Below, one piece after another: positions 1 to 63,988 of a DNA stretch of 63,988 nt. This stretch comes from Clostridia bacterium (GTDB lineage Bacteria; Bacillota; Clostridia; Oscillospirales; Acutalibacteraceae): assembly GCA_017516485.1 (NCBI GenBank), contig JAFXCH010000043.1:1-63988 (forward strand), given 5' to 3'. The position numbers and the translations under genes were made by a program. The notes beneath the pieces were generated by a model. The model saw only the letters and a list, made by a program, of their open reading frames with translations. It had not been told where the DNA came from and searched no databases. The first letter of the stretch is position 1; the number at the start of each line of letters is the position of its first letter.

Positions 1-198
1 GTCAGTAATTTTTCCGTGATCTGCGACATTGTGGCAAACAACGGTGCGATTACCTTTGCCTATGAACCTATCTCCCGATGCCGTGACGACCTTGCCACCT
101 TCTCTGTTGCAGATATGCAGATTAGTGGTGAGTTTAATTTTGTGTATTGCAATGAACGGGTCGCAAGGGAGAAAATAAACTTGCTTTTCTCCAGATAG
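1..198 (+). CDS. LysR-type regulator, C-terminal fragment (partial at left edge)
   Basis: Frame 1 is open from the window edge to a TAG stop at 196-198, giving 65 codons. The residues resemble the end of a LysR substrate-binding domain: a DIVANNGAITF stretch, then ISGEFNFVYCNE, as in the last beta strands of that fold, then a short basic helix. The DNA-binding half would lie outside the window. With so little sequence, the LysR assignment is a fold-level guess. Confidence 0.45.
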   Translation, partial: VSNFSVICDIVANNGAITFAYEPISRCRDDLATFSVADMQISGEFNFVYCNERVAREKINLLFSR

Positions 199-248
199 GA
201 GCTATTCTTCAAGACACAAACATTTAACATTTATAAAAACAAACAAAG

Positions 249-284
249 GGGCAGACTTTACGAAATTAATCGTAAAATCTGCCC
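249..284. terminator. Strong inverted repeat after the LysR-like fragment
   Basis: A 14-bp near-perfect stem (GGGCAGA..TTTACG with its complement, one G-T pair) closes a short AT loop. It lies 50 bases after the fragment's stop. No long T-run follows on either strand, so it is a probable rather than classical terminator. Confidence 0.5.
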
Positions 285-369
285 TTGATATCTGTTGAAT
301 TTAGTTCAAGTCCTCCCCGAGAGCCGTTTTTGGCTTAGGATATCTACCCAGTTTCACTTGAAAAAATGG

Positions 370-407
370 AATAAAAAAATCCAGTAACCGTTGTGGTTAC
401 TGGATTT
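370..407 (-). terminator. Rho-independent terminator of the initiator tRNA
   Basis: On the minus strand a 12-13 bp stem (AATCCAGTAACC and its complement) with a small loop runs straight into seven T residues. It lies about 35 bases downstream of the tRNA-fMet gene. Confidence 0.85.
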
Positions 408-439
408 CTTGCGCCGATATCTAAATCGGTTTGCATTGT

Positions 440-517
<78 letters not shown>

Positions 518-712
518 ATATATAACTGCTGCTGTCCTGACAGCTCTGTTATTATAACCGATATTATCTTAAAATGCAATACCTTTTATAAAAAAAGTTC
601 AAAAACCTTTCGACAAAGTTTTTACTCTGCTCGGTACTTTTTTTGGGACTGAGCGTTTCAGAGGGCTTGTAAAGAGTCTAAGGGATGTGATAAATTTATA
701 TCGGTGATTGAA

Positions 713-1456
713 ATGACAACAAAATTCCTCAAGAAAATATCGTTTATCGGCGAGCTTGCCGGCGGCTCTTATCTGAATGGCATACCTGTTGTTAAATATC
801 TTACGCAAGCAGGCGAAATATCGATAGACAACGATGTGACAATCTTTGTTGGCGAAAACGGTACAGGCAAGTCGACGTTACTTGAAGCGATAGCCGTTGC
901 CTGCGGTTTTAATCCCGAGGGAGGCAGTCGTAATTTTACATTTGCTACTGCCGAAACTCATTCAGAGCTTTGCAAGCATATTATGGTTTCGAGGCATACA
1001 ATTCCTAAAGACGGATTTTTTCTGCGTGCAGAGAGTTTTTACAATGTAGCTACAAATATTGATGAGCTCGATTCTCAGCCGGCAGCCGCTGCTCCGATAA
1101 TAAATAGCTACGGCGGAGTTTCTCTTCACAATCAGTCTCACGGAGAGAGTTTTCTTGCACTTGTCAAAAACCGTTTCGGCGGCAACGGGCTTTATATACT
1201 TGACGAGCCTGAGGCGGCACTCAGCCCTATGCGGCTGTTGACACTTATAAGGCTGATGAAAGACCTTATTGATAACGGCTCACAGTTTATTATATCGACT
1301 CATTCGCCGATACTAATGGCTTTCCCCGGTGCACAGATACTTGAGCTGTCGGAAAGAGGAATAAAGCCTACCTGTTACCAAGATACAGAGCACTATCAGG
1401 TCACAAAGCGTTTTCTTGATAATCCCGAAAAAATGCTGTTATATCTGCTTGAATAA
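713..1456 (+). CDS. AAA-family ATPase (ABC/OLD-like, AAA_21 type)
   Basis: Small P-loop ATPase of about 247 residues. Walker A is GENGTGKST (about residues 47-55 from this ATG). A degenerate ABC-type signature, SHGESFL, precedes Walker B LYILDEPEAALS, followed by a switch histidine in STHSPIL. This order fits the single-domain COG3910/AAA_21 predicted ATPases, whose function is mostly unknown; some act in defence, but no nuclease or partner gene is adjacent. The frame also allows a GTG start at 704, but ATG713 has a GGTGAT-like site at a better distance. The gene stands alone between the tRNA and a convergent terminator. Confidence 0.8.
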   Translation: MTTKFLKKISFIGELAGGSYLNGIPVVKYLTQAGEISIDNDVTIFVGENGTGKSTLLEAIAVACGFNPEGGSRNFTFATAETHSELCKHIMVSRHTIPKDGFFLRAESFYNVATNIDELDSQPAAAAPIINSYGGVSLHNQSHGESFLALVKNRFGGNGLYILDEPEAALSPMRLLTLIRLMKDLIDNGSQFIISTHSPILMAFPGAQILELSERGIKPTCYQDTEHYQVTKRFLDNPEKMLLYLLE

Positions 1457-1458
1457 AA

Positions 1459-1497
1459 AACACCCACACTCCGTCTGAAGTGTGGGTGTTGATTTAT
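1459..1497 (-). terminator. Convergent terminator
   Basis: A 12-bp perfect stem (AACACCCACACT with its complement). On the minus strand it ends in TTTTTT and serves the CD1247-like gene. On the plus strand the tail is weak but the hairpin also lies just after the ATPase stop. Confidence 0.85.
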
Positions 1498-1511
1498 GTG
1501 TCGGGCTTTAA

Positions 1512-1940
1512 TTATTCCTCGTCCTCGTCATCTTCGTACTCGATGTCGAACTCAAGGTTTTCGCCGCAGTTGGGGCACTCGATGCTGCCGCTCTCGAGGA
1601 TACCCTCGTCAACGTTGATTACTTCGCCGCAAGCGGGGCACTCGACCTCGAAGAACTCGTCGTCGTCGCAGTCGTCGCAGCAGCAATCGCAATCGTCGCA
1701 GTCGCAATCATCATCGTCATAGACATATGACTCAAGAGCATCAAGATCCTCGTCAACAGCGTCAACCTGCTCGCCTACGAGAACAAGCTCGTCCTCAAGG
1801 TCGGATACTGTGAGTGCAAGATCATCGATGATGTCGATGAGAGCGTTGATGATTTTTGTTTCGGGTTTGCTTTCGTCAAGGCCAAGTCCCTCTGCGAGAC
1901 CCTTGATGTAAGCAGCTTTTTCTGTCAATGTCATTGCCAT
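1512..1940 (-). CDS. CD1247-like protein with zinc ribbon
   Basis: A 142-residue protein. The N-terminal half (about 1-70) is a helical/coiled-coil domain starting MTLTEKAAYIKGLAEGLGLD, the form seen in Clostridia CD1247 N-terminal-domain proteins. A striking stretch made only of Asp and Cys follows (about 75-93), then a double CxxC zinc ribbon (CPAC...CPNC) and an acidic tail. AGGGAGG sits 8 bases before the ATG. Function is unknown; the family is a small conserved cytosolic protein of Clostridia. The Asp/Cys tract could bind extra metal, which is inference. Confidence 0.8.
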   Translation of the reverse strand: MAMTLTEKAAYIKGLAEGLGLDESKPETKIINALIDIIDDLALTVSDLEDELVLVGEQVDAVDEDLDALESYVYDDDDCDCDDCDCCCDDCDDDEFFEVECPACGEVINVDEGILESGSIECPNCGENLEFDIEYEDDEDEE

Positions 1941-2156
1941 GGTAATTGCCTCCCTTTATATTATTGAGAAAAATTTGATGTTTTATGTTTTTTCAGACAA
2001 GCTGAAAAAATTTAATGTGTAAATTATGTGCAGTTATTTTTTCGGCGGATTGTCTGAAAAACGGAGATAATACTTGGTGTATTACCGAGTATTTTCGGGC
2101 AAAACCGTCGGGAAAAGAACAAGCAGAATACACATTTAATTTTTGAAGGTTGTCAC

Positions 2157-2714
2157 TTAAGCTCTGCTCATGTACTCGCCTGTACGAGTGTCGACGTTGA
2201 TCATTTCGCCCTGGTCGATGAAGAGGGGAACCTTGATCTCTGCACCTGTCTCGAGAGTAGCGGGCTTTGTAGCATTTGTAGCTGTGTTGCCTGCGAAGCC
2301 GGGATCAGTCTCTGTAACCTCAAGAGTAACGAATGTGGGGGGCTCAAGGCCGAAAACGTTGCCCTTGTAGGAGAGAATCTTACAAGTCATATTCTCCTTA
2401 ACAAACTTGAAGCTGTCGGGAAGAACGTCTGCACCGATCGGAACCATATCGTATGTTTCGGGATCCATGAAGTAGTAGAGATCGCCGTCGTTGTAGGAAT
2501 ACTCCATATCCTTACGCTCGATGTAAGCTGTGGGGAACTTTTCTGTGGGGTTGAATGTACGCTCAACAACAGAACCTGCAATAACGTTGCGGATCTTTGT
2601 ACGAACGAATGCAGCACCCTTACCGGGCTTAACGTGCTGGAATTCGATGATCTGGTAAACGTTACCTTCCATCTCGAAAGTAATACCGTTTCTGAAATCG
2701 CCTGCTGAAACCAT
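2157..2714 (-). CDS. efp: Elongation factor P
   Basis: EF-P, 185 residues, the usual length. It enters the ribosomal E site to relieve stalling on polyproline. The N-terminal KOW-like domain holds the loop [12 protein letters not shown] with the conserved lysine that is modified in many bacteria; two OB domains follow ([17 protein letters not shown], then [11 protein letters not shown] at the end). The start is ATG2714 ([10 protein letters not shown]), because the longer reading places GGAGG inside the coding region. A TTGAAA-N17-TAAAAT promoter precedes it. Confidence 0.96.
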
Positions 2715-2771
2715 TTGTGTTTCCTCCAAAATTTAGATTTAAAATTAATTTTGAACATTAATAGTCAATTC

Positions 2772-2800
2772 ATTTTAATACACATACATAATTTTTTCAA
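2772..2800 (-). promoter_or_regulatory. Predicted sigma-70 type promoter of efp
   Basis: Minus strand: TTGAAA (2795-2800), 17-base spacer, TAAAAT (2772-2777), about 60 bases before the efp start. Confidence 0.65.
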
Positions 2801-2818
2801 GTATTTTAAGCAAAAAAG

Positions 2819-3283
2819 TTAGTCCAAATTGAGCAAAACGGGCAAAATTCCGTTTTCTGCCACGTCAATTGCACCGAATTTGCCCTCTCTTACACTGCCG
2901 GGGTTGAAAATCAGCAACCCGTTATCGTAAGTTGTATCCTGAATATGGGTATGACCATATAATGCAACAGAGGCTTTTTCACTGCGTGCAGCCTCAGCAA
3001 GAGCACTTCTGCCGTATTTGACACGCAGGGTGTGACCGTGGCAGGCAAAGAAACGCTTGCCTTCTATCTCGTCAACAATTTCCTCGGGCAAATGGCTGTA
3101 AAAATCGCAGTTGCCCGCAACCTGATGAAAATACTTGTTGGGGTATTTGTGCTTTATCAGCTCGAGGTCACGGGCTCCGTCGCCCAGATGAAAAACGATG
3201 CGTGCCTGCGGCTGTGAGGTGAGAATAAGGTCGAGCTTGTCAACTGCACCGTGCGAATCGGAAACAACAAGTATTCTTTTCAT
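2819..3283 (-). CDS. YfcE/MJ0936-family metallophosphoesterase
   Basis: A 154-residue single-domain calcineurin-like phosphoesterase. All metal-ligand blocks are present in order: DSHG (residues 8-11), HLGD, GNCD, CHGH and GHTH, then NPGSVREG. Members hydrolyse phosphodiesters with Mn2+ or Ni2+ in vitro; physiological substrates are mostly unknown. In many Firmicutes the gene follows the rdgB-like pyrophosphatase, but here it lies between efp and a divergent small-gene operon. Confidence 0.88.
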   Translation of the reverse strand: MKRILVVSDSHGAVDKLDLILTSQPQARIVFHLGDGARDLELIKHKYPNKYFHQVAGNCDFYSHLPEEIVDEIEGKRFFACHGHTLRVKYGRSALAEAARSEKASVALYGHTHIQDTTYDNGLLIFNPGSVREGKFGAIDVAENGILPVLLNLD

Positions 3284-3344
3284 ATTCTGCCTCCGTTAAA
3301 CATAGTAATTGTAAAAAGTATATCATAATCAGGCGGTGATTTCA

Positions 3345-3569
3345 ATGAGCGGTAAAAACTTCTCGCCCGAGCAGCTTATGCAGCTGCTTATGAATTCAAA
3401 GGGTAACGCACCCGACAGCAATATGGCACAGGACATCATAAAAAACAAGCTTAATGATGAGCAACGGCGACGCATTGAGAACGTACTGCGTGACAAATCG
3501 GCACTCGAAAAACTTCTCAACAGCCCTCAGGCACAGGAGCTTATGAAAAAGATGGGTAAGAAAAAATGA
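3345..3569 (+). CDS. Small conserved-looking protein, first of a three-gene operon
   Basis: About 74 residues, helical and charged, ending in a lysine-rich tail (KKMGKKK). Start ATG3345 is preferred over GTG3336 because AGGCGG lies about 10 bases upstream. Its stop overlaps the next start (ATGA). The repeated LMQLLMN and LNSPQAQELMKKM patterns suggest amphipathic helices. I cannot name the family. Position beside two other small genes and the Leu/Asp style of the third suggest a Clostridia sporulation-type cluster; this is inference. Confidence 0.7.
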   Translation: MSGKNFSPEQLMQLLMNSKGNAPDSNMAQDIIKNKLNDEQRRRIENVLRDKSALEKLLNSPQAQELMKKMGKKK

Positions 3570-3892
3570 CGATGTCCGATATCAACAGCCTGCTTGAAAA
3601 CTTAAGCGGTGAGGATATTTCAGCACTCGGTGATATGGCACAGCAGATTTTCGGCGGTATGGGGGAGGGGCAGCCTGAGGCTCCTGCTTCACCGCTCGGC
3701 GGCATTGACCCGGGTATGCTGGCAGGTATTATGCAGGTGTTGCCGCTGTTACAGGGCGCGGAGGATAACGACAGAACACGGCTGATAAATGCTCTCAAGC
3801 CTATGCTCAGCCTCAATCGCCGTAAAAAAGCAGACGAGGCAATTCAGCTTATGAAGCTGTTTGAAATACTGCCGCTTGTTATGGGTAAATGA
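3566..3892 (+). CDS. Small helical protein of unknown function
   Basis: About 108 residues, translationally coupled to the preceding gene by a 4-base overlap. A Gly/Pro-rich linker (about 33-50) separates an N-terminal helix from a C-terminal helical region with the motif RTRLINALKPMLSLNRRKKADEAIQLM. No signal peptide. ATG3566 and ATG3572 are both possible starts. Function not recognised. Confidence 0.7.
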   Translation: MTMSDINSLLENLSGEDISALGDMAQQIFGGMGEGQPEAPASPLGGIDPGMLAGIMQVLPLLQGAEDNDRTRLINALKPMLSLNRRKKADEAIQLMKLFEILPLVMGK

Positions 3893-3904
3893 GAAAGGGG
3901 ATAT

Positions 3905-4120
3905 GTGTACTTGGACCGAGAGCTGAGAAAAATGCAGGACCAGGCAGATTGCTTTTCGCACGTTTACCTGCGGCGTACACATATGCCGTCGGCACCGAAA
4001 GAAAAAGCTAAACCGAAAAACGACGACAGCCTGCTCCTGCTTGGGCTTATACTGATTCTGCTTGTCGACGGCAGCGATATGCTGACGGTTTTTATGCTGC
4101 TGTATATTCTGGGTACATAG
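3905..4120 (+). CDS. Small protein with a Leu/Asp-rich hydrophobic C-terminus
   Basis: A 71-residue protein starting at GTG3905, with AAAGGGG about 5 bases upstream. A basic N-terminal half is followed by NDDSLLLLGLILILLVDGSD and a second Leu/Met-rich segment: two hydrophobic runs separated by acidic residues. Similar short proteins are common in endospore formers near spore genes, so a spore-associated role is plausible but unproven. It is the last gene of the three-gene operon. Confidence 0.65.
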   Translation: MYLDRELRKMQDQADCFSHVYLRRTHMPSAPKEKAKPKNDDSLLLLGLILILLVDGSDMLTVFMLLYILGT

Positions 4121-4156
4121 CGGTTAAAATTTTAATGACCCTGCAGCAAAAAATGC

Positions 4157-4188
4157 TTGACAAGCCGTATATTATATGATAATATAAT
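4157..4188 (+). promoter_or_regulatory. Promoter of the tRNA-Ser pair
   Basis: TTGACA (4157-4162) followed by either TAATAT at a 17-base spacing or TATAAT (4183-4188) at 20 bases. Transcription would begin within about 10 bases of the first tRNA. Confidence 0.6.
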
Positions 4189-4199
4189 TCAGCACACAC

Positions 4200-4288
4200 G
4201 GAGAGATACCGAAGTGGTTATAACGGAACGGTCTTGAAAACCGTCGTACGGCAACGTACCGTGGGTTCGAATCCCACTCTCTCCGCCA
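4200..4288 (+). tRNA. tRNA-Ser (TGA)
   Basis: Class II cloverleaf: acceptor GGAGAGA/TCTCTCC, anticodon loop CTTGAAA with anticodon TGA, a long variable arm (GTACGGCAACGTAC), discriminator G73 and encoded CCA. Confidence 0.97.
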
Positions 4289-4341
4289 TTTTAAAAATAA
4301 CCTTTTCAGGTTTATATATTTTCTAATCAATTTACCATTAT

Positions 4342-4431
4342 GGAGAAGTACCCAAGTGGTGAAGGGGCTCCCCTGCTAAGGGAGTAGGTTGGGTGACTGG
4401 CGCGAGGGTTCAAATCCCTCCTTCTCCGCCA
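4342..4431 (+). tRNA. tRNA-Ser (GCT)
   Basis: Class II cloverleaf: acceptor GGAGAAG/CTTCTCC, anticodon loop CTGCTAA with anticodon GCT, long variable arm, G73 and encoded CCA. It follows the first tRNA-Ser by 53 bases and shares its transcript. Confidence 0.97.
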
Positions 4432-4433
4432 AA

Positions 4434-4473
4434 AAAGAAGTAACTTTTGTCTACCAAAAGTTACTTCTTTTTT
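4434..4473 (+). terminator. Terminator of the tRNA-Ser operon
   Basis: A 15-16 bp perfect stem (AAGAAGTAACTTTTG and its complement) followed by a T-run, starting three bases after the tRNA 3' end. It should isolate the downstream hairpin array from tRNA transcription. Confidence 0.92.
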
Positions 4474-4475
4474 AT

Positions 4476-4649
4476 CCAAGCCGCAGGCTTGGTATATCAT
4501 CACGACGCAGTCGTGTATATCATCAGCCCCTTTGGGGCTGTATCTCATCACGCGTCAGCGTGTATCATCCTGCGGCTTGATGAGATACAATGCTTCGCAT
4601 TGATGATATGCCGCAACAAGTTGCGGATGATATACAAGGCTTCGCCTTG
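4476..4649. repeat. Mini-hairpin array with nested complementary linkers
   Basis: Seven tiny hairpins (5-7 bp stems, 3-4 base loops such as GCA, TTT and TTC) lie at 4476-4492, 4501-4515, 4524-4540, 4549-4562, 4588-4602, 4611-4626 and 4635-4649. Linkers in the first half read TATATCAT (4493-4500), TATATCAT (4516-4523) and TATCTCAT (4541-4548). In the second half they read ATGAGATA (4580-4587), ATGATAT (4603-4609) and ATGATATA (4627-4634). They are complementary in nested order, and the one variant linker is matched by a compensating change. A half-hairpin at 4569-4579 is an 11-base perfect complement of 4477-4487. Everything could fold into a rod of four-way junctions with paired side hairpins. 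It lies between a terminator and the next gene's promoter. Confidence 0.92.
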
Positions 4650-4675
4650 ATTTGCTTTCAAAAAAGCAGTATAAT
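4647..4675 (+). promoter_or_regulatory. Promoter fused to the last array hairpin
   Basis: TTGATT (4647-4652), 17-base spacer, TATAAT (4670-4675). The -35 box begins inside the 3' arm of the final hairpin. Transcription should start near 4682, at the ribosome binding site GGAAGGAG. Confidence 0.7.
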
Positions 4676-4717
4676 ATTTTTGGAAGGAGTGGTTGTATAT
4701 CAAAAAATTATTTGCTG

Positions 4718-5044
4718 ATGTATTCCGAACAACTTGCAACAGAAATAGAATTGCTTTGCCACGAGATTAAGGCGCCATCAAATACTCTTTTCCAAATCCG
4801 TAAGAGTTCAAGCAGCGTTTATGCAAACATCCGTGAAGCAAACTACGGACAAAGCAAAGCTGATATGCTTTCTAAATTTGAGATTTCCCTGAAAGAATGT
4901 AGTGAAACCGAAGGGTGGTTGCAGTTATTATTTAACACAAAGGGTATCGATGAAGCAACATTCAAAAAAAACAGAAACCTCTGCGGCCGAATCAGAAGGA
5001 TGTTAATTGCCAGTTGTAAAACATTGAAGGAAAATGCGAAATGA
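4718..5044 (+). CDS. Four-helix-bundle protein (S23/23S-rRNA IVP family)
   Basis: At least 108 residues, all helical. Family pattern: a first helix EQLATEIELLCHEI, then the conserved turn RKSSSSVYANIREANYG, followed by SKFEISLKECSETEGWLQLL as in S23/IVP-type bundles. The family includes proteins encoded in intervening sequences of 23S rRNA and the Avd protein of diversity-generating retroelements; these bind nucleic acid. The start is uncertain. GGAAGGAG is at 4682-4689, family-like sequence (SKNYLL) begins near 4697, but the codon at the ideal distance is ATA (4697). The first in-frame ATG is 4718 and a TTG lies at 4712. The adjacent hairpin array is its likely partner or target. Confidence 0.82.
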   Translation: MYSEQLATEIELLCHEIKAPSNTLFQIRKSSSSVYANIREANYGQSKADMLSKFEISLKECSETEGWLQLLFNTKGIDEATFKKNRNLCGRIRRMLIASCKTLKENAK

Positions 5045-5055
5045 TAATAACACCC

Positions 5056-5091
5056 AAGCAGATTCATCCTCACGGATGAGTCTGCTTTTTT
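5056..5091 (+). terminator. Terminator of the four-helix-bundle gene
   Basis: A 14-bp perfect stem (AAGCAGATTCATCC and its complement), tetraloop-sized loop, then a T-run. It follows the stop by 12 bases, making hairpin array, promoter, gene and terminator one compact unit of about 620 bases. Confidence 0.92.
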
Positions 5092-5164
5092 GCTCAAAAA
5101 ACGGCTGTTGCAAGTGCCGCTTGACAAAATCAAGCAGTATGTTCTTTATTTTTGTATAACATTT

Positions 5165-5173
5165 TGGTATAAT
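5165..5173 (+). promoter_or_regulatory. Extended -10 promoter of the XRE regulator
   Basis: TGG directly precedes TATAAT (5168-5173); no good -35 is seen. It lies 27 bases before the start codon, with AGGAGG between. Confidence 0.6.
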
Positions 5174-5200
5174 TAACTCAGTCAACAGGAGGCGATTATT

Positions 5201-6202
5201 ATGACGGTTGGCGAAAAAATTCAGATATACAGAAAGCGGCTCGGTTTGTCGCAGGATGAGCTTGGGCAAAGAATGCTTGTAAGCAGGCAGACAATCAGTC
5301 TTTGGGAAAAGAATCAGACCGTTCCGACGATTGATAATTTAATAAGGTTAAAAGAAATCTTCAACGTTTCGGTTGATGATATTTTAGGCTTTGACGGCAA
5401 TGAGCGAGCTGATAATATTTTACCCGACGAAACATATAGGTTTAATTTTACAAAGGACGAAATAAAAGAAATACAGAGTTTGCAAGGAAAAGGATTGTAC
5501 AGAAAGCCTGTTCTTTCTGGATTGATTTGTGTAGCGTTGATTGCGTATCTTATCTTTTTATCTGCACCCGAAATTCTGATAGGTTTTGCTGTCGGTATAG
5601 TTTTTATCGGTACTTTTTTTCATATCAAGCGAATAATTACCTATAACAAAGCGTGGAGAAAAAGTGTTGAAAAAATATGTCAGTCGGTATATGAGTACAA
5701 GTTTTTTGAAGATTATATCATTATAAATATCTACCGTGAAAACGAAAAAGTAAGAGAATCAAAATGTTATTTTAAAGACATAGAAAAAATACAACAGTTT
5801 GGCAAATGGCTGTTCTTTCAATTCGGCGGACAATCGTTCATAGTGAGAAAAAGAGATTTGAAAGAAAACTCAGCTTTTTATTCATACATGTATAAAAATC
5901 CTACAAAAACCATAGATAGTCCTGTGCCGAATAAATGGAGAGTTATGTCGATTATATTGTTTGTTGCTTCTCTTTTCTCTATATTGGGTGCATTAGTCTT
6001 GGTTAATACGGTATCAACCGTAAACGGATTATTTATTGAAAATATGTGGCTGTTCTTTTTGCTGACTCCGGTGCCGATTGCATCAACTGTTTTCGGATTT
6101 GTGCTTAAGTCAAAGGGATTAAAATACAAAAAGAATGTTATTGCAGGTGTTATAATGACTGTTCTGCTATGCATATACGGTTCTTTTACATTTATATTTT
6201 AA
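5201..6202 (+). CDS. XRE-family regulator with membrane and YcxB-like domain
   Basis: 333 residues. Residues 5-60 are a Cro/CI helix-turn-helix (LSQDELGQRMLVSRQTISLW). Two adjacent hydrophobic segments (about 104-145) follow, then a soluble region (about 165-240) with the alternating Tyr/Phe beta pattern of YcxB-like domains (YEYKFFEDYIIINIY ... GQSFIVRKRDL). Two or three further membrane helices close the protein. It would be a membrane-tethered repressor, perhaps sensing envelope state. Members often regulate neighbouring genes; here the next gene is the secreted GH99-like enzyme, but no operator repeat was identified. Confidence 0.85.
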   Translation: MTVGEKIQIYRKRLGLSQDELGQRMLVSRQTISLWEKNQTVPTIDNLIRLKEIFNVSVDDILGFDGNERADNILPDETYRFNFTKDEIKEIQSLQGKGLYRKPVLSGLICVALIAYLIFLSAPEILIGFAVGIVFIGTFFHIKRIITYNKAWRKSVEKICQSVYEYKFFEDYIIINIYRENEKVRESKCYFKDIEKIQQFGKWLFFQFGGQSFIVRKRDLKENSAFYSYMYKNPTKTIDSPVPNKWRVMSIILFVASLFSILGALVLVNTVSTVNGLFIENMWLFFLLTPVPIASTVFGFVLKSKGLKYKKNVIAGVIMTVLLCIYGSFTFIF

Positions 6203-6217
6203 TCGGCTTCGTTTTTG

Positions 6218-6246
6218 TTGAAAATTCACCTTGCTTAATATATAAT
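6218..6246 (+). promoter_or_regulatory. Promoter of the secreted GH99-like gene
   Basis: TTGAAA (6218-6223), 17-base spacer, TATAAT (6241-6246), 33 bases before the ATG. Confidence 0.75.
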
Positions 6247-6278
6247 CAACCTAAACCGTATCTGAAAGGGGAATCGCT

Positions 6279-8276
6279 ATGACTCTCAGAAGAATATGTG
6301 CTGTTGTTTTATGTCTTCTTACTTTATTCGGTATAACGGCAAATGCCGTTTCTGCACCTGACAGTGAAGAGCAAAACGCTGTCGGCGAAATCAATCCCTC
6401 AACCTGGGCTGCGGTTGACGGTCTGGGTCGTACCCTTTCTATGGGTGACGATGTAGGCTGCAAGAAGCAGGATAAATATGTTGCCATGTTTTACTGGACG
6501 TGGCACTACCCGTGGATAAATGACCACGAGCCGATTACAACAGGCAGCGTGCTCGACAAATACCCCGAAGCGGTAAACGATTGGGACCACCCTGCATGGG
6601 GTGGCACCTATGACGGCAGACCGTATTTCTGGGATGAGCCTCTTTACGGCTTCTATACAAATACGGATGAGTACATTCTGCGTAAGCACGCGGAGCTGCT
6701 TGCCGATGCGGATATTGACGTTGTTTTCTTTGACACAACAAACTCAACCCTTGTGTTTACCGAGGCTTATGAAACTCTGCTCAAGGTGTGGAGCGAAGCA
6801 AGGGCAGACGGTGTCGATGCTCCCGACGTTTCTTTTATTCTCAATTTCGGCGGTGCAGATGAGACCCGCACACAGCTCTATGATATTTACGATAATCTCT
6901 ACAGCAAGGGCAGATACAGCGACTTCTGGTTTATGTGGGATGATAAGCCCATGCTTATGGCGGATGTTGCTTCGCTTGACCTTACGGTAAAAAAAGACAG
7001 AGAGATTTTTAACTTCTTCACCTTCCGCGATAACGAATCTACATACTTTGCGAGCGACACAGGATATTTTAAGGATACGTGGGGCTGGTGCTCCGATTAT
7101 CCGCAGACGAAATTCGGCAAAAAGCTTTTCGGCGGCACTGAAGAAATCTGCGTTTCCGTTGCACAGAATGCCAATGAAAGCGGACTTATTGCGATGAACA
7201 GTCCTGTCGGCACAGTGCAGGGCAGAAGCTTCACCGACGGCGATTATTCATACTCTTACACCTACGGCGGTAAAGAAATAACCGTTGATAAAAATATTGA
7301 GAATTCCCTGCTTTACGGCCTTAATTTCCAGCAGCAGTGGGACTATGCTATTGCGCAGGACCCCGAAATTATATTTGTTACGGGCTTCAACGAGTGGATT
7401 GCAGGCAGATTTGAAAACTGGATGGAAACCGAAAATGCCTTCCCCGACCAGTTCAGCCCTGAGTACAGCCGCGATATTGAGCCGAGTGCAGGTGTACTAA
7501 AAGACCATTATTACTATCAGCTTGTCGAGAATGTCCGCAGATTTAAGGGTGCGGATGCTCTGCCGAAAACCGATGCAAACAAAACGATTGATATAAACGG
7601 CTCTGTTTCACAGTGGAACAGTGTGCTCCCCGAGTACAATCACTATGAGGGCGGCGTAAACCGTGACAGTGCAGGCTGGAAGGGGTATCACTACAAAAAC
7701 GATACATTCCGCAATGATATTGTCCAGGCAAAGGTCGCTTATGATGATAACAATGTTTATTTCTATGTAAGAACAGCCGATGACCTCACTCCGTCAACCG
7801 ACCCCGACTGGATGCGGCTGCTTATCGATACCGACACAAGCGGTGTGTCATCCAACTGGGAGGGCTTTGAGTTCCTTGTAAACAGAGAATCCCCGAAGAA
7901 CGGCAAGGCAACCCTCGAAAAATCCCTCGGCGGTGTCGAGTTTGAAGAGGTATGTAAGGTCGATTACTCCGTAAACGGCAACGTGCTTCAGCTTGCAGTG
8001 CCCAGAACAGCACTCGGACTTACCGGTGAAGATGTAAAATTCAACTTCAAGTGGTCGGATAATCTGCTGGGTGCAGACGCAACCGCATTTTATCAGAACG
8101 GCGATGCCGCACCGGGCGGCAGATTTGCCTTTGTATTCGACAGCACCGCTACAGGCGAAACCGAAGAGCCGACCGACAGCGGTAACAGCTTCTTCGATTT
8201 CTTCGATATGGTGATGCAGAAATTTGCAACTGCTTTTATCGATATCAGAAAATTCCTCAACAACATTTTCAGATAA
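6279..8276 (+). CDS. Secreted GH99/GH71-like glycosidase with CBM9-like domain
   Basis: 665 residues. A signal peptide (about 1-26, cleavage near AVSA) precedes a TIM-barrel-like region (about 55-420): FYWTWHYPWI, a strand DIDVVFFDTTNS, and near the end FVTGFNEWIAGRF, an Asn-Glu-Trp motif placed as in GH71/GH99-type barrels. Residues about 435-600 look like a CBM9-type sandwich (IDINGSVSQWN ... AYDDNNVYFYVRTAD). The C-terminus is a short linker plus an aromatic amphipathic tail (SFFDFFDMVMQKFATAF...). GH99 enzymes act on alpha-mannosides; the exact substrate here is not deducible. GGGGA-type RBS; monocistronic. Confidence 0.65.
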   Translation: MTLRRICAVVLCLLTLFGITANAVSAPDSEEQNAVGEINPSTWAAVDGLGRTLSMGDDVGCKKQDKYVAMFYWTWHYPWINDHEPITTGSVLDKYPEAVNDWDHPAWGGTYDGRPYFWDEPLYGFYTNTDEYILRKHAELLADADIDVVFFDTTNSTLVFTEAYETLLKVWSEARADGVDAPDVSFILNFGGADETRTQLYDIYDNLYSKGRYSDFWFMWDDKPMLMADVASLDLTVKKDREIFNFFTFRDNESTYFASDTGYFKDTWGWCSDYPQTKFGKKLFGGTEEICVSVAQNANESGLIAMNSPVGTVQGRSFTDGDYSYSYTYGGKEITVDKNIENSLLYGLNFQQQWDYAIAQDPEIIFVTGFNEWIAGRFENWMETENAFPDQFSPEYSRDIEPSAGVLKDHYYYQLVENVRRFKGADALPKTDANKTIDINGSVSQWNSVLPEYNHYEGGVNRDSAGWKGYHYKNDTFRNDIVQAKVAYDDNNVYFYVRTADDLTPSTDPDWMRLLIDTDTSGVSSNWEGFEFLVNRESPKNGKATLEKSLGGVEFEEVCKVDYSVNGNVLQLAVPRTALGLTGEDVKFNFKWSDNLLGADATAFYQNGDAAPGGRFAFVFDSTATGETEEPTDSGNSFFDFFDMVMQKFATAFIDIRKFLNNIFR

Positions 8277-8280
8277 TATT

Positions 8281-8318
8281 AAAAACGGCAGAAGATTTAA
8301 TCGTCTTCTGCCGTTTTT
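8281..8318. terminator. Bidirectional terminator
   Basis: A 15-bp stem (AAAAACGGCAGAAGA and its complement) carries A/T runs on both sides, between two convergent genes. Confidence 0.92.
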
Positions 8319-8331
8319 ATGTTGTTTGTTT

Positions 8332-9966
8332 TTATTCTGTTACGTAATAATATACGTTTTCTTCCGTTAACGCATAGTAGTTGTCACTGCTGCTTGACAT
8401 TCTTTCATCAGGACAATATATATCAAGTGCTTCTTTGAATTCCTCGAGTGAAACTTCAACTTCGTTGGATTTGTATGTAGGCTCCTGAGATTCCGGTATA
8501 CCGGCGGCATCGTTAAAGCCTGTCCATATACAAACTCCCGTACCGTTTGCAATTTCATAAGTTTGAATAGTGGTAATTCCCATACCCGTATACATTGAAC
8601 AAATCAAATTTTCGCGTTCAACATAATTTATTTCACCGTATCCTCCGCCGCTGCATACAAACACAACTTCGCCGTCGTAGTAAGTATAAACTGCAGCTCC
8701 TGCTGCGTGGGGTGCGTATTCGGGCATTATACCGACAATAAGCTCCGGGATATCGTCATTGTCAATATAGCAAAGCGCAAAGCCCCTGCCTTCTATGGTG
8801 TCATACGTAAGTTGGAAGTTACCGTCAAGCAGAAACTCGCGGTAAGCATTTACCCAGTCACCTGTTACGTTCGTAGTATCGTCTGTTGTGGTGTCATTGT
8901 CGTCGGTTGCTTTTGAGACAGAAAACCTTGTAGGTGAATCGCCGCTTAAGACATCGCCGACAAGCTGTCCTTTAAGGTTTATAAACACATAGGTCGAAGG
9001 CTTTTCAATCCATTCGGTTGCATTGAAACTGTAAGTGTCGGAAGTTTCATCATATACAACGTCCATATAATACTTTCCGCTCTGGGCATTGTTTTGCCCC
9101 GGAAGATTATAAAAATCAAACAAAGCCTTACACTGTTCATCTTCCATATAAACAGTTAAAGTCAAACCTGTTTCGCCTTGTCCTGCGAAATAAGAGCCTT
9201 TATATGTTCCTATCAGCTCTTTGTATTCCTGAGGAGCAGAATCCGATTCGTCATCTGTTGTCGGCTCTTCTTCGTCCGAAGGAATTTCAACGGGGTCATC
9301 ACCGGGCTTTGAATCGAGGTCAACAGAGCCGATTGCCTCGTCGTCATCGTTGTCAACGGTTACCTTGATAACAACCTTTGACGGTGCGTCGTCATCATCC
9401 TCGTCGTTTTCGTCCGTATCGGTGTCTGCTTCGTAGTCGGTATCTTCCGAAAAATCAAGCGTTGTTTCAGGCTCTTCGTCGGTATTGTCTTCGAGTGTGA
9501 TTATGTATTCGCCGTCTTTCTCGAAATCGATATGGTAGACGGGGTCTGTTGACGTATCGTCAATTATGATTTTTGTCTGCTTGAAAAGCTCGCTCTTGAG
9601 AATTCCGCCGTAGAGCACACGTTCAACCTTGATGCTGTAATCTGTTGACGGGAAATCCTCTTCATCGAAAACGACAAAATCCGTTTCTGTTTTGAGTACG
9701 GGAAAATCGGTTATGTATTCTTCGGCTTCGATTTCATTCTTGTACATAATATTGTCGGCGATGAAAAGACCGCTGACCGCCAATATAATAACGGCAAGCA
9801 CTGCGGCGGTTATTTTAATGCCGAGGTTCTTTTTCTTCTTTTTTGCCTTTTTTGGGGGCTGTGTATTTACGGGAGGCTGCGGATATACAGCAACCGATGT
9901 GCCGCATACAGGGCAGTTTGTTGCCTCGGGCTTTAATTCACTACCGCATACAGGACAAAAACTCAT
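8332..9966 (-). CDS. Zinc-ribbon, single-pass membrane protein with acidic linker
   Basis: About 544 residues from ATG9966; AAGGAGAG lies just upstream, and a longer reading to 10047 has no such site. The N-terminus is a zinc ribbon (CPVCGSEL ... CPVCGT), a Pro/Lys spacer (KKAKKKKKN), one transmembrane helix (about 52-72), then an extracytoplasmic part. That part is very acidic in the middle (long Asp/Glu/Thr run), followed by a beta-rich domain (about 250-350) and a C-terminal globular region with IDNDDIPELIVGI. This layout is common in Clostridia of unknown role; some sense envelope stress. Convergent with the GH99-like gene. Confidence 0.75.
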   Translation of the reverse strand: MSFCPVCGSELKPEATNCPVCGTSVAVYPQPPVNTQPPKKAKKKKKNLGIKITAAVLAVIILAVSGLFIADNIMYKNEIEAEEYITDFPVLKTETDFVVFDEEDFPSTDYSIKVERVLYGGILKSELFKQTKIIIDDTSTDPVYHIDFEKDGEYIITLEDNTDEEPETTLDFSEDTDYEADTDTDENDEDDDDAPSKVVIKVTVDNDDDEAIGSVDLDSKPGDDPVEIPSDEEEPTTDDESDSAPQEYKELIGTYKGSYFAGQGETGLTLTVYMEDEQCKALFDFYNLPGQNNAQSGKYYMDVVYDETSDTYSFNATEWIEKPSTYVFINLKGQLVGDVLSGDSPTRFSVSKATDDNDTTTDDTTNVTGDWVNAYREFLLDGNFQLTYDTIEGRGFALCYIDNDDIPELIVGIMPEYAPHAAGAAVYTYYDGEVVFVCSGGGYGEINYVERENLICSMYTGMGITTIQTYEIANGTGVCIWTGFNDAAGIPESQEPTYKSNEVEVSLEEFKEALDIYCPDERMSSSSDNYYALTEENVYYYVTE

Positions 9967-9998
9967 ATTTTTCTCTCCTTGAGTTAAACGGATATATA

Positions 9999-11465
9999 TT
10001 ATTTGTAAACAATTGTAATATCTTCGGGCAGACCGTAGTAGCGGCAAAAACGCTTTGTGAAATTCTCGGAATAGTCCTCTGTGTCGATAGCATAAGCAAA
10101 GGTACGGAACGGTGTGGGTTCAAATACTATTGTGGTTTCTCCGCTTGCAATCTGCTCTCTTGCAGATTCAACCTTGTGCTTCTGACCTGTATAAACTATC
10201 GCATAGCATACCAGATCAACCGCAAGTACAGCGCAAAGAACGGCGCTTGCCGCTTTGATATATGCGGGCTTTTCGGTGAGCTTTATCTGTGAATAAAGTT
10301 CGTGGACTATCAGTATTACAATAAAGTAAGCGCCTACATAGCAACGCGGTCCTATAGGGTAAACCAGTGCGAGAGGGCCGCAGAGAAGAAGCAGTAAACC
10401 GGTGTAAATTGCAAGCTTTGGTGCACACTGTTTTACACACTTCAATACTGTTAAACCTGTTGCAAAAACAAATATAACAAGTGCAACTCCGAGCAGATAC
10501 CAGACTTTTTTGAAATCTCTTATAACAACGAAGGCCAAACCGTAAGCAAGCAGGGTCAGCACGCAAAGTGAAAACAATACTTTGATTGCCGTACGGCTGC
10601 GTACCGATTCAGGTCTGTTTTGCCTGTACAGTACGAACAAAACAATAACAAGTGCGATAATTGCAGGTATGCTTGTCAAAACAAAGTAATGAGAAACTTC
10701 GCCGAAAAGATTTTTTACTGCAGTAATTACGGTGCCGAAAAGTGAATCCGAGCCGGTTTGCAGTGACTGATATGTATCTTCCTTGTTCAGCACTCTTGCA
10801 TATATACCGTTGGTGAACATTATAACTGCGCCTGCAATACAAGCGGCAAAATATACAACGGCGGCAATATCTATGTGGCGTTTTTTCTTGCTGAGTGCGA
10901 TTACGGCACAGGCCGATACAGCAATCGTAAACAGTGTATAAGTTTCCATAAAAAGCTGACCTGCAACACCTGCTGCGGCAAGGAAAATTACACGCAAAAT
11001 CTTCGAGGAAGTTTTATCGGGATTCACAAAAATCAGCATATACATCGCTGATGCTATAATCAGTGCCGAAAGATAGTAGTTTGAAAATCCTGCCGTCCAG
11101 ACATAGCCCTGAATAAAAAGAGGAGACGGAATTACCAGCAAAATTGACGTAACAATACTTAAAAGCAGATTTTTGTTGGCTGATATCTTGTCGGTTATGA
11201 AAACAACAAGTGTCAGCGTTGCCGCTTTTATAAAAGGCAGGATCAACGTGATACGGGTTAATGCAAAGGCAAAAAAGTTGCCGAGATATCTGCCGTTATA
11301 GTTGGCAAAACCTCTTTTGAATAAAGTGAGTCCGTCTTTGGTTGCCCAGCCGAAATCGTCGGCAGATGGCGGAAACAGAAAGGCAATAAGCGTTACTGAG
11401 GCAAACAGTGCTATATATAACACTGTTTGTCTGCGTAGGTTGCCTGTTGAAAATTTTGTTTTCAT
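9999..11465 (-). CDS. Polytopic membrane protein, DUF6056-like (GT-C type)
   Basis: 488 residues with about 11-12 membrane helices. The first loop carries SADDFGWATKDG and NGRYLGNFFAF, the Asp-Asp and Asn-Gly-Arg signature seen in DUF6056-type and related GT-C proteins, where the acidic pair is thought to be catalytic. The C-terminal extracytoplasmic tail is short. A role in moving sugars from a lipid carrier to a cell-surface polymer is plausible given the polysaccharide genes at 13-41 kb, but is inferred. It lies 9 bases after the UPF0210 gene on the same strand. Confidence 0.7.
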   Translation of the reverse strand: MKTKFSTGNLRRQTVLYIALFASVTLIAFLFPPSADDFGWATKDGLTLFKRGFANYNGRYLGNFFAFALTRITLILPFIKAATLTLVVFITDKISANKNLLLSIVTSILLVIPSPLFIQGYVWTAGFSNYYLSALIIASAMYMLIFVNPDKTSSKILRVIFLAAAGVAGQLFMETYTLFTIAVSACAVIALSKKKRHIDIAAVVYFAACIAGAVIMFTNGIYARVLNKEDTYQSLQTGSDSLFGTVITAVKNLFGEVSHYFVLTSIPAIIALVIVLFVLYRQNRPESVRSRTAIKVLFSLCVLTLLAYGLAFVVIRDFKKVWYLLGVALVIFVFATGLTVLKCVKQCAPKLAIYTGLLLLLCGPLALVYPIGPRCYVGAYFIVILIVHELYSQIKLTEKPAYIKAASAVLCAVLAVDLVCYAIVYTGQKHKVESAREQIASGETTIVFEPTPFRTFAYAIDTEDYSENFTKRFCRYYGLPEDITIVYK

Positions 11466-11474
11466 TTTCTTATC

Positions 11475-12836
11475 TCAATTCTTAAGACTCTGCATCGGCG
11501 CAGGAATTCTGCCGCCGCGTGAAATAAACTTGGCAGGGGATATCATATTTACATCCATAACAGGGCCGCCGCCGAGAAGACCGCCGAAGTCAAGCTCGTC
11601 GCCGACCTTTTTACCGATTGCGGGAATTACACGCACGGCTGTAGTCTTGCTGTTTACCATACCGATAGCAGCTTCGTCGGCAATAATTGCGGCAATAACC
11701 TCTGCAGGTGTGTCACCGGGAATATTAATCATATCAAGACCGACAGAGCAGACAGCAGTCATAGCCTCAAGTCGCTCAAGGTTGAGTGCACCGCTTCTTG
11801 CAGCATCAATCATACCGGCGTCCTCGGTAACGGGAATGAATGCACCCGAAAGACCGCCTACGTGAGAAGATGCCATAATGCCGCCCTTCTTGACAGCATC
11901 ATTAAGCAGAGCAAGTGCAGCGGTAGTGCCGTGACAGCCGCATTGCTCAAGTCCCATTTCCTCAAGGATATGGGCAACCGAATCACCTACTGCGGGTGTC
12001 GGAGCAAGTGAAAGGTCAACAATGCCGAAGGGTACACCGAGTCTGTCGGATGCTTCGCGTGCTACGAGCTGACCTACACGTGTGATTTTGAACGCAGTCT
12101 TTTTAACAACATCGGCAACATCTGTAAGGTTGCCGTCGGGAATCTTCTTGAGTGCAGTGCTTACAACACCGGGGCCTGAAACGCCGACATTAATTACGCA
12201 GTCAGGCTCACCTGCACCGTGGAATGCGCCTGCCATAAAGGGGTTGTCTTCGGGTGCATTACAGAATACAACAAGCTTTGCAGGGCCGATACAGCCCTTG
12301 TCTGCGGTTGCTTTTGCGGCTTCGACAACCGTCTGACCCATAAGGGCGACAGCGTCCATATTTATACCTGCTTTTGTCGAGCCGATATTAACACTCGAGC
12401 AGATATGCTCAGTTACTGCAAGTGCTTCGGGGATGCTGCGTATAAGTGCTTCATCACCTGCGGCAAAGCCCTTGTGTACAAGTGCGGAGTAACCGCCGAT
12501 AAAGTTAACACCTACCGTCTGAGCGGCACGCTCAAGAGCCTTTGCATACTCAACCGGATTGCCGCCCGATCAAGCGGAAACCATAGCAATCGGCGTTACG
12601 GAAATACGCTTGTTGATAATCGGAATACCGTATTCCTTCTCAATCTGCTCACCTGTAGCAACAAGCTTTTCGGCTCTGCGTGTTATTTTGTCGTAAATTT
12701 TGTCACAGCTTCTTTTGATGTCGCTGTCACAGCAGTCGAGCAATGAAATGCCCATAGTAATAGTGCGTATGTCGAGGTGCTCTTCCTCAATCATCGCAAT
12801 AGTTTCGAGTATATCACTGATATTCATCATAGCCAT
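11475..12836 (-). pseudogene. UPF0210 (PFL family) gene interrupted by an in-frame TGA
   Basis: The two halves form one uninterrupted frame of about 453 codons apart from TGA at 12570-12572. The N-terminal half has [20 protein letters not shown] and ends [14 protein letters not shown]. The reading continues after the TGA as [16 protein letters not shown], then [15 protein letters not shown], and [21 protein letters not shown], all family hallmarks, to the usual end [16 protein letters not shown]. Either it is a recent nonsense mutation or assembly error, or the TGA is read through. An ATG at 12359 would give only the C-terminal 294 residues. The family pairs with the ACT protein next door; its biochemical role is unknown. 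Confidence 0.9.
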
Positions 12837-12853
12837 AGCTGTTTTCCGCCTTT

Positions 12854-13123
12854 TCAGATTCTGTGCATTGAGTTGAAGATATCCTCGTGCATTACGTGGA
12901 TTTTGAGGTTTCTTTCCTCACCGTATGCCTTGAGCTTGTCGGAAAAATCGGTGAATTCAAGGTTCATTGCTGCGGTTTCGACAAGCATAATCATACAGAA
13001 CATATCCTGAAGAATTGTCTGCGAAACGTCGACAACATTTACATCGTGCTCTGCACAAAAGGTTGAAACCTTTGCAAGAATACCCACGGTATCCTTACCG
13101 ACTACGGTAATTACTGCTCTCAT
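12854..13123 (-). CDS. ACT-domain protein (UPF0237)
   Basis: 89 residues, a single ACT domain: [20 protein letters not shown] (strand, glycine turn, helix), then [18 protein letters not shown] domains bind amino acids; UPF0237 resembles GcvR. It lies 17 bases before the UPF0210 gene, the standard pair in Firmicutes, with GGAGGT upstream of the start. Cytosolic; ligand unknown. Confidence 0.93.
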
Positions 13124-13155
13124 TTTTATGTACCTCCGTTTATATATGTTGAGAT

Positions 13156-14250
13156 TTATTTTTTTGCTTTTGCTTTTTCAAGCGTGTTGTTTGCGTATGC
13201 TTTTATTGTTTGATTTCTGTCCTTTATCTGATGTAAAGTCGGCTCACCGGTGCAGGTTATTACTGACTGTTGAGCTATCTTTCGTATGGTTACGGATGCG
13301 TGGCTTTTGTCCATATAAAGGTCAAGGTTTTCTACGTAACTTTCTGCCTGCAGGTCGCACAGATGTATGTTATCGTACTTTGCGGCAAAAACGGCAATTT
13401 TCTCACGCAGGGCGAAAATTGCCTCAAGCTGTTTGCTGTCTTTATCTGCCCAGTAAAGCGATGAGTAAGGCGGAAGATAGATTATAATTTCTTCGTCCGA
13501 ATCAAGCTTGCCTGCAAGCTGACCGAGGAAATAATCCATATTTGCAAGTGCGTTATCGCTGAAAACAGTGGTGTTGCCGTCGTTGAAAACAACGGTATTG
13601 CTGTTGAAGTTATCAATCAGTGCATCCTCGCCGGGAGGATTGAGCTCATTCCAGCAGCCTGCTGAGTTTATGTCGGTTGCATTTTCAAAAGAGCCTTTAA
13701 ATGATTCCGGCAGAGGAATATTGAGAGCTTCTACTGCGGTAAGTGCGAGCTGAAGAGGAATAAAGCGAAACCATGTTTCGTAGCCTAACAGATATTTGAA
13801 CTGTGATAATCCGCTCGGTTCATACATATATTCGGGGAATCTGCCGCAATTAGGCTCGACGGATTCGCTTGCAGCGAAGCGGTGAAGGTCTATGTTGATG
13901 ATGTATTTTTTTGCATTGCTCTGCTCCTGCGTGTTGTTGTAAAGCCAGAGCAGCTCGCCCGGCTCCAATGCACCGAGTGCAAGTTTGAGAGGTTTGCACT
14001 CAAGCTGCGAAGCGATTTCCGATGCATTGAAATTCTGAACCATTGAAGAGCCGATTATAACGCAGTCGTAATCTGCTGTTCGGATTGCGGGTGCTGTTGA
14101 GTAGATCGGGCTGAAATAGCGCACACCGTTTGTGTTTGATCGGTAGACGTTCTGAGGGTCAAGAATATAAGCCGCGGCACATAAAACGCCCGTAGCGGTA
14201 ATAAAAAAGCTTAACAGCAAACATATAAATTTAACTGCTTTGTTTTTCAT
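13156..14250 (-). CDS. AlgJ/AlgX-like SGNH protein, partner of MBOAT
   Basis: 364 residues with one N-terminal membrane anchor (about 7-28). The extracytoplasmic domain has the SGNH block I motif VIIGSSMVQNF (Ser near residue 69), a mid-domain INIDLHRF, and DKSHAS near the C-terminus as the likely catalytic Asp/His segment. Such proteins sit beside AlgI/DltB-type O-acyltransferases and pass acetyl groups to surface polysaccharide. The start overlaps the RBS region directly after the MBOAT stop (GAGGAAAG), so the pair is translationally linked. Neighbouring polysaccharide genes fit this role. Confidence 0.8.
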   Translation of the reverse strand: MKNKAVKFICLLLSFFITATGVLCAAAYILDPQNVYRSNTNGVRYFSPIYSTAPAIRTADYDCVIIGSSMVQNFNASEIASQLECKPLKLALGALEPGELLWLYNNTQEQSNAKKYIINIDLHRFAASESVEPNCGRFPEYMYEPSGLSQFKYLLGYETWFRFIPLQLALTAVEALNIPLPESFKGSFENATDINSAGCWNELNPPGEDALIDNFNSNTVVFNDGNTTVFSDNALANMDYFLGQLAGKLDSDEEIIIYLPPYSSLYWADKDSKQLEAIFALREKIAVFAAKYDNIHLCDLQAESYVENLDLYMDKSHASVTIRKIAQQSVITCTGEPTLHQIKDRNQTIKAYANNTLEKAKAKK

Positions 14251-14264
14251 TCAGAACACTTTCC

Positions 14265-15695
14265 TCAAAAATTGAAATAGATGAATACGGCCGAGCGGGA
14301 CATACAAAGCACCGAGATTGCAAGCATTGCGGCTGTTATTATCGCACGCTTGGGGGTGAGCTTGAGCTCGTCGATAAATTGAGAGGTGCTTTTTTCTTTA
14401 AGCATTATTGCAAAGCATATTACAACAGCGATAAAGGCGAGGGCGATTGCGGCAAAATTCGGCACGCCGAATACGCCGTTTGTAAGGAGTTTGCTGAAGT
14501 TGCCGAGACCGAGGTCTGAAACAGTGAACATCTGCCCGAAAATATTAAATGCCTGATCGATACTTTTTGCACGGAATATAACAAACGCAAAAACGATGAA
14601 ATTAAATGTGAAAACACGTCTGATAAAGGTTGGTATTTTTGACAGAAGCTTCGGGCAGCAATCCTCTATAATTCTCGCAACACCGTGAGCGATTCCCCAC
14701 AGAACAAAGGTCCACGATGCACCGTGCCATATACCGCTGACGAGGAAAACAATGAATAGATTAATCTTTTTTCTGAGCTTGCCTTTTCTGTTGCCGCCGA
14801 GAGGAATGTAAATAAGCTCCGAAAGAGTCCTGCCCAGAGTGATGTGCCAGCGTTGCCACATTTCGGTTATACTTGCCGACCTGAGAGGTGTGCGGAAGTT
14901 TATGGGCAGGTCGTAATTGAACATTTTGCCCAGACCTATTGCCATTTCGGAATAGCCTGAAAAATCGAAATAAATCTGGAAAGTATAGGCGAACGCCGTA
15001 ACCCACATCGGAAGCATACCCATAGGATTTGATGCGGCAAAGCCATTGTTTACAATCAGTGCAAGTTCATCGGCAATAATGAGCTTTTTGAAAAGGCCGT
15101 AAGTAAAAACAGACAGTCCTGTCGCAAGGTTTTCTGTGTTGAGGAAACGTTTTCGGTCGTCTTCAATCTGCGGTACAAGCTCATCGTAAAGCACTATGGG
15201 ACCTGCAATAAGCTGTGGGAAGAAAGAAACGAAAAGCGTGTAATCAATAAAATTGAGTTTTTTGTTATCTGTTCTGAGTGTTCTGAGCTGAAAAGACAGC
15301 TGTTGAAAGGTGAAAAAACTTATGCCCAGAGGTATCAGTATGCCTTTGAGCGGTATATCGGTTGAAGCAATAGTGTTTATTGTGTCAACGGTAAAATCGT
15401 AGTATTTATAGTAGCCTATCAGACCGACATTGAAGGCTACCGACACAGCAAACAGAGCTTTTTTGACAGCCTCTGATTTGCTTCCCAGCGAGAATTTTGC
15501 CAGAATAAAATTCACTGCGATTGAAGCGGATATAATCAAAAAATAACTCCACTCAAAATACGAATAAAAAAATAGAGAGGCAGCGGCGAGAAAGGTGCGC
15601 TGAGGATACGGATTTTTGATTTTGGACAGTGCAAAATACACGACCGCCGTTATTGGCAGAAACGCAAAAATAAACTCGTAAGACGAAAATAACAT
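14265..15695 (-). CDS. MBOAT O-acyltransferase, AlgI/DltB-like
   Basis: About 476 residues from ATG15695 (MLFSSYEFIFAFLP, the usual AlgI-type N-terminus), with 10-12 membrane helices. Conserved MBOAT features: the FQQLSFQLRT segment, SFFPQLIAGPIV, DFSGYSEMAIGLGKM, FRTPLRSASITEMWQRWHITL and the catalytic-histidine region SGIWHGASWTFVLWGIAHG. It moves acetyl groups across the membrane for polymer O-acetylation together with the SGNH partner. AAGGAG lies 13 bases upstream, a long spacing. Confidence 0.93.
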   Translation of the reverse strand: MLFSSYEFIFAFLPITAVVYFALSKIKNPYPQRTFLAAASLFFYSYFEWSYFLIISASIAVNFILAKFSLGSKSEAVKKALFAVSVAFNVGLIGYYKYYDFTVDTINTIASTDIPLKGILIPLGISFFTFQQLSFQLRTLRTDNKKLNFIDYTLFVSFFPQLIAGPIVLYDELVPQIEDDRKRFLNTENLATGLSVFTYGLFKKLIIADELALIVNNGFAASNPMGMLPMWVTAFAYTFQIYFDFSGYSEMAIGLGKMFNYDLPINFRTPLRSASITEMWQRWHITLGRTLSELIYIPLGGNRKGKLRKKINLFIVFLVSGIWHGASWTFVLWGIAHGVARIIEDCCPKLLSKIPTFIRRVFTFNFIVFAFVIFRAKSIDQAFNIFGQMFTVSDLGLGNFSKLLTNGVFGVPNFAAIALAFIAVVICFAIMLKEKSTSQFIDELKLTPKRAIITAAMLAISVLCMSRSAVFIYFNF

Positions 15696-15894
15696 AAGCC
15701 GTATGCCGCTCCTTTCTTGCAAATTTACATAATAAACCAAATTATATTTTATCACATATAAAATAATAAAGCAACACTTTTAAAGCAAACTTTCTTATTG
15801 CCTTTGTGCGCGTGATATTGCCGCAAAACACAAAAGAGGACAGAGATTACAAAAATTACCTTGAAAAAAGTTTATTTGATATTGATAAAAAAGA

Positions 15895-15923
15895 TTGACA
15901 AAATACAGTTTAAAATTTATCAT
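15895..15923 (+). promoter_or_regulatory. Promoter of the exopolysaccharide regulatory operon
   Basis: TTGACA (15895-15900), 17-base spacer, TATCAT (15918-15923). A second TATAAT at 15924-15929 is too far from the -35. It heads the 15985-20517 operon. Confidence 0.65.
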
Positions 15924-15984
15924 TATAATGTGTTTTAATATCTTATTTTAAGTAATCGGTTTTATTGCGAGGGGGGAATGAGGG

Positions 15985-16710
15985 TTGGTAGATATTCATT
16001 GCCATATTCTTCACGGTGTCGATGACGGCTCGGGAAATCTTACCGATTCCCTCGAAATGGCTCAGCTTGCCGTACAAAACGGTACAAAGGCAATTTTTGC
16101 AACACCCCACTGTAATATGCCCCACTACTTTGAAAATTTTATGAGCACAGAGCTTGAGCAAAGGCTGTCTGCTCTGCAGAAAATGCTTGGTGAGCGTAAT
16201 GTCGGTCTGACTGTATACTGCGGCCACGAAATTTATCTTGCCGAAAGCTTTTTACAGCGACTTAAAAAAAGTGAGCTGGTAACGCTTAACCGTTCAAGAT
16301 ATCCGCTTGTTGAGTTTGATTTTTACGAGCAGGCATCGGATGCTTACAGAAAAATCGAAATGCTTGTGAGCGAAGGCTATGTTCCGATTGTTGCGCATCC
16401 CGAGCGTTACGCTTTTGTAAATGAAGATGAGTATGCTGTCGGAAAACTGCGCAGGTGCGGTGCTCTTATCCAGCTCAATTCGGGCAGCTTTAGCGGCAGT
16501 TTCGGCAGGAAACCTGCTGTAACGGCTGAAAATATTTTGTATCATCAGCTTGCCGATTTTGTTGCAAGCGATGCTCACAGCCAGTACAGCCGTACGCCTG
16601 ACCTTTCGCAGGCTCACGAATTTGTATGCGAAAATTTTTCGTATGATTATGCGAATGTGCTGTTCAGAATTAATCCCGGAAAAGTTATAAACGACGATGA
16701 AATACGGTGA
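15985..16710 (+). CDS. cpsB: CpsB/YwqE-family tyrosine phosphatase (PHP fold)
   Basis: 241 residues, a PHP-type metal-dependent phosphatase. Motifs in order: DIHCHILHGVDDG (3-15), FATPHCN, a GHEI strand, VAHPERY and VASDAHS, together the metal ligands of CpsB/Wzb-like enzymes. It dephosphorylates the BY-kinases encoded downstream and so sets polymer length and output. Start is TTG15985 with a GAGGGGGG site upstream; no in-frame ATG fits. First gene of an operon with the two kinases. Confidence 0.92.
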   Translation: MVDIHCHILHGVDDGSGNLTDSLEMAQLAVQNGTKAIFATPHCNMPHYFENFMSTELEQRLSALQKMLGERNVGLTVYCGHEIYLAESFLQRLKKSELVTLNRSRYPLVEFDFYEQASDAYRKIEMLVSEGYVPIVAHPERYAFVNEDEYAVGKLRRCGALIQLNSGSFSGSFGRKPAVTAENILYHQLADFVASDAHSQYSRTPDLSQAHEFVCENFSYDYANVLFRINPGKVINDDEIR

Positions 16711-16716
16711 CGGACT

Positions 16717-17538
16717 ATGATGAAAATACTTCGAAGAACAATATTTATTTTATTTGTGGTAATGTTAGGCGCATTTGTGGCTTTTTCAATTAATGAAAAG
16801 CTCCATACCGATACGACAGAGCCGATAATTACCGTGCCTGACGAACCGCTTAAAATCAGTATAAACGACCCTGAAGAAAAGATGCTTGAGGGTATTGTTG
16901 CAACCGACGGAAAAGACGGTGACATTACCGGTAATGTTATCGTTGAATCTGTTTCAAAGTTTATACGTCCGGGTGTCTGCACGGTTACATACGCAGTTAT
17001 GGACAGTGATAATCACGTTGCAAAGGCTACAAGAACACTCGAATATACCGACTATACGGCTCCCGAGTTTTATATGAAACGAGTTCTCGTTTATTCGGTT
17101 GATGAAGAGATGGATATTCACGAAGCCGTCGGTGCGAGGGACTGTATTGACGGTGATATAAGCGACAAGGTTGCTATCGTGGCAACCGACTATGTAGCAA
17201 ATACGGTAGGTGCTTTCAGTGTATCGCTTCAGGTTTCAAACAGTATGGGCGATACGATTTATCTCGATATTACCGTGCATGTTGAAGGTAACGAAACAAT
17301 GGCACCCGAAATTGCTCTCAAGAAGAGCCTGATTTATGTCAAGAAGGGTGAAAAGGTCAACTTCGAGGATTACATTCAGGAAGTTACAATCGACGGTGTT
17401 GTTATGGAAGATTACGGAATGATGATCCGTACAAACTTCAATACCGATATTCCGGGCACATACAATGTACATTACTATGTTACAACTACCACCGGTTATG
17501 AAGGCCATTCCATTCTGACAGTTGTTGTAGAGGGGTGA
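16717..17538 (+). CDS. Membrane-anchored protein with bacterial Ig-like repeats
   Basis: 273 residues: a membrane anchor (about 5-25), then three tandem beta-sandwich repeats of the DUF5011/HYR type (about 35-115, 115-190, 195-272). Each begins with a TEPI/TAPE/MAPE-like turn and carries a DGDI/DGDISDKV or GTYNVHYYV pattern. It sits between the phosphatase and the kinases with 6-base gaps, so it probably works outside the membrane in polymer assembly or attachment. I do not know a named counterpart in model cps loci. Confidence 0.8.
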   Translation: MMKILRRTIFILFVVMLGAFVAFSINEKLHTDTTEPIITVPDEPLKISINDPEEKMLEGIVATDGKDGDITGNVIVESVSKFIRPGVCTVTYAVMDSDNHVAKATRTLEYTDYTAPEFYMKRVLVYSVDEEMDIHEAVGARDCIDGDISDKVAIVATDYVANTVGAFSVSLQVSNSMGDTIYLDITVHVEGNETMAPEIALKKSLIYVKKGEKVNFEDYIQEVTIDGVVMEDYGMMIRTNFNTDIPGTYNVHYYVTTTTGYEGHSILTVVVEG

Positions 17539-17544
17539 TAAAGC

Positions 17545-19044
17545 TTGAAAAAAAGAGGATCAAATTTCTCAATAACATTTGAGTGGAACAGTCTTATAAA
17601 AGACTTTATACGCAACTTCTGGGCTGTGATTCTTGCTGCCGTTATTGCGTGGATGGGAATAAAAGTTTTTGAGACAAGTGTGTATACACCGACTTATACC
17701 AGCGGTGCAGTTCTTGTCGTGCGCTCAAAAAGCGGCACAAACGGAGTGTACAGCAATCTTTCCGCATCTTCTGAAATGGCAGTTATTTATTCAGAGGTTT
17801 TCAAGCAGCCGTCACTCAAGAAGCTTGCTGCCGAAAATCTGGGATACAGCTCTTTTGACGGCACAATTACGGCAGAGGTCAGAGGCTCTACTAATATTAT
17901 GAATATCAGCGTTAAGTCCAATGACCCCAAGACAGCTTTTATGCTGCTTAAATCCGTGCTTGAGGTGTATCCGAAGGTGTCGGAGTTTGTGTTTACAGAT
18001 GCTGTTATTGATGTTCTGTCGGCTCCCAAAATGCCTATGGCACCGTCGAATTCCGTTCTGACAAGATACAGAAATCATATTGTTCTTGCGGCGATGGTCT
18101 TGGTTGCAGGTCTTATAGTTTTGTTTTCGTTGCTCAGGGAAACCGTTAAAGAAGAAAAAGGCTTCTCCGAAAAAATCGACGGCGAGCTGATAGGCGTAAT
18201 TTCGCATGAGCGACCTCATCTTTCTTTTAAAGAAAAATTGAAGCGCAAAAAGCGTTCCATACTCATAAACGATGCTTATTCGAGCCTGAAATTTACCGAG
18301 GATTATCAGCGAATAGCAACAAAACTCGAGTATGCAAAAAAGAACAGGAACGAGTGCGTGTTTGAAATCGTCAGCGTTGCCGAAAACGAAGGAAAGTCTA
18401 CGATTTCGGCCAATATAGCGATTGCTCTGGCTAACAGAGGCTACCGTGTAGCGTTGCTTGACCTTGATATGCGTAAGCCGTCAATGCATAAGATTTTTGA
18501 TTTTGAAAAGGAAGTCAAAATCGACTTTGCCGATGTTCTGTCTCAGAAGGCTGCATTCAATCAGTTCAGCTTTTACCGCTACAGAAAGAGCGACCTTATA
18601 ATTGCATTCAACAAAAAATCTCACTCCGATTCTGCTGAGCTTTTCAAGAATGACGTGCTCGAAAAATGTATAGATATTCTGCGCAAAAAGGTTGATTTTG
18701 TTATTATGGATACGCCTCCTGCGTCAGTTTCGGCGGATGCGATTACGGTTTCAAGTCTGGCTGACGGCGTATTGCTTGCCATCAGAACCGATACGGTTCA
18801 GGTTCAGGATATAAACGATGCAATTCTTTCTATATCCGATGCCGGAGGCAAGCTTGCAGGCTGTATACTTAATGATGTTTATAAGCCGTTCACTCTCTTC
18901 GGTCAGATGGGTAGTGACGAGATGGGCTATTACGGCCATTCAAACTACTATAAAAATCATTCGAAGTTCAACAGCGTTTCGGTAGAAGAAAACTTAACTG
19001 AGTCCTTGACATCCGGAGAGCCGGATAAGGCGACTTTAAGATAA
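17545..19044 (+). CDS. BY-kinase, fused Wzz-type adaptor and tyrosine kinase (copy 1)
   Basis: 499 residues. N-terminal Wzz-like adaptor: membrane helix (about 22-45), extracytoplasmic region, then a second helix (about 175-195) after a PxxP-type segment MPMAPSNSV. Kinase domain (about 240-470): Walker A VAENEGKST (the first position differs from the common PGEGKS), Walker A' LLDLDMRKPS, Walker B VIMDTPP. The C-terminal tail has a modest tyrosine cluster (YYGHSNYY). It autophosphorylates and controls chain length and export. Start is TTG17545 after GAGGGG. Adaptor and kinase are fused here, as in Proteobacteria, whereas many Firmicutes split them into CpsC and CpsD. Confidence 0.88.
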   Translation: MKKRGSNFSITFEWNSLIKDFIRNFWAVILAAVIAWMGIKVFETSVYTPTYTSGAVLVVRSKSGTNGVYSNLSASSEMAVIYSEVFKQPSLKKLAAENLGYSSFDGTITAEVRGSTNIMNISVKSNDPKTAFMLLKSVLEVYPKVSEFVFTDAVIDVLSAPKMPMAPSNSVLTRYRNHIVLAAMVLVAGLIVLFSLLRETVKEEKGFSEKIDGELIGVISHERPHLSFKEKLKRKKRSILINDAYSSLKFTEDYQRIATKLEYAKKNRNECVFEIVSVAENEGKSTISANIAIALANRGYRVALLDLDMRKPSMHKIFDFEKEVKIDFADVLSQKAAFNQFSFYRYRKSDLIIAFNKKSHSDSAELFKNDVLEKCIDILRKKVDFVIMDTPPASVSADAITVSSLADGVLLAIRTDTVQVQDINDAILSISDAGGKLAGCILNDVYKPFTLFGQMGSDEMGYYGHSNYYKNHSKFNSVSVEENLTESLTSGEPDKATLR

Positions 19045-19065
19045 CGGAAGGAGCGGTTTATTGTT

Positions 19066-20517
19066 ATGAGTGACAAAAAAATAACAAACGAAGCCAACGA
19101 AGCCGCTTCAAGCGTTGAGATAAAGGTGCTGTTGAGTGACCTCTGGCGCGGAGTAATCAAATTCGGCTGGATTGCTGTTGTTCTTGCTCTTGTTTTCGGC
19201 GGAGTGCAGTTTTACAGAAGCTATGTGCGTTTTGTGCCCGAATATACCGTAACTGCAACCTATACCGTTCAGACGGAGAATAAAGTTCTCTCCGGCGGTC
19301 AGGGCGGTGTTTCGGCATACTCTTTTTACTATGACAGAGATACGGCAGACCAGCTGGCTACGGTTTTCCCTCTTATTGTAGGCAATTCCGTTCTTAAAGC
19401 ACAGGTTTGTGAAGAGCTTGATGTGCGTACAATGCCTGCAGAGGTTACGGCAAAATGTGTTACAGGCACAAATATGGTTACGTTTACATCTGTCGGCGGC
19501 GACCCTGAGCTGACGTATAAAACTCTGCTTTCCGTTGTTAACAATTACGGCTCTGTTGCCGATTATATCATCGGCCGAACAAAACTTATCAAGATAAGTG
19601 AGCCGATTATGCCGACTGCACCGTCAAACAGACTCGCTTGGCAGAAGTCTGTGCCTACAGCGGCAGCAATAGGTCTTTTACTCGGCCTCGGCTGGATTAT
19701 GATTTATGCTATTCTGCGTAAAACCATACGCACAAAGGAGGATATACGCAATATCCTCAATCAGAATTGTATCGGCATTTTGCCCCAGGTTGTATTCAAA
19801 AAGTACCGCCGCAAAATCAACACCGATATCGTGCTTACAAACCCCCTTATCGGAAGCGGATTTATGGAGTCGCTGAGATTGTTGCGTACGTCTGTGCAGA
19901 GCAGTCTTAAAGAAGGCGAAAAGACTATTGTTATTACCAGTACTGCGCCTAACGAAGGTAAGTCTATTGTTACAACAAACCTTGCCTCGATTTTTGCAAA
20001 GAGCGAGAAAAAGGTGCTTGTAATAGATTGCGACCTGCGTAATTCGGGTATTACCTCATTACTCAATCCTGATGATATTAAGCCGATTACGGTAAATGAA
20101 GCATCTAAATTCAGTATCGGCCATGTTGAATCACTTGGCTTTGATCTGCTTGCTTTTGATGATGCACACGCTTCGCTTCGCAGTGTTATCCGTACAGCGG
20201 AAATTACACGCATACTCAATGATTTCAGAGACAGCTACGACCTCGTGTTTATCGATACTCCTCCTTGCGGAGTTATTTCCGATGCGACGATTATTTCGGG
20301 TGCTGCCGATGCCATTCTTTATGTCATCAGGCAGGATGCGGTTATGCAGAATGCAATACGTTCGGGTATTAATACACTTCTGGAAACCGATGCGAAATTC
20401 CTCGGTTGTGTGCTTAACGGTGCGGCAGGCGGCTTTGGCGGTTACGGCAGCTATTACAGATACGGCGGCTATAACAGATACTACCGCTACGGTTACGGTA
20501 AAAAAAACAAGAATTAA
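19066..20517 (+). CDS. BY-kinase, fused Wzz-type adaptor and tyrosine kinase (copy 2)
   Basis: 483 residues with the same layout as the preceding gene but clearly diverged: adaptor with helices at about 35-55 and 195-215 and MPTAPSNRL before the second. Kinase motifs: STAPNEGKSI (Walker A), VIDCDLRNSG (Walker A'), VFIDTPPCG (Walker B). The tail is a dense Gly/Tyr cluster (about 452-478, eleven Tyr), the autophosphorylation site. Having two fused kinases in tandem suggests either cross-phosphorylation or two chain-length programmes. It ends the operon before a terminator. Confidence 0.9.
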   Translation: MSDKKITNEANEAASSVEIKVLLSDLWRGVIKFGWIAVVLALVFGGVQFYRSYVRFVPEYTVTATYTVQTENKVLSGGQGGVSAYSFYYDRDTADQLATVFPLIVGNSVLKAQVCEELDVRTMPAEVTAKCVTGTNMVTFTSVGGDPELTYKTLLSVVNNYGSVADYIIGRTKLIKISEPIMPTAPSNRLAWQKSVPTAAAIGLLLGLGWIMIYAILRKTIRTKEDIRNILNQNCIGILPQVVFKKYRRKINTDIVLTNPLIGSGFMESLRLLRTSVQSSLKEGEKTIVITSTAPNEGKSIVTTNLASIFAKSEKKVLVIDCDLRNSGITSLLNPDDIKPITVNEASKFSIGHVESLGFDLLAFDDAHASLRSVIRTAEITRILNDFRDSYDLVFIDTPPCGVISDATIISGAADAILYVIRQDAVMQNAIRSGINTLLETDAKFLGCVLNGAAGGFGGYGSYYRYGGYNRYYRYGYGKKNKN

Positions 20518-20533
20518 ACAGAAAAAACATATA

Positions 20534-20570
20534 AAACAGTGCTGTGCAGCGGTGCACGGCACTGTTTTTT
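20534..20570 (+). terminator. Terminator after the BY-kinase operon
   Basis: Stem AAACAGTGC with its complement, an inner TGTGCA/TGCAC pairing, then six T residues. Confidence 0.9.
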
Positions 20571-20615
20571 ATATATAAATATATGCAATAAAGCTATATT
20601 ATTATAAGAAAAATA

Positions 20616-20644
20616 TTGAAATAGGAATTTTGATGTGATATAAT
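20616..20644 (+). promoter_or_regulatory. Promoter of the peptide-modification and polysaccharide operon
   Basis: TTGAAA (20616-20621), 17-base spacer, TATAAT (20639-20644) with an extended TGA just before it. The next genes run co-directionally to 36.2 kb with mostly short gaps. Confidence 0.8.
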
Positions 20645-20685
20645 TTAATGCTGGAGAATGAGATTAATTATCAAGGATGAAAAGA

Positions 20686-22410
20686 ATGAAGAAACCGGGT
20701 GAATACCGAGCTTTGTTTCGCTCACTTTCACAGGAGTGGAAATGGCTCTTGCGTTATGTTTCGAAATATCGCGCTCAAATATTTTTATATATTGTCATCG
20801 GTGTTACGGGTACATTGACGGGTCTTGGTGTTAGCGTAGCGTCAAAGTATCTTATCGATGCTGTTGTTTCCCGTAACCTTGAAAAGGTTTTCGGCAGTGC
20901 TGCCTTTGCAATTGGTCTGGCTTTGCTTCAGATTGTTTTCAATACGCTGATGTCGCGTGTTGCAACCGTTGTCGGCACAAAGGTCAACAACGAGGTGCGC
21001 AGTAATGTTTACGAGCACGTTATTTTTTCTGATTGGAGCCGTATCGGCAAATATCATTCGGGCGACCTGCTTAATCGAATAGAAGGCGATGCGGGTGCCA
21101 TATCCAACAGCATAGTCTCTTTTATTCCCGGTGTTTTCACAAAGCTGACAACATTTGTCGGTTGCCTTGCACTTGTTTTATACTATGACCCTACGATGGC
21201 TGTGTTTGCTCTTATGAGTGCGCCTTTCCTTGTGCTTACCTCAAGGATTTCAACCAGAACAATCCGCAAATACAATAAAGAGAGCCGTGAAATAAACGGC
21301 AAGGTACTTTCTTACGTTTCCGAATCCGTGCAGAATCTGCAGACAATCAAAGCCTTCAACCTGACAGGTCGTTATGTCGACCAGATGCGTGCCTACCTCG
21401 GTGAGTATCGCTCAATCAGATTAAAGCAGGATAAGTTTTCGCTTATTATGTCATTTTGCCTGTCGGTTATCGGTCTTGTTGTTTCCTACAGCTGCTACGG
21501 CTGGGGTGTGTACAGACTCTGGCAGGGTGCAATCAGCTACGGTACGATGTTGCTGTTTCTTCAGGTTTCGGGTCAGCTTACAAGTTCGTTTTCCGCTCTT
21601 GTCGGTCTTTTCCCGACATCAATTTCAATTGCAACCGCAGCAGGCAGAATAATGGAAATTACCGACCTTTCTGTTGAAAACGACAACGATGCCGAAAATG
21701 CAGAGGCAATAAGAGCAACTGCCGAGGCAGACGGTCTTACAATCAGCGGCGAAAACGTAACATACACATACAATGACGCCGAGAGGGCTGTGCTCAATGA
21801 AATATCCTTCACAGCTTCACCCGGCGAAACAATTGCTCTTGTCGGTCCTTCAGGCGAGGGCAAAACGACAATCCTGCGTCTTATCCTCGGCCTTGTCAGT
21901 CCCGATTCGGGTGAGATGTCGGTCAGGACGGCAGGCGGAGAAACGCTCGCTATATCCGACAGCACAAGGCGCTTTTGCTCTTACGTACCGCAGGGTAATG
22001 CAGTTTTCTCGGGTACTATAGCAGATAACCTTCGTATCGTCCGTCCCGAGGCAACCCCGGAGGAGATTGAAGAGGTACTCCGTATTGCAGAAGCGTGGAG
22101 TTTTATCGACAAGCTGCCGCAGAAAACGGATACCGTAATCGGTGAAAGAGGTGTGAATTTCTCCGAAGGCCAGATTCAGCGTATTTCGATTGCACGTGCA
22201 CTTCTGCGTAACGCACCTTTGCTTGTTATGGACGAAGCTACAAGTGCACTCGATGCCGAAACGGAAGAAAAGGTGCTGGGTAATATGATGAAAGCTTATC
22301 CCAACCGTACCTGCATTATCACAACACACAGACCGAGTATGCTCAACTACTGCAACAGAATCTACCGACTTAATGAGAACGGTAATCTTACTCTTTATCG
22401 GGAGACTTGA
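20686..22410 (+). CDS. ABC transporter, fused permease and ATPase (type IV exporter)
   Basis: 574 residues. Six membrane helices (about 25-310), then a nucleotide-binding domain (about 350-570): Walker A GPSGEGKTT, Q-loop YVPQGNAVF, signature FSEGQIQRISIARALL, Walker B LLVMDEATSALD, H-loop TTHRPSM. No N-terminal C39 peptidase domain, so leader removal must be done by another protein, possibly the S26-like peptidase three genes on. A homodimeric exporter is expected. ATG20686 is preferred over ATG20677 because AAGGA sits about 8 bases upstream. Only 2 bases separate its stop from the PqqD gene. Confidence 0.9.
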   Translation: MKKPGEYRALFRSLSQEWKWLLRYVSKYRAQIFLYIVIGVTGTLTGLGVSVASKYLIDAVVSRNLEKVFGSAAFAIGLALLQIVFNTLMSRVATVVGTKVNNEVRSNVYEHVIFSDWSRIGKYHSGDLLNRIEGDAGAISNSIVSFIPGVFTKLTTFVGCLALVLYYDPTMAVFALMSAPFLVLTSRISTRTIRKYNKESREINGKVLSYVSESVQNLQTIKAFNLTGRYVDQMRAYLGEYRSIRLKQDKFSLIMSFCLSVIGLVVSYSCYGWGVYRLWQGAISYGTMLLFLQVSGQLTSSFSALVGLFPTSISIATAAGRIMEITDLSVENDNDAENAEAIRATAEADGLTISGENVTYTYNDAERAVLNEISFTASPGETIALVGPSGEGKTTILRLILGLVSPDSGEMSVRTAGGETLAISDSTRRFCSYVPQGNAVFSGTIADNLRIVRPEATPEEIEEVLRIAEAWSFIDKLPQKTDTVIGERGVNFSEGQIQRISIARALLRNAPLLVMDEATSALDAETEEKVLGNMMKAYPNRTCIITTHRPSMLNYCNRIYRLNENGNLTLYRET

Positions 22411-22412
22411 CT

Positions 22413-22682
22413 ATGATTTACAAACTTAAAGATGGCTTTATGATTCGTGAACTCGGCGGCAATACAATGGCTGTACCCGTCGGTAAGCAGACAAGTGAAA
22501 TCCACGGTATGATCGCACTCAGTGAAAGTGGTGCTATGCTGTGGAAAGTTCTCGAAAACGGTGCCGACCTTCAGACTCTTGCAGCTGTGCTGACAGATAA
22601 TTATGAAATTGACGACGCTACGGCACTTGCCGATGCAGAAAAGTTTGTAATCGGTCTTAAAGAGCAGGGTGCACTGATATGA
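22413..22682 (+). CDS. PqqD-family peptide chaperone (RiPP recognition element)
   Basis: 89 residues, a winged-helix PqqD domain: a beta strand FMIRELGGNTMAVPVG, a central motif LSESGAMLWKVLENGADLQTL (the family's N-x-x-G/W-x-L region), then a helix ending in VIGLKEQGALI. Such domains bind the leader of a precursor peptide and present it to a radical SAM enzyme or kinase. GGGAG lies 7 bases before ATG22413, and its stop overlaps the radical SAM start (ATGA). Confidence 0.88.
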   Translation: MIYKLKDGFMIRELGGNTMAVPVGKQTSEIHGMIALSESGAMLWKVLENGADLQTLAAVLTDNYEIDDATALADAEKFVIGLKEQGALI

Positions 22683-23728
22683 TTGACTGTGCACTTCCCG
22701 CCGGCGGATATATGCAGCAGCTAAGAAGTTGGGCAAGAGAAAACAACGTTCCGCTTAATATAAATTTTGAACTTACTCCGTTTTGTAATTTCAATTGCGT
22801 TATGTGTTATGTGCACCTCAATGAAGAAAAAGCAAAAAAGCAGGGTAAGGTTCTTGGTGCCGATGAATGGCTTGAGATTGCACGGCAGGCAAAGGATATG
22901 GGTACTCTCGAAATTTCGCTTACGGGCGGTGAACCTTTTGTTCATCCCGAATTCCGTAAAATTTATTCCGAGCTGAACAGAATGGGCTTCCTCATCACGA
23001 TACTTTCAAACGGCTCGCTTATAGACGAAAGCGTGATTGAGTTTTTCCGTGAGAACGGTATGCCTTACCGTATGAAGCTCACCGTTTACGGTGCAAGCGA
23101 TGAAACCTACCTTAAAACCTGCGGCTCGCCGGACGGATTTACGCGTGTTTCAAAGGCTATTGATTTGCTTAAAAGTGCAGGCGTGCCGCTCATACTTACA
23201 TCGACCATTGTTAAGGAAAACGCTGACGACCTGCAGAAGATTTATGCGTTTGCCCGTGAAAAAGGGCTGCCGATGCAGCATACAATATCCGTTGTAAATT
23301 CATCAAGAGATTCAATTAACAGCATATCATCATCGCGCTTTGCATTGAGTGATTTTCCGGAGGAGCTTACACTTGAAGAGCTTGAAAAAACCAAAATTCC
23401 GCCGCTTAAATCACCTTTTGCGTGGTGTGCAAGCTACAGAACATCGCTGTGGATTACGTGGAACGGTCATCTTCAGCTTTGTGCATTTATGAACAAACCT
23501 TTCACAAGCTGGTCGGGCAATCTGAAAAACGATTATACGGCTTTGCACGAAAAGCTTGAAAGAATAAAAAGTCCTGCCGAGTGCAGTGACTGCAAATGGA
23601 AAGAATTTTGCCAGCGTTGCCCCGGCACTCTCTGTGCAGAGAGTTCAGACCCCGAAAAAGTATCGGAGAGTCTTTGCGATATGGCGAAAAAATTACACGA
23701 AATTTATACTCGGAAAAAGGAGAATTGA
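22679..23728 (+). CDS. Radical SAM enzyme with SPASM-like C-terminus
   Basis: 349 residues. The radical SAM cluster motif CNFNCVMC lies near residues 38-45, followed by SLTGGEPFVHP (the GGE SAM-binding motif) and ITILSNGSLI. The C-terminal part has a Cys set (WCASY, LQLCAF, CSDCKWKEFCQRCPG), typical of SPASM or twitch auxiliary FeS sites in RiPP maturases. Coupled to the PqqD gene and separated by one base from the candidate precursor. The modification (thioether, carbon-carbon bond, epimerisation or other) cannot be told from sequence. Confidence 0.9.
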   Translation: MIDCALPAGGYMQQLRSWARENNVPLNINFELTPFCNFNCVMCYVHLNEEKAKKQGKVLGADEWLEIARQAKDMGTLEISLTGGEPFVHPEFRKIYSELNRMGFLITILSNGSLIDESVIEFFRENGMPYRMKLTVYGASDETYLKTCGSPDGFTRVSKAIDLLKSAGVPLILTSTIVKENADDLQKIYAFAREKGLPMQHTISVVNSSRDSINSISSSRFALSDFPEELTLEELEKTKIPPLKSPFAWCASYRTSLWITWNGHLQLCAFMNKPFTSWSGNLKNDYTALHEKLERIKSPAECSDCKWKEFCQRCPGTLCAESSDPEKVSESLCDMAKKLHEIYTRKKEN

Positions 23729-23729
23729 T

Positions 23730-23999
23730 ATGAAAAAAACATATGTCGTTCCCGAGAGTAAGCTTATAGCAATCAATATCAAGGAGAGTATCGCTGTTGC
23801 TTCAGGCGGTATTTCAGAAATTGCAGGTTCAGCGATTATTAAATTCACTCACGAAGTTGACGGTTGCCGCGGCTACTACACAGGTGTAATGTCAGCTCCG
23901 GTAAAGAATACTACAACAAGCTTTATCGATTTCTATAACGAGTTGAGAACATACGGTATGGAGCCGTATTTCAACTGCCTGTCCTACAATATGGGATGA
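23730..23999 (+). CDS. Candidate precursor peptide of the radical SAM cassette
   Basis: 89 residues starting at ATG23730 after AAAGGAG; a longer frame that overlaps the radical SAM gene is not credible. The leader-like N-terminus KKTYVVPESKLIAIN resembles Clostridia/Bacteroidetes short-peptide leaders and leads to a Ser-Gly-Gly at about 25-27. The rest (62 residues) has two Cys (DGCRGYY and FNCLSYN), several Tyr, Thr-Thr-Thr-Ser and a Gly end. Position between the radical SAM and HPrK-like genes, with a 4-base overlap to the latter, supports its being the substrate. Function is inferred from context only. Confidence 0.7.
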   Translation: MKKTYVVPESKLIAINIKESIAVASGGISEIAGSAIIKFTHEVDGCRGYYTGVMSAPVKNTTTSFIDFYNELRTYGMEPYFNCLSYNMG

Positions 24000-24772
24000 A
24001 TATTCGTATTGCGGATATTCCGCTTGAATGGCAGTCGGATTATTCGGCTTTTGTCAAGACATTTGAATGTGACACAGACGAAAAGCCCGTAATGCAAATA
24101 GAATTCGCTGACAGTATGAACACTATACACGGAATACAGTACACAGATAAACCTTCAGAGCATATGCTAAGGCTTGAAAACGGTGAATTTTTGGTTGCCG
24201 ATGCCGGTTGGGAGAAGTGTACGGTATTTACCGGACGAAACAATAACTCCGAGCATTCGTTGCCGCTTGCCGCAATCTGCTCGAGGTTTGCACAGTTTAA
24301 TACTTTGTTTATGCACGCTTCAGTTGTTGATGTTGGAGGTAACGGTATAATTTTTGCAGGCTGTTCAGGTGTAGGTAAAACTACTCAGGCTGAGCTTTGG
24401 CAAAGGTATAAGGATGCCGATATAATCAACGGCGACAAGGCTTTTGTCCGTTACATTAACGGCGGCTTTTATGCCTGCGGCTGTCCGTGGAAGGGCTCGT
24501 CGGAGTACTGTCTGAACACAAAAACCGCACTCAAAGCCATAGTCGTCTTAAATCAGGCAAGCGAAAACAAAATTTCAAGGCTCAATGCCACAAGAGCAAT
24601 AGAGCTTTTTATGCCGCATATCTTTTTACCTCATTGGGATACAGAATGCCTGCAATCTGCTCTGAGTACGCTGGATAAGCTTATACAGGAAGTTCCGATG
24701 TGGTTGCTCGAATGCAGACCGGATGAGGAAGCGGTAAAACTTACATACAGTAAGGTTTTTGAAAATGGATAA
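23996..24772 (+). CDS. HPrK-like kinase (peptide-tailoring type)
   Basis: 258 residues. The N-terminal half is family-specific; the P-loop GCSGVGKTT is at about residue 122, followed by INGDKAFVRY (an aspartate as in HPrK) and GCPWKGSS. C-terminal helix region ends LECRPDEEAVKLT, as in HPrK-related proteins of lasso and HPr-rel-A systems. Some such kinases phosphorylate the tail of a peptide. Its start overlaps the precursor stop and its stop overlaps the S26 gene, giving tight coupling. Confidence 0.82.
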   Translation: MNIRIADIPLEWQSDYSAFVKTFECDTDEKPVMQIEFADSMNTIHGIQYTDKPSEHMLRLENGEFLVADAGWEKCTVFTGRNNNSEHSLPLAAICSRFAQFNTLFMHASVVDVGGNGIIFAGCSGVGKTTQAELWQRYKDADIINGDKAFVRYINGGFYACGCPWKGSSEYCLNTKTALKAIVVLNQASENKISRLNATRAIELFMPHIFLPHWDTECLQSALSTLDKLIQEVPMWLLECRPDEEAVKLTYSKVFENG

Positions 24773-25232
24773 AATAGAATTTTCAACTTTTGAAATCTCT
24801 GCTTCTCTGGAAGAAATAATCGCCGCCGGCGGTCACTTTACGCTTTGTGTATCCGGCTCGAGCATGAATCCGTTTCTGGTGCATGGCAGAGATTTTGTAC
24901 GGCTGAAAAAATGCAGCCCTCAGGATTTAAAAAAAGGTCGTATTCTGCTGTTTAAGCGTGCTTCGGGTGAGTTGGTGCTTCACCGTGTTATGCGCGTTTT
25001 AGCCGACGGCAATCTGATAATGAACGGTGATGCACAGGTATGGTGCGAAACCATATCGCCCGACATGGTAATAGCCGCAGTCAGCGATATTGAGTGCAAC
25101 GGTAAGGTTATTTCCTGCAACTCTCTGAAATACCGTACAAAGATTTTTCTGTGGCAGCTGCTGTTCCCGATTCGTTCGCTGATATTCAGAGTGCGGAATA
25201 AAATAAAAAGAATGATAAAAAAGAAAGATTAG
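24765..25232 (+). CDS. S26-family (signal peptidase-like) protein
   Basis: About 155 residues. The catalytic-serine region CVSGSSMNPFLVHGRDFVRL matches the SxMxP-and-D pattern of S26/S24 peptidases; later RILLFKRASGELVLHRVMRV gives the general-base region, and MNGDAQVW the usual G-D strand. A hydrophobic stretch near 125-140 and a very basic C-terminus suggest a peripheral or single-pass membrane protein. It could remove the leader of the cassette peptide. ATG24765 lies inside the preceding gene's last codons. Confidence 0.8.
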   Translation: MDKIEFSTFEISASLEEIIAAGGHFTLCVSGSSMNPFLVHGRDFVRLKKCSPQDLKKGRILLFKRASGELVLHRVMRVLADGNLIMNGDAQVWCETISPDMVIAAVSDIECNGKVISCNSLKYRTKIFLWQLLFPIRSLIFRVRNKIKRMIKKKD

Positions 25233-25241
25233 TTTTGGAGT

Positions 25242-26405
25242 ATGCCAATGGAGCGGACAGATGAAATATTAATACAGCTCATCGGCAATGAGGTTTGCGG
25301 CAGGCAGGTTAAGTTGCCGCCCGATCTTATGTCGGATGAACAGTTTGCAATAAATCTGTTCGAAAAAGCAAGGGAGCACGATGTTATACACATCGTTGCT
25401 TCAAATCTGAATAAAAATAAACTTCTAAGCGGAAGTGCCGCTCAGGCATATATGGGGCAGTTTTACGGCACTGTGTTCAGAGGCGAAAAGATGAACTACG
25501 CTTATGAGAGTGTATGTAAAACACTCGAAGAGGGGCGTATACCGTATATTCCGCTGAAGGGTGCGGTATTGCGTAACCTTTACCCGGAAGCATGGATGCG
25601 TTCAAGCGTGGATGTGGATATACTTGTGCACGAGCAGGACTTGGAATCTGCTTCACATCTGATTCAGAATAGCCTCGGTTACAAACAGAGTAACAGCACC
25701 GAACACGACATAACACTTACGCCTGACGGAAACATACTTATTGAGCTTCATTTCCGCCTGACAGAAGAACATAAGCTTGCATCAACAAAAATTCTCAACA
25801 ATGTATGGGATTACGCAAGCCCCTGCAGCGAAAACAGTTTTAAATATGAGCTGAGTAAACCGTTTTTCTACCTGTACCATATATCACACATGGCAAAGCA
25901 TGTTGTTTACGGCGGTTGCGGAATCCGTCCGTTTCTTGATTTGTGGCTTATGAACCGCAATCACGATTACTCTGACGAAGAAACAAGAAATCTGCTTCGC
26001 GAAGGCTCAATGCTTAAATTTGCCGAATGTGCCGAACTTCTCAGTCAGGTTTGGTTTTCGGGTGCGGAGCATACCGACATAACGCGGTCTTTGCAGGATT
26101 ACATTATAAAAGGCGGCGTGTTCGGCACTCAGGAAACACGTATGCTGTCAGACCAACAGCATAGCGGCGGAAAAAGAAAGCATATCCTCAGGCGTATTTT
26201 CGTATCGCGTAAGGATCTTGCATATACATACCCGATAGTAAAGAAATACCGTTTTTTAACTCCGTTGTGCGAAATTTGTCGGTTATTCTCTTTGCTGTTC
26301 GGAAAAAAGAAGAAATTCAGAAAAACATACCTCGCCAACCTCAATAATGTGTCGGCAGAGCATGCGGAAAAGATAAGAATTCTTTTTGAAAGAGTGGAAT
26401 TGTAA
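25242..26405 (+). CDS. NTP_transf_5 nucleotidyltransferase-fold protein
   Basis: 387 residues. The core (about 90-180) has YIPLKGAVLRNLYPEAWMRSSVDVDILV, a Lys-Gly motif followed by the Asp-x-Asp that binds metal, then ITLTPDGNILIELHFRL. This is the PF14907-type fold regularly found with HPrK-like kinases and PqqD proteins in lasso and exopolysaccharide loci. Substrate unknown. ATG25242 and ATG25248 are both possible. Its stop overlaps the sugar transferase start (TAATG), joining the cassette to the polysaccharide genes. Confidence 0.8.
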   Translation: MPMERTDEILIQLIGNEVCGRQVKLPPDLMSDEQFAINLFEKAREHDVIHIVASNLNKNKLLSGSAAQAYMGQFYGTVFRGEKMNYAYESVCKTLEEGRIPYIPLKGAVLRNLYPEAWMRSSVDVDILVHEQDLESASHLIQNSLGYKQSNSTEHDITLTPDGNILIELHFRLTEEHKLASTKILNNVWDYASPCSENSFKYELSKPFFYLYHISHMAKHVVYGGCGIRPFLDLWLMNRNHDYSDEETRNLLREGSMLKFAECAELLSQVWFSGAEHTDITRSLQDYIIKGGVFGTQETRMLSDQQHSGGKRKHILRRIFVSRKDLAYTYPIVKKYRFLTPLCEICRLFSLLFGKKKKFRKTYLANLNNVSAEHAEKIRILFERVEL

Positions 26406-27787
26406 TGAGCACAAAAGGAAACAACAAATTCATTAACCACGCAATCATAAGATCCTGCAAATTTGTGCATCTGCTTATGGTCGTCGTTGCTTTTATAGGA
26501 TGTCTTGACTATTACAACACAAGGTTCAATGATTATGCTGTAGGCGACACGAGATTTACAATCTTTGTTGGTCTTTATATACTTATGTTTATGTTTTGTC
26601 TGCGAACATATAAGGCATACGACTTCGGCCTGACAGAGCGCGGTATACTTGTTTACTCACAAACACTGTCGGCTTTTATCACAGATGTTGTGTTTTATAT
26701 AGTGTTTGTTGTTGCTAATTCAAAGGTGTTTAATCCGCTGCCGTTGGCTGTTTTGTTTGTTATTCAGATATTGATAAACAGCGTTTGGACTATTGTTGTT
26801 AACGGTATTTATTTCAAGCTGAATAAGCCTAAAAAAACAATTATTCTGTACCGTGAGGAGTCAGAACTTATCCGACTCAAGGAAATATACTCGCGCAAAA
26901 AGAATTTTAAAATTGCCGATACCGTAAAATATATCGACGGCGATGATTGGACAAAGTACATCGAAAATTGTGAGGCTGTTTTTGTTGTCGACCTTCTGCC
27001 GAGATATCGAAACTCAATTTTAAAATACTGTATAGAAAAGAATATTCATTGCTATACCGCACCGTATACGGGCGACATAATTATGAGGGGTGCTAAGTAC
27101 CTTAATATGTTCAGTGTGCCTGCTTTTGAAGTTTCGAGGGTAACGCCGAATGTTGAGTATCTGTTTTTCAAGCGTCTGATGGATATTGTTTTATCGCTTC
27201 TGGGTATCATTGTTCTCAGCCCGATTATGGTTATAACCGCAATTGCAATCCGTCTTTACGATAAAGGTCCCGCTTTCTACAGACAGGTAAGACTTACAAA
27301 AAACGGAAAAGAATTCAGAATCTTTAAATTCCGCAGTATGCGAGTCAATGCCGAGAGCGACGGCGTTGCAAGGCTTGCGACAGACAATGATGACCGTATA
27401 ACACCTATCGGCAGAGTTATACGTGCTTGCAGACTTGATGAGCTGCCTCAGCTTTTCAACATCCTCAAAGGCGATATGTCAATTGTAGGTCCCCGTCCTG
27501 AACGTCCCGAAATTGCGGTGCAGTACCTTGAGGAATTGCCTGAATTCAATCTGCGTCTGCAGGTTAAGGCAGGCCTTACGGGTCTTGCTCAGGTTTATGG
27601 CAGGTATAATACCGAGCCGGCGGACAAGCTGCAGATGGATCTTATGTACATAAACGATATGTCGATAATCGAGGATATCAAGCTCGTTCTGGCAACAATA
27701 AAAATCTTGTTCATCAAGGAAAGTACAAGCGGCACCGCCGAAGGACAGATAACGGCTATGGCAAGCAAAACCGAACAGAAAAAATAA
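26405..27787 (+). CDS. Undecaprenyl-phosphate sugar-phosphotransferase (polyprenol initiating enzyme)
   Basis: 460 residues. Four or five membrane helices in the first 130 residues, a Rossmann-like middle, then one helix (about 262-285) and the catalytic sugar-transferase domain (about 285-450): KRLMDIVLSLLGI, GKEFRIFKFRSMRVNAE, TPIGRVIRACRLDELPQLFN, GDMSIVGPRPERP, KAGLTGLAQVYGRYNT. This is the CpsE/WbaP-type enzyme that starts the repeat unit on the lipid carrier; the sugar cannot be told by eye. Confidence 0.93.
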   Translation: MSTKGNNKFINHAIIRSCKFVHLLMVVVAFIGCLDYYNTRFNDYAVGDTRFTIFVGLYILMFMFCLRTYKAYDFGLTERGILVYSQTLSAFITDVVFYIVFVVANSKVFNPLPLAVLFVIQILINSVWTIVVNGIYFKLNKPKKTIILYREESELIRLKEIYSRKKNFKIADTVKYIDGDDWTKYIENCEAVFVVDLLPRYRNSILKYCIEKNIHCYTAPYTGDIIMRGAKYLNMFSVPAFEVSRVTPNVEYLFFKRLMDIVLSLLGIIVLSPIMVITAIAIRLYDKGPAFYRQVRLTKNGKEFRIFKFRSMRVNAESDGVARLATDNDDRITPIGRVIRACRLDELPQLFNILKGDMSIVGPRPERPEIAVQYLEELPEFNLRLQVKAGLTGLAQVYGRYNTEPADKLQMDLMYINDMSIIEDIKLVLATIKILFIKESTSGTAEGQITAMASKTEQKK

Positions 27788-27812
27788 ACTCTGAAAAGAA
27801 AGGATTGTTTTT

Positions 27813-28565
27813 ATGGAGCCTTTGGTATCAGTAGTAATCCCGGTATACAATGCAACAAAATATCTGGCAAGAACGCTGGACTCTGCACTCAGACAGACCC
27901 ACAAAAACTTAGAGATTATTTTGATTGACGACTGCTCAAAAGATGATTCTTTGAAAATGATGTACGATTATGCCGCAAGAGATTCGCGAATAAAGGTGCT
28001 GGAGAGCGAAAAAAATCAGGGAGTTGCTGCTGTAAGAAACAGAGGTATTCAGGAAGCCACGGGCGAATATATCGCTCTGCTTGATAGCGACGATGTCTGG
28101 GTCGAAGACAAAATTGAAAGGCAAATAAAGTTGCTCAAGGAAAATAATGCTCAGATAGCTTATTCGTCATACAGCTTTATTGATGAAAATGATCAGCCGA
28201 TTATGCACCCGTTTATTGTTCCTGAAGAAACCACATATAAACAAATGCTCTGTTGTAACGATATCGGTTGTTCAACCGCTATGGTTGACGCGACCATATT
28301 TAAGAAACACCCGTTCAATAAAGAGTTTTACCATGAAGATTATGTGCTTTGGATGGAGCTGCTCGGTATTCCTGTTAAAGCAGTCGGAATAACAGATGTA
28401 TTGGTTAATTATCGATACAGTTCAGGTTCAAGATCGTTCAATAAAGTAAACGCTGCAAAACAAAGATGGATCATATACCGCAATGCGCTTAATATGAACC
28501 TTATTAAAAGTTCAACCGCAATGCTTGGTTATATGTTTAACGCCTTCAAGAAATACAGAAAGTGA
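27813..28565 (+). CDS. GT2 glycosyltransferase
   Basis: 250 residues, GT-A fold: VSVVIPVYNATKYLARTLDS, NLEIILIDDCSKDD, NRGIQEATGEYIALLDSDDVW with the metal-binding Asp-x-Asp, and EDYVLWMELLG near the C-terminus as the base region. No membrane helices. Good RBS (AAAGGA). One of the sugar-adding enzymes of the repeat unit. Confidence 0.92.
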   Translation: MEPLVSVVIPVYNATKYLARTLDSALRQTHKNLEIILIDDCSKDDSLKMMYDYAARDSRIKVLESEKNQGVAAVRNRGIQEATGEYIALLDSDDVWVEDKIERQIKLLKENNAQIAYSSYSFIDENDQPIMHPFIVPEETTYKQMLCCNDIGCSTAMVDATIFKKHPFNKEFYHEDYVLWMELLGIPVKAVGITDVLVNYRYSSGSRSFNKVNAAKQRWIIYRNALNMNLIKSSTAMLGYMFNAFKKYRK

Positions 28566-28575
28566 GACAGAAGAT

Positions 28576-29001
28576 ATGGAAGAGAAGAAATATAAAATCG
28601 GATACACAACCGGTGTGTTCGATATGTTTCACATCGGCCATCTTAATATTCTCAAAAGAGCCAAAGAACAGTGCGAGTACCTTATAGTTGGTGTAACAAC
28701 CGATGCTTTATGCCAAAGCAGAAAGAACAAGCTACCGATAATATGCGAAAAAGACAGAGTTGAAATTGTTGAGTCGATAAAATATGTTGACAAAGTCGTG
28801 CTTCAGCATGATATGGACAAGATTTCCGCTGTAAAAAGATATAACGTTGATGCTGTATTCGTTGGATCAGACTGGCAGGGAACATCTGCTTGGATTAATT
28901 ACGAAAAAGAGTTTAAGGAAGTAGGCTGTGATGTTGTGTACCTTCAGCACACTGAAGGAATTTCATCGACTATATTGAGAGAGAGAGTAACACATGTATA
29001 A
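28576..29001 (+). CDS. Cytidylyltransferase (TagD/LicC-like, HxGH fold)
   Basis: About 141 residues from ATG28576. HIGH-type motif GVFDMFHIGHLNILKRAKE and the C-terminal GISSTILRERV. Family members make CDP-glycerol, CDP-choline or CDP-ethanolamine. TagD-like length and the LicD protein directly after it (8-base overlap) indicate supply of an activated alcohol for decorating the surface polymer. Choline versus glycerol cannot be decided here. Confidence 0.88.
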   Translation: MEEKKYKIGYTTGVFDMFHIGHLNILKRAKEQCEYLIVGVTTDALCQSRKNKLPIICEKDRVEIVESIKYVDKVVLQHDMDKISAVKRYNVDAVFVGSDWQGTSAWINYEKEFKEVGCDVVYLQHTEGISSTILRERVTHV

Positions 29002-29845
29002 GTATGTGAGAAATGACCTTGAAGATACTTACGGTATTTTGCCTTTACAAGACAAAATACTTGAAATAATGGTTTATATTGACAGTTTCTGCAAGAAGCA
29101 CAACATAACATATTATCTGATGGGCGGTTCAGCATTAGGCGCAGCAAGACACGGCGGATTTATTCCTTGGGATGATGATCTGGATATCTTTATGACATAC
29201 GATAATTATGTTAAATTCGCAGAATGCTGTGAGAAGTATCTTGATACAGATAAATTCTATTTTCAGAAAGAAGATACCGAAGAAAACCCGTACTTTTTCT
29301 CCAAAATCAGAATGAACGGAACTACTTGCTACAATCCCATATTGCCCAAAGGTCATCAGGGTATATTTGTCGATATTATGTGCCTTAACAATGCACCATC
29401 GGGCAGTTTAGGAAAAAAGGTGCAGTATTATGCGGGCGGATTGCTAAAGGCAAGTGCTTTGTTGAGAACCAATTACTCTACAGAGAGCAAAAAGAAAAAA
29501 ATCGAGCTTTTGATTACAAGGTGTATAGTTACTAAGCCGATTAAGAAATTGCTGTTGCATTTGGTGCGAAGATACAATTCCCGTCCTGCAGATGAGTGTG
29601 CACACGTTTTCGGCAGAGCAAAATATGCCAACAGCTTTTACAGTTGCTCTTATTTTGGGGAAGGTAAATATATACCTTTTGAACAGGTGTCTCTCTGTGT
29701 ACCTGCCAAAGCGGAAAATTACCTGACAGACAGATACGGTAGCAGATTTATGGAAATGCCTGATGAAAAAACAAAGGCACTGTATGCATCTCATGCAACT
29801 GTCTGGAGCATTGATCAGGATTACAAGGAATTTATAAAAAACTGA
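28994..29845 (+). CDS. LicD-family phosphotransferase
   Basis: 283 residues. The nucleotidyltransferase-like core has YYLMGGSALGAARHGGFIPW followed by DDDLDIFM, the LicD signature, then HQGIFVDIMCLNNAP. LicD enzymes transfer phosphocholine, or related groups such as phosphoglycerol, from a CDP donor to surface sugars. Overlaps the cytidylyltransferase by 8 bases, which gives a donor-transfer pair. Cytosolic face. Confidence 0.93.
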   Translation: MYKYVRNDLEDTYGILPLQDKILEIMVYIDSFCKKHNITYYLMGGSALGAARHGGFIPWDDDLDIFMTYDNYVKFAECCEKYLDTDKFYFQKEDTEENPYFFSKIRMNGTTCYNPILPKGHQGIFVDIMCLNNAPSGSLGKKVQYYAGGLLKASALLRTNYSTESKKKKIELLITRCIVTKPIKKLLLHLVRRYNSRPADECAHVFGRAKYANSFYSCSYFGEGKYIPFEQVSLCVPAKAENYLTDRYGSRFMEMPDEKTKALYASHATVWSIDQDYKEFIKN

Positions 29846-29863
29846 AGTGACGGTAGTAATTTT

Positions 29864-30655
29864 ATGAGTAAAATCGAAGTATTGGTTGCGTGTATGAACC
29901 AACATAATGATGAGCTGTACAGTACAATGAATTTACAAACTGATGCAATATTGGCAAATCAGTGTGATAAGTACAGCTACCGTGAATACACACAGTCTGA
30001 CGGAAATACGGTTAAGCTTATTTCTTCTGCTGATCGCGGTGTTGGCAAAAATCGCAACAAAGCACTTCTGTATGCTACCGGCGAATATGTAATCAATGCC
30101 GATCAGGATATGATTTTTGAAGACGGTTATGCACAAAAAATTGAGGAAGCTTTAAGTAAAGTTCCAAAAGCTGATATGATTATTTTTAATCTGGAATACC
30201 TCAATCGTTTTACTCCCGGAAAAAAGCAAACACAAAAATTTAAAAGGTTGCATTTGTGGAATTCTATGCGTTACGGAACAGCACGTGCAGTTATCCGCCG
30301 TGGCGCAATAGAAAAAAAATGCCTTTCTTATTCCACGCTGTACGGCGGCGGTGCAAAATATTGCTCAGGTGAAGATTCGCTCTTTATCCGTGAAGCATTC
30401 AGAAAAGGACTTAAGATTTATGTAGCACCCACCGTAATTGCAAAAGTAAAGCAAGAGGAATCCTCTTGGTTTACAGGCTTTAGCGACAAGTATTTTATAG
30501 ATAAGGGCATACTTATCGCAAACGCATTCCCCGTTTTGAAACATCTGTTCGTTTACTATTTTGCGTTCGGAAAAAGAAATGTTTCTAAAGACCACAACTT
30601 TTTCAAAATCTGCAAATTAATGAAGCAGGGCTTTAAGCAGTATAAGGAAATTTAA
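29864..30655 (+). CDS. Glycosyltransferase, GT2-like
   Basis: 263 residues. EVLVACMNQHNDE begins the fold; GVGKNRNKALLYATGEYVINADQDM supplies the Gly-x-x-x-x-Arg-N and the Asp-x-Asp metal site; GEDSLFIREAF near residue 175 supplies the base. It is a GT-A enzyme of the repeat-unit pathway. Weak RBS (GACGGTAG). Confidence 0.85.
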   Translation: MSKIEVLVACMNQHNDELYSTMNLQTDAILANQCDKYSYREYTQSDGNTVKLISSADRGVGKNRNKALLYATGEYVINADQDMIFEDGYAQKIEEALSKVPKADMIIFNLEYLNRFTPGKKQTQKFKRLHLWNSMRYGTARAVIRRGAIEKKCLSYSTLYGGGAKYCSGEDSLFIREAFRKGLKIYVAPTVIAKVKQEESSWFTGFSDKYFIDKGILIANAFPVLKHLFVYYFAFGKRNVSKDHNFFKICKLMKQGFKQYKEI

Positions 30656-30735
30656 ATTTGAAATAACTGAAAAGCAGATGCTATCGGTTTTGGAGAAATT
30701 AATAAAAACAATTATATGTTAAACGGTGATAAACG

Positions 30736-31923
30736 ATGAAGATAGGTGTTTTAAAAGAATCGCTTTGTATTGGCGGCACTGAACGGAGTGCTGCTAATAT
30801 TTCCGTTGCTTTGTCAAAGAAACACGATATTACAACAATTCTTTTTAACGGCAGCGAAATTGTTTATCCCTACGGTGGCAAGCTTGTTGATATGAACCTG
30901 CCTTCACAAATGAATTATTTGAAAAAGATTGTAACGGCAATCAAAAGACGTGTAGGACTATCTAAATTGGTAAAGCAGGATAAATACGATGTTGTTTTTC
31001 TTTTTGCATGGCAAAAGAATCCAATAAACACACTCAGGCTGAAAAAATGTGTCAAGATAATTTCAATTAGGGATTTTGGTGCATTGGCTGAAAAGCCTGA
31101 AGTATATAAGAAGAATCTTGACACTTCTGACGGTGTTATCTGCAACTCGCAGTATATTAGAGATTATTATGTCGAAAAATACCCTGAGGACGCCGATAAG
31201 GCTTTTGCAGTACACAATATTATTGATACTCAGTCTATTATTTTGCAGTCAAAAGAGGCACTTGACGATGAAGGATTTGTGAATTTCAGAAGCTCTCATA
31301 AAAAGGTGATTGTGGCTGTCGGCAGATTCTGCAAAGAGAAGGCTTTTGAAAATCTTATACTTGCTATCAAAGAGTGTAAAAGCAAGATGAGTGATATAGG
31401 CCTTGTCTTTGTGGGTGATGGTGAGCTTAAAGATAGTTGCGCAGAGCTCGTAAAGCAAGCTGGTCTTGAAGATAATGTTTACTTTGCCGGCTATCAGAAA
31501 AATCCGTACAAGTATATGCATAAGTGTGATGCGTTTGTGCTTTCATCGCGTAGTGAGGGTTTCCCGAATGTATTAGCTGAGGCAATGGCACTTTCTTTGC
31601 CGGTTATCAGCACAAACTGCCTTACAGGTCCTGCGGAAATCTTGATGAAAAATCACGATTATAACGTAGCGAAAGATAAGTTTGAAGAATGTGACTACGG
31701 TATTATTACTCCGCGATATGATTCTTGCGGTGAGGAGCGTGCAATTTCTCAGCTTTCTGAAGCGATTTTTTATCTGCTTTCCGATGAAGAACTGATGAAA
31801 AAATACAGCCGACTAGCCGGCGAAAGAACCGCAGATTTTTCTGCTGAAGCAGCAGTGGAAAAACTTGAAGAAATATTCATTCTTCTTAAAAAAAGGAGAG
31901 AGAAAAACAATGCTCGGCTATGA
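30736..31923 (+). CDS. GT4 glycosyltransferase
   Basis: 395 residues, GT-B fold. N-terminal GVLKESLCIGGTERSAANIS (Gly-Gly-x-Glu acceptor loop); C-terminal VIVAVGRFCKEKAFENLILA, then SSRSEGFPNVLAEAMALSLPVIS with the ExxxxxxxE donor motif. Retaining transferase of the repeat unit. The end overlaps a possible 16-residue peptide reading. Confidence 0.93.
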   Translation: MKIGVLKESLCIGGTERSAANISVALSKKHDITTILFNGSEIVYPYGGKLVDMNLPSQMNYLKKIVTAIKRRVGLSKLVKQDKYDVVFLFAWQKNPINTLRLKKCVKIISIRDFGALAEKPEVYKKNLDTSDGVICNSQYIRDYYVEKYPEDADKAFAVHNIIDTQSIILQSKEALDDEGFVNFRSSHKKVIVAVGRFCKEKAFENLILAIKECKSKMSDIGLVFVGDGELKDSCAELVKQAGLEDNVYFAGYQKNPYKYMHKCDAFVLSSRSEGFPNVLAEAMALSLPVISTNCLTGPAEILMKNHDYNVAKDKFEECDYGIITPRYDSCGEERAISQLSEAIFYLLSDEELMKKYSRLAGERTADFSAEAAVEKLEEIFILLKKRREKNNARL

Positions 31924-31960
31924 CCCTGATTATGATTTCGACGGTTATTTTGTGGTATAA
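31910..31960 (+). CDS. Possible 16-residue peptide between two polysaccharide genes
   Basis: ATG31910 to TAA31960 reads MLGYDPDYDFDGYFVV, with AAAAGGAGAG about 11 bases before the start. It overlaps the end of the GT4 gene and its stop lies in the next gene's AAGGAG site. Rich in Tyr and Asp. It may be a translational-coupling mini-gene or chance; there is no homology evidence. Confidence 0.3.
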   Translation: MLGYDPDYDFDGYFVV

Positions 31961-31978
31961 GGAGAATCTGTAAGTTTT

Positions 31979-33259
31979 ATGAAAACAAGGATATCAGAAA
32001 GGCATATGCTGATGGGCTTGGTAATTGTTTTCAGTGTCTTGTTGGTGCTGAGATCGGTTAGCAATATCTTTGTGTATCCTCTGATTCTTGTCGGTGCAGC
32101 TGCGGTTGCTCTTTTGCCGCTGAGCACCTGCCTTCCGGTGCTTTGTTTTTTGTTACCTTTTGCCAATATTATCAAAATAAGTCCCGGACAGATAAGCCTT
32201 TTCACGGCATTATTTGCAATTTATGTTTTGAGGATAATTTTCAAAACCGGCAGACTTAACCGTATGTTCCTTCTGACAGCATTTCTTTTTGCGGGATACT
32301 GTCTGGCTGTTTCGGGGCCGGGTAAAATAGTTGTTATCGTTACTATGGTCTGCGGATTTGCGATGCTTAGGGAAGTTACAGAATCGGATGCTTACAATTA
32401 TCAGCATGTTTTGTATGCATTCTGTTTCGGTATAATAATTTCTTCTTGTCTTGGTATGCTGAGAGAACAATTACCTATAATTGAATCATTTAGTCAAGAT
32501 GAATTACATAAAATCGGTCACGAAGAATATGCAGCAAGATTCGTCGGACTTAACATCAATCCAAACTACTACACGATGGATATTTCGGTTGCTATGGGTT
32601 GCCTTGTAACAACAATATGCACCCATAAAATGAAACCGATTTATATGATTCTGTTTGTCGTTCTGGCTGTTTTTGGCTTGATGTCAGTCAGTAAGTCATT
32701 CCTTTTGGTTTTGGCTGTTATGGTTGTCATACTGCTTCTTAACAGCATAGGACGAGGTGGCACAGCATTTTTTAAGCTTTCGTTTGTGTTGATTCTGGCA
32801 GGTATTCTTATTTTGACATTTGCTAAAGAAGCTGTTGAAACCTACGTTATAAGACTTAATGCTGATTCGGGCGGTGATTTATCATCCGTTACAACAGGAC
32901 GAGGAGACATATGGCTCGAATATATCAAAACTATTTTAAAGGATTTAAAAATACTGTTTTTCGGTGCAGGTCTTGGGAATCAATTGGAAAAAGCACCACA
33001 TAATACTTATATAGAGATGATTTATTATATCGGTGCAACAGGTGTGGCTTTATATCTGTTTTTGTTCAAGTCATCTATTGCAATAAAAGAATTTCCCAGA
33101 AATATATTGTATTATATCCCAATCCTTATTATTTTGATAAGGCTTATGGGTATAGGCATGTTTATTCAAGATAGTTTTTGGTATTATATGGCCCTCATCT
33201 GTCTACTTTTGATGGAAGACAAAAAAAGAGAACAAATTAGAAACAATAATAATTTGTAA
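31979..33259 (+). CDS. Wzy-like O-antigen polymerase/ligase family protein
   Basis: 426 residues, about 10-12 membrane helices. The large extracytoplasmic loop (about 275-330) includes TTGRGDIWLEYIKTI, then FFGAGLGN, followed by APHNTYIEMIYYIG, the His-Asn motif common to WaaL/Wzy proteins. In a Wzx/Wzy cluster this is the repeat-unit polymerase. Weak spacing of AAGGAG (13 bases). Confidence 0.88.
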   Translation: MKTRISERHMLMGLVIVFSVLLVLRSVSNIFVYPLILVGAAAVALLPLSTCLPVLCFLLPFANIIKISPGQISLFTALFAIYVLRIIFKTGRLNRMFLLTAFLFAGYCLAVSGPGKIVVIVTMVCGFAMLREVTESDAYNYQHVLYAFCFGIIISSCLGMLREQLPIIESFSQDELHKIGHEEYAARFVGLNINPNYYTMDISVAMGCLVTTICTHKMKPIYMILFVVLAVFGLMSVSKSFLLVLAVMVVILLLNSIGRGGTAFFKLSFVLILAGILILTFAKEAVETYVIRLNADSGGDLSSVTTGRGDIWLEYIKTILKDLKILFFGAGLGNQLEKAPHNTYIEMIYYIGATGVALYLFLFKSSIAIKEFPRNILYYIPILIILIRLMGIGMFIQDSFWYYMALICLLLMEDKKREQIRNNNNL

Positions 33260-33423
33260 ATATGCAGTATTTATTACAATATTATTATGCCAATTACAAT
33301 CAACCGATAAAGATTCAGGAATAAACGATAAAATTGTTTTTGGAACAGTAAGTCTGTTGTTTAATATGATTTACAAAGAAAATATATGATATATCTTTAA
33401 CTGTGCAAAAGGGAAAGGATACG

Positions 33424-34632
33424 ATGAGAGTTATTTTTGTTACCGCAAATAGATTCCCGAAAGAAGGTGCTTGCACCAGTCTGCTCAAAAACTTGTTTTT
33501 TAAAGGCGGTTTGCTTGAACGGTGCGACAAAATTGATATTTTGGTTGCTGATGATTTATATTCTGATATTCAAGCAGAGAATTATAACGGAATAACCGTT
33601 TATCATCTCAACTGTCTTCAGAAAATATCTGTTCGCGATTATAAGCGGATTTTTTTCAGGCATCCGATTGTAACTATCATAGGAATGCTGCGCAAGACAA
33701 TAAGCAAAAAGCGAAAAACAATTGTCGATCCTATAAATTGCAAAAGCATTGAGCGTAAGTTAAATAAAATTTGTTTCGAAAAATATGATGTAATTTTTAC
33801 GGTTATGGGAACCTTGGATACAGTTCCTGCTTGCTTGAAATATAAGCAGAATAATCCCGATATAAAGCTTGTTGTTTATCAGGTTGATCCTTGTGTTTCA
33901 AATGAGGCATACAAACCTCAAACACTTGAAGAACGGCAGAGTTTTGAGAGTGAGTTGTATGAAACGGCGGACAGGATAATTACCACGCCTATTTTGCTTG
34001 AGGAGTCAAAACAAATTTATCCGCAGTCAATTATTGACAAAATGGTTGCAATGGAATTTCCGAATGTTGTACCGGGCTATGAAGATGAATCTGTTGACGG
34101 AGAAAAAATCCGTTGCCTTTTTACAGGGCTCATTTACGGCGATTTCCGCGATCCGACATATACCTTCCGTCTTTTTGATAAGCTTGATGAAGGAACGGAT
34201 TTTGAGATTATCGGTTCAATTACCTCTCCTTTTGATGAGGAAGCGAAGAAACACCGTGTAATCTGCCACGGACGAAAAAGCCTTGATGAAACAAAGGATG
34301 AACTTCGCAAAGCACATATCCTTGTCAATATAGGCAACCGTATGACTAACCAGGTGCCCAGCAAAATTTTTGAATACATTTCTTACGGTAAGCCGATTGT
34401 AAATATCTGTAAAAACCGCAACTGTCCGAGCTTGTCTTATCTTGAAAACTATCCTTATGTACTCAATTTGTTTGAAGAAGAGGATTGCTTTGAGGAGCAG
34501 GCAGAAAAGCTCAACGCGTTTATTAAAGAAACTTATAACAAGAGAATTTCTGCCGAAGAAATTGAACGGTTATATGAAAAATGTACCCCCAAATTCTGTG
34601 CCAAGCAGATGTGGGAAACGATAAACAACTGA
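33424..34632 (+). CDS. Glycosyltransferase, GT-B fold
   Basis: About 402 residues from ATG33424 (GGGAAAGGA upstream; an earlier in-frame start at 33403 is less likely). N-terminal VIFVTANRFPKEGACTSLL; C-terminal VPSKIFEYISYGKPIVNI, where the donor-binding segment is expected. Lower sequence GC than the flanking operons. Part of the repeat-unit pathway; acceptor unknown. Confidence 0.8.
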   Translation: MRVIFVTANRFPKEGACTSLLKNLFFKGGLLERCDKIDILVADDLYSDIQAENYNGITVYHLNCLQKISVRDYKRIFFRHPIVTIIGMLRKTISKKRKTIVDPINCKSIERKLNKICFEKYDVIFTVMGTLDTVPACLKYKQNNPDIKLVVYQVDPCVSNEAYKPQTLEERQSFESELYETADRIITTPILLEESKQIYPQSIIDKMVAMEFPNVVPGYEDESVDGEKIRCLFTGLIYGDFRDPTYTFRLFDKLDEGTDFEIIGSITSPFDEEAKKHRVICHGRKSLDETKDELRKAHILVNIGNRMTNQVPSKIFEYISYGKPIVNICKNRNCPSLSYLENYPYVLNLFEEEDCFEEQAEKLNAFIKETYNKRISAEEIERLYEKCTPKFCAKQMWETINN

Positions 34633-34646
34633 AAAAGAGGAAAATC

Positions 34647-36152
34647 ATGAGAACAAAACGAACGCTATTGAATATGATATTTTCCGTTATAAGCTTGTTG
34701 ATATCCAGCGTTTTAACAATTCTGCTTACCAGAACGGTGCTTGTATATCTGGGCTCGGATTATAACGGTCTGAACGGAACAATTACGCAGTTCTTGTCTG
34801 TTCTTATGTTGTTTGAAAGCGGCTTTACTGTTGCTGCTTTGGTTAAGCTTTACAAACCGTTTGGAGAAGATGATTACGGTGAAATAAATCGTATACTCTC
34901 CAAAACAAAAATAAAATTCAGACAAATCGGTTGGCTGATGCTTTTTTGTGGTTCTGCAGCAGCAGCTGTTTATGCTTTGTTCATAAAAACAGAGGTTGAT
35001 TATATAATCGTTGTACTGATGTTTTTGTGCTCAATTGGTTCTACTGCATTTAATTTTCTGTACACATATAAATATCGTTTGTTGTTTCAGGTATCGCAAA
35101 CAGAATATATAATATATATAGTTAACATAGTTCAGTATGTGATTATGTACACAGGAATGATGGCGATATTGGCAACAACAAAAAATATAGTTTTTGCCAG
35201 AGCGTTCTATTTACTTGCCAATATTATTGCCGGTTTAGCTATAGGATTTATTGCAAGAAGAAAATTTAAAAAAGCCGATTACAATGTGGAATGCAAAGGA
35301 ATAGTTATTGAAGGAACCAAAGATTTGTTCATTTCAAGATTAGTAGGAATATGCTACAATTCACTTACTTTTTTCTATATGGCGGTCTTTGTCGGAACCT
35401 TGCAAACAAGTATTTACACAGTTTACAACGCAGTTATGTCAATAATTAATAATTTTTCAAACATGGCAATTAATGCTCCGCAGAATGCATTCGGACAGAT
35501 TCTGAATTCCGAAAAGAAAAGAGCAAAAAAAACATTAGAAGAATATGAGTATACTTCGGTGATGATAGTTTCAATTTTACTTTCCGTCACGATGGCTTTA
35601 TATATACCCTTTATAAAGTTGTATACTGCGGATATTACAGATGTGAACTATGTTAGACCTGAAATAGCATTATTATTGGTGTTGATAACATTAACCCAAA
35701 TGATACATATTCCGAGCGGAAAATGCATAGAGCTAAGCGGCAAATTCAAGGCTGTAAAGACAATTCAGATTGTTACATTTATTTCGTTACTTGTTCTGTC
35801 AACGGCAGGGGCACTTATCCAAGGTCTTGTAGGTTTGCTGATTGCAAAGCTTATCACAAATATAATATTAGCATCTATTGAAATTGGATATGCACATATC
35901 AAGGTGGTTGAAAAATCACTAAAAAGATTTTTGCTGATATTGTGTCCCAATATTGCAGTTTCGGCAATATTAGCTTTTGTTGAGTATAAAATGATGTTCA
36001 ATATTGAAGTAACGATTATAAAGTTTTTTATTTACGGAACACTGCTCTTGATGGTAAATTCCTTAGTTTTAGTTGGTTTCGGGCGGATTTTTTATAGAGA
36101 AGTTGTTAAAAGCCTTTTTAATCGTGTTAAGGTTATGATGATTAGAAAATAG
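34647..36152 (+). CDS. Flippase-like MATE/MurJ-superfamily protein (Wzx candidate 1)
   Basis: About 501 residues, 12-14 membrane helices, starting ATG34647 (MRTKRTLLNM) after AAAGAGG. The N-terminal LTRTVLVYLGSDYNGLNGTI is the usual flippase entry. Likely moves lipid-linked repeat units across the membrane. AT-rich with many ATA codons compared with the second flippase at 40.2 kb, suggesting a different history. A fragment of yet another flippase lies directly downstream. Confidence 0.85.
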   Translation: MRTKRTLLNMIFSVISLLISSVLTILLTRTVLVYLGSDYNGLNGTITQFLSVLMLFESGFTVAALVKLYKPFGEDDYGEINRILSKTKIKFRQIGWLMLFCGSAAAAVYALFIKTEVDYIIVVLMFLCSIGSTAFNFLYTYKYRLLFQVSQTEYIIYIVNIVQYVIMYTGMMAILATTKNIVFARAFYLLANIIAGLAIGFIARRKFKKADYNVECKGIVIEGTKDLFISRLVGICYNSLTFFYMAVFVGTLQTSIYTVYNAVMSIINNFSNMAINAPQNAFGQILNSEKKRAKKTLEEYEYTSVMIVSILLSVTMALYIPFIKLYTADITDVNYVRPEIALLLVLITLTQMIHIPSGKCIELSGKFKAVKTIQIVTFISLLVLSTAGALIQGLVGLLIAKLITNIILASIEIGYAHIKVVEKSLKRFLLILCPNIAVSAILAFVEYKMMFNIEVTIIKFFIYGTLLLMVNSLVLVGFGRIFYREVVKSLFNRVKVMMIRK

Positions 36153-36189
36153 CTTTTAAAAGCAATAACTTTTTATATATTCGCAGTAT

Positions 36190-36351
36190 TGGGGTATGTA
36201 CGGTGCGGCATGGGCATCCGTAGCCAGTTATATTGTTTGCGGAACTGTCCTCACAGCTTATTTTTGCAAGTTTTTCAATTTCAGAATTACAGAGCTGCTT
36301 ATTCCGTCGCCCAAAACAGTGAAATCAATTATTTCAAAAATCAAAAAGTAA
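36190..36351 (+). pseudogene. 3' remnant of a third flippase gene
   Basis: 53 codons ending in TAA read GMYGAAWASVASYIVCG, then a hydrophobic stretch and a basic tail LLIPSPKTVKSIISKIKK. The start matches the GxxGAAxAS motif late in Wzx/MATE flippases. No start codon or RBS is present, and it follows the AT-rich flippase by 37 bases. It reads as the tail left after a new segment replaced an older gene. Confidence 0.7.
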
Positions 36352-36370
36352 AGCTGAACAAATAAAACTT

Positions 36371-36412
36371 TTCACCCCGAAGTCCTTGAGTAAGGATTTC
36401 GGGGTGTTCTTT
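36371..36412 (+). terminator. Terminator, copy A of a repeated hairpin
   Basis: Stem CACCCCGAAGTCCTT with its complement, 4-base loop, then T-rich. 35 bases are shared with a copy at 41728-41762 except one loop base. Confidence 0.88.
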
Positions 36413-36459
36413 TAAAATGCATTATTAAGTAAATTAAATATAAATAACAATAAAATATC

Positions 36460-36488
36460 TTGAAAAAAAGTTCGTTCTATATTACAAT
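36460..36488 (+). promoter_or_regulatory. Promoter of the wecC-wecB operon
   Basis: TTGAAA (36460-36465), 17-base spacer, TACAAT (36483-36488), about 55 bases before the ATG. Confidence 0.75.
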
Positions 36489-36543
36489 TTATTATGTATA
36501 GCTATGTTAAAAAACAGACTGCATAACAAGGTGGTTCTTAATT

Positions 36544-37767
36544 ATGATAAACGTAATAGGTTTAGGTTATATCGGACTTCCTACGGCGCTTATGATGGCG
36601 GCGCACGGAGTAGAGGTTGTAGGTACAGACTACAACAAGGAACTTGTTGATACACTTAAGAGCGGCAGGACAACCTTTAAGGAGGACGGTCTTGACGAGC
36701 TGTTTGCCAAGGCTGTAGACAGTGGCATTGAGTTTTCAACAGAATATCAGGTTACGGATACATATATTGTTTCCGTACCCACACCTTACGACAAGTTTTC
36801 AAAAAAGATTGACGCCTGTTATGTAGTTTCTGCCGTTAAAAGTGTTATGGAGGTTTGCAGAAAGGGTGCGGTTGTAATTGTTGAATCAACCGTATCTCCC
36901 GGTACAATCGATAAATTTGTCCGCCCTGTAATTGAAGAAAACGGTTTTGTAATCGGCAGGGATATTCACCTTGTTCACGCACCGGAGAGAATTATTCCAG
37001 GCAATATGATTTACGAGCTGCTTCACAACAACCGTACAATCGGTGCAGACGATAAAGAAATCGGCAAAAAGGTTAAGGAACTTTACGCCTCATTCTGTCA
37101 GGGCGAAATTGTTGTAACGGATATCCGCACAGCAGAGATGACAAAGGTTGTAGAGAATACATTCCGTGCGGTGAACATTGCTTTTGCAAACGAGCTTGCA
37201 AAAATCTGCCGTCAGGATGATATGGACGTATATGAGATTATAAAAATCTGTAATATGCACCCGAGAGTAAATATTCTTCAGCCCGGTCCCGGTGTAGGCG
37301 GCCACTGTATCAGCGTTGACCCGTGGTTCCTTGTCGGCGATTATCCGAGCCTTACAAAGCTCATCGGCGAATCAATGGCAGTAAACGGCAGTATGCCCGA
37401 TTTTGTGCTTAACAGAATTTATACAATTATGAAGGAAAACGGTCTGACAGATATCAGCCGTGTCGGCCTTTACGGTCTTACGTATAAAGAAAACGTTGAC
37501 GATTGCCGCGAGTCTCCGGCATTGCAACTGCTTGAAAACCAAAAAAATTCTGCGGTACAGCTTAAGGTTTACGACCCCTATGTCAGTGATGATATAGTTG
37601 AAAATCAGTATCACGATTTCGATAAATTCCTCAATGATGTTGACCTTGTTGTCATTATGGTAGGTCACAATCAGATAAGAGAAAACCTCGATAAGCTTGA
37701 CGGTAAAATCGTTCTCGACACAAGAAAGGTTTACAAAACCGCAAGTGATAAAGTTTATTATCTTTAA
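36544..37767 (+). CDS. wecC: UDP-N-acetyl-D-mannosamine dehydrogenase
   Basis: 407 residues. N-terminal Rossmann NVIGLGYIGLPTALMMAAHG; central ESTVSPGTIDKFV and HLVHAPERIIPGN; catalytic Cys in PGPGVGGHCISVDPWF (about residue 260). The next gene is WecB, so UDP-ManNAc is the likely substrate and UDP-ManNAcA the product for the polymer. AAGGTGG lies before the start. Confidence 0.92.
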   Translation: MINVIGLGYIGLPTALMMAAHGVEVVGTDYNKELVDTLKSGRTTFKEDGLDELFAKAVDSGIEFSTEYQVTDTYIVSVPTPYDKFSKKIDACYVVSAVKSVMEVCRKGAVVIVESTVSPGTIDKFVRPVIEENGFVIGRDIHLVHAPERIIPGNMIYELLHNNRTIGADDKEIGKKVKELYASFCQGEIVVTDIRTAEMTKVVENTFRAVNIAFANELAKICRQDDMDVYEIIKICNMHPRVNILQPGPGVGGHCISVDPWFLVGDYPSLTKLIGESMAVNGSMPDFVLNRIYTIMKENGLTDISRVGLYGLTYKENVDDCRESPALQLLENQKNSAVQLKVYDPYVSDDIVENQYHDFDKFLNDVDLVVIMVGHNQIRENLDKLDGKIVLDTRKVYKTASDKVYYL

Positions 37768-37788
37768 TTAACTCAGTGAGGAAACAGT

Positions 37789-38883
37789 ATGAAAAAGGTT
37801 ATGTTGGTTTTCGGTACAAGACCGGAAGCAATCAAAATGTGTCCACTTGTAAACGAACTGAAAAAGCACAGTGAGCTTGAAACAGTTGTTTGCGTTACGG
37901 GTCAGCACAGACAGATGCTTGATCAGGTGCTCAGAGCGTTTGACGTGAAACCGGATTACGATCTGGCAATAATGAAGGACAAGCAGACTCTGTTCGATGT
38001 TACGACAAATATACTTGAGCGAATCAAGCAGGTTCTTGAAGGCGAAAAGCCCGATGTTGTGCTTGTTCACGGCGATACCTCCACAACCTTTGTAACAGCT
38101 CTTGCCTGTTTCTATCTGCAGATTCCCGTCGGTCATGTTGAAGCAGGTCTGAGAACATACAATATATATTCTCCCTATCCTGAGGAATTCAACCGCCAGG
38201 CGGTAAGTATTATTGCAAAGTACAACTTTGCTCCCACAGAAAAATCAAAGCAGAATCTTCTCAACGAAGGCAGATGCGAAGACAACATATATGTTACGGG
38301 CAACACCGCAATAGATGCACTAAAAACAACCGTGCGTGAAAACTACACACATCCTGAGCTTGAGTGGGCAGCGGATAGCAGACTTATTATGCTCACCGCA
38401 CACCGCAGAGAAAACCTCGGCGAGCCGATGCACAATATGTTCAGAGCAATCAAGCGTATTGTTGACGAGCACGATGACCTTAAGGTAATCTACCCGATAC
38501 ATATGAACCCTGTTGTCCGTCAGGCTGCGGCGGAAATTTTCGGTGATCACGAAAGATTCCGCATTATTGAGCCGCTTGACGTGCTCGATTTTCATAACTT
38601 CCTTGCAAGGAGTTATCTTATTCTGACTGATTCGGGTGGAATTCAGGAAGAAGCGCCGAGTCTCGGCAAGCCCGTGCTCGTAATGCGCGACACAACCGAA
38701 AGGCCCGAGGGTATAGCCGCAGGCACACTCAAGCTTGTCGGCACTAATGAAGAAACGATATATAACGAGTTTAAGCGCCTTATCACCGATGAGGCCGCTT
38801 ACAGTGCAATGTATCAGGCATCCAACCCCTACGGCGACGGCCACGCCTGCGAAAGAATAGCAGATATACTTATCCGCAACTGA
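37789..38883 (+). CDS. wecB: UDP-N-acetylglucosamine 2-epimerase (non-hydrolysing)
   Basis: 364 residues. VFGTRPEAIKMCPLVNEL, CVTGQHRQMLDQVL, LVHGDTSTTFVTALACFY, HVEAGLRTYN, LTDSGGIQEEAPSLGKPVL: all family blocks present. It makes UDP-ManNAc for the WecC enzyme 21 bases upstream. Clear GAGGAAA RBS. Confidence 0.96.
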   Translation: MKKVMLVFGTRPEAIKMCPLVNELKKHSELETVVCVTGQHRQMLDQVLRAFDVKPDYDLAIMKDKQTLFDVTTNILERIKQVLEGEKPDVVLVHGDTSTTFVTALACFYLQIPVGHVEAGLRTYNIYSPYPEEFNRQAVSIIAKYNFAPTEKSKQNLLNEGRCEDNIYVTGNTAIDALKTTVRENYTHPELEWAADSRLIMLTAHRRENLGEPMHNMFRAIKRIVDEHDDLKVIYPIHMNPVVRQAAAEIFGDHERFRIIEPLDVLDFHNFLARSYLILTDSGGIQEEAPSLGKPVLVMRDTTERPEGIAAGTLKLVGTNEETIYNEFKRLITDEAAYSAMYQASNPYGDGHACERIADILIRN

Positions 38884-38896
38884 AATGAGGTTAACG

Positions 38897-40171
38897 ATGA
38901 AAAAGGTTCTGATAGTAAGCGACTTCTTTTTCCCGTCTGCGAATATTGCTGCCGTACGTCCGTCGAAGATTGCAAAGAGACTGACGGCCGACGGATACTG
39001 TGTTGATGTTTTTACAAGGTATCCTATAGGTGAGGGAGCAGGCGAATACTGCAACAAATGCTTCAGCTTTCAGAGCGGCAGTGCACTGAATGTAATAAAA
39101 AAAGAAGAAAGTATTAAAAGAACAGGCGTAAAGAAAATTCTATTTGAAAAACTTAATTTTCTTTATATGGGATTGTTTAATATAAAAAGCAATCTGCAAA
39201 CAAGACGAAGAAACAAGCAGATGCTTGATGCATTTAAAGAATTTGTTGCAAAAAATCCGCAGGATTACGATGTGATTTTTACAACCTTCGGTCCTCTGGG
39301 CAGCTTGCTTTGCGGACTGTATTACAAGAAAAAATTTCCGCAGGTGAAATGGATTTGCGATTTCCGTGACCCTGCTGTTGTTTCTCAGTGCGGTCCTTTG
39401 AAAAACTTTTCCAGAAGAATCAAGGAGCAGAAATCCTGCAAGCTTGCTGACGAAATAGTAACTGTCTCAAACGGCTATATGAAGCGAATCTGCGGTGACA
39501 AATACACCGAAAAGCGGCATATGATTCCAAACGGCTATGACCGTGCCGATATGGTTTATTCAGGCGAAAAAACCGAAACTTCAGATAAGCTCAGCCTTGC
39601 CTATGTTGGCATCTTTTACGGCTTTATGAGAGATTTAAGGCCTGTATTCCGTGCGATAAGTGAGCTTACGGACGAGGGCTTGGTTGATAAAGACAAAATC
39701 TGTATAAACTATGCGGGTTCTGATAACAGAACAATTCTTGCACAGGCGAAGGAATGCTCAGCAGAAGACTTTATTGTGACTCACGGTGTGCTTGCAAGAG
39801 AAGATTGCCTTAAACTGCAATTCAACTCTGACCTGCTTCTTTTGTCAACATGGAACACCGAAAAGGAATGCGGTGTTTTTCCGGGCAAACTGCTTGAGTA
39901 TATGCTCATCGGTAAGCCGATTGTAACTACCGTTACAGGTGACATACCCGACAGTGAGGTTGCGCAGGTGGTCAGAGAAGGTAACCTCGGCATTGTTTAC
40001 GAAGAGGTAAACGGCAAAGAGGATTTTGCAAAGCTGAAAGAATATATTCTTACACAGTATAATTATAAAGTTAACGGTAAAGAGTTGCCGTTCAATCCCG
40101 AACAGTATGTTCTGGACAGATATAACTACGATACAATAATCAAAAAGATTGAAGCGTTGATAGAGGGCTAA
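38897..40171 (+). CDS. GT4-like glycosyltransferase
   Basis: About 424 residues from ATG38897 (TGAGG upstream; the first ATG at 38885 lacks a site). N-terminal VLIVSDFFFPSANIAAVRPS; C-terminal LLEYMLIGKPIVTTVTGDIP. Probable WcaI-like retaining transferase acting on the polymer made with ManNAcA. Confidence 0.88.
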   Translation: MKKVLIVSDFFFPSANIAAVRPSKIAKRLTADGYCVDVFTRYPIGEGAGEYCNKCFSFQSGSALNVIKKEESIKRTGVKKILFEKLNFLYMGLFNIKSNLQTRRRNKQMLDAFKEFVAKNPQDYDVIFTTFGPLGSLLCGLYYKKKFPQVKWICDFRDPAVVSQCGPLKNFSRRIKEQKSCKLADEIVTVSNGYMKRICGDKYTEKRHMIPNGYDRADMVYSGEKTETSDKLSLAYVGIFYGFMRDLRPVFRAISELTDEGLVDKDKICINYAGSDNRTILAQAKECSAEDFIVTHGVLAREDCLKLQFNSDLLLLSTWNTEKECGVFPGKLLEYMLIGKPIVTTVTGDIPDSEVAQVVREGNLGIVYEEVNGKEDFAKLKEYILTQYNYKVNGKELPFNPEQYVLDRYNYDTIIKKIEALIEG

Positions 40172-40177
40172 AACAAT

Positions 40178-41647
40178 ATGAGCAATACTTCTCAGACACG
40201 CGTCGGCAGTAATGCTGTTAAGCTGACTGCGGCAAAATTTATCACAATGGGAATCGGTATGGTTTCCTCAATGTTGCTTGCGCGTTTTCGCTCACTTAAC
40301 GAGTATGGCACTTATTCCCAGATGATGATGGCAGTAAGCCTTGCAACCTCACTTATTATGTTGGGTTTGCCAAACAGTATAAATTATTTTTTGGGTAAGG
40401 CCAAAAGCGATGAGGAGCGCTCAAGCTTCCTTTCTGTTTATTATACGCTCAGCACTATGCTGAGTATTTTGGTAGGCGTTGTTCTGGTTGCTATAACGCC
40501 GCTGCTTGAGATATATTTCAAGAACGAACTGATCAGTACGTTCTGGTATTTTATGGCAACTTATCCGTGGACAAGAGTTATAATGTCGGGAACGGAAAAC
40601 CTGCTGATAGCTTATAACAAATCCAATATGCTTATGGCATTCAAGGTTGCCAACAGTGTTTTGCTGCTTGCAATAATTCTGATAATTCAGCTCATTGGCG
40701 GTACGTTTACTCAGTATATAATCCTTTTCCTCGGCGTTGAGGTCGCTTTCACTTTGTGGACGTATTTTGTTGCAAAGCGTAACGCAAAAAAGCTCCGTAT
40801 ATCTTTGAACAAAGAGCTTATAAAGACTATATTTGAGTTTTCGCTTCCCATAGGTTTTGCATCTGTGGTCGGTACGATAAATATCGAGCTGGATAAGCTT
40901 GTTATTACATCAATGCTGTCAACCGAAGACCTTGCAATTTATACAAATGCATCAAAGGAGCTTCCGGTTACAATTATCGCAACTTCAATTACGGCTGTTC
41001 TGCTTCCGCAGGTTGTCAAGCTTCTGCATAACGACCAAAAAGAAGAGGCGGTAAATCTCTGGAAGAGTGCTACTACAATCTCATTTGCGATTATCTCATT
41101 TATTGCAGTAGCCTGCTTTGTTTTTGCTCCCGAGGTAATCGAAGTAATGTACTCGGCAAAATACCTCCCCGGTGTATCTGTCTTCAGGGTTTACTGTGTT
41201 GTGCTGCTTTGCAGGTGCACTTATTTCGGAATGATACTTAACGCTACGGGCAAAACGAAGTTTATACTCTACTGTTCAATCGGTATGTTGCTTCTCAATG
41301 CTTCTCTGAATTATCTTTTCTATATTCTTATGGGCTTTGTCGGTCCTGCAATCGCTACATTTCTTGCGACAGTGTTAATGCAAACGCTTCAGCTTTTCTA
41401 TACTTCAAAAACCATTAAAGTGCGCTTTTCATCAATTTTTCCGTGGAAAAATTGCGGATTGTTTATCCTCTTTAACGGTCTGTGCGGTGTGGCAATATAT
41501 TTCATGAAATCAGCGATAGAAAGCAGTTGGCAAATAAACAACATTGTCTGCGCAATTGCTCTTGGAGTTGTGTGGTTGGCTTTCTTTGCGGCGGTTGTGT
41601 TTAAGCCGCTTAAAAAGCAATGGATTTTCCTGAATAAGGAGAGGTAA
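40178..41647 (+). CDS. Oligosaccharide flippase, Wzx candidate 2
   Basis: 489 residues, about 14 membrane helices. N-terminal KFITMGIGMVSSMLLARFRS then LNEYGTYSQMMMAVSLATS is the family entry. Six bases after the glycosyltransferase. Coexists with the flippase at 34.6 kb and the remnant at 36.2 kb, implying either two polymers or ongoing cassette replacement. Confidence 0.92.
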   Translation: MSNTSQTRVGSNAVKLTAAKFITMGIGMVSSMLLARFRSLNEYGTYSQMMMAVSLATSLIMLGLPNSINYFLGKAKSDEERSSFLSVYYTLSTMLSILVGVVLVAITPLLEIYFKNELISTFWYFMATYPWTRVIMSGTENLLIAYNKSNMLMAFKVANSVLLLAIILIIQLIGGTFTQYIILFLGVEVAFTLWTYFVAKRNAKKLRISLNKELIKTIFEFSLPIGFASVVGTINIELDKLVITSMLSTEDLAIYTNASKELPVTIIATSITAVLLPQVVKLLHNDQKEEAVNLWKSATTISFAIISFIAVACFVFAPEVIEVMYSAKYLPGVSVFRVYCVVLLCRCTYFGMILNATGKTKFILYCSIGMLLLNASLNYLFYILMGFVGPAIATFLATVLMQTLQLFYTSKTIKVRFSSIFPWKNCGLFILFNGLCGVAIYFMKSAIESSWQINNIVCAIALGVVWLAFFAAVVFKPLKKQWIFLNKER

Positions 41648-41667
41648 CTATAAAAAAATCGGATTTT

Positions 41668-41714
41668 AATATTCTGCCGCAGAGTAAGGTCCTATCTCTG
41701 TCAGGCAGAATATG
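41668..41714. repeat. Hairpin after the second flippase
   Basis: A 10-bp perfect outer stem ATATTCTGCC with its complement, plus an inner CAGAG/CTCTG pairing. No T-run follows; it precedes the stronger terminator by 14 bases. Confidence 0.5.
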
Positions 41715-41727
41715 AAATGTAAAAAAA

Positions 41728-41766
41728 TTCACCCCGAAGTCCTTGTGTAAGGATTTCGGGGTACTT
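41728..41766. terminator. Terminator, copy B of the repeated hairpin
   Basis: Same 15-bp stem as the hairpin at 36371, one loop base different. It lies between the flippase and the convergent SASP gene and can serve both. Confidence 0.85.
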
Positions 41767-41781
41767 TATTGCGAAGAAAAG

Positions 41782-41979
41782 TTACTTCATATTCTTCTCG
41801 TAGGACTCGATCATCTTCTTAACCATCTGACCGCCTACTGAGCCTGCTTCACGAGATGTGAGGTGGCCGTTGTAGCCCTGCTTGAGGTCAACGCCTACTT
41901 CGCTTGCAGCTTCCATCTTGAACTTGTTAAGTGCCTCACGTGCCTCGGGTACTACGCTCTTGTTGTTGCTCTTAGACAT
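41782..41979 (-). CDS. Alpha/beta-type small acid-soluble spore protein
   Basis: About 65 residues from ATG41979 (AAAGGAG upstream; the upstream part of the frame is the RBS). The GPR cleavage region AASEVGVDL and the DNA-binding block NGHLTSREAGSVGGQMVKKM are both intact. It coats and protects spore DNA, and shows an endospore-forming lineage. A forespore sigma-G promoter is expected, but I could not place one. Confidence 0.95.
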   Translation of the reverse strand: MSKSNNKSVVPEAREALNKFKMEAASEVGVDLKQGYNGHLTSREAGSVGGQMVKKMIESYEKNMK

Positions 41980-42095
41980 TTTAATTACACTCCTTTGCAA
42001 AACAAATTTATTTGCGTTTGCTCTATTATTGTTGCATTGTATAAGTGTATTATTTATGCCAATTTTTTGATTGTTTTAATAATTTCATATAATAA

Positions 42096-42128
42096 AAGCA
42101 GGCAGTATTGTGAGATACTACCTGCTGA
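42096..42128 (-). terminator. Terminator of the 5'-nucleotidase gene
   Basis: Minus-strand stem AGCAGGTAGTA with its near-complement (one G-T), then TTTTATT. Confidence 0.75.
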
Positions 42129-42166
42129 ATTTATAGTTTCAGAAAAGTATACTTATTTTAAGATGA

Positions 42167-43972
42167 TTATTCGAAAAACGGAGCGTCATAGTGGTTTTCA
42201 CCGCAGCTGCATACGGGCTGAATTCCGAAAAGGCGGCAGAAGAAAACAGCGATATCCCAGAGAAACGCAAGAAATCCGTTTTCACTGTGGCAGATATGCT
42301 CACATTCGGGAATAACAGGCTCTTCGGGTTTTTCGTTCAAAATTGTTATTCTGCCGTCACCGTCGGGGTTACCGTACTGCTCGGAGGAAATTACACCGCC
42401 AAGAACTTCTGTAAAGTACTGAATAAGCATTTCACTGTCGCAGGGCAGACCCTCTGACTGAATAACTTTAACACCGCTCAGCATTGTGAGGCCGTCACCG
42501 CCGCTCAAAAGTACGTACTGACTGCCGGCAAGAGTATAGGTTTTTGCAAGGTCAACGGGCTCGCCGCCTACGAGTACATTCTGAACTCTACGCTCCTTGG
42601 TTGCGTCAAGGCCTATAAAATTGTCAAGCTGATCAACTATTACCGGAGTAGGTATGTAAGTGTGAATTTCAAAGCTGACACCCGAAACCTGGAAGAAGCC
42701 GCCGATAAGGTTGGGGCATTCGCGTGCGCCGTGTTCAAGTATGTCGATAAGCTGCTGTCCCGTAATTTCAATAACGCACATATCGTTGTTGAACGCATTT
42801 ACATTCATGAGGTCCTGCCTTGTTACAGTACCTGCTTCAATCTCTGCACGGATGCCGCCTCCGTTTGCGATAGCGATATCAGCGCCTGTTACTGCACGGT
42901 AAGCATCGGCAACAAAGTCGCCTGCGTTGGTTTCTTTGCTTCTTACAATTCTGTTGCCGTTGCTGTCGTAAATAACGAGCTTTGCTTCGGAAGTGCCGAG
43001 CTCTTCGTAAATAAATTCAATCTCTTCGTAGTAGCCGTCAATCTTTTCTTGGACAGTGTTATATGCAGCCTGTGCACTGTCTGACATAGACTTTACATCA
43101 ACGGAATTGGTGCTTACAAGGTTTATTTTACCACCGATTTCAAGCACACCGAAATTGTTGAATTTTTCGCCTGTAGATGCAAGGATAACATCTTCGTTAT
43201 TTTTGTTTTTATAAACGTCGCCCTCAATTGTTTCATGGGAATGAGCGTCGATAAAATAATCAATGCCGTCTGTGTTGGCGATAATGTCGGATGACATCCA
43301 GCCCTCTGTTGAGCCGAGGATGCCTGCGTGACCTACTGCAATAACAATATCAGCACCGTCAGCAATAGCATCGTCAACGCTTTCCTGAACGCTGGTGTAG
43401 AGTGCTTCGTTTGTCATCTCATCGGGATATACGGGGAAACCGTAAATAAAGTTACCGTTTTCATCCTTGAAATAATCCGGAGAAGATGAAGTGATAGTGT
43501 CGGGGGTAGAAATTCCGACAAAAGCAATCTGATAATCGCCGAGGTCTTTGATTAAATAAGGGTCAAATACGGGAGTGAGAGAGGTAAGATTATAGAAATT
43601 TGAGCTTATGTATTTGTATTGGGCTTTATCCTGCGCAAGCTCAAGCAAGCGGTCAACCCCGTAGTCAAATTCGTGGTTGCCCGGAGCAGCGTAATCGTAA
43701 CCGACCGAGTTCATAATATCAACTACAGCTTCACCTTCGGTCATTGAGCCTATTACTTCGCCCTGAATGGCGTCACCTGCATCAACGGTGATAACGTTTT
43801 TGCCCTGAGCTATAAGCTCGGCTCTGTAAGCGGCAAGTACAGGGTAACCGTCGATATTGCAGTGAATATCGTTAGTAAAAAGAATGACGGTTTCCGTTTC
43901 TGCGGCAAACGCCACGGGTATGGCGGAAACAACCATTATAAATGCAAGCAGAATTGCGGTCAGTTTTTTCAT
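42167..43972 (-). CDS. Secreted 5'-nucleotidase/UDP-sugar hydrolase-like
   Basis: 601 residues. Signal peptide (about 1-23, AFAA). Metallophosphatase domain: FTNDIHCNIDG, TVDAGDAIQG, APGNHEFDYG, AVGHAG, IDAHSH. C-terminal 5'-nucleotidase domain (about 340-540): NGGGIRAEIEAGTVTRQD and SGGDGL. The tail (about 570-601) is aromatic and hydrophobic with CSC. Acts outside the cell on nucleotides or UDP-sugars. AGGAGG 6-8 bases before the ATG. Confidence 0.92.
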   Translation of the reverse strand: MKKLTAILLAFIMVVSAIPVAFAAETETVILFTNDIHCNIDGYPVLAAYRAELIAQGKNVITVDAGDAIQGEVIGSMTEGEAVVDIMNSVGYDYAAPGNHEFDYGVDRLLELAQDKAQYKYISSNFYNLTSLTPVFDPYLIKDLGDYQIAFVGISTPDTITSSSPDYFKDENGNFIYGFPVYPDEMTNEALYTSVQESVDDAIADGADIVIAVGHAGILGSTEGWMSSDIIANTDGIDYFIDAHSHETIEGDVYKNKNNEDVILASTGEKFNNFGVLEIGGKINLVSTNSVDVKSMSDSAQAAYNTVQEKIDGYYEEIEFIYEELGTSEAKLVIYDSNGNRIVRSKETNAGDFVADAYRAVTGADIAIANGGGIRAEIEAGTVTRQDLMNVNAFNNDMCVIEITGQQLIDILEHGARECPNLIGGFFQVSGVSFEIHTYIPTPVIVDQLDNFIGLDATKERRVQNVLVGGEPVDLAKTYTLAGSQYVLLSGGDGLTMLSGVKVIQSEGLPCDSEMLIQYFTEVLGGVISSEQYGNPDGDGRITILNEKPEEPVIPECEHICHSENGFLAFLWDIAVFFCRLFGIQPVCSCGENHYDAPFFE

Positions 43973-44014
43973 GTTTAGTCCTCCTGTGTTTATGTATTTG
44001 AGCTGATGATGTTA

Positions 44015-44191
44015 TTAAATAACCAATGATAAAACAAATGCGAGGATTTGCTTTAAGATATCGAATATCATTGCAAAGAATGCTTTGATATTGATTTAGG
44101 TTGCAGGTGCGTTTGTTTCGGGATTTGTTTCGTCGGACTCGGCTTCAAGACCTGCACTCTGGTCGATAAGGCTCATATACTCGATATACAT
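44015..44191 (-). pseudogene. C-terminal remnant of an LRR surface protein
   Basis: Minus frame reads YIEYMSLIDQSAGLEAE and, after an in-frame TAA at 44096-44098, INIKAFFAMIFDILKQILAF. Compare NSVYIEYMSLIDQSAGIETE and DINAFFTFLSDIIRRILVF at the end of the 2122-residue protein encoded at 49.2-55.6 kb. The upstream part is missing, so it is a degraded second gene of the same type. Confidence 0.88.
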
Positions 44192-44210
44192 CCCTCGGTT
44201 TATAAGCTGT

Positions 44211-44390
44211 TCGGAGCAATACGAAAACGGATTTCGTTGTTACAATCTTAAAGGCACACCTTTTCAGGCAAGTGTTTATTTTTGCGGCTTTGAAAATAAT
44301 GCACAAATTATAAATCCGCCGGAAGCGGTTGAAACAATCAGGTCACGATTGGAAAAAGCATATAATATATATTTTCCTGATAAAAAGTGA
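44211..44390 (+). pseudogene. C-terminal remnant, possibly a WYL-domain regulator
   Basis: 59 codons in frame to TGA at 44388: SEQYENGFRCYN, then FCGFENNAQIINPPEAVE and RLEKAYNIYFPDKK. The Gly-Phe-Glu ... Pro-Pro-Glu ... helix-ending pattern fits WYL C-termini. There is no start. It faces away from the LRR remnant, with about 20 bases between the two broken 5' ends. Confidence 0.5.
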
Positions 44391-44429
44391 ACAGGTCCGT
44401 AAAAAACAGACAAAAAAGGAGTCCCTATG

Positions 44430-44482
44430 GTAGTGAACAGTCCAAAATTGTGTTATCCGCACAATTCGGGGCTGTTCACTAC
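44430..44482. repeat. Long imperfect hairpin
   Basis: Outer arms GTAGTGAACAG / CTGTTCACTAC (perfect 11 bp) and inner AATTGTG / CACAATT. It lies downstream of the NUDIX gene and beside the deletion scar. No T-run adjoins; possibly a small mobile-repeat remnant. Confidence 0.5.
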
Positions 44483-44508
44483 GGTAAAATCACTTTTGCT
44501 CTGTCAGA

Positions 44509-44985
44509 TTATTCTGTTATTTCTGTTGCATAGAAAGAATACGGTGCGTACTTTCCGCTTTCCGTATATGCTTCGTCTTTGACGAGGCGAGTCTCTGAAT
44601 AAAATGCACGCTTTATGAGTTCTTTTGTAAGGTTTGCAACATCCTCACGGCAGAGTGCCTCTTCAACATCGAGCCAGATTACCTCGCTGTTTTCGTCACC
44701 GTCTGTAATTGCTTCGCCTGAAACATATTCCGCACGGAAGGCAACATACCAATCGTGCATATTAAAACGTATACCGATAATTTCCTTCGGCTCAACATTG
44801 ATTTTTGTTTCCTCAAGATATTCTCTTTTTACAGCATCCTCGGGAGCTTCACCGAAATCAACATAACCCCCGGGAACAACAAGCATATTCTTACCTGCAC
44901 CGTATGTATGCCTTGCAAGAAGCACCTTACCGTCTTTGATTACAACTCCTGTTACGCTTTTTGTGTAGTTTGTTTTATTTTCCAT
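44509..44985 (-). CDS. NUDIX hydrolase
   Basis: 158 residues. Nudix box GGYVDFGEAPEDAVKREYLE followed by ETKI (about 39-62), in the usual G-x5-E-x7-REUxEE form. Substrate not deducible. AAGGAG 9 bases before the ATG. It lies 44 bases after the LRR gene on the same strand, so it may end the operon 48640-44509. Confidence 0.92.
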   Translation of the reverse strand: MENKTNYTKSVTGVVIKDGKVLLARHTYGAGKNMLVVPGGYVDFGEAPEDAVKREYLEETKINVEPKEIIGIRFNMHDWYVAFRAEYVSGEAITDGDENSEVIWLDVEEALCREDVANLTKELIKRAFYSETRLVKDEAYTESGKYAPYSFYATEITE

Positions 44986-45029
44986 TGTTATGTTCTCCTT
45001 TACTTACGCATATAAAAACCTGCGAACGC

Positions 45030-47576
45030 TTATCGCCATAGAGCTGTATAACCTTCTCCGTTTTTAGCAAGTCGCCTCTCACCGCTGAATTTGTTGGGGT
45101 CCTCACCGCGGCTACAACAAGGATCAGCTGACGGAGTCGGAAAATCTACAGGCGTGCAAGCCTTTGCCCATTGTACATAATGTTCAAACGTCTCATTAGG
45201 ATGATTCTCTTTATATCTGTTGTAGTAAGGCACCAGGTATGGATATGCTTTTCTGGCTTCAGCATCTTCTCTGGCGATTTCCTCTTTTATTTTTCTTTCT
45301 GAACAATCTATTATCTCTGACACTCTCGTCTTTGTTTTTCGGCTTAATATGTAACAGCCCTTAAACGCGTCTGCTCCTATGTGTTTTACACTTTCCGGAA
45401 TTTCCACAGTTTTAAGGTTTATACAATTTTTAAATGTAGAACCGCTTATTGCAGTCAAATTTTTCGGTAATTCTACCCTTCTAAGACTGGTACAGCCTTC
45501 AAAAACTTCACTCCATATTGATTCAACACTATTCGGAATCACAATTTCGCTTAATTTCTTACAATTACGAAAAGCCCCTGTCCTGATTATCTCTACTCCC
45601 ATTGGAATTTTCACATTTTTAAGACTTTTACAACCGTCAAATGCAAAAGAATCTATTTGTGTAACACTGTCCGGGAGCACAATTTCGCTTAATTTCTTAC
45701 AATTGCAAAAAGTTCCTTCGCAGATTTTCTCTACTCCCATTGGAATTTTCACATTTGTAAGACTTTCGCAGCCTTTAAATGCATGTTTTTCTATTTTAAC
45801 CATACTTTCCGGAAGATTTGCCTTGGTAAGGCCGGTGCAACCCTCAAAAGCACTTTCCCCTATTTTCTTAACGCTGTCCGGAATTACAATGTCTCTTAAT
45901 TTCTTGCAATTACGAAAAGTCACATTACCTATTTCCTTTACCCCCATTGGAATTTTCACACTTGTAAGATTTTCGCAACCATCAAAAGCAAAAACTCCTA
46001 TTCCTGTAACGCTGTCAGGAATCACGATATCGGTTAAATTCTTACAATTACAAAAAGCTTCGTGGGAGATATACCTTACCCCCTCGGGAATAACAATAGA
46101 TTTAATGTCAGTGCGATTTTTAAACTCTCCGTATTCTATTACCGTTGTTCCTTCCGGAATAATAGCAGGTGAAGGGTCGTTATAGGTAATCTCAATATTT
46201 GACAGATTCTTAATACCACAACTCTGTGCATCTATACGAAGCGGCAGTTTTACTTTGGTCAGTGCCTTGCAAAATTCAAATGGACTAACCATATCTCTTA
46301 CACTGTCGGGTATTTCAACTTCTGTAAGCTTCTGACAGTGCCTGAATGCGTACAGACCGATTTTTTCAACACCGGGCTCAATTGTCAGATCTTTTAATTT
46401 GTAACACCTACTGAATGCTTCTTTACCTATACTTTTCACATTTGAGGGTATCACCAATCGTTCAAAAGCACAATGTCTGAAAGCACACTCTGAAATAAAA
46501 CGAATATTATCTGATATATTAACATCAACCAAGCTTCTGCATCCATCGAATGTATGCGACGGAATCCAACCAAGAGTCTCCGGCAAGTGTACTGCAGTCA
46601 AATTTTCACATTCTGAAAACACCCTGCTGCCCAGCTTTGTCACGCTTTCCGGAATCACTACAGTAGTAAGGTTTTTGCATCCCCTGAACGCCTCAAGCCC
46701 TATTTCTGTTACTCCCTGAGGAATATCCACACGTGTAAGTTTTTGGCAATTAGCGAACGCACAACTTCCGATTTCCTTAAGAGTTTTCGGTAAAACCACA
46801 GAAACCAGGTTGGTACATTGTGAAAATGCCCATCCCCCTATTTTTGTTACGCCCTCGGGAATTACAACAGAAGTAATGTCTTTAGAGTATGTAAATGCAT
46901 GGCCTTTTATTTCCGTTGTTCCCTCAGGAATTATTAGTTCCACACTTTTCTCCTGCGGAACAGCACTTTCTACTGATTTTTCGGAAACAATATTGTCACT
47001 TTTCTTCTGTGATGCGCTTATTGTGTTATTAATTTTATTCTGTTGAGCTGCTTTTCCTAAGTTTATCTCTTCGGTTTGTTCCAATTTTTTCAAAATTGCT
47101 TCATTTAATTTATTGCAATTTCTGAATACACTTGAATCAACAACAGAAATACAATCCGGCAACTGAACATCAACCAAATTGCCGCACCCGGAAAACACCC
47201 TCTTTCCAAGATAGTTTAACTGCTTCGGCAGTTTTATTGAGGTAATGCTTTTGCAATTACAAAAAGCTAAACCGTGTATCTCTCTTACAGATTCGGGAAT
47301 TTCAATTTCAGTGAGCTTTCCGCATCCGCCAAACGCTCTGACATCGATTATTTCAAGTGTACTCGGCAGAGATACCGATTCCAGATTATCACACAGTGAA
47401 AATGCACCCTGACCTATTCGTGTAACTCCTTCAGGAATAACAATTGATCTGATATCGTTGCGATTTTTATATTTGTGTTTTTTTATTTCTGTTTTGCCTT
47501 TGGGAATAACAATGTCTCTTGTTATCTTATTTCCCTTACTTAAAATAATACTTTTGAGTTTATTAAAGCAATACAT
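45030..47576 (-). CDS. Non-secreted BspA-type leucine-rich repeat protein
   Basis: 848 residues from ATG47576; AGGGAGG lies just upstream and inside a longer reading, which settles the start. There is no signal peptide: the protein opens MYCFNKLKSIILSKGNK. Almost the whole length is LRR_5-type 23-residue repeats (VVIPEGVTKIGGWAFSQC style) in three blocks, separated at about 185-215 by a Lys/Gln/Ser linker, and a C-terminal helical domain (about 760-848) with YLVPYYNRYKENHPNETF. Position after a zinc ribbon and a PARG suggests an intracellular interaction scaffold; this is inference. Confidence 0.9.
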   Translation of the reverse strand: MYCFNKLKSIILSKGNKITRDIVIPKGKTEIKKHKYKNRNDIRSIVIPEGVTRIGQGAFSLCDNLESVSLPSTLEIIDVRAFGGCGKLTEIEIPESVREIHGLAFCNCKSITSIKLPKQLNYLGKRVFSGCGNLVDVQLPDCISVVDSSVFRNCNKLNEAILKKLEQTEEINLGKAAQQNKINNTISASQKKSDNIVSEKSVESAVPQEKSVELIIPEGTTEIKGHAFTYSKDITSVVIPEGVTKIGGWAFSQCTNLVSVVLPKTLKEIGSCAFANCQKLTRVDIPQGVTEIGLEAFRGCKNLTTVVIPESVTKLGSRVFSECENLTAVHLPETLGWIPSHTFDGCRSLVDVNISDNIRFISECAFRHCAFERLVIPSNVKSIGKEAFSRCYKLKDLTIEPGVEKIGLYAFRHCQKLTEVEIPDSVRDMVSPFEFCKALTKVKLPLRIDAQSCGIKNLSNIEITYNDPSPAIIPEGTTVIEYGEFKNRTDIKSIVIPEGVRYISHEAFCNCKNLTDIVIPDSVTGIGVFAFDGCENLTSVKIPMGVKEIGNVTFRNCKKLRDIVIPDSVKKIGESAFEGCTGLTKANLPESMVKIEKHAFKGCESLTNVKIPMGVEKICEGTFCNCKKLSEIVLPDSVTQIDSFAFDGCKSLKNVKIPMGVEIIRTGAFRNCKKLSEIVIPNSVESIWSEVFEGCTSLRRVELPKNLTAISGSTFKNCINLKTVEIPESVKHIGADAFKGCYILSRKTKTRVSEIIDCSERKIKEEIAREDAEARKAYPYLVPYYNRYKENHPNETFEHYVQWAKACTPVDFPTPSADPCCSRGEDPNKFSGERRLAKNGEGYTALWR

Positions 47577-47592
47577 TTCAGGAGCCTCCCTG

Positions 47593-47787
47593 TTACTTTT
47601 TACGAGTAGCTTCGTCAAATTTTTTCTTGTTTCTTTTTTTATTCTTTGGTTTATTGCGAGTGTATTTCATGTTATTACCTGTAAGGGCTTCATAACCTCG
47701 CTCATCCCACACATATCCACACAAACTGCACATTACATCAGAACGGTTACTGTTTGCGTAACCACATTTAGGACAATAAAATTCCAT
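47593..47787 (-). CDS. Small zinc-ribbon protein
   Basis: 64 residues: double CxxC (CPKCGYANSN ... CSLCGYVW) then a very basic tail of Lys/Arg/Asn (about 45-64). GAAAGGAG upstream. It lies between PARG and the LRR gene with about 16-base gaps, an operon arrangement. Likely nucleic-acid or protein binding; function unknown. Confidence 0.85.
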   Translation of the reverse strand: MEFYCPKCGYANSNRSDVMCSLCGYVWDERGYEALTGNNMKYTRNKPKNKKRNKKKFDEATRKK

Positions 47788-47803
47788 AAATAAATCTCCT
47801 TTC

Positions 47804-48640
47804 TTAATTGACCTTTATATTACCGAAAGCCTTATAATTTCTGCTTTCTTTGTCTGTTGTGTAAACTGCAAACTCAACAGTTTTAAAGTGATATCTGAAC
47901 TCGCCTGCAACATTATTGAATGCACGCACCACCAATTCAGGGGGATTTGCAAAAACTCCGCAACCGAAAGCACCTAAAATCAGCACATCTGCCTTGTGTT
48001 TGGCGGCAACGGTAAGAATTTTTCTCCAGCGGATCTCAAAAACCTTCTGCAGTTCTTCTTCAGGCGGACAATATTCGCTTACGTCACCTGTTTTGCGTAT
48101 ATCGGGCGCGGCACAGGTGATTACGTCAACCTTGTACCATTCGTCAGCATCCATCATTTTTTCGTTATCCGCCTCATCACGCACAACAAAAATATCGGGA
48201 GTAAAAACAATGTCATCTCTGTTGCGACGGTTCATTTCACCCTTTTTTATAAGCTCCCAATGGCGGTCGTAAAACCTTCCTGCAGTCTCTTTATCACTCA
48301 GAGCAAACCAGAGGGTAGACAAACGGCTGATGCACTCTTCCTGAGCCTGTTCTCCTGTAAGAACACCGCCGCCGGGAGATACGGAAGAAGCAAAGTTGAG
48401 AATACACACTCTCTCACCCGAGTCGGCATATTTTTTGGCAGCCTCAAGTGTTTTCTGCGGTGACAGCACTGTTTTAAACGGTTTGTCATTCACTGCTACA
48501 GGGCACTCAATGCTTTCCTCTTCCCAATAAATCCTCTGCTCGCTTATTGAATTTGAAATCGAATCAGTAAGCTGTCGGTTGCTGTAGCACAATTCACGTG
48601 TTCCTTCAAAAATCTTAATACGATCTTCTCGTGTGCACAT
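47804..48640 (-). CDS. Bacterial-type poly(ADP-ribose) glycohydrolase (TIGR02452)
   Basis: 278 residues. Macrodomain-like fold with the PARG signature NFASSVSPGGGVLTGEQAQE plus E, where GGG-x6-QEE holds the catalytic glutamates. N-terminal helical DUF2263-type segment (IKIFEGTRELCYSNRQL). Later DVITCAAPDIR and LGAFGCGVFANPP complete the fold. It removes ADP-ribose polymers or marks. First gene of the operon. Confidence 0.92.
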   Translation of the reverse strand: MCTREDRIKIFEGTRELCYSNRQLTDSISNSISEQRIYWEEESIECPVAVNDKPFKTVLSPQKTLEAAKKYADSGERVCILNFASSVSPGGGVLTGEQAQEECISRLSTLWFALSDKETAGRFYDRHWELIKKGEMNRRNRDDIVFTPDIFVVRDEADNEKMMDADEWYKVDVITCAAPDIRKTGDVSEYCPPEEELQKVFEIRWRKILTVAAKHKADVLILGAFGCGVFANPPELVVRAFNNVAGEFRYHFKTVEFAVYTTDKESRNYKAFGNIKVN

Positions 48641-48760
48641 ATGATCTGCCTCCGTTTTTTGTTGATTATATCATATATTTCGTCTTAATGCACTTCCAAA
48701 GTTAAATTTTTAAACAAAATAATTATTCTACTGCATATTCACAGCGGCTTTACCTTTTGT

Positions 48761-48790
48761 TTGACATTGTGCTTGAAAATGTGGTACGAT
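48761..48790 (+). promoter_or_regulatory. Promoter of the small NifU-like gene
   Basis: TTGACA (48761-48766), 18-base spacer, TACGAT (48785-48790) with extended TGG. Confidence 0.65.
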
Positions 48791-48818
48791 TTTAAAAAAG
48801 CCGAAAGAGGTTATAAAA

Positions 48819-49151
48819 ATGGAAAAATATATAACCGAAGTGATTGCTCCGAAACTTCAGGGTGACGGTGGCTGGGTTGAGTTTGTTTCGCTTGAGGGCG
48901 GTGAGCTTACTCCGCTTGTCAGGGCAGATGCCGAGTGGACTATGCCGACCTTTGAGCCGCTTTATCTGCAGGCGGTAAAGAAAAGCGAGGACGGCAGTAT
49001 GACTGTAATCCGCCTTTGAGAGCAGGACGGAAAGCGTGGCAGAATCAAACTGCCGCACAAGGTAAAGCTGCTCAGTATGCTCGAGGATACCGAGAGCGAA
49101 ACAGATGTTATCGAATATCATCCGTTTGAAATAATTACCATAGGTATATAA
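48819..49151 (+). pseudogene. NifU-like small protein gene with in-frame TGA
   Basis: 66 residues (ITEVIAPKLQGDGGWVEFVSLEG, as in NifU C-terminal domains but without the CxxC) run to TGA at 49017-49019. The same frame continues for 43 codons with credible protein (EQDGKRGRIKLPHKVKLLSM ... HPFEIITIGI) and a TAA, followed by a terminator. Promoter and AAGAGG site are intact. CGA to TGA is the simplest explanation; readthrough is the alternative. Confidence 0.75.
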
Positions 49152-49153
49152 CA

Positions 49154-49197
49154 AAACACAGCCAACTTATCATACCGATAAGTTGGCTGTGTTGTTT
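49154..49197. terminator. Bidirectional terminator
   Basis: 15-bp stem ACACAGCCAACTTATC and complement, T-rich on the plus side and A-rich on the other. Confidence 0.9.
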
Positions 49198-49233
49198 TTG
49201 GGGGCTGTTTGAGTCGTTCAAAGGTTTAAATTA

Positions 49234-52200
49234 TTATACGGTTATGAACGAAAAGATAAACACAAGAATCCTTCTTATGATATCAGAAAGGAATGTGAAG
49301 AATGCATTGATATCAGGCTCATCTGATTCATCCGGAATCTGCTCAGTCTCAATGCCTGCGCTCTGGTCGATTAGACTCATATATTCAATATAAACCGAGT
49401 TTGTCTCAAGCTCAGCCTTTGTTGCCGACTGGTCAATATTCTCAATCAGCAGGCTTGCGCTGTTGAGAATTTCAAAGTCAAGCTCATTGATTTCTCCGTC
49501 GTGGTTGCAGTCAGCAGCCCTTTGTTGCGCTTCGTTGAGTACGGATTTGTCAATCATACTGTTTGCAATCATACGCACAAGGAAAGCATCGTTTGCATCG
49601 TACCAGCCGTTACCGTCAACATCGCCGAAGATGATTACGGTAAAGCTGTCAACAATCTCGCCGTCACGGACAATGTTTGTAACCGAGCCTGTGCCCACCA
49701 AACTGCCGAGAGTATCGTACTCGAGTGAGCAACTGTTGTCAGTCAGGTCAATATAGTCTGCAATAGAGTCAAGACCTGCATCGAGCCCGTAGATAAAGCC
49801 GTTTTCAGCATCAATTACAGTGCTTGCGGTGAAGCTTGCCGTAATGCCTACAACACGGATGAGGCAGAAATCTCTGTAGCCGCCATCGAGTGTTGTTACT
49901 GTGATTACGACACTACCTGCCTTGTGAGCGGTGACAAGACCGTTTTCGTCAATGGTTGCAACATTTTCGTCGGTAGATGCCCAAAGTACGCCTTTATTCT
50001 GTGCGTTGCCCGGTGCAAGTATGACGGAAAGCTGAACACTGCCGTTTATACTTACATATTCGTTGTGGCTTGTAAGCTCAACACCGCGTATTGGGTTTGT
50101 AAGCTCACAGGTGATTGAGTGCTCTGTTGCGTATGCGTGTGCATAAGAGTTTTCGACACAAGCAAATACTACATCTGTATTATCAAATGCTGTTGAAGCA
50201 ATAACTGTAACGGATTCAGGGATTATAATCCGCTCAAGGCTGTCACAATCTGCAAAAGCACCGGTATATATATCCGTTACACTGTCAGGCAATACAACGC
50301 TTACAACGGTGTCGATATTCTTAAACGCATAGCTACCGATTGCGGTAACACCTGCAGGAATTACAATTTCTGTTGCAGTGCCGCTGTATGCGGTAACCAT
50401 ACCGTTCATTACGGTAAATCCTGCCGAATCGCTGTCGAGCAGAGTATAGGCAAGGTTATTGCGCTTTGCGTATGCGTGTGATGATGAGCCGGAATGGCAA
50501 TAGATATTTGCATCGTAACAGCCTGCAAAAGCACCGTTGGCAACAGCGGTATCGTATCCGAAAATATAGACTGTGTTCAGGTTTTCGCACTGTGCAAATG
50601 CATTCTTCTCAACTTTTGCAACGCTGTCTGCAAGTATAACACTTGTAAGATTTGCCGTGTCCATAAATGTATATGCACCGACATTTGTGATACCGTCGGA
50701 AATAACAACCGAGTTGATTTTATCTCTGCGGCTGTACCACGGTGCATTTGCGGCAGAGGTATAGTTTGCCATATCACCTTCACCGATAATGCAAAGCTCG
50801 TTGTCCTCGTAAAGATACCAGGTGATATTCTCGTTTATCTTGCCTGCGGCAAAATAAAGTCTGTCTGAATCTGTACCAAGCAGAATTGCATTGGTAAGCG
50901 GTTCGTTGTCGTCCGCTACCAGTACCTTTGCCCATTCGTCATACGTTATTGCGCAACGTGCAATTTCAAGATTCGCACAGCCACTGAATGCAGACCTGTC
51001 AACATTTTTCAGGTTTTTGCTTAGCGTTATTGCGGTAAGTTCCGTACAACCGTAAAATGCGTATGAGCCGATTCGTGTAATACTGTCGGGCAGATTAATT
51101 GCCGTAATACCGGGGTATTTGTAGAATGCATAACCGCCTATTGAGGTTACACCTTCACTTATCTTAACAGAAGTTATTTTGTCTTTGTACTTATACCACG
51201 GCACATTTGATACAGAGGTCCATACATCCATAGTACCTGTACCTGTGATTTGAAGCTCACCGTCGGTGTAAAGAATCCAGCCAATGTCAGCTCCGCAGGT
51301 ACCGGGTGTATAGTAAGACCTGTTGCCGTCGTTAAACAACAGTATATTAAACAGGGCATCGTTACCTGTGCCGACATTGATACTCAGCCACTGCTCGGGA
51401 GTACCGTTGAAATATGCGGCGGTAAGGTACGGACAGCTGTAAAAAGCATAGCTGCCGATTTTAGTTACCGTTGCCGGAATGGTAATCTCTGTTACAAGCT
51501 CACCGTTAAAATAAAGATTGTCACCGCTATGCATCGGGTTTGCATAACGGTCATCAAATGTGATTTTACACCAGTCGGCAATATCGCCCGTAAAATAAAC
51601 ATCTTTAATATTGTTACAGCCATAGAAAGTATAGTAGCCCAGTGAAGTAACATCTTTATCAATAACAATAGTGGCATACTGATTATTGTACCACGGTGTG
51701 TACTGATAATAGGTTGAGCTTGAGTTATATGACGATGCGACGTAATCCTGTGCTGTACCGTTACCTTTTGTGAAGGTTATCTTTTTTATGTTGATACAAT
51801 TCTGGAATGTTTCACTGCTGTTATATATCTTTGCGGAAACAGGCAAGGTCATTTCCGTAAGACCGATGCAGTAGTAGAATGCACCTTTGCCGATTTCTTC
51901 AACACTGTCGGCGATTGTGATATTTGTAAGCTCTGTACAGTGATAGAACATATAATCGCCTATAGATTTTACACCGTCTGCAATAATAACCGTACTGCAG
52001 CCGCTTATGTACCACGGAGTGTAACCGTAATATTTATACGGCTCGGTTGAACTTACACTGTAATCGTACGACGTGCCGTCACCTTTGGTGATTATAATTT
52101 TCTCAATGTTTTTGCAGTTGTAGTATGGACTCTGTGAACTCGATATTTTTGCGGATATCGGCACGGACAGTTCCTTAAGACCTGTGCATCCGCTAAAAGC

Positions 52201-55200
52201 ATAGTCGCCGAGCGTGAGTACTCTGTCAGGGATTGCCGTCTTTTCAAGTGCGGTACAGTTGTAAAAGGCATAACTGCCGATTGAGGTCATACCGATGGGC
52301 AGAGTGACCGTTTTGATCTTATCTCTGTAGTCATACCACGGGGCATAAGCTGACGTAGAGTAGTTGTACATATCACCCACGCCGGCAATTGAAAGTTCAC
52401 CACTTGCGTAAAGAACCCAGTCAAGATTAATTCCGCACTGTCCTGCGGCAAGGAACGGATTTTCTGAATTACCGCCCTTAAATACATCGTGCAGAATATC
52501 GTTACCCGTACCTATGGTAACGTTTTTCCACTGTATCGGAGTGCCTTCATAGTATACGGCGGTAATGTTTTCACAGCCGTAGAATGCATAATCACCGATT
52601 GAGGTTACATAGGCAGGTAAGGTAACTTCGGTTGCAATCTCGCCGCCGAAATACAGGCTTGAGGCATAGCTCATCGGTGTTGAGTAAGCGTTTACAAAGC
52701 TGATTTTACACCAGTCTGAAATATCACCTGTATAATATGTGTTTTCGAGTGAGGTACAGCCGTAGAATGCGTGTTCACCTATTGATTTTACGCTTACAGG
52801 TATTGTTACATCCTTGAGAGATGTATCACCGCAGAAAGCATAATTACCGATTGAGGTTACACTTTCGGGAATTGTCAGGCTTGTAATACCTGTACAGCCG
52901 TAAAAAGCATATGGAGTAATTGCGGTAATGCCCTCTTCAATTGTCAGGTCAATGTGGCTCTTACTTATATACCACGGTGTGTTTTTGTAAGCGGCTGTGG
53001 AAGCATTGTAACTGACCATTGTGCCGTTACCCTTGGTGAGGGTGATTTTGCTTATACCGGTACATCCGCCAAAAACATCGGGACTGTCGTAAATTTTTGC
53101 CGATACAGGCATAGTCAGCTCGTCAAGAGCTGTACAGCCGTAGAAAGCACGGTCGCCTATTTCGGTTACGCTGTCGGGAATAACAATGCTTTTAAGTGAA
53201 GCACAGCCTTCAAAAGCAGAGTTACCGATTCGGGTTACCGTACTGTTGAAGTTGACGGTTTTCAGGTTAACACAGCCTTCGAGTGCGTGATTGCCTATAT
53301 TTGACATCTCCATATAATACTCGCCTGAGTAAGTAGCGATTGTGAAAGATGTTATTTTATCTCTGTACTCGTGCCACGGGTAGTGCTCGGCACTTGAAAG
53401 GTTCGACATTCCGCCCTCGCCGACCAGATAAAGCTCACCGTCTGTATGCAATTCCCATTCTTCAAACTCGCCAAGATTGCCGTAGGCAACAAGGCGTACT
53501 CTGCCGTAATGGTATACAGCTTGTGTCAGTGCGTTGTTGGTACCGCCTACAGTTATTTTATCCCAGTCGGATTTATCGGATGCATAGTATACGTTAGTTA
53601 TGTTGCGTGAGTTGCCGAAAGCGCTTGATTCGATTGAGGTTACACTCTCCGGAATTGATACGCTCTTTTGTGCGGTACAGCTTAGAAAAGCAAATTTACC
53701 AACGGAGGTTACACCTTCGCCGATTATAATTTCGTTTATTTCCGTGCGGTAATCGTACCACGGAGATTTGTTCGGTGCCGTCCAGCTTGTCATAGTACCG
53801 GTACCGGTGATTTCAAGGCGGCCTGTATCGTATAGTACCCAATCGAGATTATCACCGCAAGTGCCGGAAGCTGTAGCTGTATGAAGTGTAGCAGAGGTAA
53901 GCTGTTCGTTGCCGATGCCGATTGAAATTTTATTCCAGTTTTCTTGGGTTGAACTGTAGTAAACATCGGTAAGTTTCTCACAAAAACTGAATGCATTGTC
54001 ACCGATGGTTGTAATATCAGCAGGGATTGTTATGCACTCAAGACCGGTATTATAGTAGAATGCATAATCTCCGATTCTTGTAACACCATCCTCAATAATA
54101 ATTTCATTAAGTGTGGTACGGCTCTCATACCACGGTGTATACCAATATTGTGTTTTTGAATAGTTTGAAGATCCTGAGGTGAAATCCTGCATTACTCCCG
54201 TGCCGGCTGTTAATGTTAATTTCTCAATACTTTGACAACCGCCGAAAGAATTGTTGACAGGTAATTTTGCAGAAACAGGCATTGTAAGCTCTTTTATTCC
54301 GTAGCAATCATCGAATGCGTAAATGCCGATGCTGGTTACAGTTTCAGCAATAGTTACCTTTGTTGCGTTTTCGCAATAACAAAAAGCACGGCTACCTATG
54401 CTTGATACACCGCTTTCAACGGTAATGCTTTTTACTCTTTCATTCAGGTAATACCACGGTGCATCCGACATAGAGGACCAGTTAGTCATAGCACCGCTGC
54501 CGCTGATAACAAGCTCACCGTCGGCATATAAAATCCAATTGAGATTTGTTCCGCAGGTACCGGGGATATGATACGGTCTGTCAGTACCGCCGCAGATGAT
54601 TATCTGTAAGGAAATACTCGTATCGTTCGGATGTTTTTCAACTGTTTCCCACTGTTCAAGCGTGCCGCTGTAATACGGCGTGGTATACCAACTGACAGCG
54701 AAATAGCCGATAGTTTCTATACCTGCAGGAAAGGTTATACCTGACAAATTGTAGCACTCGGCAAATGCGTTTTCACCGATAGTTTTAAGAGTGTCGGGAA
54801 GCGTTATTTTTGTTATGTCGTAGCAAAAAAGGAAAGCTCCGCTGTCAATAGATGTTACGCCTTCGGGTACGGTATAGCTTGGTCTCGAGTCGTTTATCGG
54901 GTACTGCACGAGCCTGGTCATATCCTTGCTGTACAGAACACCATAGCTATCAACAGTCCAATATGGGTTATCGGCATCTACGGTTATTTTATTAAGCATA
55001 TCTATAAAAGAAAATGCTCCGTCTCCGATTTCAGCCAGACCGCTGCCTATTGATATATTTTTAAGGTTGTAGCTGCAGTTGAAAACAGATTTACCTATAG
55101 AGATTACATTGTCCGGTATTATTACATCCGTTAAACCTGAACAGTTTGAAAATGTATAGTCGCCTATAGATATCGGATAGTTGCCGACGGGCAGACTTGT

Positions 55201-55602
55201 AAGTGTGGAGCAACTGTCAAATGCGTAGTCACCTATAAATGTAACACTGTCGGGAAGTGTTATGCTTTCAAGTGACGTACACCCATTGAACGCATAATCG
55301 CCTATGGTTGTAACACCGTCTTCAATGATAACGGATTTTATTGATGAGCGTGAGGAGTACCACGGTGCGTCATAGTTTTTTTGAAAATTCCAGTTTGTCA
55401 TCGCACCTGTACCGCTGATTGTAAGCACACCCGATTCTAACGTCCACGTGAGGTTTTCGCCGCAGGTGCCTGAGCTTGCCGCTTCTGCTTTGAAGTCAAA
55501 CAGGCTCGGCAAATCAAGCCCGACAAATCCGCCGAGCGGTGTTGAGCCGAGCAGGACTGCGACGCAGATAAATACGGCAAAAAAGCGTCTGAATTTTTTC
55601 AT
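49234..55602 (-). CDS. Giant secreted LRR protein with Big2 and dockerin-like modules
   Basis: 2122 residues. Signal peptide (about 1-41). Seven modules, each opening with a Trp-rich strand (GTCGxNLxWxLxxxGxLxIxG) and PWY, then BspA-type LRR_5 repeats (SVTSIGDYAFYGC style). Then a Big2 Ig-like domain (about 1840-1920; VSINGSVQLSVILAPGNA ... AHKAGSVVITV), then a dockerin-like pair of calcium loops (about 1992-2060; GDVDGNGWYDANDAFLVRMI and DCNHDGEINELDFEIL), a spacer and a hydrophobic aromatic tail. AAGGAGG before the ATG. Adhesin or host-interaction role is likely; docking to a scaffoldin is suggested by the dockerin-like module. Confidence 0.92.
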   Translation of the reverse strand: MKKFRRFFAVFICVAVLLGSTPLGGFVGLDLPSLFDFKAEAASSGTCGENLTWTLESGVLTISGTGAMTNWNFQKNYDAPWYSSRSSIKSVIIEDGVTTIGDYAFNGCTSLESITLPDSVTFIGDYAFDSCSTLTSLPVGNYPISIGDYTFSNCSGLTDVIIPDNVISIGKSVFNCSYNLKNISIGSGLAEIGDGAFSFIDMLNKITVDADNPYWTVDSYGVLYSKDMTRLVQYPINDSRPSYTVPEGVTSIDSGAFLFCYDITKITLPDTLKTIGENAFAECYNLSGITFPAGIETIGYFAVSWYTTPYYSGTLEQWETVEKHPNDTSISLQIIICGGTDRPYHIPGTCGTNLNWILYADGELVISGSGAMTNWSSMSDAPWYYLNERVKSITVESGVSSIGSRAFCYCENATKVTIAETVTSIGIYAFDDCYGIKELTMPVSAKLPVNNSFGGCQSIEKLTLTAGTGVMQDFTSGSSNYSKTQYWYTPWYESRTTLNEIIIEDGVTRIGDYAFYYNTGLECITIPADITTIGDNAFSFCEKLTDVYYSSTQENWNKISIGIGNEQLTSATLHTATASGTCGDNLDWVLYDTGRLEITGTGTMTSWTAPNKSPWYDYRTEINEIIIGEGVTSVGKFAFLSCTAQKSVSIPESVTSIESSAFGNSRNITNVYYASDKSDWDKITVGGTNNALTQAVYHYGRVRLVAYGNLGEFEEWELHTDGELYLVGEGGMSNLSSAEHYPWHEYRDKITSFTIATYSGEYYMEMSNIGNHALEGCVNLKTVNFNSTVTRIGNSAFEGCASLKSIVIPDSVTEIGDRAFYGCTALDELTMPVSAKIYDSPDVFGGCTGISKITLTKGNGTMVSYNASTAAYKNTPWYISKSHIDLTIEEGITAITPYAFYGCTGITSLTIPESVTSIGNYAFCGDTSLKDVTIPVSVKSIGEHAFYGCTSLENTYYTGDISDWCKISFVNAYSTPMSYASSLYFGGEIATEVTLPAYVTSIGDYAFYGCENITAVYYEGTPIQWKNVTIGTGNDILHDVFKGGNSENPFLAAGQCGINLDWVLYASGELSIAGVGDMYNYSTSAYAPWYDYRDKIKTVTLPIGMTSIGSYAFYNCTALEKTAIPDRVLTLGDYAFSGCTGLKELSVPISAKISSSQSPYYNCKNIEKIIITKGDGTSYDYSVSSTEPYKYYGYTPWYISGCSTVIIADGVKSIGDYMFYHCTELTNITIADSVEEIGKGAFYYCIGLTEMTLPVSAKIYNSSETFQNCINIKKITFTKGNGTAQDYVASSYNSSSTYYQYTPWYNNQYATIVIDKDVTSLGYYTFYGCNNIKDVYFTGDIADWCKITFDDRYANPMHSGDNLYFNGELVTEITIPATVTKIGSYAFYSCPYLTAAYFNGTPEQWLSINVGTGNDALFNILLFNDGNRSYYTPGTCGADIGWILYTDGELQITGTGTMDVWTSVSNVPWYKYKDKITSVKISEGVTSIGGYAFYKYPGITAINLPDSITRIGSYAFYGCTELTAITLSKNLKNVDRSAFSGCANLEIARCAITYDEWAKVLVADDNEPLTNAILLGTDSDRLYFAAGKINENITWYLYEDNELCIIGEGDMANYTSAANAPWYSRRDKINSVVISDGITNVGAYTFMDTANLTSVILADSVAKVEKNAFAQCENLNTVYIFGYDTAVANGAFAGCYDANIYCHSGSSSHAYAKRNNLAYTLLDSDSAGFTVMNGMVTAYSGTATEIVIPAGVTAIGSYAFKNIDTVVSVVLPDSVTDIYTGAFADCDSLERIIIPESVTVIASTAFDNTDVVFACVENSYAHAYATEHSITCELTNPIRGVELTSHNEYVSINGSVQLSVILAPGNAQNKGVLWASTDENVATIDENGLVTAHKAGSVVITVTTLDGGYRDFCLIRVVGITASFTASTVIDAENGFIYGLDAGLDSIADYIDLTDNSCSLEYDTLGSLVGTGSVTNIVRDGEIVDSFTVIIFGDVDGNGWYDANDAFLVRMIANSMIDKSVLNEAQQRAADCNHDGEINELDFEILNSASLLIENIDQSATKAELETNSVYIEYMSLIDQSAGIETEQIPDESDEPDINAFFTFLSDIIRRILVFIFSFITV

Positions 55603-55642
55603 AACAAGTCCTCCTTTGAAAAGGTGTTTCTTGATAAATTTA

Positions 55643-56551
55643 TTAAAAGCTTAACAGCTCATTTATATTGGGCATTGATGCTGCGGCACCCATTCTGCCG
55701 ACAGCTATTGTGCCTGCTTTGTTGCCCGTATCGCAGGCTTTATAAATATCGCCGCTTGCTATATATTCGAGTGCCATTGCGGCGGTAAAGCAATCGCCTG
55801 CGGCTGTTGTGTCAACAACCTTGCCCGGATACGTCGGCATTATGCGTAAATCTTTGCCGTTCCATACCGCACAGCCTCTTGAGCCAAGCTTGAGCACGAC
55901 AAATTCTGCTTTGCTTCTCTCCATAAGAATTTTTGCAGCTTCAAGAATAGAAGCGTCATCGTCGGGGCTGATACCTGTCAGTGCTTTTGTTTCACTTTCG
56001 TTAGGCGAAATAATTGTTGCACCCTGCATTTTTTCAAGGTTGAATGCCTTTGCAGGTCCGCAGTCGATAACCGTTGCGATTCCTTTTGATATAGCACGGT
56101 TGACACATTCAATTACAACCTCTTCCGCCGTTTCAAACTGTACGAGCAGCAGGTCAAGTCCGTCGGTTATATACTCTGCGGCTTCCTTCGGGTCAATTTC
56201 TGCGTTTGCACCCTCATATACCACAATTCGGTTTCTGCCCTCGCCGTCAAGAATTATTGCGGCAAGACCCGTCTGTGAGCCTGTAACCGAAATACCCGAG
56301 GTGTCAATTCCGTTTGATTTAAGATTTTCGATAAGTTTATTGCCGTTTTCGTCGTCGGCAACCTTGCCTATCATTTTTGTGTCGGCACCGAGCTTTGCAA
56401 GTGCTGTCGCCTGGTTGGCTCCCTTACCGCCGAAAGCATAGCCGTAGGTTGTGCCAAGCACGTTTTCACCCACTTCGGGCACTTTGTCCATACTGAGAAT
56501 AATATCCATATTTATACTGCCGACTACTGCGGCTTTTATTTTGCTGTACAT
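55643..56551 (-). CDS. rbsK: Ribokinase (PfkB family)
   Basis: 302 residues from ATG56551 (AAGGAG upstream). N-terminal VVGSINMDIILSMDKVP; GYAFGGKGANQATALAKLGA; C-terminal VDTTAAGDCFTAAMALEY with the catalytic Asp in AAGD. Phosphorylates ribose. 10 bases after rpe, so the pair feeds the pentose phosphate pathway. Confidence 0.9.
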   Translation of the reverse strand: MYSKIKAAVVGSINMDIILSMDKVPEVGENVLGTTYGYAFGGKGANQATALAKLGADTKMIGKVADDENGNKLIENLKSNGIDTSGISVTGSQTGLAAIILDGEGRNRIVVYEGANAEIDPKEAAEYITDGLDLLLVQFETAEEVVIECVNRAISKGIATVIDCGPAKAFNLEKMQGATIISPNESETKALTGISPDDDASILEAAKILMERSKAEFVVLKLGSRGCAVWNGKDLRIMPTYPGKVVDTTAAGDCFTAAMALEYIASGDIYKACDTGNKAGTIAVGRMGAAASMPNINELLSF

Positions 56552-56561
56552 AGTTTTCTCC

Positions 56562-57224
56562 TTAAAGGTTAGCTCTAAATTCTGCGGCAGACTCTGCCAT
56601 ATCCTTGCCCTTGATGAAAAGGCTGCTTGTGCCGAGTACGAATATATCCGCACCGCATCGGCTGAGCTTTCTGCCGTTTTCGGGGCTGATGTTGCCGTCA
56701 ACCTCTATGGGCATATCTGCGTGACCGAGCTCATCGAGCATCTTGCGTGCCGCCGCAGTCTTACGCTCTGCACCTGCAAAGAGCTTCTGACCTGCAAAGC
56801 CGGGGCTTACGGTCATAATCAGCGCCATATCCATATAATCTGTCAGATACTCCATACACTCAAGCGGAGTCTGCGGATTGAGCGCAAGACCTGCTTTGAC
56901 ACCCTTGTTTTTGATTTGCGAAAGTGTGCGGTGAATATGAATATCCGACTCATAGTGTACGCAGAGAATGTCATTTTTATCAAGATTCATTCTGTCGATA
57001 AATCTGCCCGGCTCGTTTACCATCATATGAACGTCCAGCGGAATATCGGTGATTTCTTTAATCGCGTTTACAATGTCGAAACCGAGAGTAATATTAGGCA
57101 CGAATGAGCCGTCCATTATGTCAAGGTGAAGATAATCCGTGCCTGCAGCTTCAAGCTGAGCAACAGATTCGCTGATTTTTGTAAGATCGGCACACATAAG
57201 AGATGCGGAAATAAGTTTTTTCAT
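56562..57224 (-). CDS. rpe: Ribulose-phosphate 3-epimerase
   Basis: 220 residues, TIM barrel. SASLMCADLTKI, YLHLDIMDGSFVPNITLG, LDVHMMVNEP and TVSPGFAGQKLFAG, then IEVDGNISPENGRKL. All catalytic Asp/His/metal-ligand motifs are present. Weak upstream site. Operon with the ribokinase. Confidence 0.95.
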   Translation of the reverse strand: MKKLISASLMCADLTKISESVAQLEAAGTDYLHLDIMDGSFVPNITLGFDIVNAIKEITDIPLDVHMMVNEPGRFIDRMNLDKNDILCVHYESDIHIHRTLSQIKNKGVKAGLALNPQTPLECMEYLTDYMDMALIMTVSPGFAGQKLFAGAERKTAAARKMLDELGHADMPIEVDGNISPENGRKLSRCGADIFVLGTSSLFIKGKDMAESAAEFRANL

Positions 57225-57330
57225 AGCTGTTTCATCCGTTTCTACATATATTTATACACTTAAATTATAGCACGCTCACAGCTGAAAATAAAGATTAATT
57301 ATTAAATATTTGTATATTTTAAACATATTA

Positions 57331-57359
57331 TTGCGCAAAACACCAATTTGTATTATAAT
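57331..57359 (+). promoter_or_regulatory. Promoter of the glycan-hydrolase operon
   Basis: TTGCGC (57331-57336), 17-base spacer, TATAAT (57354-57359), 32 bases before the ATG. Confidence 0.72.
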
Positions 57360-57391
57360 TGTTGCAAGTCTTAATTACGGAGGCGAATTAT

Positions 57392-59650
57392 ATGTGGAAT
57401 ATTATACGTGCATTTGTTTCGGTATTTGTCGCTTTTGAGATGACTGTTACAGGTCTTTTCAACGGCGTTATGCCCAGGTCGGTTGAAATGCCTGAGCCCG
57501 AAACAGGTGAGCTCGGTCAGTATGTTGATCCGTTTATAGGTACAGGCGGTACACCGTGGACCTGCGGTATGGTAAGCCCTGCGGCAACCGTACCCTTCGG
57601 CTCGGTAAGACTCGGCCCTGATACCTGCTTCCTCGGCGGTGCTTATATCGTCAAGACAAACACTTCCGGCTACTACTATGAGCACGGTCACATTAGAGGC
57701 TTCAGCCATTCCCGCCTTTCGGGTACAGGAGCTGAGGACTATTCAATGTTCAGAGTTACTCCTGCCGTAGGTAACGCAGATGCAGGCGTTATGGCTTACT
57801 CGCACGATAATGAGGTTGCTGTGCCCGGTTACTATGCGGTTTATCTGCCGAGCGTAGGCTGTCTTGCAGAGATGACTGCCGATGTTCACACAGGTGTCCA
57901 CAGATACACCTTCAACTCTTCAAAGGATGCAAGACTGTTTATCGACGTCACAAGTGCCGCAGCTAAATCACAGTCCCGTGAAGGTAAGGTTGAATACGAC
58001 CCTGAAACAGGTGTAATCACAGGCAGCTGTCTTCTCTTCGGCCAGTTTGCAGGCAGATACGATGGCCTGCCCACATATTTTGCCGCTGTTGCAGATAAGC
58101 CGATAGAGTCTGTCGATATTTCCTCCGACCCGGACAATTGCTCGATTGATATCAACTTTGGCAATCTTAAGAATCAGAGTGTTGAGCTTAAGGTCGGTAT
58201 CAGCTTTGTCAGCACAGATAACGCAATGCTCAATCTTAAGGCAGAAACCGACGGTCTTGGCTTCGACGGTGTATACAAAAAAGCTGTTCAGGCATGGGAG
58301 GATAACCTTTCCGTTATCAAAATCGACACAGGCGATGAAGATATCAAAACTGTATTCTACACAGCACTCTACCACACAATGATAATGCCAAGTAACTTTA
58401 CCGATGTAAACGGTGAATACCTCGGCTTTGATAAACAGGTTCACACGGCAGACGGTTTCACATACAGGAGTGATATGTCACTCTGGGATACCGTACGTAC
58501 AACAAACCCGCTATATACGCTTATTGCACAGGATATACAGAAAGACTGTCTCAACAGCCTTGTCACGATGTCACAGCAGGGTATAGGCGTAATTCCGCGA
58601 TGGCCTCAGGGCGCAGGCTATACAGGCTCAATGTTCGGCGACGCAGCAAATATTATGATCACCGAAAGCTACCTCAAGGGAATTACAGATTTTGATGTTC
58701 AGACAGCATACGAGGCAATGAAATACACCTCTGACAATGCAGTGAACAAAGACGGTCGCAGCCATATAGAGGCATACAATGAGTACGGTTATGTGCCGCA
58801 GGATATTGCGGCAGGCGACAAATCCGTCAGCCGTACGCTCGAGTATGCATGGGAGGATGCGGCAATTGCAAACCTTGCAACGGCACTCGGAAAAACAGAG
58901 GACGCCGAAAAATATGCGGCAAAATCCATGTACTACAAGAATGTTTTTGACCCCGAAACAAAGTACTTCCGTGCAAGAAATTCCGACGGTACATTCGTCA
59001 GCCGTTTCAGCCCGAATATGACATCATTCTACGATATGATAATGATCAACAAGTATGCAGACAGCTATGCAGAAGGCAGTGCAAGACAGTGGCGCTGGAG
59101 TGCACTGCACGATATCGACGGTATGATTGAGCTCTTTGGCTCAAAGGAATACTTTGTAAGCGAGCTTGAGGACTTTATGGAGGACGCTTCGCTCAGCAGA
59201 GCAGGCATTGACCCCGGACCGGGCTACTGGGTAGGTAACCAGCACGATATTCATACACCCTATCTTTTTGCAAATGCAGGCAGACCTGACCTCACACAGA
59301 AGTGGGTACGCTGGACTCTTGCAGAGCGTTTCAGCACCGATATAAACGGTCTTGACGGTAACGACGACGGCGGTACAATCAGCGCCTGGTACGTATTCTC
59401 TGCAATGGGCTTCTATCCGCTTGCAGGTACAGATAAATACTGGCTCGGCTCACCCAATATCGACAGTGCAGAAATAACTCTTTCAAACGGCAACACACTT
59501 AAAATTAAGGCTGTAAACCAGTCTGAAGAAAATGTTTACGTAAGCTCCGTTAAACTCAACGGTGTTGAGCTTGAGGGCTGCTATGTCACACACGAGCAGC
59601 TTATGAATGGCGGCGAGCTTGTATTCACAATGAGCAGCACCGCAGAATAA
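57392..59650 (+). CDS. GH92 alpha-mannosidase
   Basis: 752 residues from ATG57392 (GGAGG upstream). N-terminal hydrophobic segment (about 5-30), without a clear cleavage site, may anchor or export it. GH92 hallmarks: QYVDPFIGTGGTPWTCGMV, HIRGFSHSRLSGTGAEDYS, NQHDIHTPYLFANAGRP, DGLDGNDDGG-like GNDDGGTISAWYVFSAMGFY, and WLGSPNIDSAE. These calcium-dependent enzymes trim alpha-mannose from N-glycans or mannans. Followed by the GH163-like gene 12 bases on. Confidence 0.93.
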   Translation: MWNIIRAFVSVFVAFEMTVTGLFNGVMPRSVEMPEPETGELGQYVDPFIGTGGTPWTCGMVSPAATVPFGSVRLGPDTCFLGGAYIVKTNTSGYYYEHGHIRGFSHSRLSGTGAEDYSMFRVTPAVGNADAGVMAYSHDNEVAVPGYYAVYLPSVGCLAEMTADVHTGVHRYTFNSSKDARLFIDVTSAAAKSQSREGKVEYDPETGVITGSCLLFGQFAGRYDGLPTYFAAVADKPIESVDISSDPDNCSIDINFGNLKNQSVELKVGISFVSTDNAMLNLKAETDGLGFDGVYKKAVQAWEDNLSVIKIDTGDEDIKTVFYTALYHTMIMPSNFTDVNGEYLGFDKQVHTADGFTYRSDMSLWDTVRTTNPLYTLIAQDIQKDCLNSLVTMSQQGIGVIPRWPQGAGYTGSMFGDAANIMITESYLKGITDFDVQTAYEAMKYTSDNAVNKDGRSHIEAYNEYGYVPQDIAAGDKSVSRTLEYAWEDAAIANLATALGKTEDAEKYAAKSMYYKNVFDPETKYFRARNSDGTFVSRFSPNMTSFYDMIMINKYADSYAEGSARQWRWSALHDIDGMIELFGSKEYFVSELEDFMEDASLSRAGIDPGPGYWVGNQHDIHTPYLFANAGRPDLTQKWVRWTLAERFSTDINGLDGNDDGGTISAWYVFSAMGFYPLAGTDKYWLGSPNIDSAEITLSNGNTLKIKAVNQSEENVYVSSVKLNGVELEGCYVTHEQLMNGGELVFTMSSTAE

Positions 59651-59662
59651 GGAGGTAAATCA

Positions 59663-61549
59663 ATGGCAATCATAAAAGCGATAATCGGCTTTATTGAAGT
59701 ATTTCTTCTTTCTTGCATTAATTTGCCTTTTGCCACAGATGTCAGCTACACAAACGGCGAATATGTTGCACCCGAAATCACAACCCCTATGTATATTGTT
59801 GAAGACGGTGAGACTGATTTTGTAATCGTCACATCCGATTCACCCGATGAATGCATACTTACAGCAGTCAGTGAATTGCAGAAATATGTCAAGGCAATCA
59901 GCGGTGCAGAGCTTGAATATATCACCGAATCCGAGCTTGAAGACGGTGCAAAGGCAATCGTCATAGGTGAAACTCAGCTTGAAAAAGAAATCACCGAGGT
60001 TGACCGCGAAGATATAGGCGAAGACGGATTTCTGCTTTACTCCGACGGCACATATCTGCTAATCGCAGGCGGTAACAGCAGAGGCACACTCTACGGTGTT
60101 TATACTCTTATTGAAGAGTATTTCGGTGTGCGTTGGTTTACACCCAAGCTCGAGGTTGTACCCGAGAGTGAAGACATAGTTATTGATGCGGCTATGAATC
60201 GTACTGTGCGTCCGTCGTTTGCAATACGACGCAACAGCTGTGAGTATTCAAATGACGAATACCGTGCAAAGATGAAGGTCAATGTTTCATTCTGGAATGA
60301 GGCACCCGAATACGGCGGTGCTCTCAACTACGTACTCTGGGACGTAACGCTTGATGTACTCGTTCCCGATTCACTTTTTGCCGAGCATCCCGAATACTTT
60401 GCTATGAATCCCGACGGTACACGCACTACCGACCATGTATGCCTTTCGCATCCCGATGTACTACCGATTGCGATTGAAAATGCGAGAGCGGCAATGCTTG
60501 CGTGTGACAGAGAAACAGCCGACCATATTCACATCGGCCAGAAGGACAATTCCAACTACTGCTACTGTGAAAACTGTACGGCACTTTACGAAAAATACGG
60601 CAGCATCTGTGCTCCGACACTTATTTTTACAAATAATTTTGCCGATGCACTCGACGATGAATTCCCCGAATTCACCTACACATTCTACGCTTACGGCGAA
60701 ACAGAGCGTCCTCCGCAGGACCTGACGCTCAGATGTAACGACAATGTTGTACCCGTGCTCTGCGGTCTGCACAAGGCTTGCCGCAGTCATCTGCTGACAG
60801 AATGCGGTGCTCAGGACGGTAACGAAACTTTCATGAATCTCTACGGCGATAATGAGCCGACAATCGCAGAGGATTTTGCAAACTGGGTTAAGGTTGCCGA
60901 CAGGACTTACATCTACGATTACACAATAAATTTCCTCAACTCCGCACAGTTTTTCTCAAATTTTGAGACACTTCAGCCGACAATGCAGTATATGCGTGAT
61001 ATAGGTATCACGGGTTATGTTTACAACTGCGGTGACGGTCACTATGCCGCATTCAATGAGCTGAGAAACTACCTCTACTGTAAGGTTATGTGGGACGTCG
61101 ACTGTGATATCGAGTACCACATGATGGATTTCCTCAAGGCATATTACGGCGAGGCGGCCGCACCATATATCAAAGAGATCCTTGACCTGCAGACTTACCA
61201 GATTAAGTCTACGGCTCACGCGTTTGACTTTGACTGGCACTACCAGTCCGGCTTCTACCCGATTGCAACAATTTTCAGGCTTGACAGCCTTTGGGATAAG
61301 GCACTTAATGCAGACGTAACCGAAGAGCAGAAGTTCAATATTGAGGTTGCAAACTTAAGCTGGGAATACTTCAAGGCTAACCAATTCCTCGGCGAGTATT
61401 TCTTCCTCAATCCTTTCCGCCTTCAGGCTAATGAAGAGCTCTACGATGAGTTCCTTGCGCACGGTGTGCACCGAGTATCTTCCTTCGGTCTGATTCCGCA
61501 GGATAAAGAGAATGTAGACTTTATGCTCAGACCGTTTAACTGGAAATAA
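59663..61549 (+). CDS. DUF4838/GH163-like endo-beta-N-acetylglucosaminidase
   Basis: 628 residues. N-terminal hydrophobic segment, then a GH67N-like domain (about 60-185; AVSELQKYVKAISGAELEYI) and RGTLYGVYTLIEEYFGVRWF. The catalytic part (about 195-560) shows the DUF4838 pattern HPEYFAMNPDGTRTTDHVCL, HIGQKDNSNYCYCENCTALY. DUF4838 includes the GH163 endo-GlcNAcase of gut Bacteroides. GGAGG 8 bases before the ATG. With GH92 upstream, N-glycan release is the likely job. Confidence 0.8.
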   Translation: MAIIKAIIGFIEVFLLSCINLPFATDVSYTNGEYVAPEITTPMYIVEDGETDFVIVTSDSPDECILTAVSELQKYVKAISGAELEYITESELEDGAKAIVIGETQLEKEITEVDREDIGEDGFLLYSDGTYLLIAGGNSRGTLYGVYTLIEEYFGVRWFTPKLEVVPESEDIVIDAAMNRTVRPSFAIRRNSCEYSNDEYRAKMKVNVSFWNEAPEYGGALNYVLWDVTLDVLVPDSLFAEHPEYFAMNPDGTRTTDHVCLSHPDVLPIAIENARAAMLACDRETADHIHIGQKDNSNYCYCENCTALYEKYGSICAPTLIFTNNFADALDDEFPEFTYTFYAYGETERPPQDLTLRCNDNVVPVLCGLHKACRSHLLTECGAQDGNETFMNLYGDNEPTIAEDFANWVKVADRTYIYDYTINFLNSAQFFSNFETLQPTMQYMRDIGITGYVYNCGDGHYAAFNELRNYLYCKVMWDVDCDIEYHMMDFLKAYYGEAAAPYIKEILDLQTYQIKSTAHAFDFDWHYQSGFYPIATIFRLDSLWDKALNADVTEEQKFNIEVANLSWEYFKANQFLGEYFFLNPFRLQANEELYDEFLAHGVHRVSSFGLIPQDKENVDFMLRPFNWK

Positions 61550-61555
61550 AAAATC

Positions 61556-61880
61556 TGCACCTCTGCCTTATTGACAGAGGTGCACAGCTTGTTGAAAAAG
61601 TATTTTTCGGCAAGCTGAGAGACTTCGAGAAAGGTGACGGGATGCTGTGTTCTTTGTCCCGAAGCTGTACAAAAGTACCGCGAGAGGGCAAAAACACGGC
61701 AAACGCACAAAATCTGATAGAATAAATACGAAAATCAGGAAGATTTACTTGAAATCCTCCTGATTTTTTAGCTTTTTTGCGGAACGGTCAAAGACCGTTC
61801 CCTACGTTTCTCTTGTGCGTGTTCCTGGTGACTTTATCGGCAGTCTGAGCACCTCTATCAGTTTGATAGAGGTGCATTTT
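61556..61880. repeat. Gene-free stretch of hairpins
   Basis: 331 bases without a credible gene. It holds five hairpins: TGCACCTCTG...(61556-61584); CAGCTTG...CAAGCTG (61585-61617); AATCAGGAAGATTT with near-complement and T-run (61732-61768, terminator-like); GGAACGGTC-AAA-GACCGTTCC (61781-61801, 9-bp stem, 3-base loop); and a plus-strand terminator GCACCTCTATCA (61849-61882). The first and last share GCACCTCT...AGAGGTGC. Confidence 0.75.
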
Positions 61881-61882
61881 TT
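61849..61882 (+). terminator. Terminator at the end of the hydrolase region
   Basis: 12-bp stem GCACCTCTATCA with complement, GTT loop, six T residues. Confidence 0.8.
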
Positions 61883-62462
61883 AACCGTCTTTAAGTTGCT
61901 TAACTGTCAGCGTATCGTCAACGGGTGTTTCGATGTATTCAAGAAGCTCATCGAGATTATCCGTAATTCTGAAAAGGCTGCTGCAGTTTTCACGGATGAA
62001 ATTTTTCTGCATCGCCTGATTCATAACTTCGTTGAGTCCGTCGTAATAGCCCATAATATTGAAAATAGCGATAGGCTTGTTATGTCGGCAGAGCTGTTTG
62101 AGAGTGAGGATTTCAAAAAATTCCTCGTATGTGCCGATTCCGCCGGGTGTTATAATAAAAGCATCGGCATTGTCTTCCATAAGCTGTTTACGCTCACGCA
62201 TTGTGTCGGGGGTCAAAAGCTCATCACACTCGTCGTAAATTGCCTCTATTGCTTCGTTTTCAAAGAATTTAGGTATAACGCCGAGAATTGAACCGCCGCC
62301 CTTCTTGACTCCTCTTGCCGCGGCACCCATAAGTCCGTTTGCACCGCCGCCGAATACAAGTGAGTGACCTCTTTTTGCCATCTCTTCGCCGAGTATTTCG
62401 GTTTGTTTGATATACTCGGGGTCTATTGTCGGTGACGCCGCACCGTAAACGCATATTCTCAT
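61881..62462 (-). CDS. LOG-family protein (TIGR00730)
   Basis: 193 residues, Rossmann-like. VYGAASPTIDPEYIKQ, FGGGANGLMGAAARG, ERKQLMEDNADAFIITPGGI and GTYEEFFE: the PGGxGTxxE phosphate motif. Members cleave ribose-monophosphate from nucleoside monophosphates. GAAGGAG before the start; monocistronic. Confidence 0.92.
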   Translation of the reverse strand: MRICVYGAASPTIDPEYIKQTEILGEEMAKRGHSLVFGGGANGLMGAAARGVKKGGGSILGVIPKFFENEAIEAIYDECDELLTPDTMRERKQLMEDNADAFIITPGGIGTYEEFFEILTLKQLCRHNKPIAIFNIMGYYDGLNEVMNQAMQKNFIRENCSSLFRITDNLDELLEYIETPVDDTLTVKQLKDG

Positions 62463-62645
62463 TTATATCACTCCTTCAGGTAATTATAGTATAACCAGCG
62501 TTAATATATGAATAATAACATATTTTATGTTTAACTGCAAGCAGGTGAGAGTAAGAGAATCTGCTTGTGCAATTCGGTGAAAAATAACTTCTTCAGGTAT
62601 TTAACACTTTTATGCTCAGCTGTTTTAAGTTGTTATTTTATAAAT

Positions 62646-63410
62646 TCAGTTGATTTTTGTGAAGCTGGCGGGGTAATCATTGTAATAAGGGTCTTCGTCA
62701 CCGTCTTCGTAAAAGTAAAAAAGTTTTCCATCTTCTGACATTTCGATTTTGTAACTGATTTCAGGATGCTCGTGGTATCCTTTATCAATTATGTATTGTT
62801 CCAATGTTTGCCCTTTTTCAAGTTCAATTTCTTCAGGAACGGTAACAATTATCAGACGGTCGTTATATGTCATCCAAAAACCGGAGTTTTCTGCAATAGC
62901 CTTTTCGGTTTTTTCCCATTCTGCATATTGTTGATATTGTTCGTCCAACCAAGCGTTTAAAGTTTTTCCGTTTTTGTTTTGAAAAACAGCAGGCAGTTCG
63001 TTGTTAACTATTTTTTGAAGATATGCCTCATAATCCTTCGCAGACATTCCATAAAAAGATTCACGAATGGAATTTTCGGACAATCTTTCGTAAACGATAT
63101 TCTGATACGCTTCTGAAAAAGATTTTTCTTTTTTATATTGCTCCTCTGTTTTAAAGCATGTATATGTTCCGTCAATGTTAAAAAAGTATGTACCGCAATA
63201 TTCGGGATAATAGATTTTACTTGTACCGTCCCAAGAAACAACGTCCCATTCGCCGATAAAACGAGCATCGTGATATGGGTCAACTTTTGGTTGCTGTTTT
63301 GTAGGGGCTTCTTTGGTGCCGGTGTCGCTGTTATTTGTTGCACAGCCGAAGAAGGTCGACATTATTGTGATACAAAGGATTATTGACAGTATTTTCTTTG
63401 ATTTATACAT
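62646..63410 (-). CDS. Lipoprotein of unknown function
   Basis: 254 residues. Lipobox near MSTFFGC (Cys about residue 22), preceded by a basic and hydrophobic signal. The mature part begins with a Thr/Lys/Gln-rich linker, then ARFIGEWDVVSWDGTSK, a beta-rich small-barrel-like start, and a helical middle rich in Glu/Tyr/Lys. GGGAGG 5-8 bases upstream. No family recognised. Confidence 0.85.
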   Translation of the reverse strand: MYKSKKILSIILCITIMSTFFGCATNNSDTGTKEAPTKQQPKVDPYHDARFIGEWDVVSWDGTSKIYYPEYCGTYFFNIDGTYTCFKTEEQYKKEKSFSEAYQNIVYERLSENSIRESFYGMSAKDYEAYLQKIVNNELPAVFQNKNGKTLNAWLDEQYQQYAEWEKTEKAIAENSGFWMTYNDRLIIVTVPEEIELEKGQTLEQYIIDKGYHEHPEISYKIEMSEDGKLFYFYEDGDEDPYYNDYPASFTKIN

Positions 63411-63485
63411 AGCTCATACCTCCCAAAATCAGGCGAATTTGTGAGTTAGTTATAGCATACAAACGTGTGTTCTGTCAAATTTATG

Positions 63486-63607
63486 TTAGCTGAATCCCAC
63501 GTCCTAAAAACAGTTCACAGGACTGTTTTCTTAACGGGCTTTCGAATCCACCCATTTTTTGTAAAAAAATTAAGAACCACACAAAAGTGTGATTCTTAAT
63601 TTGGTGG
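63486..63607 (-). repeat. Repeat element copy A (variable hairpin with constant flanks)
   Basis: Minus strand: CCACCAAA, a terminator-like hairpin with loop TTTT, T-run, then GGGTGGATTCGAAAGCCCGT and a short inner repeat (AACAGTCC..GACTGTT-like) to TTAGCTGAA. Copy B is at 63678-63801. Confidence 0.85.
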
Positions 63608-63672
63608 GCAGGGGTGGTGGTTGATAGTATAGTTTTTGCACTGCCACGCTTGGTACGGCTTGTTTGTTTAAT

Positions 63673-63988
63673 TTACTTTAGCTGAATCCCACGCCCTAAA
63701 AACAGTCCACCGGACTGTTTTCTTAACGGGCTTTCGAATCCACCCCTTTTTGCAAAAAAAATAAAACAGACACTCAAAAGAGTATCTGTTTTATTTGGTG
63801 GAAAGTCAGTTAACATATCCGAACTTTTTTTGAGCTTTTTTAAAGAGAGCGTTTTTGCACCCTCTTTGTAGTTAAAATAAAAATCAATTCTGTCATCGTG
63901 AAGAATTACCGAATTAACAAAGCAGTCAACGAGCATCTTGCGGCTTCTCAGATCTTTTCCGTTGATTGTTCTGAGGTTATAAAACCAA
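63673..63988 (-). CDS. Serine recombinase C-terminus, partial at right edge
   Basis: Minus frame open from the right edge to TAA at 63673 (105 codons). NGKDLRSRKMLVDCFVNSVI then DDRIDFYFNYKEG resembles the C-terminal domain of large serine recombinases of Clostridia elements. The last about 45 codons pass through repeat copy B, including its terminator hairpin, and are probably not ancestral recombinase sequence. Catalytic domain lies outside the window. Confidence 0.65.
   Translation of the reverse strand, partial: WFYNLRTINGKDLRSRKMLVDCFVNSVILHDDRIDFYFNYKEGAKTLSLKKLKKSSDMLTDFPPNKTDTLLSVCFIFFAKRGGFESPLRKQSGGLFLGRGIQLK
63678..63801 (-). repeat. Repeat element copy B, overlapping the recombinase 3' end
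   Basis: Same constant parts as copy A. The hairpin stem differs almost completely (AATAAAACAGA.. versus AATTAAGAA..), but the loop and flanks are kept. Confidence 0.85.

Follow-up and report, generated by a model that had tools for sequence, protein, structure and literature searches.

Gut-1 consists of consecutive perfect hairpins joined by a constant UGAAAU linker in gut bacteria, and has been rated a certain RNA (Weinberg et al. 2010, PMC2864571). In its passages on the motif, that paper gives no tRNA context, S23 context or function. REP, BIME and REPIN sequences are short palindromes, each with a constant foot, set in opposite orientations and believed to be non-autonomous mobile DNA; in REPs and REPINs a GTAG or CGTC tag lies at the palindrome end and RAYT transposases are associated with them (PMC3733652). 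The 23S rRNA IVS is a stem-loop element with terminal inverted repeats and an S23-family ORF in its loop. It lies inside 23S rRNA, is excised by RNase III and has been called selfish, and the S23 proteins are described as having no known function (PMC4990558).

The window, a stretch of 63,988 nucleotides from a Clostridia bacterium, carries a hairpin array at 4476-4649. Like Gut-1, the family of this array has perfect hairpins in series on a constant linker and occurs in gut bacteria; the Rfam Gut-1 model differs in spanning a forward half only, and the linker of the window family is another one. The likeness to REPs and their RAYT genes extends to one protein family being tied to many dispersed repeats, here the S23-like proteins. 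Unlike REPs, the arrays have no GTAG or CGTC tag, their units starting with a TATATCAT-type linker in 33 aligned arrays; their partner is not a Y1 transposase, and the hairpin sequences are varied, with five copies in the window genome. An S23-family ORF that goes with a stem-loop element recalls the IVS (window ORF, PF05635, E 1.6e-17), whereas the window array has multiple hairpins and lies behind a tRNA and upstream of the S23-like gene. Rfam finds no rRNA in the window, where the array stands behind tRNA-Ser. As in tRNA-targeting integrative elements, the array unit directly adjoins the 3' end of a tRNA, a copy of which it carries in some cases, but a three-sequence seed search found no integrase in 98 of 99 array loci. 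The tRNAs of the window genome that do have an integrase nearby (Thr-CGT and Arg-ACG) have no array.

Layout of the array and its neighbours

The features of the locus are as follows.

4200..4288, + strand: tRNA-Ser(TGA) (ARAGORN; Rfam tRNA)
4342..4431, + strand: tRNA-Ser(GCT), CCA-ended, docking site of the element (ARAGORN; Rfam tRNA; sequence)
4432..4473, + strand: terminator, a perfect palindrome with an A-run 5' and a T-run 3', which travels with the array (sequence; copy comparison)
4476..4492, + strand: hairpin H1, CCAAGCC GCA GGCTTGG (sequence, fold, aligned homologues)
4493..4562, + strand: forward half, TATATCAT-H2, TATATCAT-H3, TATCTCAT-H4 (sequence, motif count, alignment)
4493-4500, 4516-4523 and 4541-4548, + strand: forward-half linkers
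4570..4579, + strand: H1' (CTGCGGCTTG), complement of the H1 5' arm and loop, covarying with H1
4580..4649, - strand: inverted half (sequence, aligned homologues)
4580-4587, 4603-4610 and 4627-4634: inverted-half linkers ATGAGATA, ATGATATG and ATGATATA
4588-4602, 4611-4626 and 4635-4649: inverted-half hairpins H5, H6 and H7
4647..4675, + strand: promoter of the S23-like gene, -35 TTGATT, 17 bp spacer, -10 TATAAT
4652..5044, + strand: S23-like ORF (23S rRNA-IVP, four-helix-bundle family; PF05635 E 1.6e-17; PDB 2rld E 8.4e-15)

The first-pass annotation of this DNA had described seven hairpins (H1-H7) with loops of 3-4 bases, and three TATATCAT-type linkers followed by three inverse ones; both are seen in the sequence at 4476-4649. 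The block also follows a tRNA terminator and reaches into the promoter of the S23-like gene (PF05635), as had been noted, with the -35 TTGATT beginning in the last bases of H7. H1' and the terminator are parts absent from that description, the one covarying with H1 and the other travelling with the array. Homology of the S23-like ORF starts at about 4697. At 4690-4705 the ORF reads ATA where homologues have their ATG start, and it may have another start or be decaying.

The motif TATMTCATCA occurs five times in the window against 0.31 expected, four of these inside the array block. Folding of 4460-4670 gives -88.9 kcal/mol (z -8.1) for the + strand and -85.8 kcal/mol (z -7.75) for the - strand, and on either strand none of 200 shuffles folds as well. 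The block had been called an unusual structure that is neither a CRISPR, a simple terminator nor a REP. The first three points hold; where a CRISPR would have unrelated non-palindromic spacers, the segments between linkers are near-perfect palindromes. The contrast with REPs fails, because inverted foot-plus-hairpin units are the look of BIMEs and REPINs, and the arrays have such inverted palindromic units (linker order FFFRRR in 31 of 83).

Copies of the array and their place behind tRNA genes

The block belongs, as one copy, to a large dispersed family of hairpin arrays behind tRNA genes in gut bacteria. A blastn search of its own genome with the block finds, apart from the block itself, strong matches at C24, C9, C30 and C20. 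Of these five copies, three adjoin a tRNA end or a 3' fragment of a tRNA, and the other two are near contig starts without an intact tRNA upstream; in three of the five the distance to a contig end is under 200 bp (chance about 2e-5). Within the genus, the window array as query matches 8 of 11 genomes at E values up to 1 (G009 at 0.35), and a second array as query matches all 11, weakly in G004, G007, G008 and G009 (E at least 0.08); real arrays are present in seven of the 11. The linker pattern, two linkers 8-24 bases apart, is found in 43 of 300 family genomes and 29 of 135 genera, with the matches in G109 and G138 judged by eye not to be hairpins, and the reversed pattern has no match in the same 300 genomes. 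Named genomes hold at least 119 stretches with the pattern. Among the 80 listed, most come from MAGs of gut or rumen origin assigned to Clostridia, Oscillospiraceae or Ruminococcaceae, and some from unrelated taxa, where the matches are mostly not hairpins. No array was counted in the stretches of viral contigs with the pattern: stems do not exceed 3 bp in 118 of 121 parsed segments, and the remaining three represent a single sequence. Phages and plasmids gave no blastn match to 4430-5060, and carriage by either has no support. No description of tRNA-docked arrays was found in openly licensed PMC papers.

From the fetched loci 91 arrays were parsed and 83 kept (L008 included; 82 in later counts), the excluded ones having an H1 that does not start with CC and being mostly reverse readings; near-identical orthologues (L021/L026/L027) are included in these counts. 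The linker order among the 83 is FFFRRR in 31, FFFRR in 17 and FFFR in 9. Linkers are near-invariant across genera, with units beginning TATATCAT-C in the 33 aligned arrays, and the same hairpin alleles are found again in different genera.

The 3' ends of tRNA genes are classic entry points for mobile DNA. The plan of the arrays is a tRNA CCA, a perfect terminator, H1, three TATATCAT units, H1', three inverted units and often the -35 of the next gene. In copies with at least 140 bp of upstream sequence, a tRNA 3' end lies within 70 bp in 52 of 77, covering 24 tRNA kinds, and inspection by eye shows a remnant of a tRNA 3' end in about eight of the remaining 25 (L012, L023, L087, L102, L111, L113, L173, L205). 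CC[AC]AAA precedes the terminator in 73 of 82 arrays. The terminator usually ends in TTTTTTTATCC while the rest of its sequence varies; one version is found again behind tRNAs for Ser, Thr, Gln (3' fragment) and Leu. Where the 3' end is complete, 29 of 70 arrays have a last hairpin that gives a -35 together with a -10 matching at five or six positions, against 5.5 expected for the -10 alone, and the spacing is 17 bp in 26 of these 29; this hairpin-overlapping promoter is absent in the other 41. Locally, the unit would terminate tRNA transcription and, in some 40% of copies, also give the following gene its -35.

A second class of tRNA insert was also seen, in L369 (Trp), L381 (Pro), L382 (Gln), L388 (Arg-CCG) and L393 (Leu-GAG), and in L087 and L102. 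These inserts, of about 150-250 bp, have an inverted copy of the host tRNA T arm (from the anticodon arm in L102), a multi-helix core, a direct copy of the tRNA 3' end with CCA in most, and then a terminator. A tandem pair stands behind tRNA-Pro(TGG). Rfam has no family for them at the gathering cut-off.

Arrays of the same plan with other linkers are present in the window genome, for which 28 tRNA matches were inspected, a few of these running off contigs. Family A, that of the window, is found at Ser-GCT, Thr-GGT and Gln-CTG; family B, with GTGAAGT/ACTTCAC linkers, at Glu-TTC and Gly-GCC; and family C, with TGAAAT/ATTTCA linkers, at Leu-CAA and Ala-GGC. The remaining inspected tRNAs have no array. 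The forward half of the sister array behind tRNA-Leu(CAA) (L395) matches Gut-1 (RF01706) at 51.1 bits, over the cut-off of 50, while the window array, at 16.3 bits, is below it; the UGAAAU linkers of Gut-1 are absent from the window, where the linkers are TATATCAT/TATCTCAT. Gut-1 is found in 53 of 120 family genomes, 42 of them over the cut-off, with up to 34 matches per genome. Among 30 fetched Gut-1 loci, eight begin no more than 90 bp after a tRNA end, 20 have an inverted half and five have no clear start. Of 20 family B loci, a tRNA end lies no more than 50 bp away in five and no more than 250 bp away in two. The GTGAAGT-linker arrays of L407, L408, L412 and L413 lie close behind the stop codons of protein genes, most of them preceding a terminator-like hairpin; because of this placement they are likely to be part of an mRNA 3' end.

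Near-identical units stand behind unrelated tRNAs. The terminator and array of the window (Ser-GCT) are 94.3% identical over 175 nt to those of L169 (Leu-CAA in another Clostridia MAG), a record that ends inside the array and makes downstream comparison with the window impossible. L099 (Ser-GGA) and L168 (Arg-ACG) are 91.9% identical over 210, and L161 (Trp) and L177 (Val-CAC) 93.3% over 178, neither pair having a downstream match; all three identities are from among the matches listed. In seven alignments identity starts at the CCA, or at the T-run if the terminators differ, and stops at the last hairpin or close to it; in one tandem pair the promoter is shared as well. The array unit extends from the tRNA CCA, terminator included, to about the last hairpin. 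A tRNA-Gly before thiT has a family A array in G001, G002, G003 and G006, as does G005, where the tRNA was not seen; in the window's own genome the array at this place is of family B, and a second G001 copy of tRNA-Gly has no array and another gene in between. The cognate tRNA 3' end is copied behind the array in 3 of 53 arrays, against 1 of 2652 non-cognate comparisons. No target-site duplication or clean empty site was seen at these loci. Arrays seem to pass between tRNA genes.

At tRNA-Ala(CGC), the arrays of L073 and L076 are followed by different first genes, S23-like in one case and inorganic-pyrophosphatase-like in the other. The swap begins at the start codon, and both flanks are shared: array, promoter and RBS are 97.9% identical and the flank past the swapped gene is again shared, at 89%. 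Second tandem arrays in L064, L084, L090 and L101, from four genomes of different genera, are preceded by a common stretch of about 45 nt (TTTTCAGGCACATTTCATTCGTGTCATTAAGTTCAAA and variants). An integron-like gene-cassette system at tRNA 3' ends, with the array as recombination site and the next gene as cargo, would account for this swap, for the stretch common to the tandem arrays and for the many kinds of first gene. It is very unlikely, since many first genes are ordinary chromosomal ones, thiT is a stable neighbour, S23-like genes are over-represented and an integrase is present in 1 of 99 array loci.

That count comes from a three-sequence seed search for tyrosine recombinases. Together with Y1 transposases these formed the scope of the mover search, which gave no mover. 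A nearby integrase as the mover is unsupported at 1 of 99 loci. A Y1 transposase occurs in 7 of 11 genus genomes and its presence does not match that of arrays. G010, which is 99% complete, has an array and no Y1 match, and G007 has Y1 and no array; a Y1 or RAYT enzyme as the mover is unsupported by these two genomes. In G003 a Y1 transposase lies about 2 kb behind an array.

Pairing within the array and its action as DNA or RNA

Pairing was counted in 33 aligned FFFRRR arrays, using a structure drawn by hand from the window array. Seven of 40 FFFRRR arrays, in which the last hairpin was unrecognised or the pattern longer, were left out of the alignment, and H4, which was misaligned, was excluded from the pair count. 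The drawn structure is paired in 95.6% of 1876 cells, and its covariation score is 0.290 against 0.092 when shuffled and at most 0.05 with slid partners. Pairs changed on both sides (n=25) are in hairpins in 22 cases and in linkers in three. The hairpins are not a chance product. H1 and H1' are paired in 93.3% of cells, with a covariation score of 0.423 against 0.144. In 62 of 76 arrays the array's own H1 and H1' have 8 or more complementary bases in common; for mismatched combinations, related H1 variants included, the count is 436 of 4326. The H1 hairpin and H1:H1' pairing are mutually exclusive, a layout by which the element could switch.

The first-pass annotation had linked its model to the existence of other copies with conserved pairing, and many were found with hairpin pairing kept. 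Its proposed "internal covariation" of linkers fared differently. For the nested pair F3:R1 in 40 FFFRRR arrays, 4 arrays have both TATCTCAT and ATGAGATA, 13 have TATCTCAT without ATGAGATA, 5 have ATGAGATA without TATCTCAT and 18 have neither, with no association between the two (Fisher p=1.0), and covariation of linkers across homologues is absent within family A. Six of eight positions in each linker helix are invariant in the 33 aligned arrays and are therefore uninformative for or against pairing; the variable positions are often unpaired (15 of 33 arrays at columns 98/147 and 12 of 33 at 19/222). Across array families both linker halves do change jointly, to other words each with its own inverse, for which either inverted units or pairing would suffice. 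A ladder of TATCTCAT/ATGAGATA-covarying linkers as a general rule is rejected on this p value, and a ladder of four-way junctions is possible but unsupported.

Closely related hairpin pairs have 130 double Watson-Crick changes against 161 single ones. This, and the hairpin alleles recurring in different genera, would fit a passive by-product, in which functionless intergenic palindromes are perfected by template switching or gene conversion and tolerated behind tRNA terminators. Such an origin is highly improbable, because drift would not keep the linkers near-invariant across genera, the FFFRRR order common, H1' following H1 and S23-like genes linked to arrays.

Base pair types differ between the hairpins and tRNA stems. 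Interior hairpin pairs flanked by Watson-Crick pairs (n=855) comprise 814 Watson-Crick, 18 G.T, 8 A.C and 15 other; the acceptor and T stems of 141 distinct tRNAs of the fetched loci have 78 G.U and 7 A.C of 1128. The G.T fraction of the hairpins is below that of the tRNA stems (p 4e-7), and the G.T:A.C ratio is smaller (p 0.007). The surplus of G.T over A.C in the hairpins, 18 to 8 (p 0.08), is a hint of + strand RNA. Loop types do not decide between DNA and RNA, the forward-half loops being mixed (GNA 18 of 47, GNNA 13 of 37) and the inverted-half tetraloops mostly of the GNRA type when read on the unit strand (15 of 29). The low G.T fraction and the position between terminator and promoter favour, without proof, an element that acts as DNA rather than RNA. 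Of the options raised earlier, that of a DNA element or mobile end has the stronger support.

A structured, Gut-1-like noncoding RNA is unlikely, if by no means negligible. Its source would be transcription past the tRNA terminator or off the opposite strand, its compensatory changes would be selected at the RNA level, and the S23-like protein would bind it. Such an RNA would explain the strong hairpin and H1/H1' covariation, the 18 to 8 surplus and the 3' UTR position of family B. It would also agree with the match of the sister array to RF01706, rated a certain RNA (PMC2864571), and with S23 proteins being otherwise known from 23S rRNA stem-loop elements (PMC4990558). It sits poorly with an array placed between the tRNA terminator and the next promoter, as in the window and the 29 of 70 promoter-bearing copies, with G.U being a third as frequent as in tRNA stems, and with the low Gut-1 score of the window array. 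Some S23-linked and some family B arrays adjoin protein genes and not tRNAs, and arrays behind protein genes may be transcribed.

The S23-like gene and the proposed element

The S23 fold may be related to the Avd protein of diversity-generating retroelements. S23 loci were obtained by searching the genus with the window S23-like protein, blind to arrays. By eye, the gene in most of these S23-like loci directly follows an array of the same plan, and the arrays have differing linker words: TATATCAT, GCGATAT/TCGATAT, GTTATAT, AATGATG and TGAAAT. In L398 the S23-like gene is preceded by a family B array. Arrays were also scored automatically and blind to the linker, by a 7-mer repeated at the proper spacing and followed by its inverse. 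Of the S23-like genes 14 of 19 have this score upstream, compared with 5 of the 67 other ORFs in these loci (p 2e-8); one of the 20 S23 loci, L344, was not located, hence 19. Three of the five scoring control ORFs are around the same family-A arrays and two are at TATTCAT repeats of L349/L351. Four further S23-like genes have arrays by eye (L340, L342, L346, L347), and none is visible before that of L353. Over all loci, a score of at least 4 is found upstream of 28 of 39 S23-like genes against 22 of 600 control ORFs, a control that is biased because many of the loci had been fetched for their arrays.

Related S23-like proteins follow arrays of the same linker word. The nearest S23 relative below 90% identity shares the linker family in 21 of 27 cases, against a shuffled mean of 7.1 and with none of 2000 shuffles as high. 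The agreement is 13/13 for family A, 4/4 for C, 4/4 for D and 0/6 for B, E, F and G, with linker labels assigned by hand from array scores and 11 of the 39 S23-like genes without score or label. Since the genus genes have arrays upstream so often and the protein clades track linker type, the S23-like gene behind the window array appears to be no accident but a partner of the array. Its position at the array had been described correctly, the gene then being mentioned as a neighbour only.

Some genomes speak against a simple partner role. G001 (99% complete), G002 (96%) and G006 (86%) have family-A arrays and no family-A S23-like gene above about 50% identity. Of seven genus genomes with family-A arrays, three have such a gene (G000, G003, G005), and G010 has a remnant. 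The match between clade and linker could also come from array and gene travelling together instead of from recognition, and once the 13 family-A proteins are set aside, families C and D (8/8) are what supports it.

The reading preferred here, tentatively and at a little under an even chance, is a two-part DNA element akin to REPs and RAYTs, made up of a composite palindromic array and an S23-like gene. The unit has hairpins in two opposite orientations around a centre, H1', which mirrors H1. The linker would be the word read by the S23-like protein, on folded single-stranded DNA or a cruciform. An array with its S23-like gene, as in the window, would be the full element, and the many arrays without the gene would depend on it, in the way that REPs depend on RAYT genes. 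The unit would spread as DNA, by transposition, by recombination at tRNA ends or by gene conversion between copies. Cutting and joining would probably be done by a second enzyme, because S23-like proteins have no known catalytic function.

These composite palindromic repeats are real and out of the ordinary, with a plan related to Gut-1 and an S23-like protein as their likely partner. Whether they form a class of mobile elements in gut Clostridia is a wider proposal, possible but doubtful. Each member would pair an S23-like four-helix-bundle protein with a cognate array, with clade-specific linker words (TATATCAT, GTGAAGT, TGAAAT/Gut-1, GCGATAT and others). Several families would dock at tRNA 3' ends, gene-less dependants would spread, and movement would take place on folded single-stranded DNA.

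In the loci examined, the Gut-1 motif and the S23 (23S rRNA-IVP) proteins, two unexplained things, are joined in that both occur with arrays of the same plan. If the mobile element class is real, it would give S23 proteins and Gut-1 RNAs one shared role. A widespread element that docks at tRNA 3' ends without an integrase of its own would point to a recombination route not yet described.
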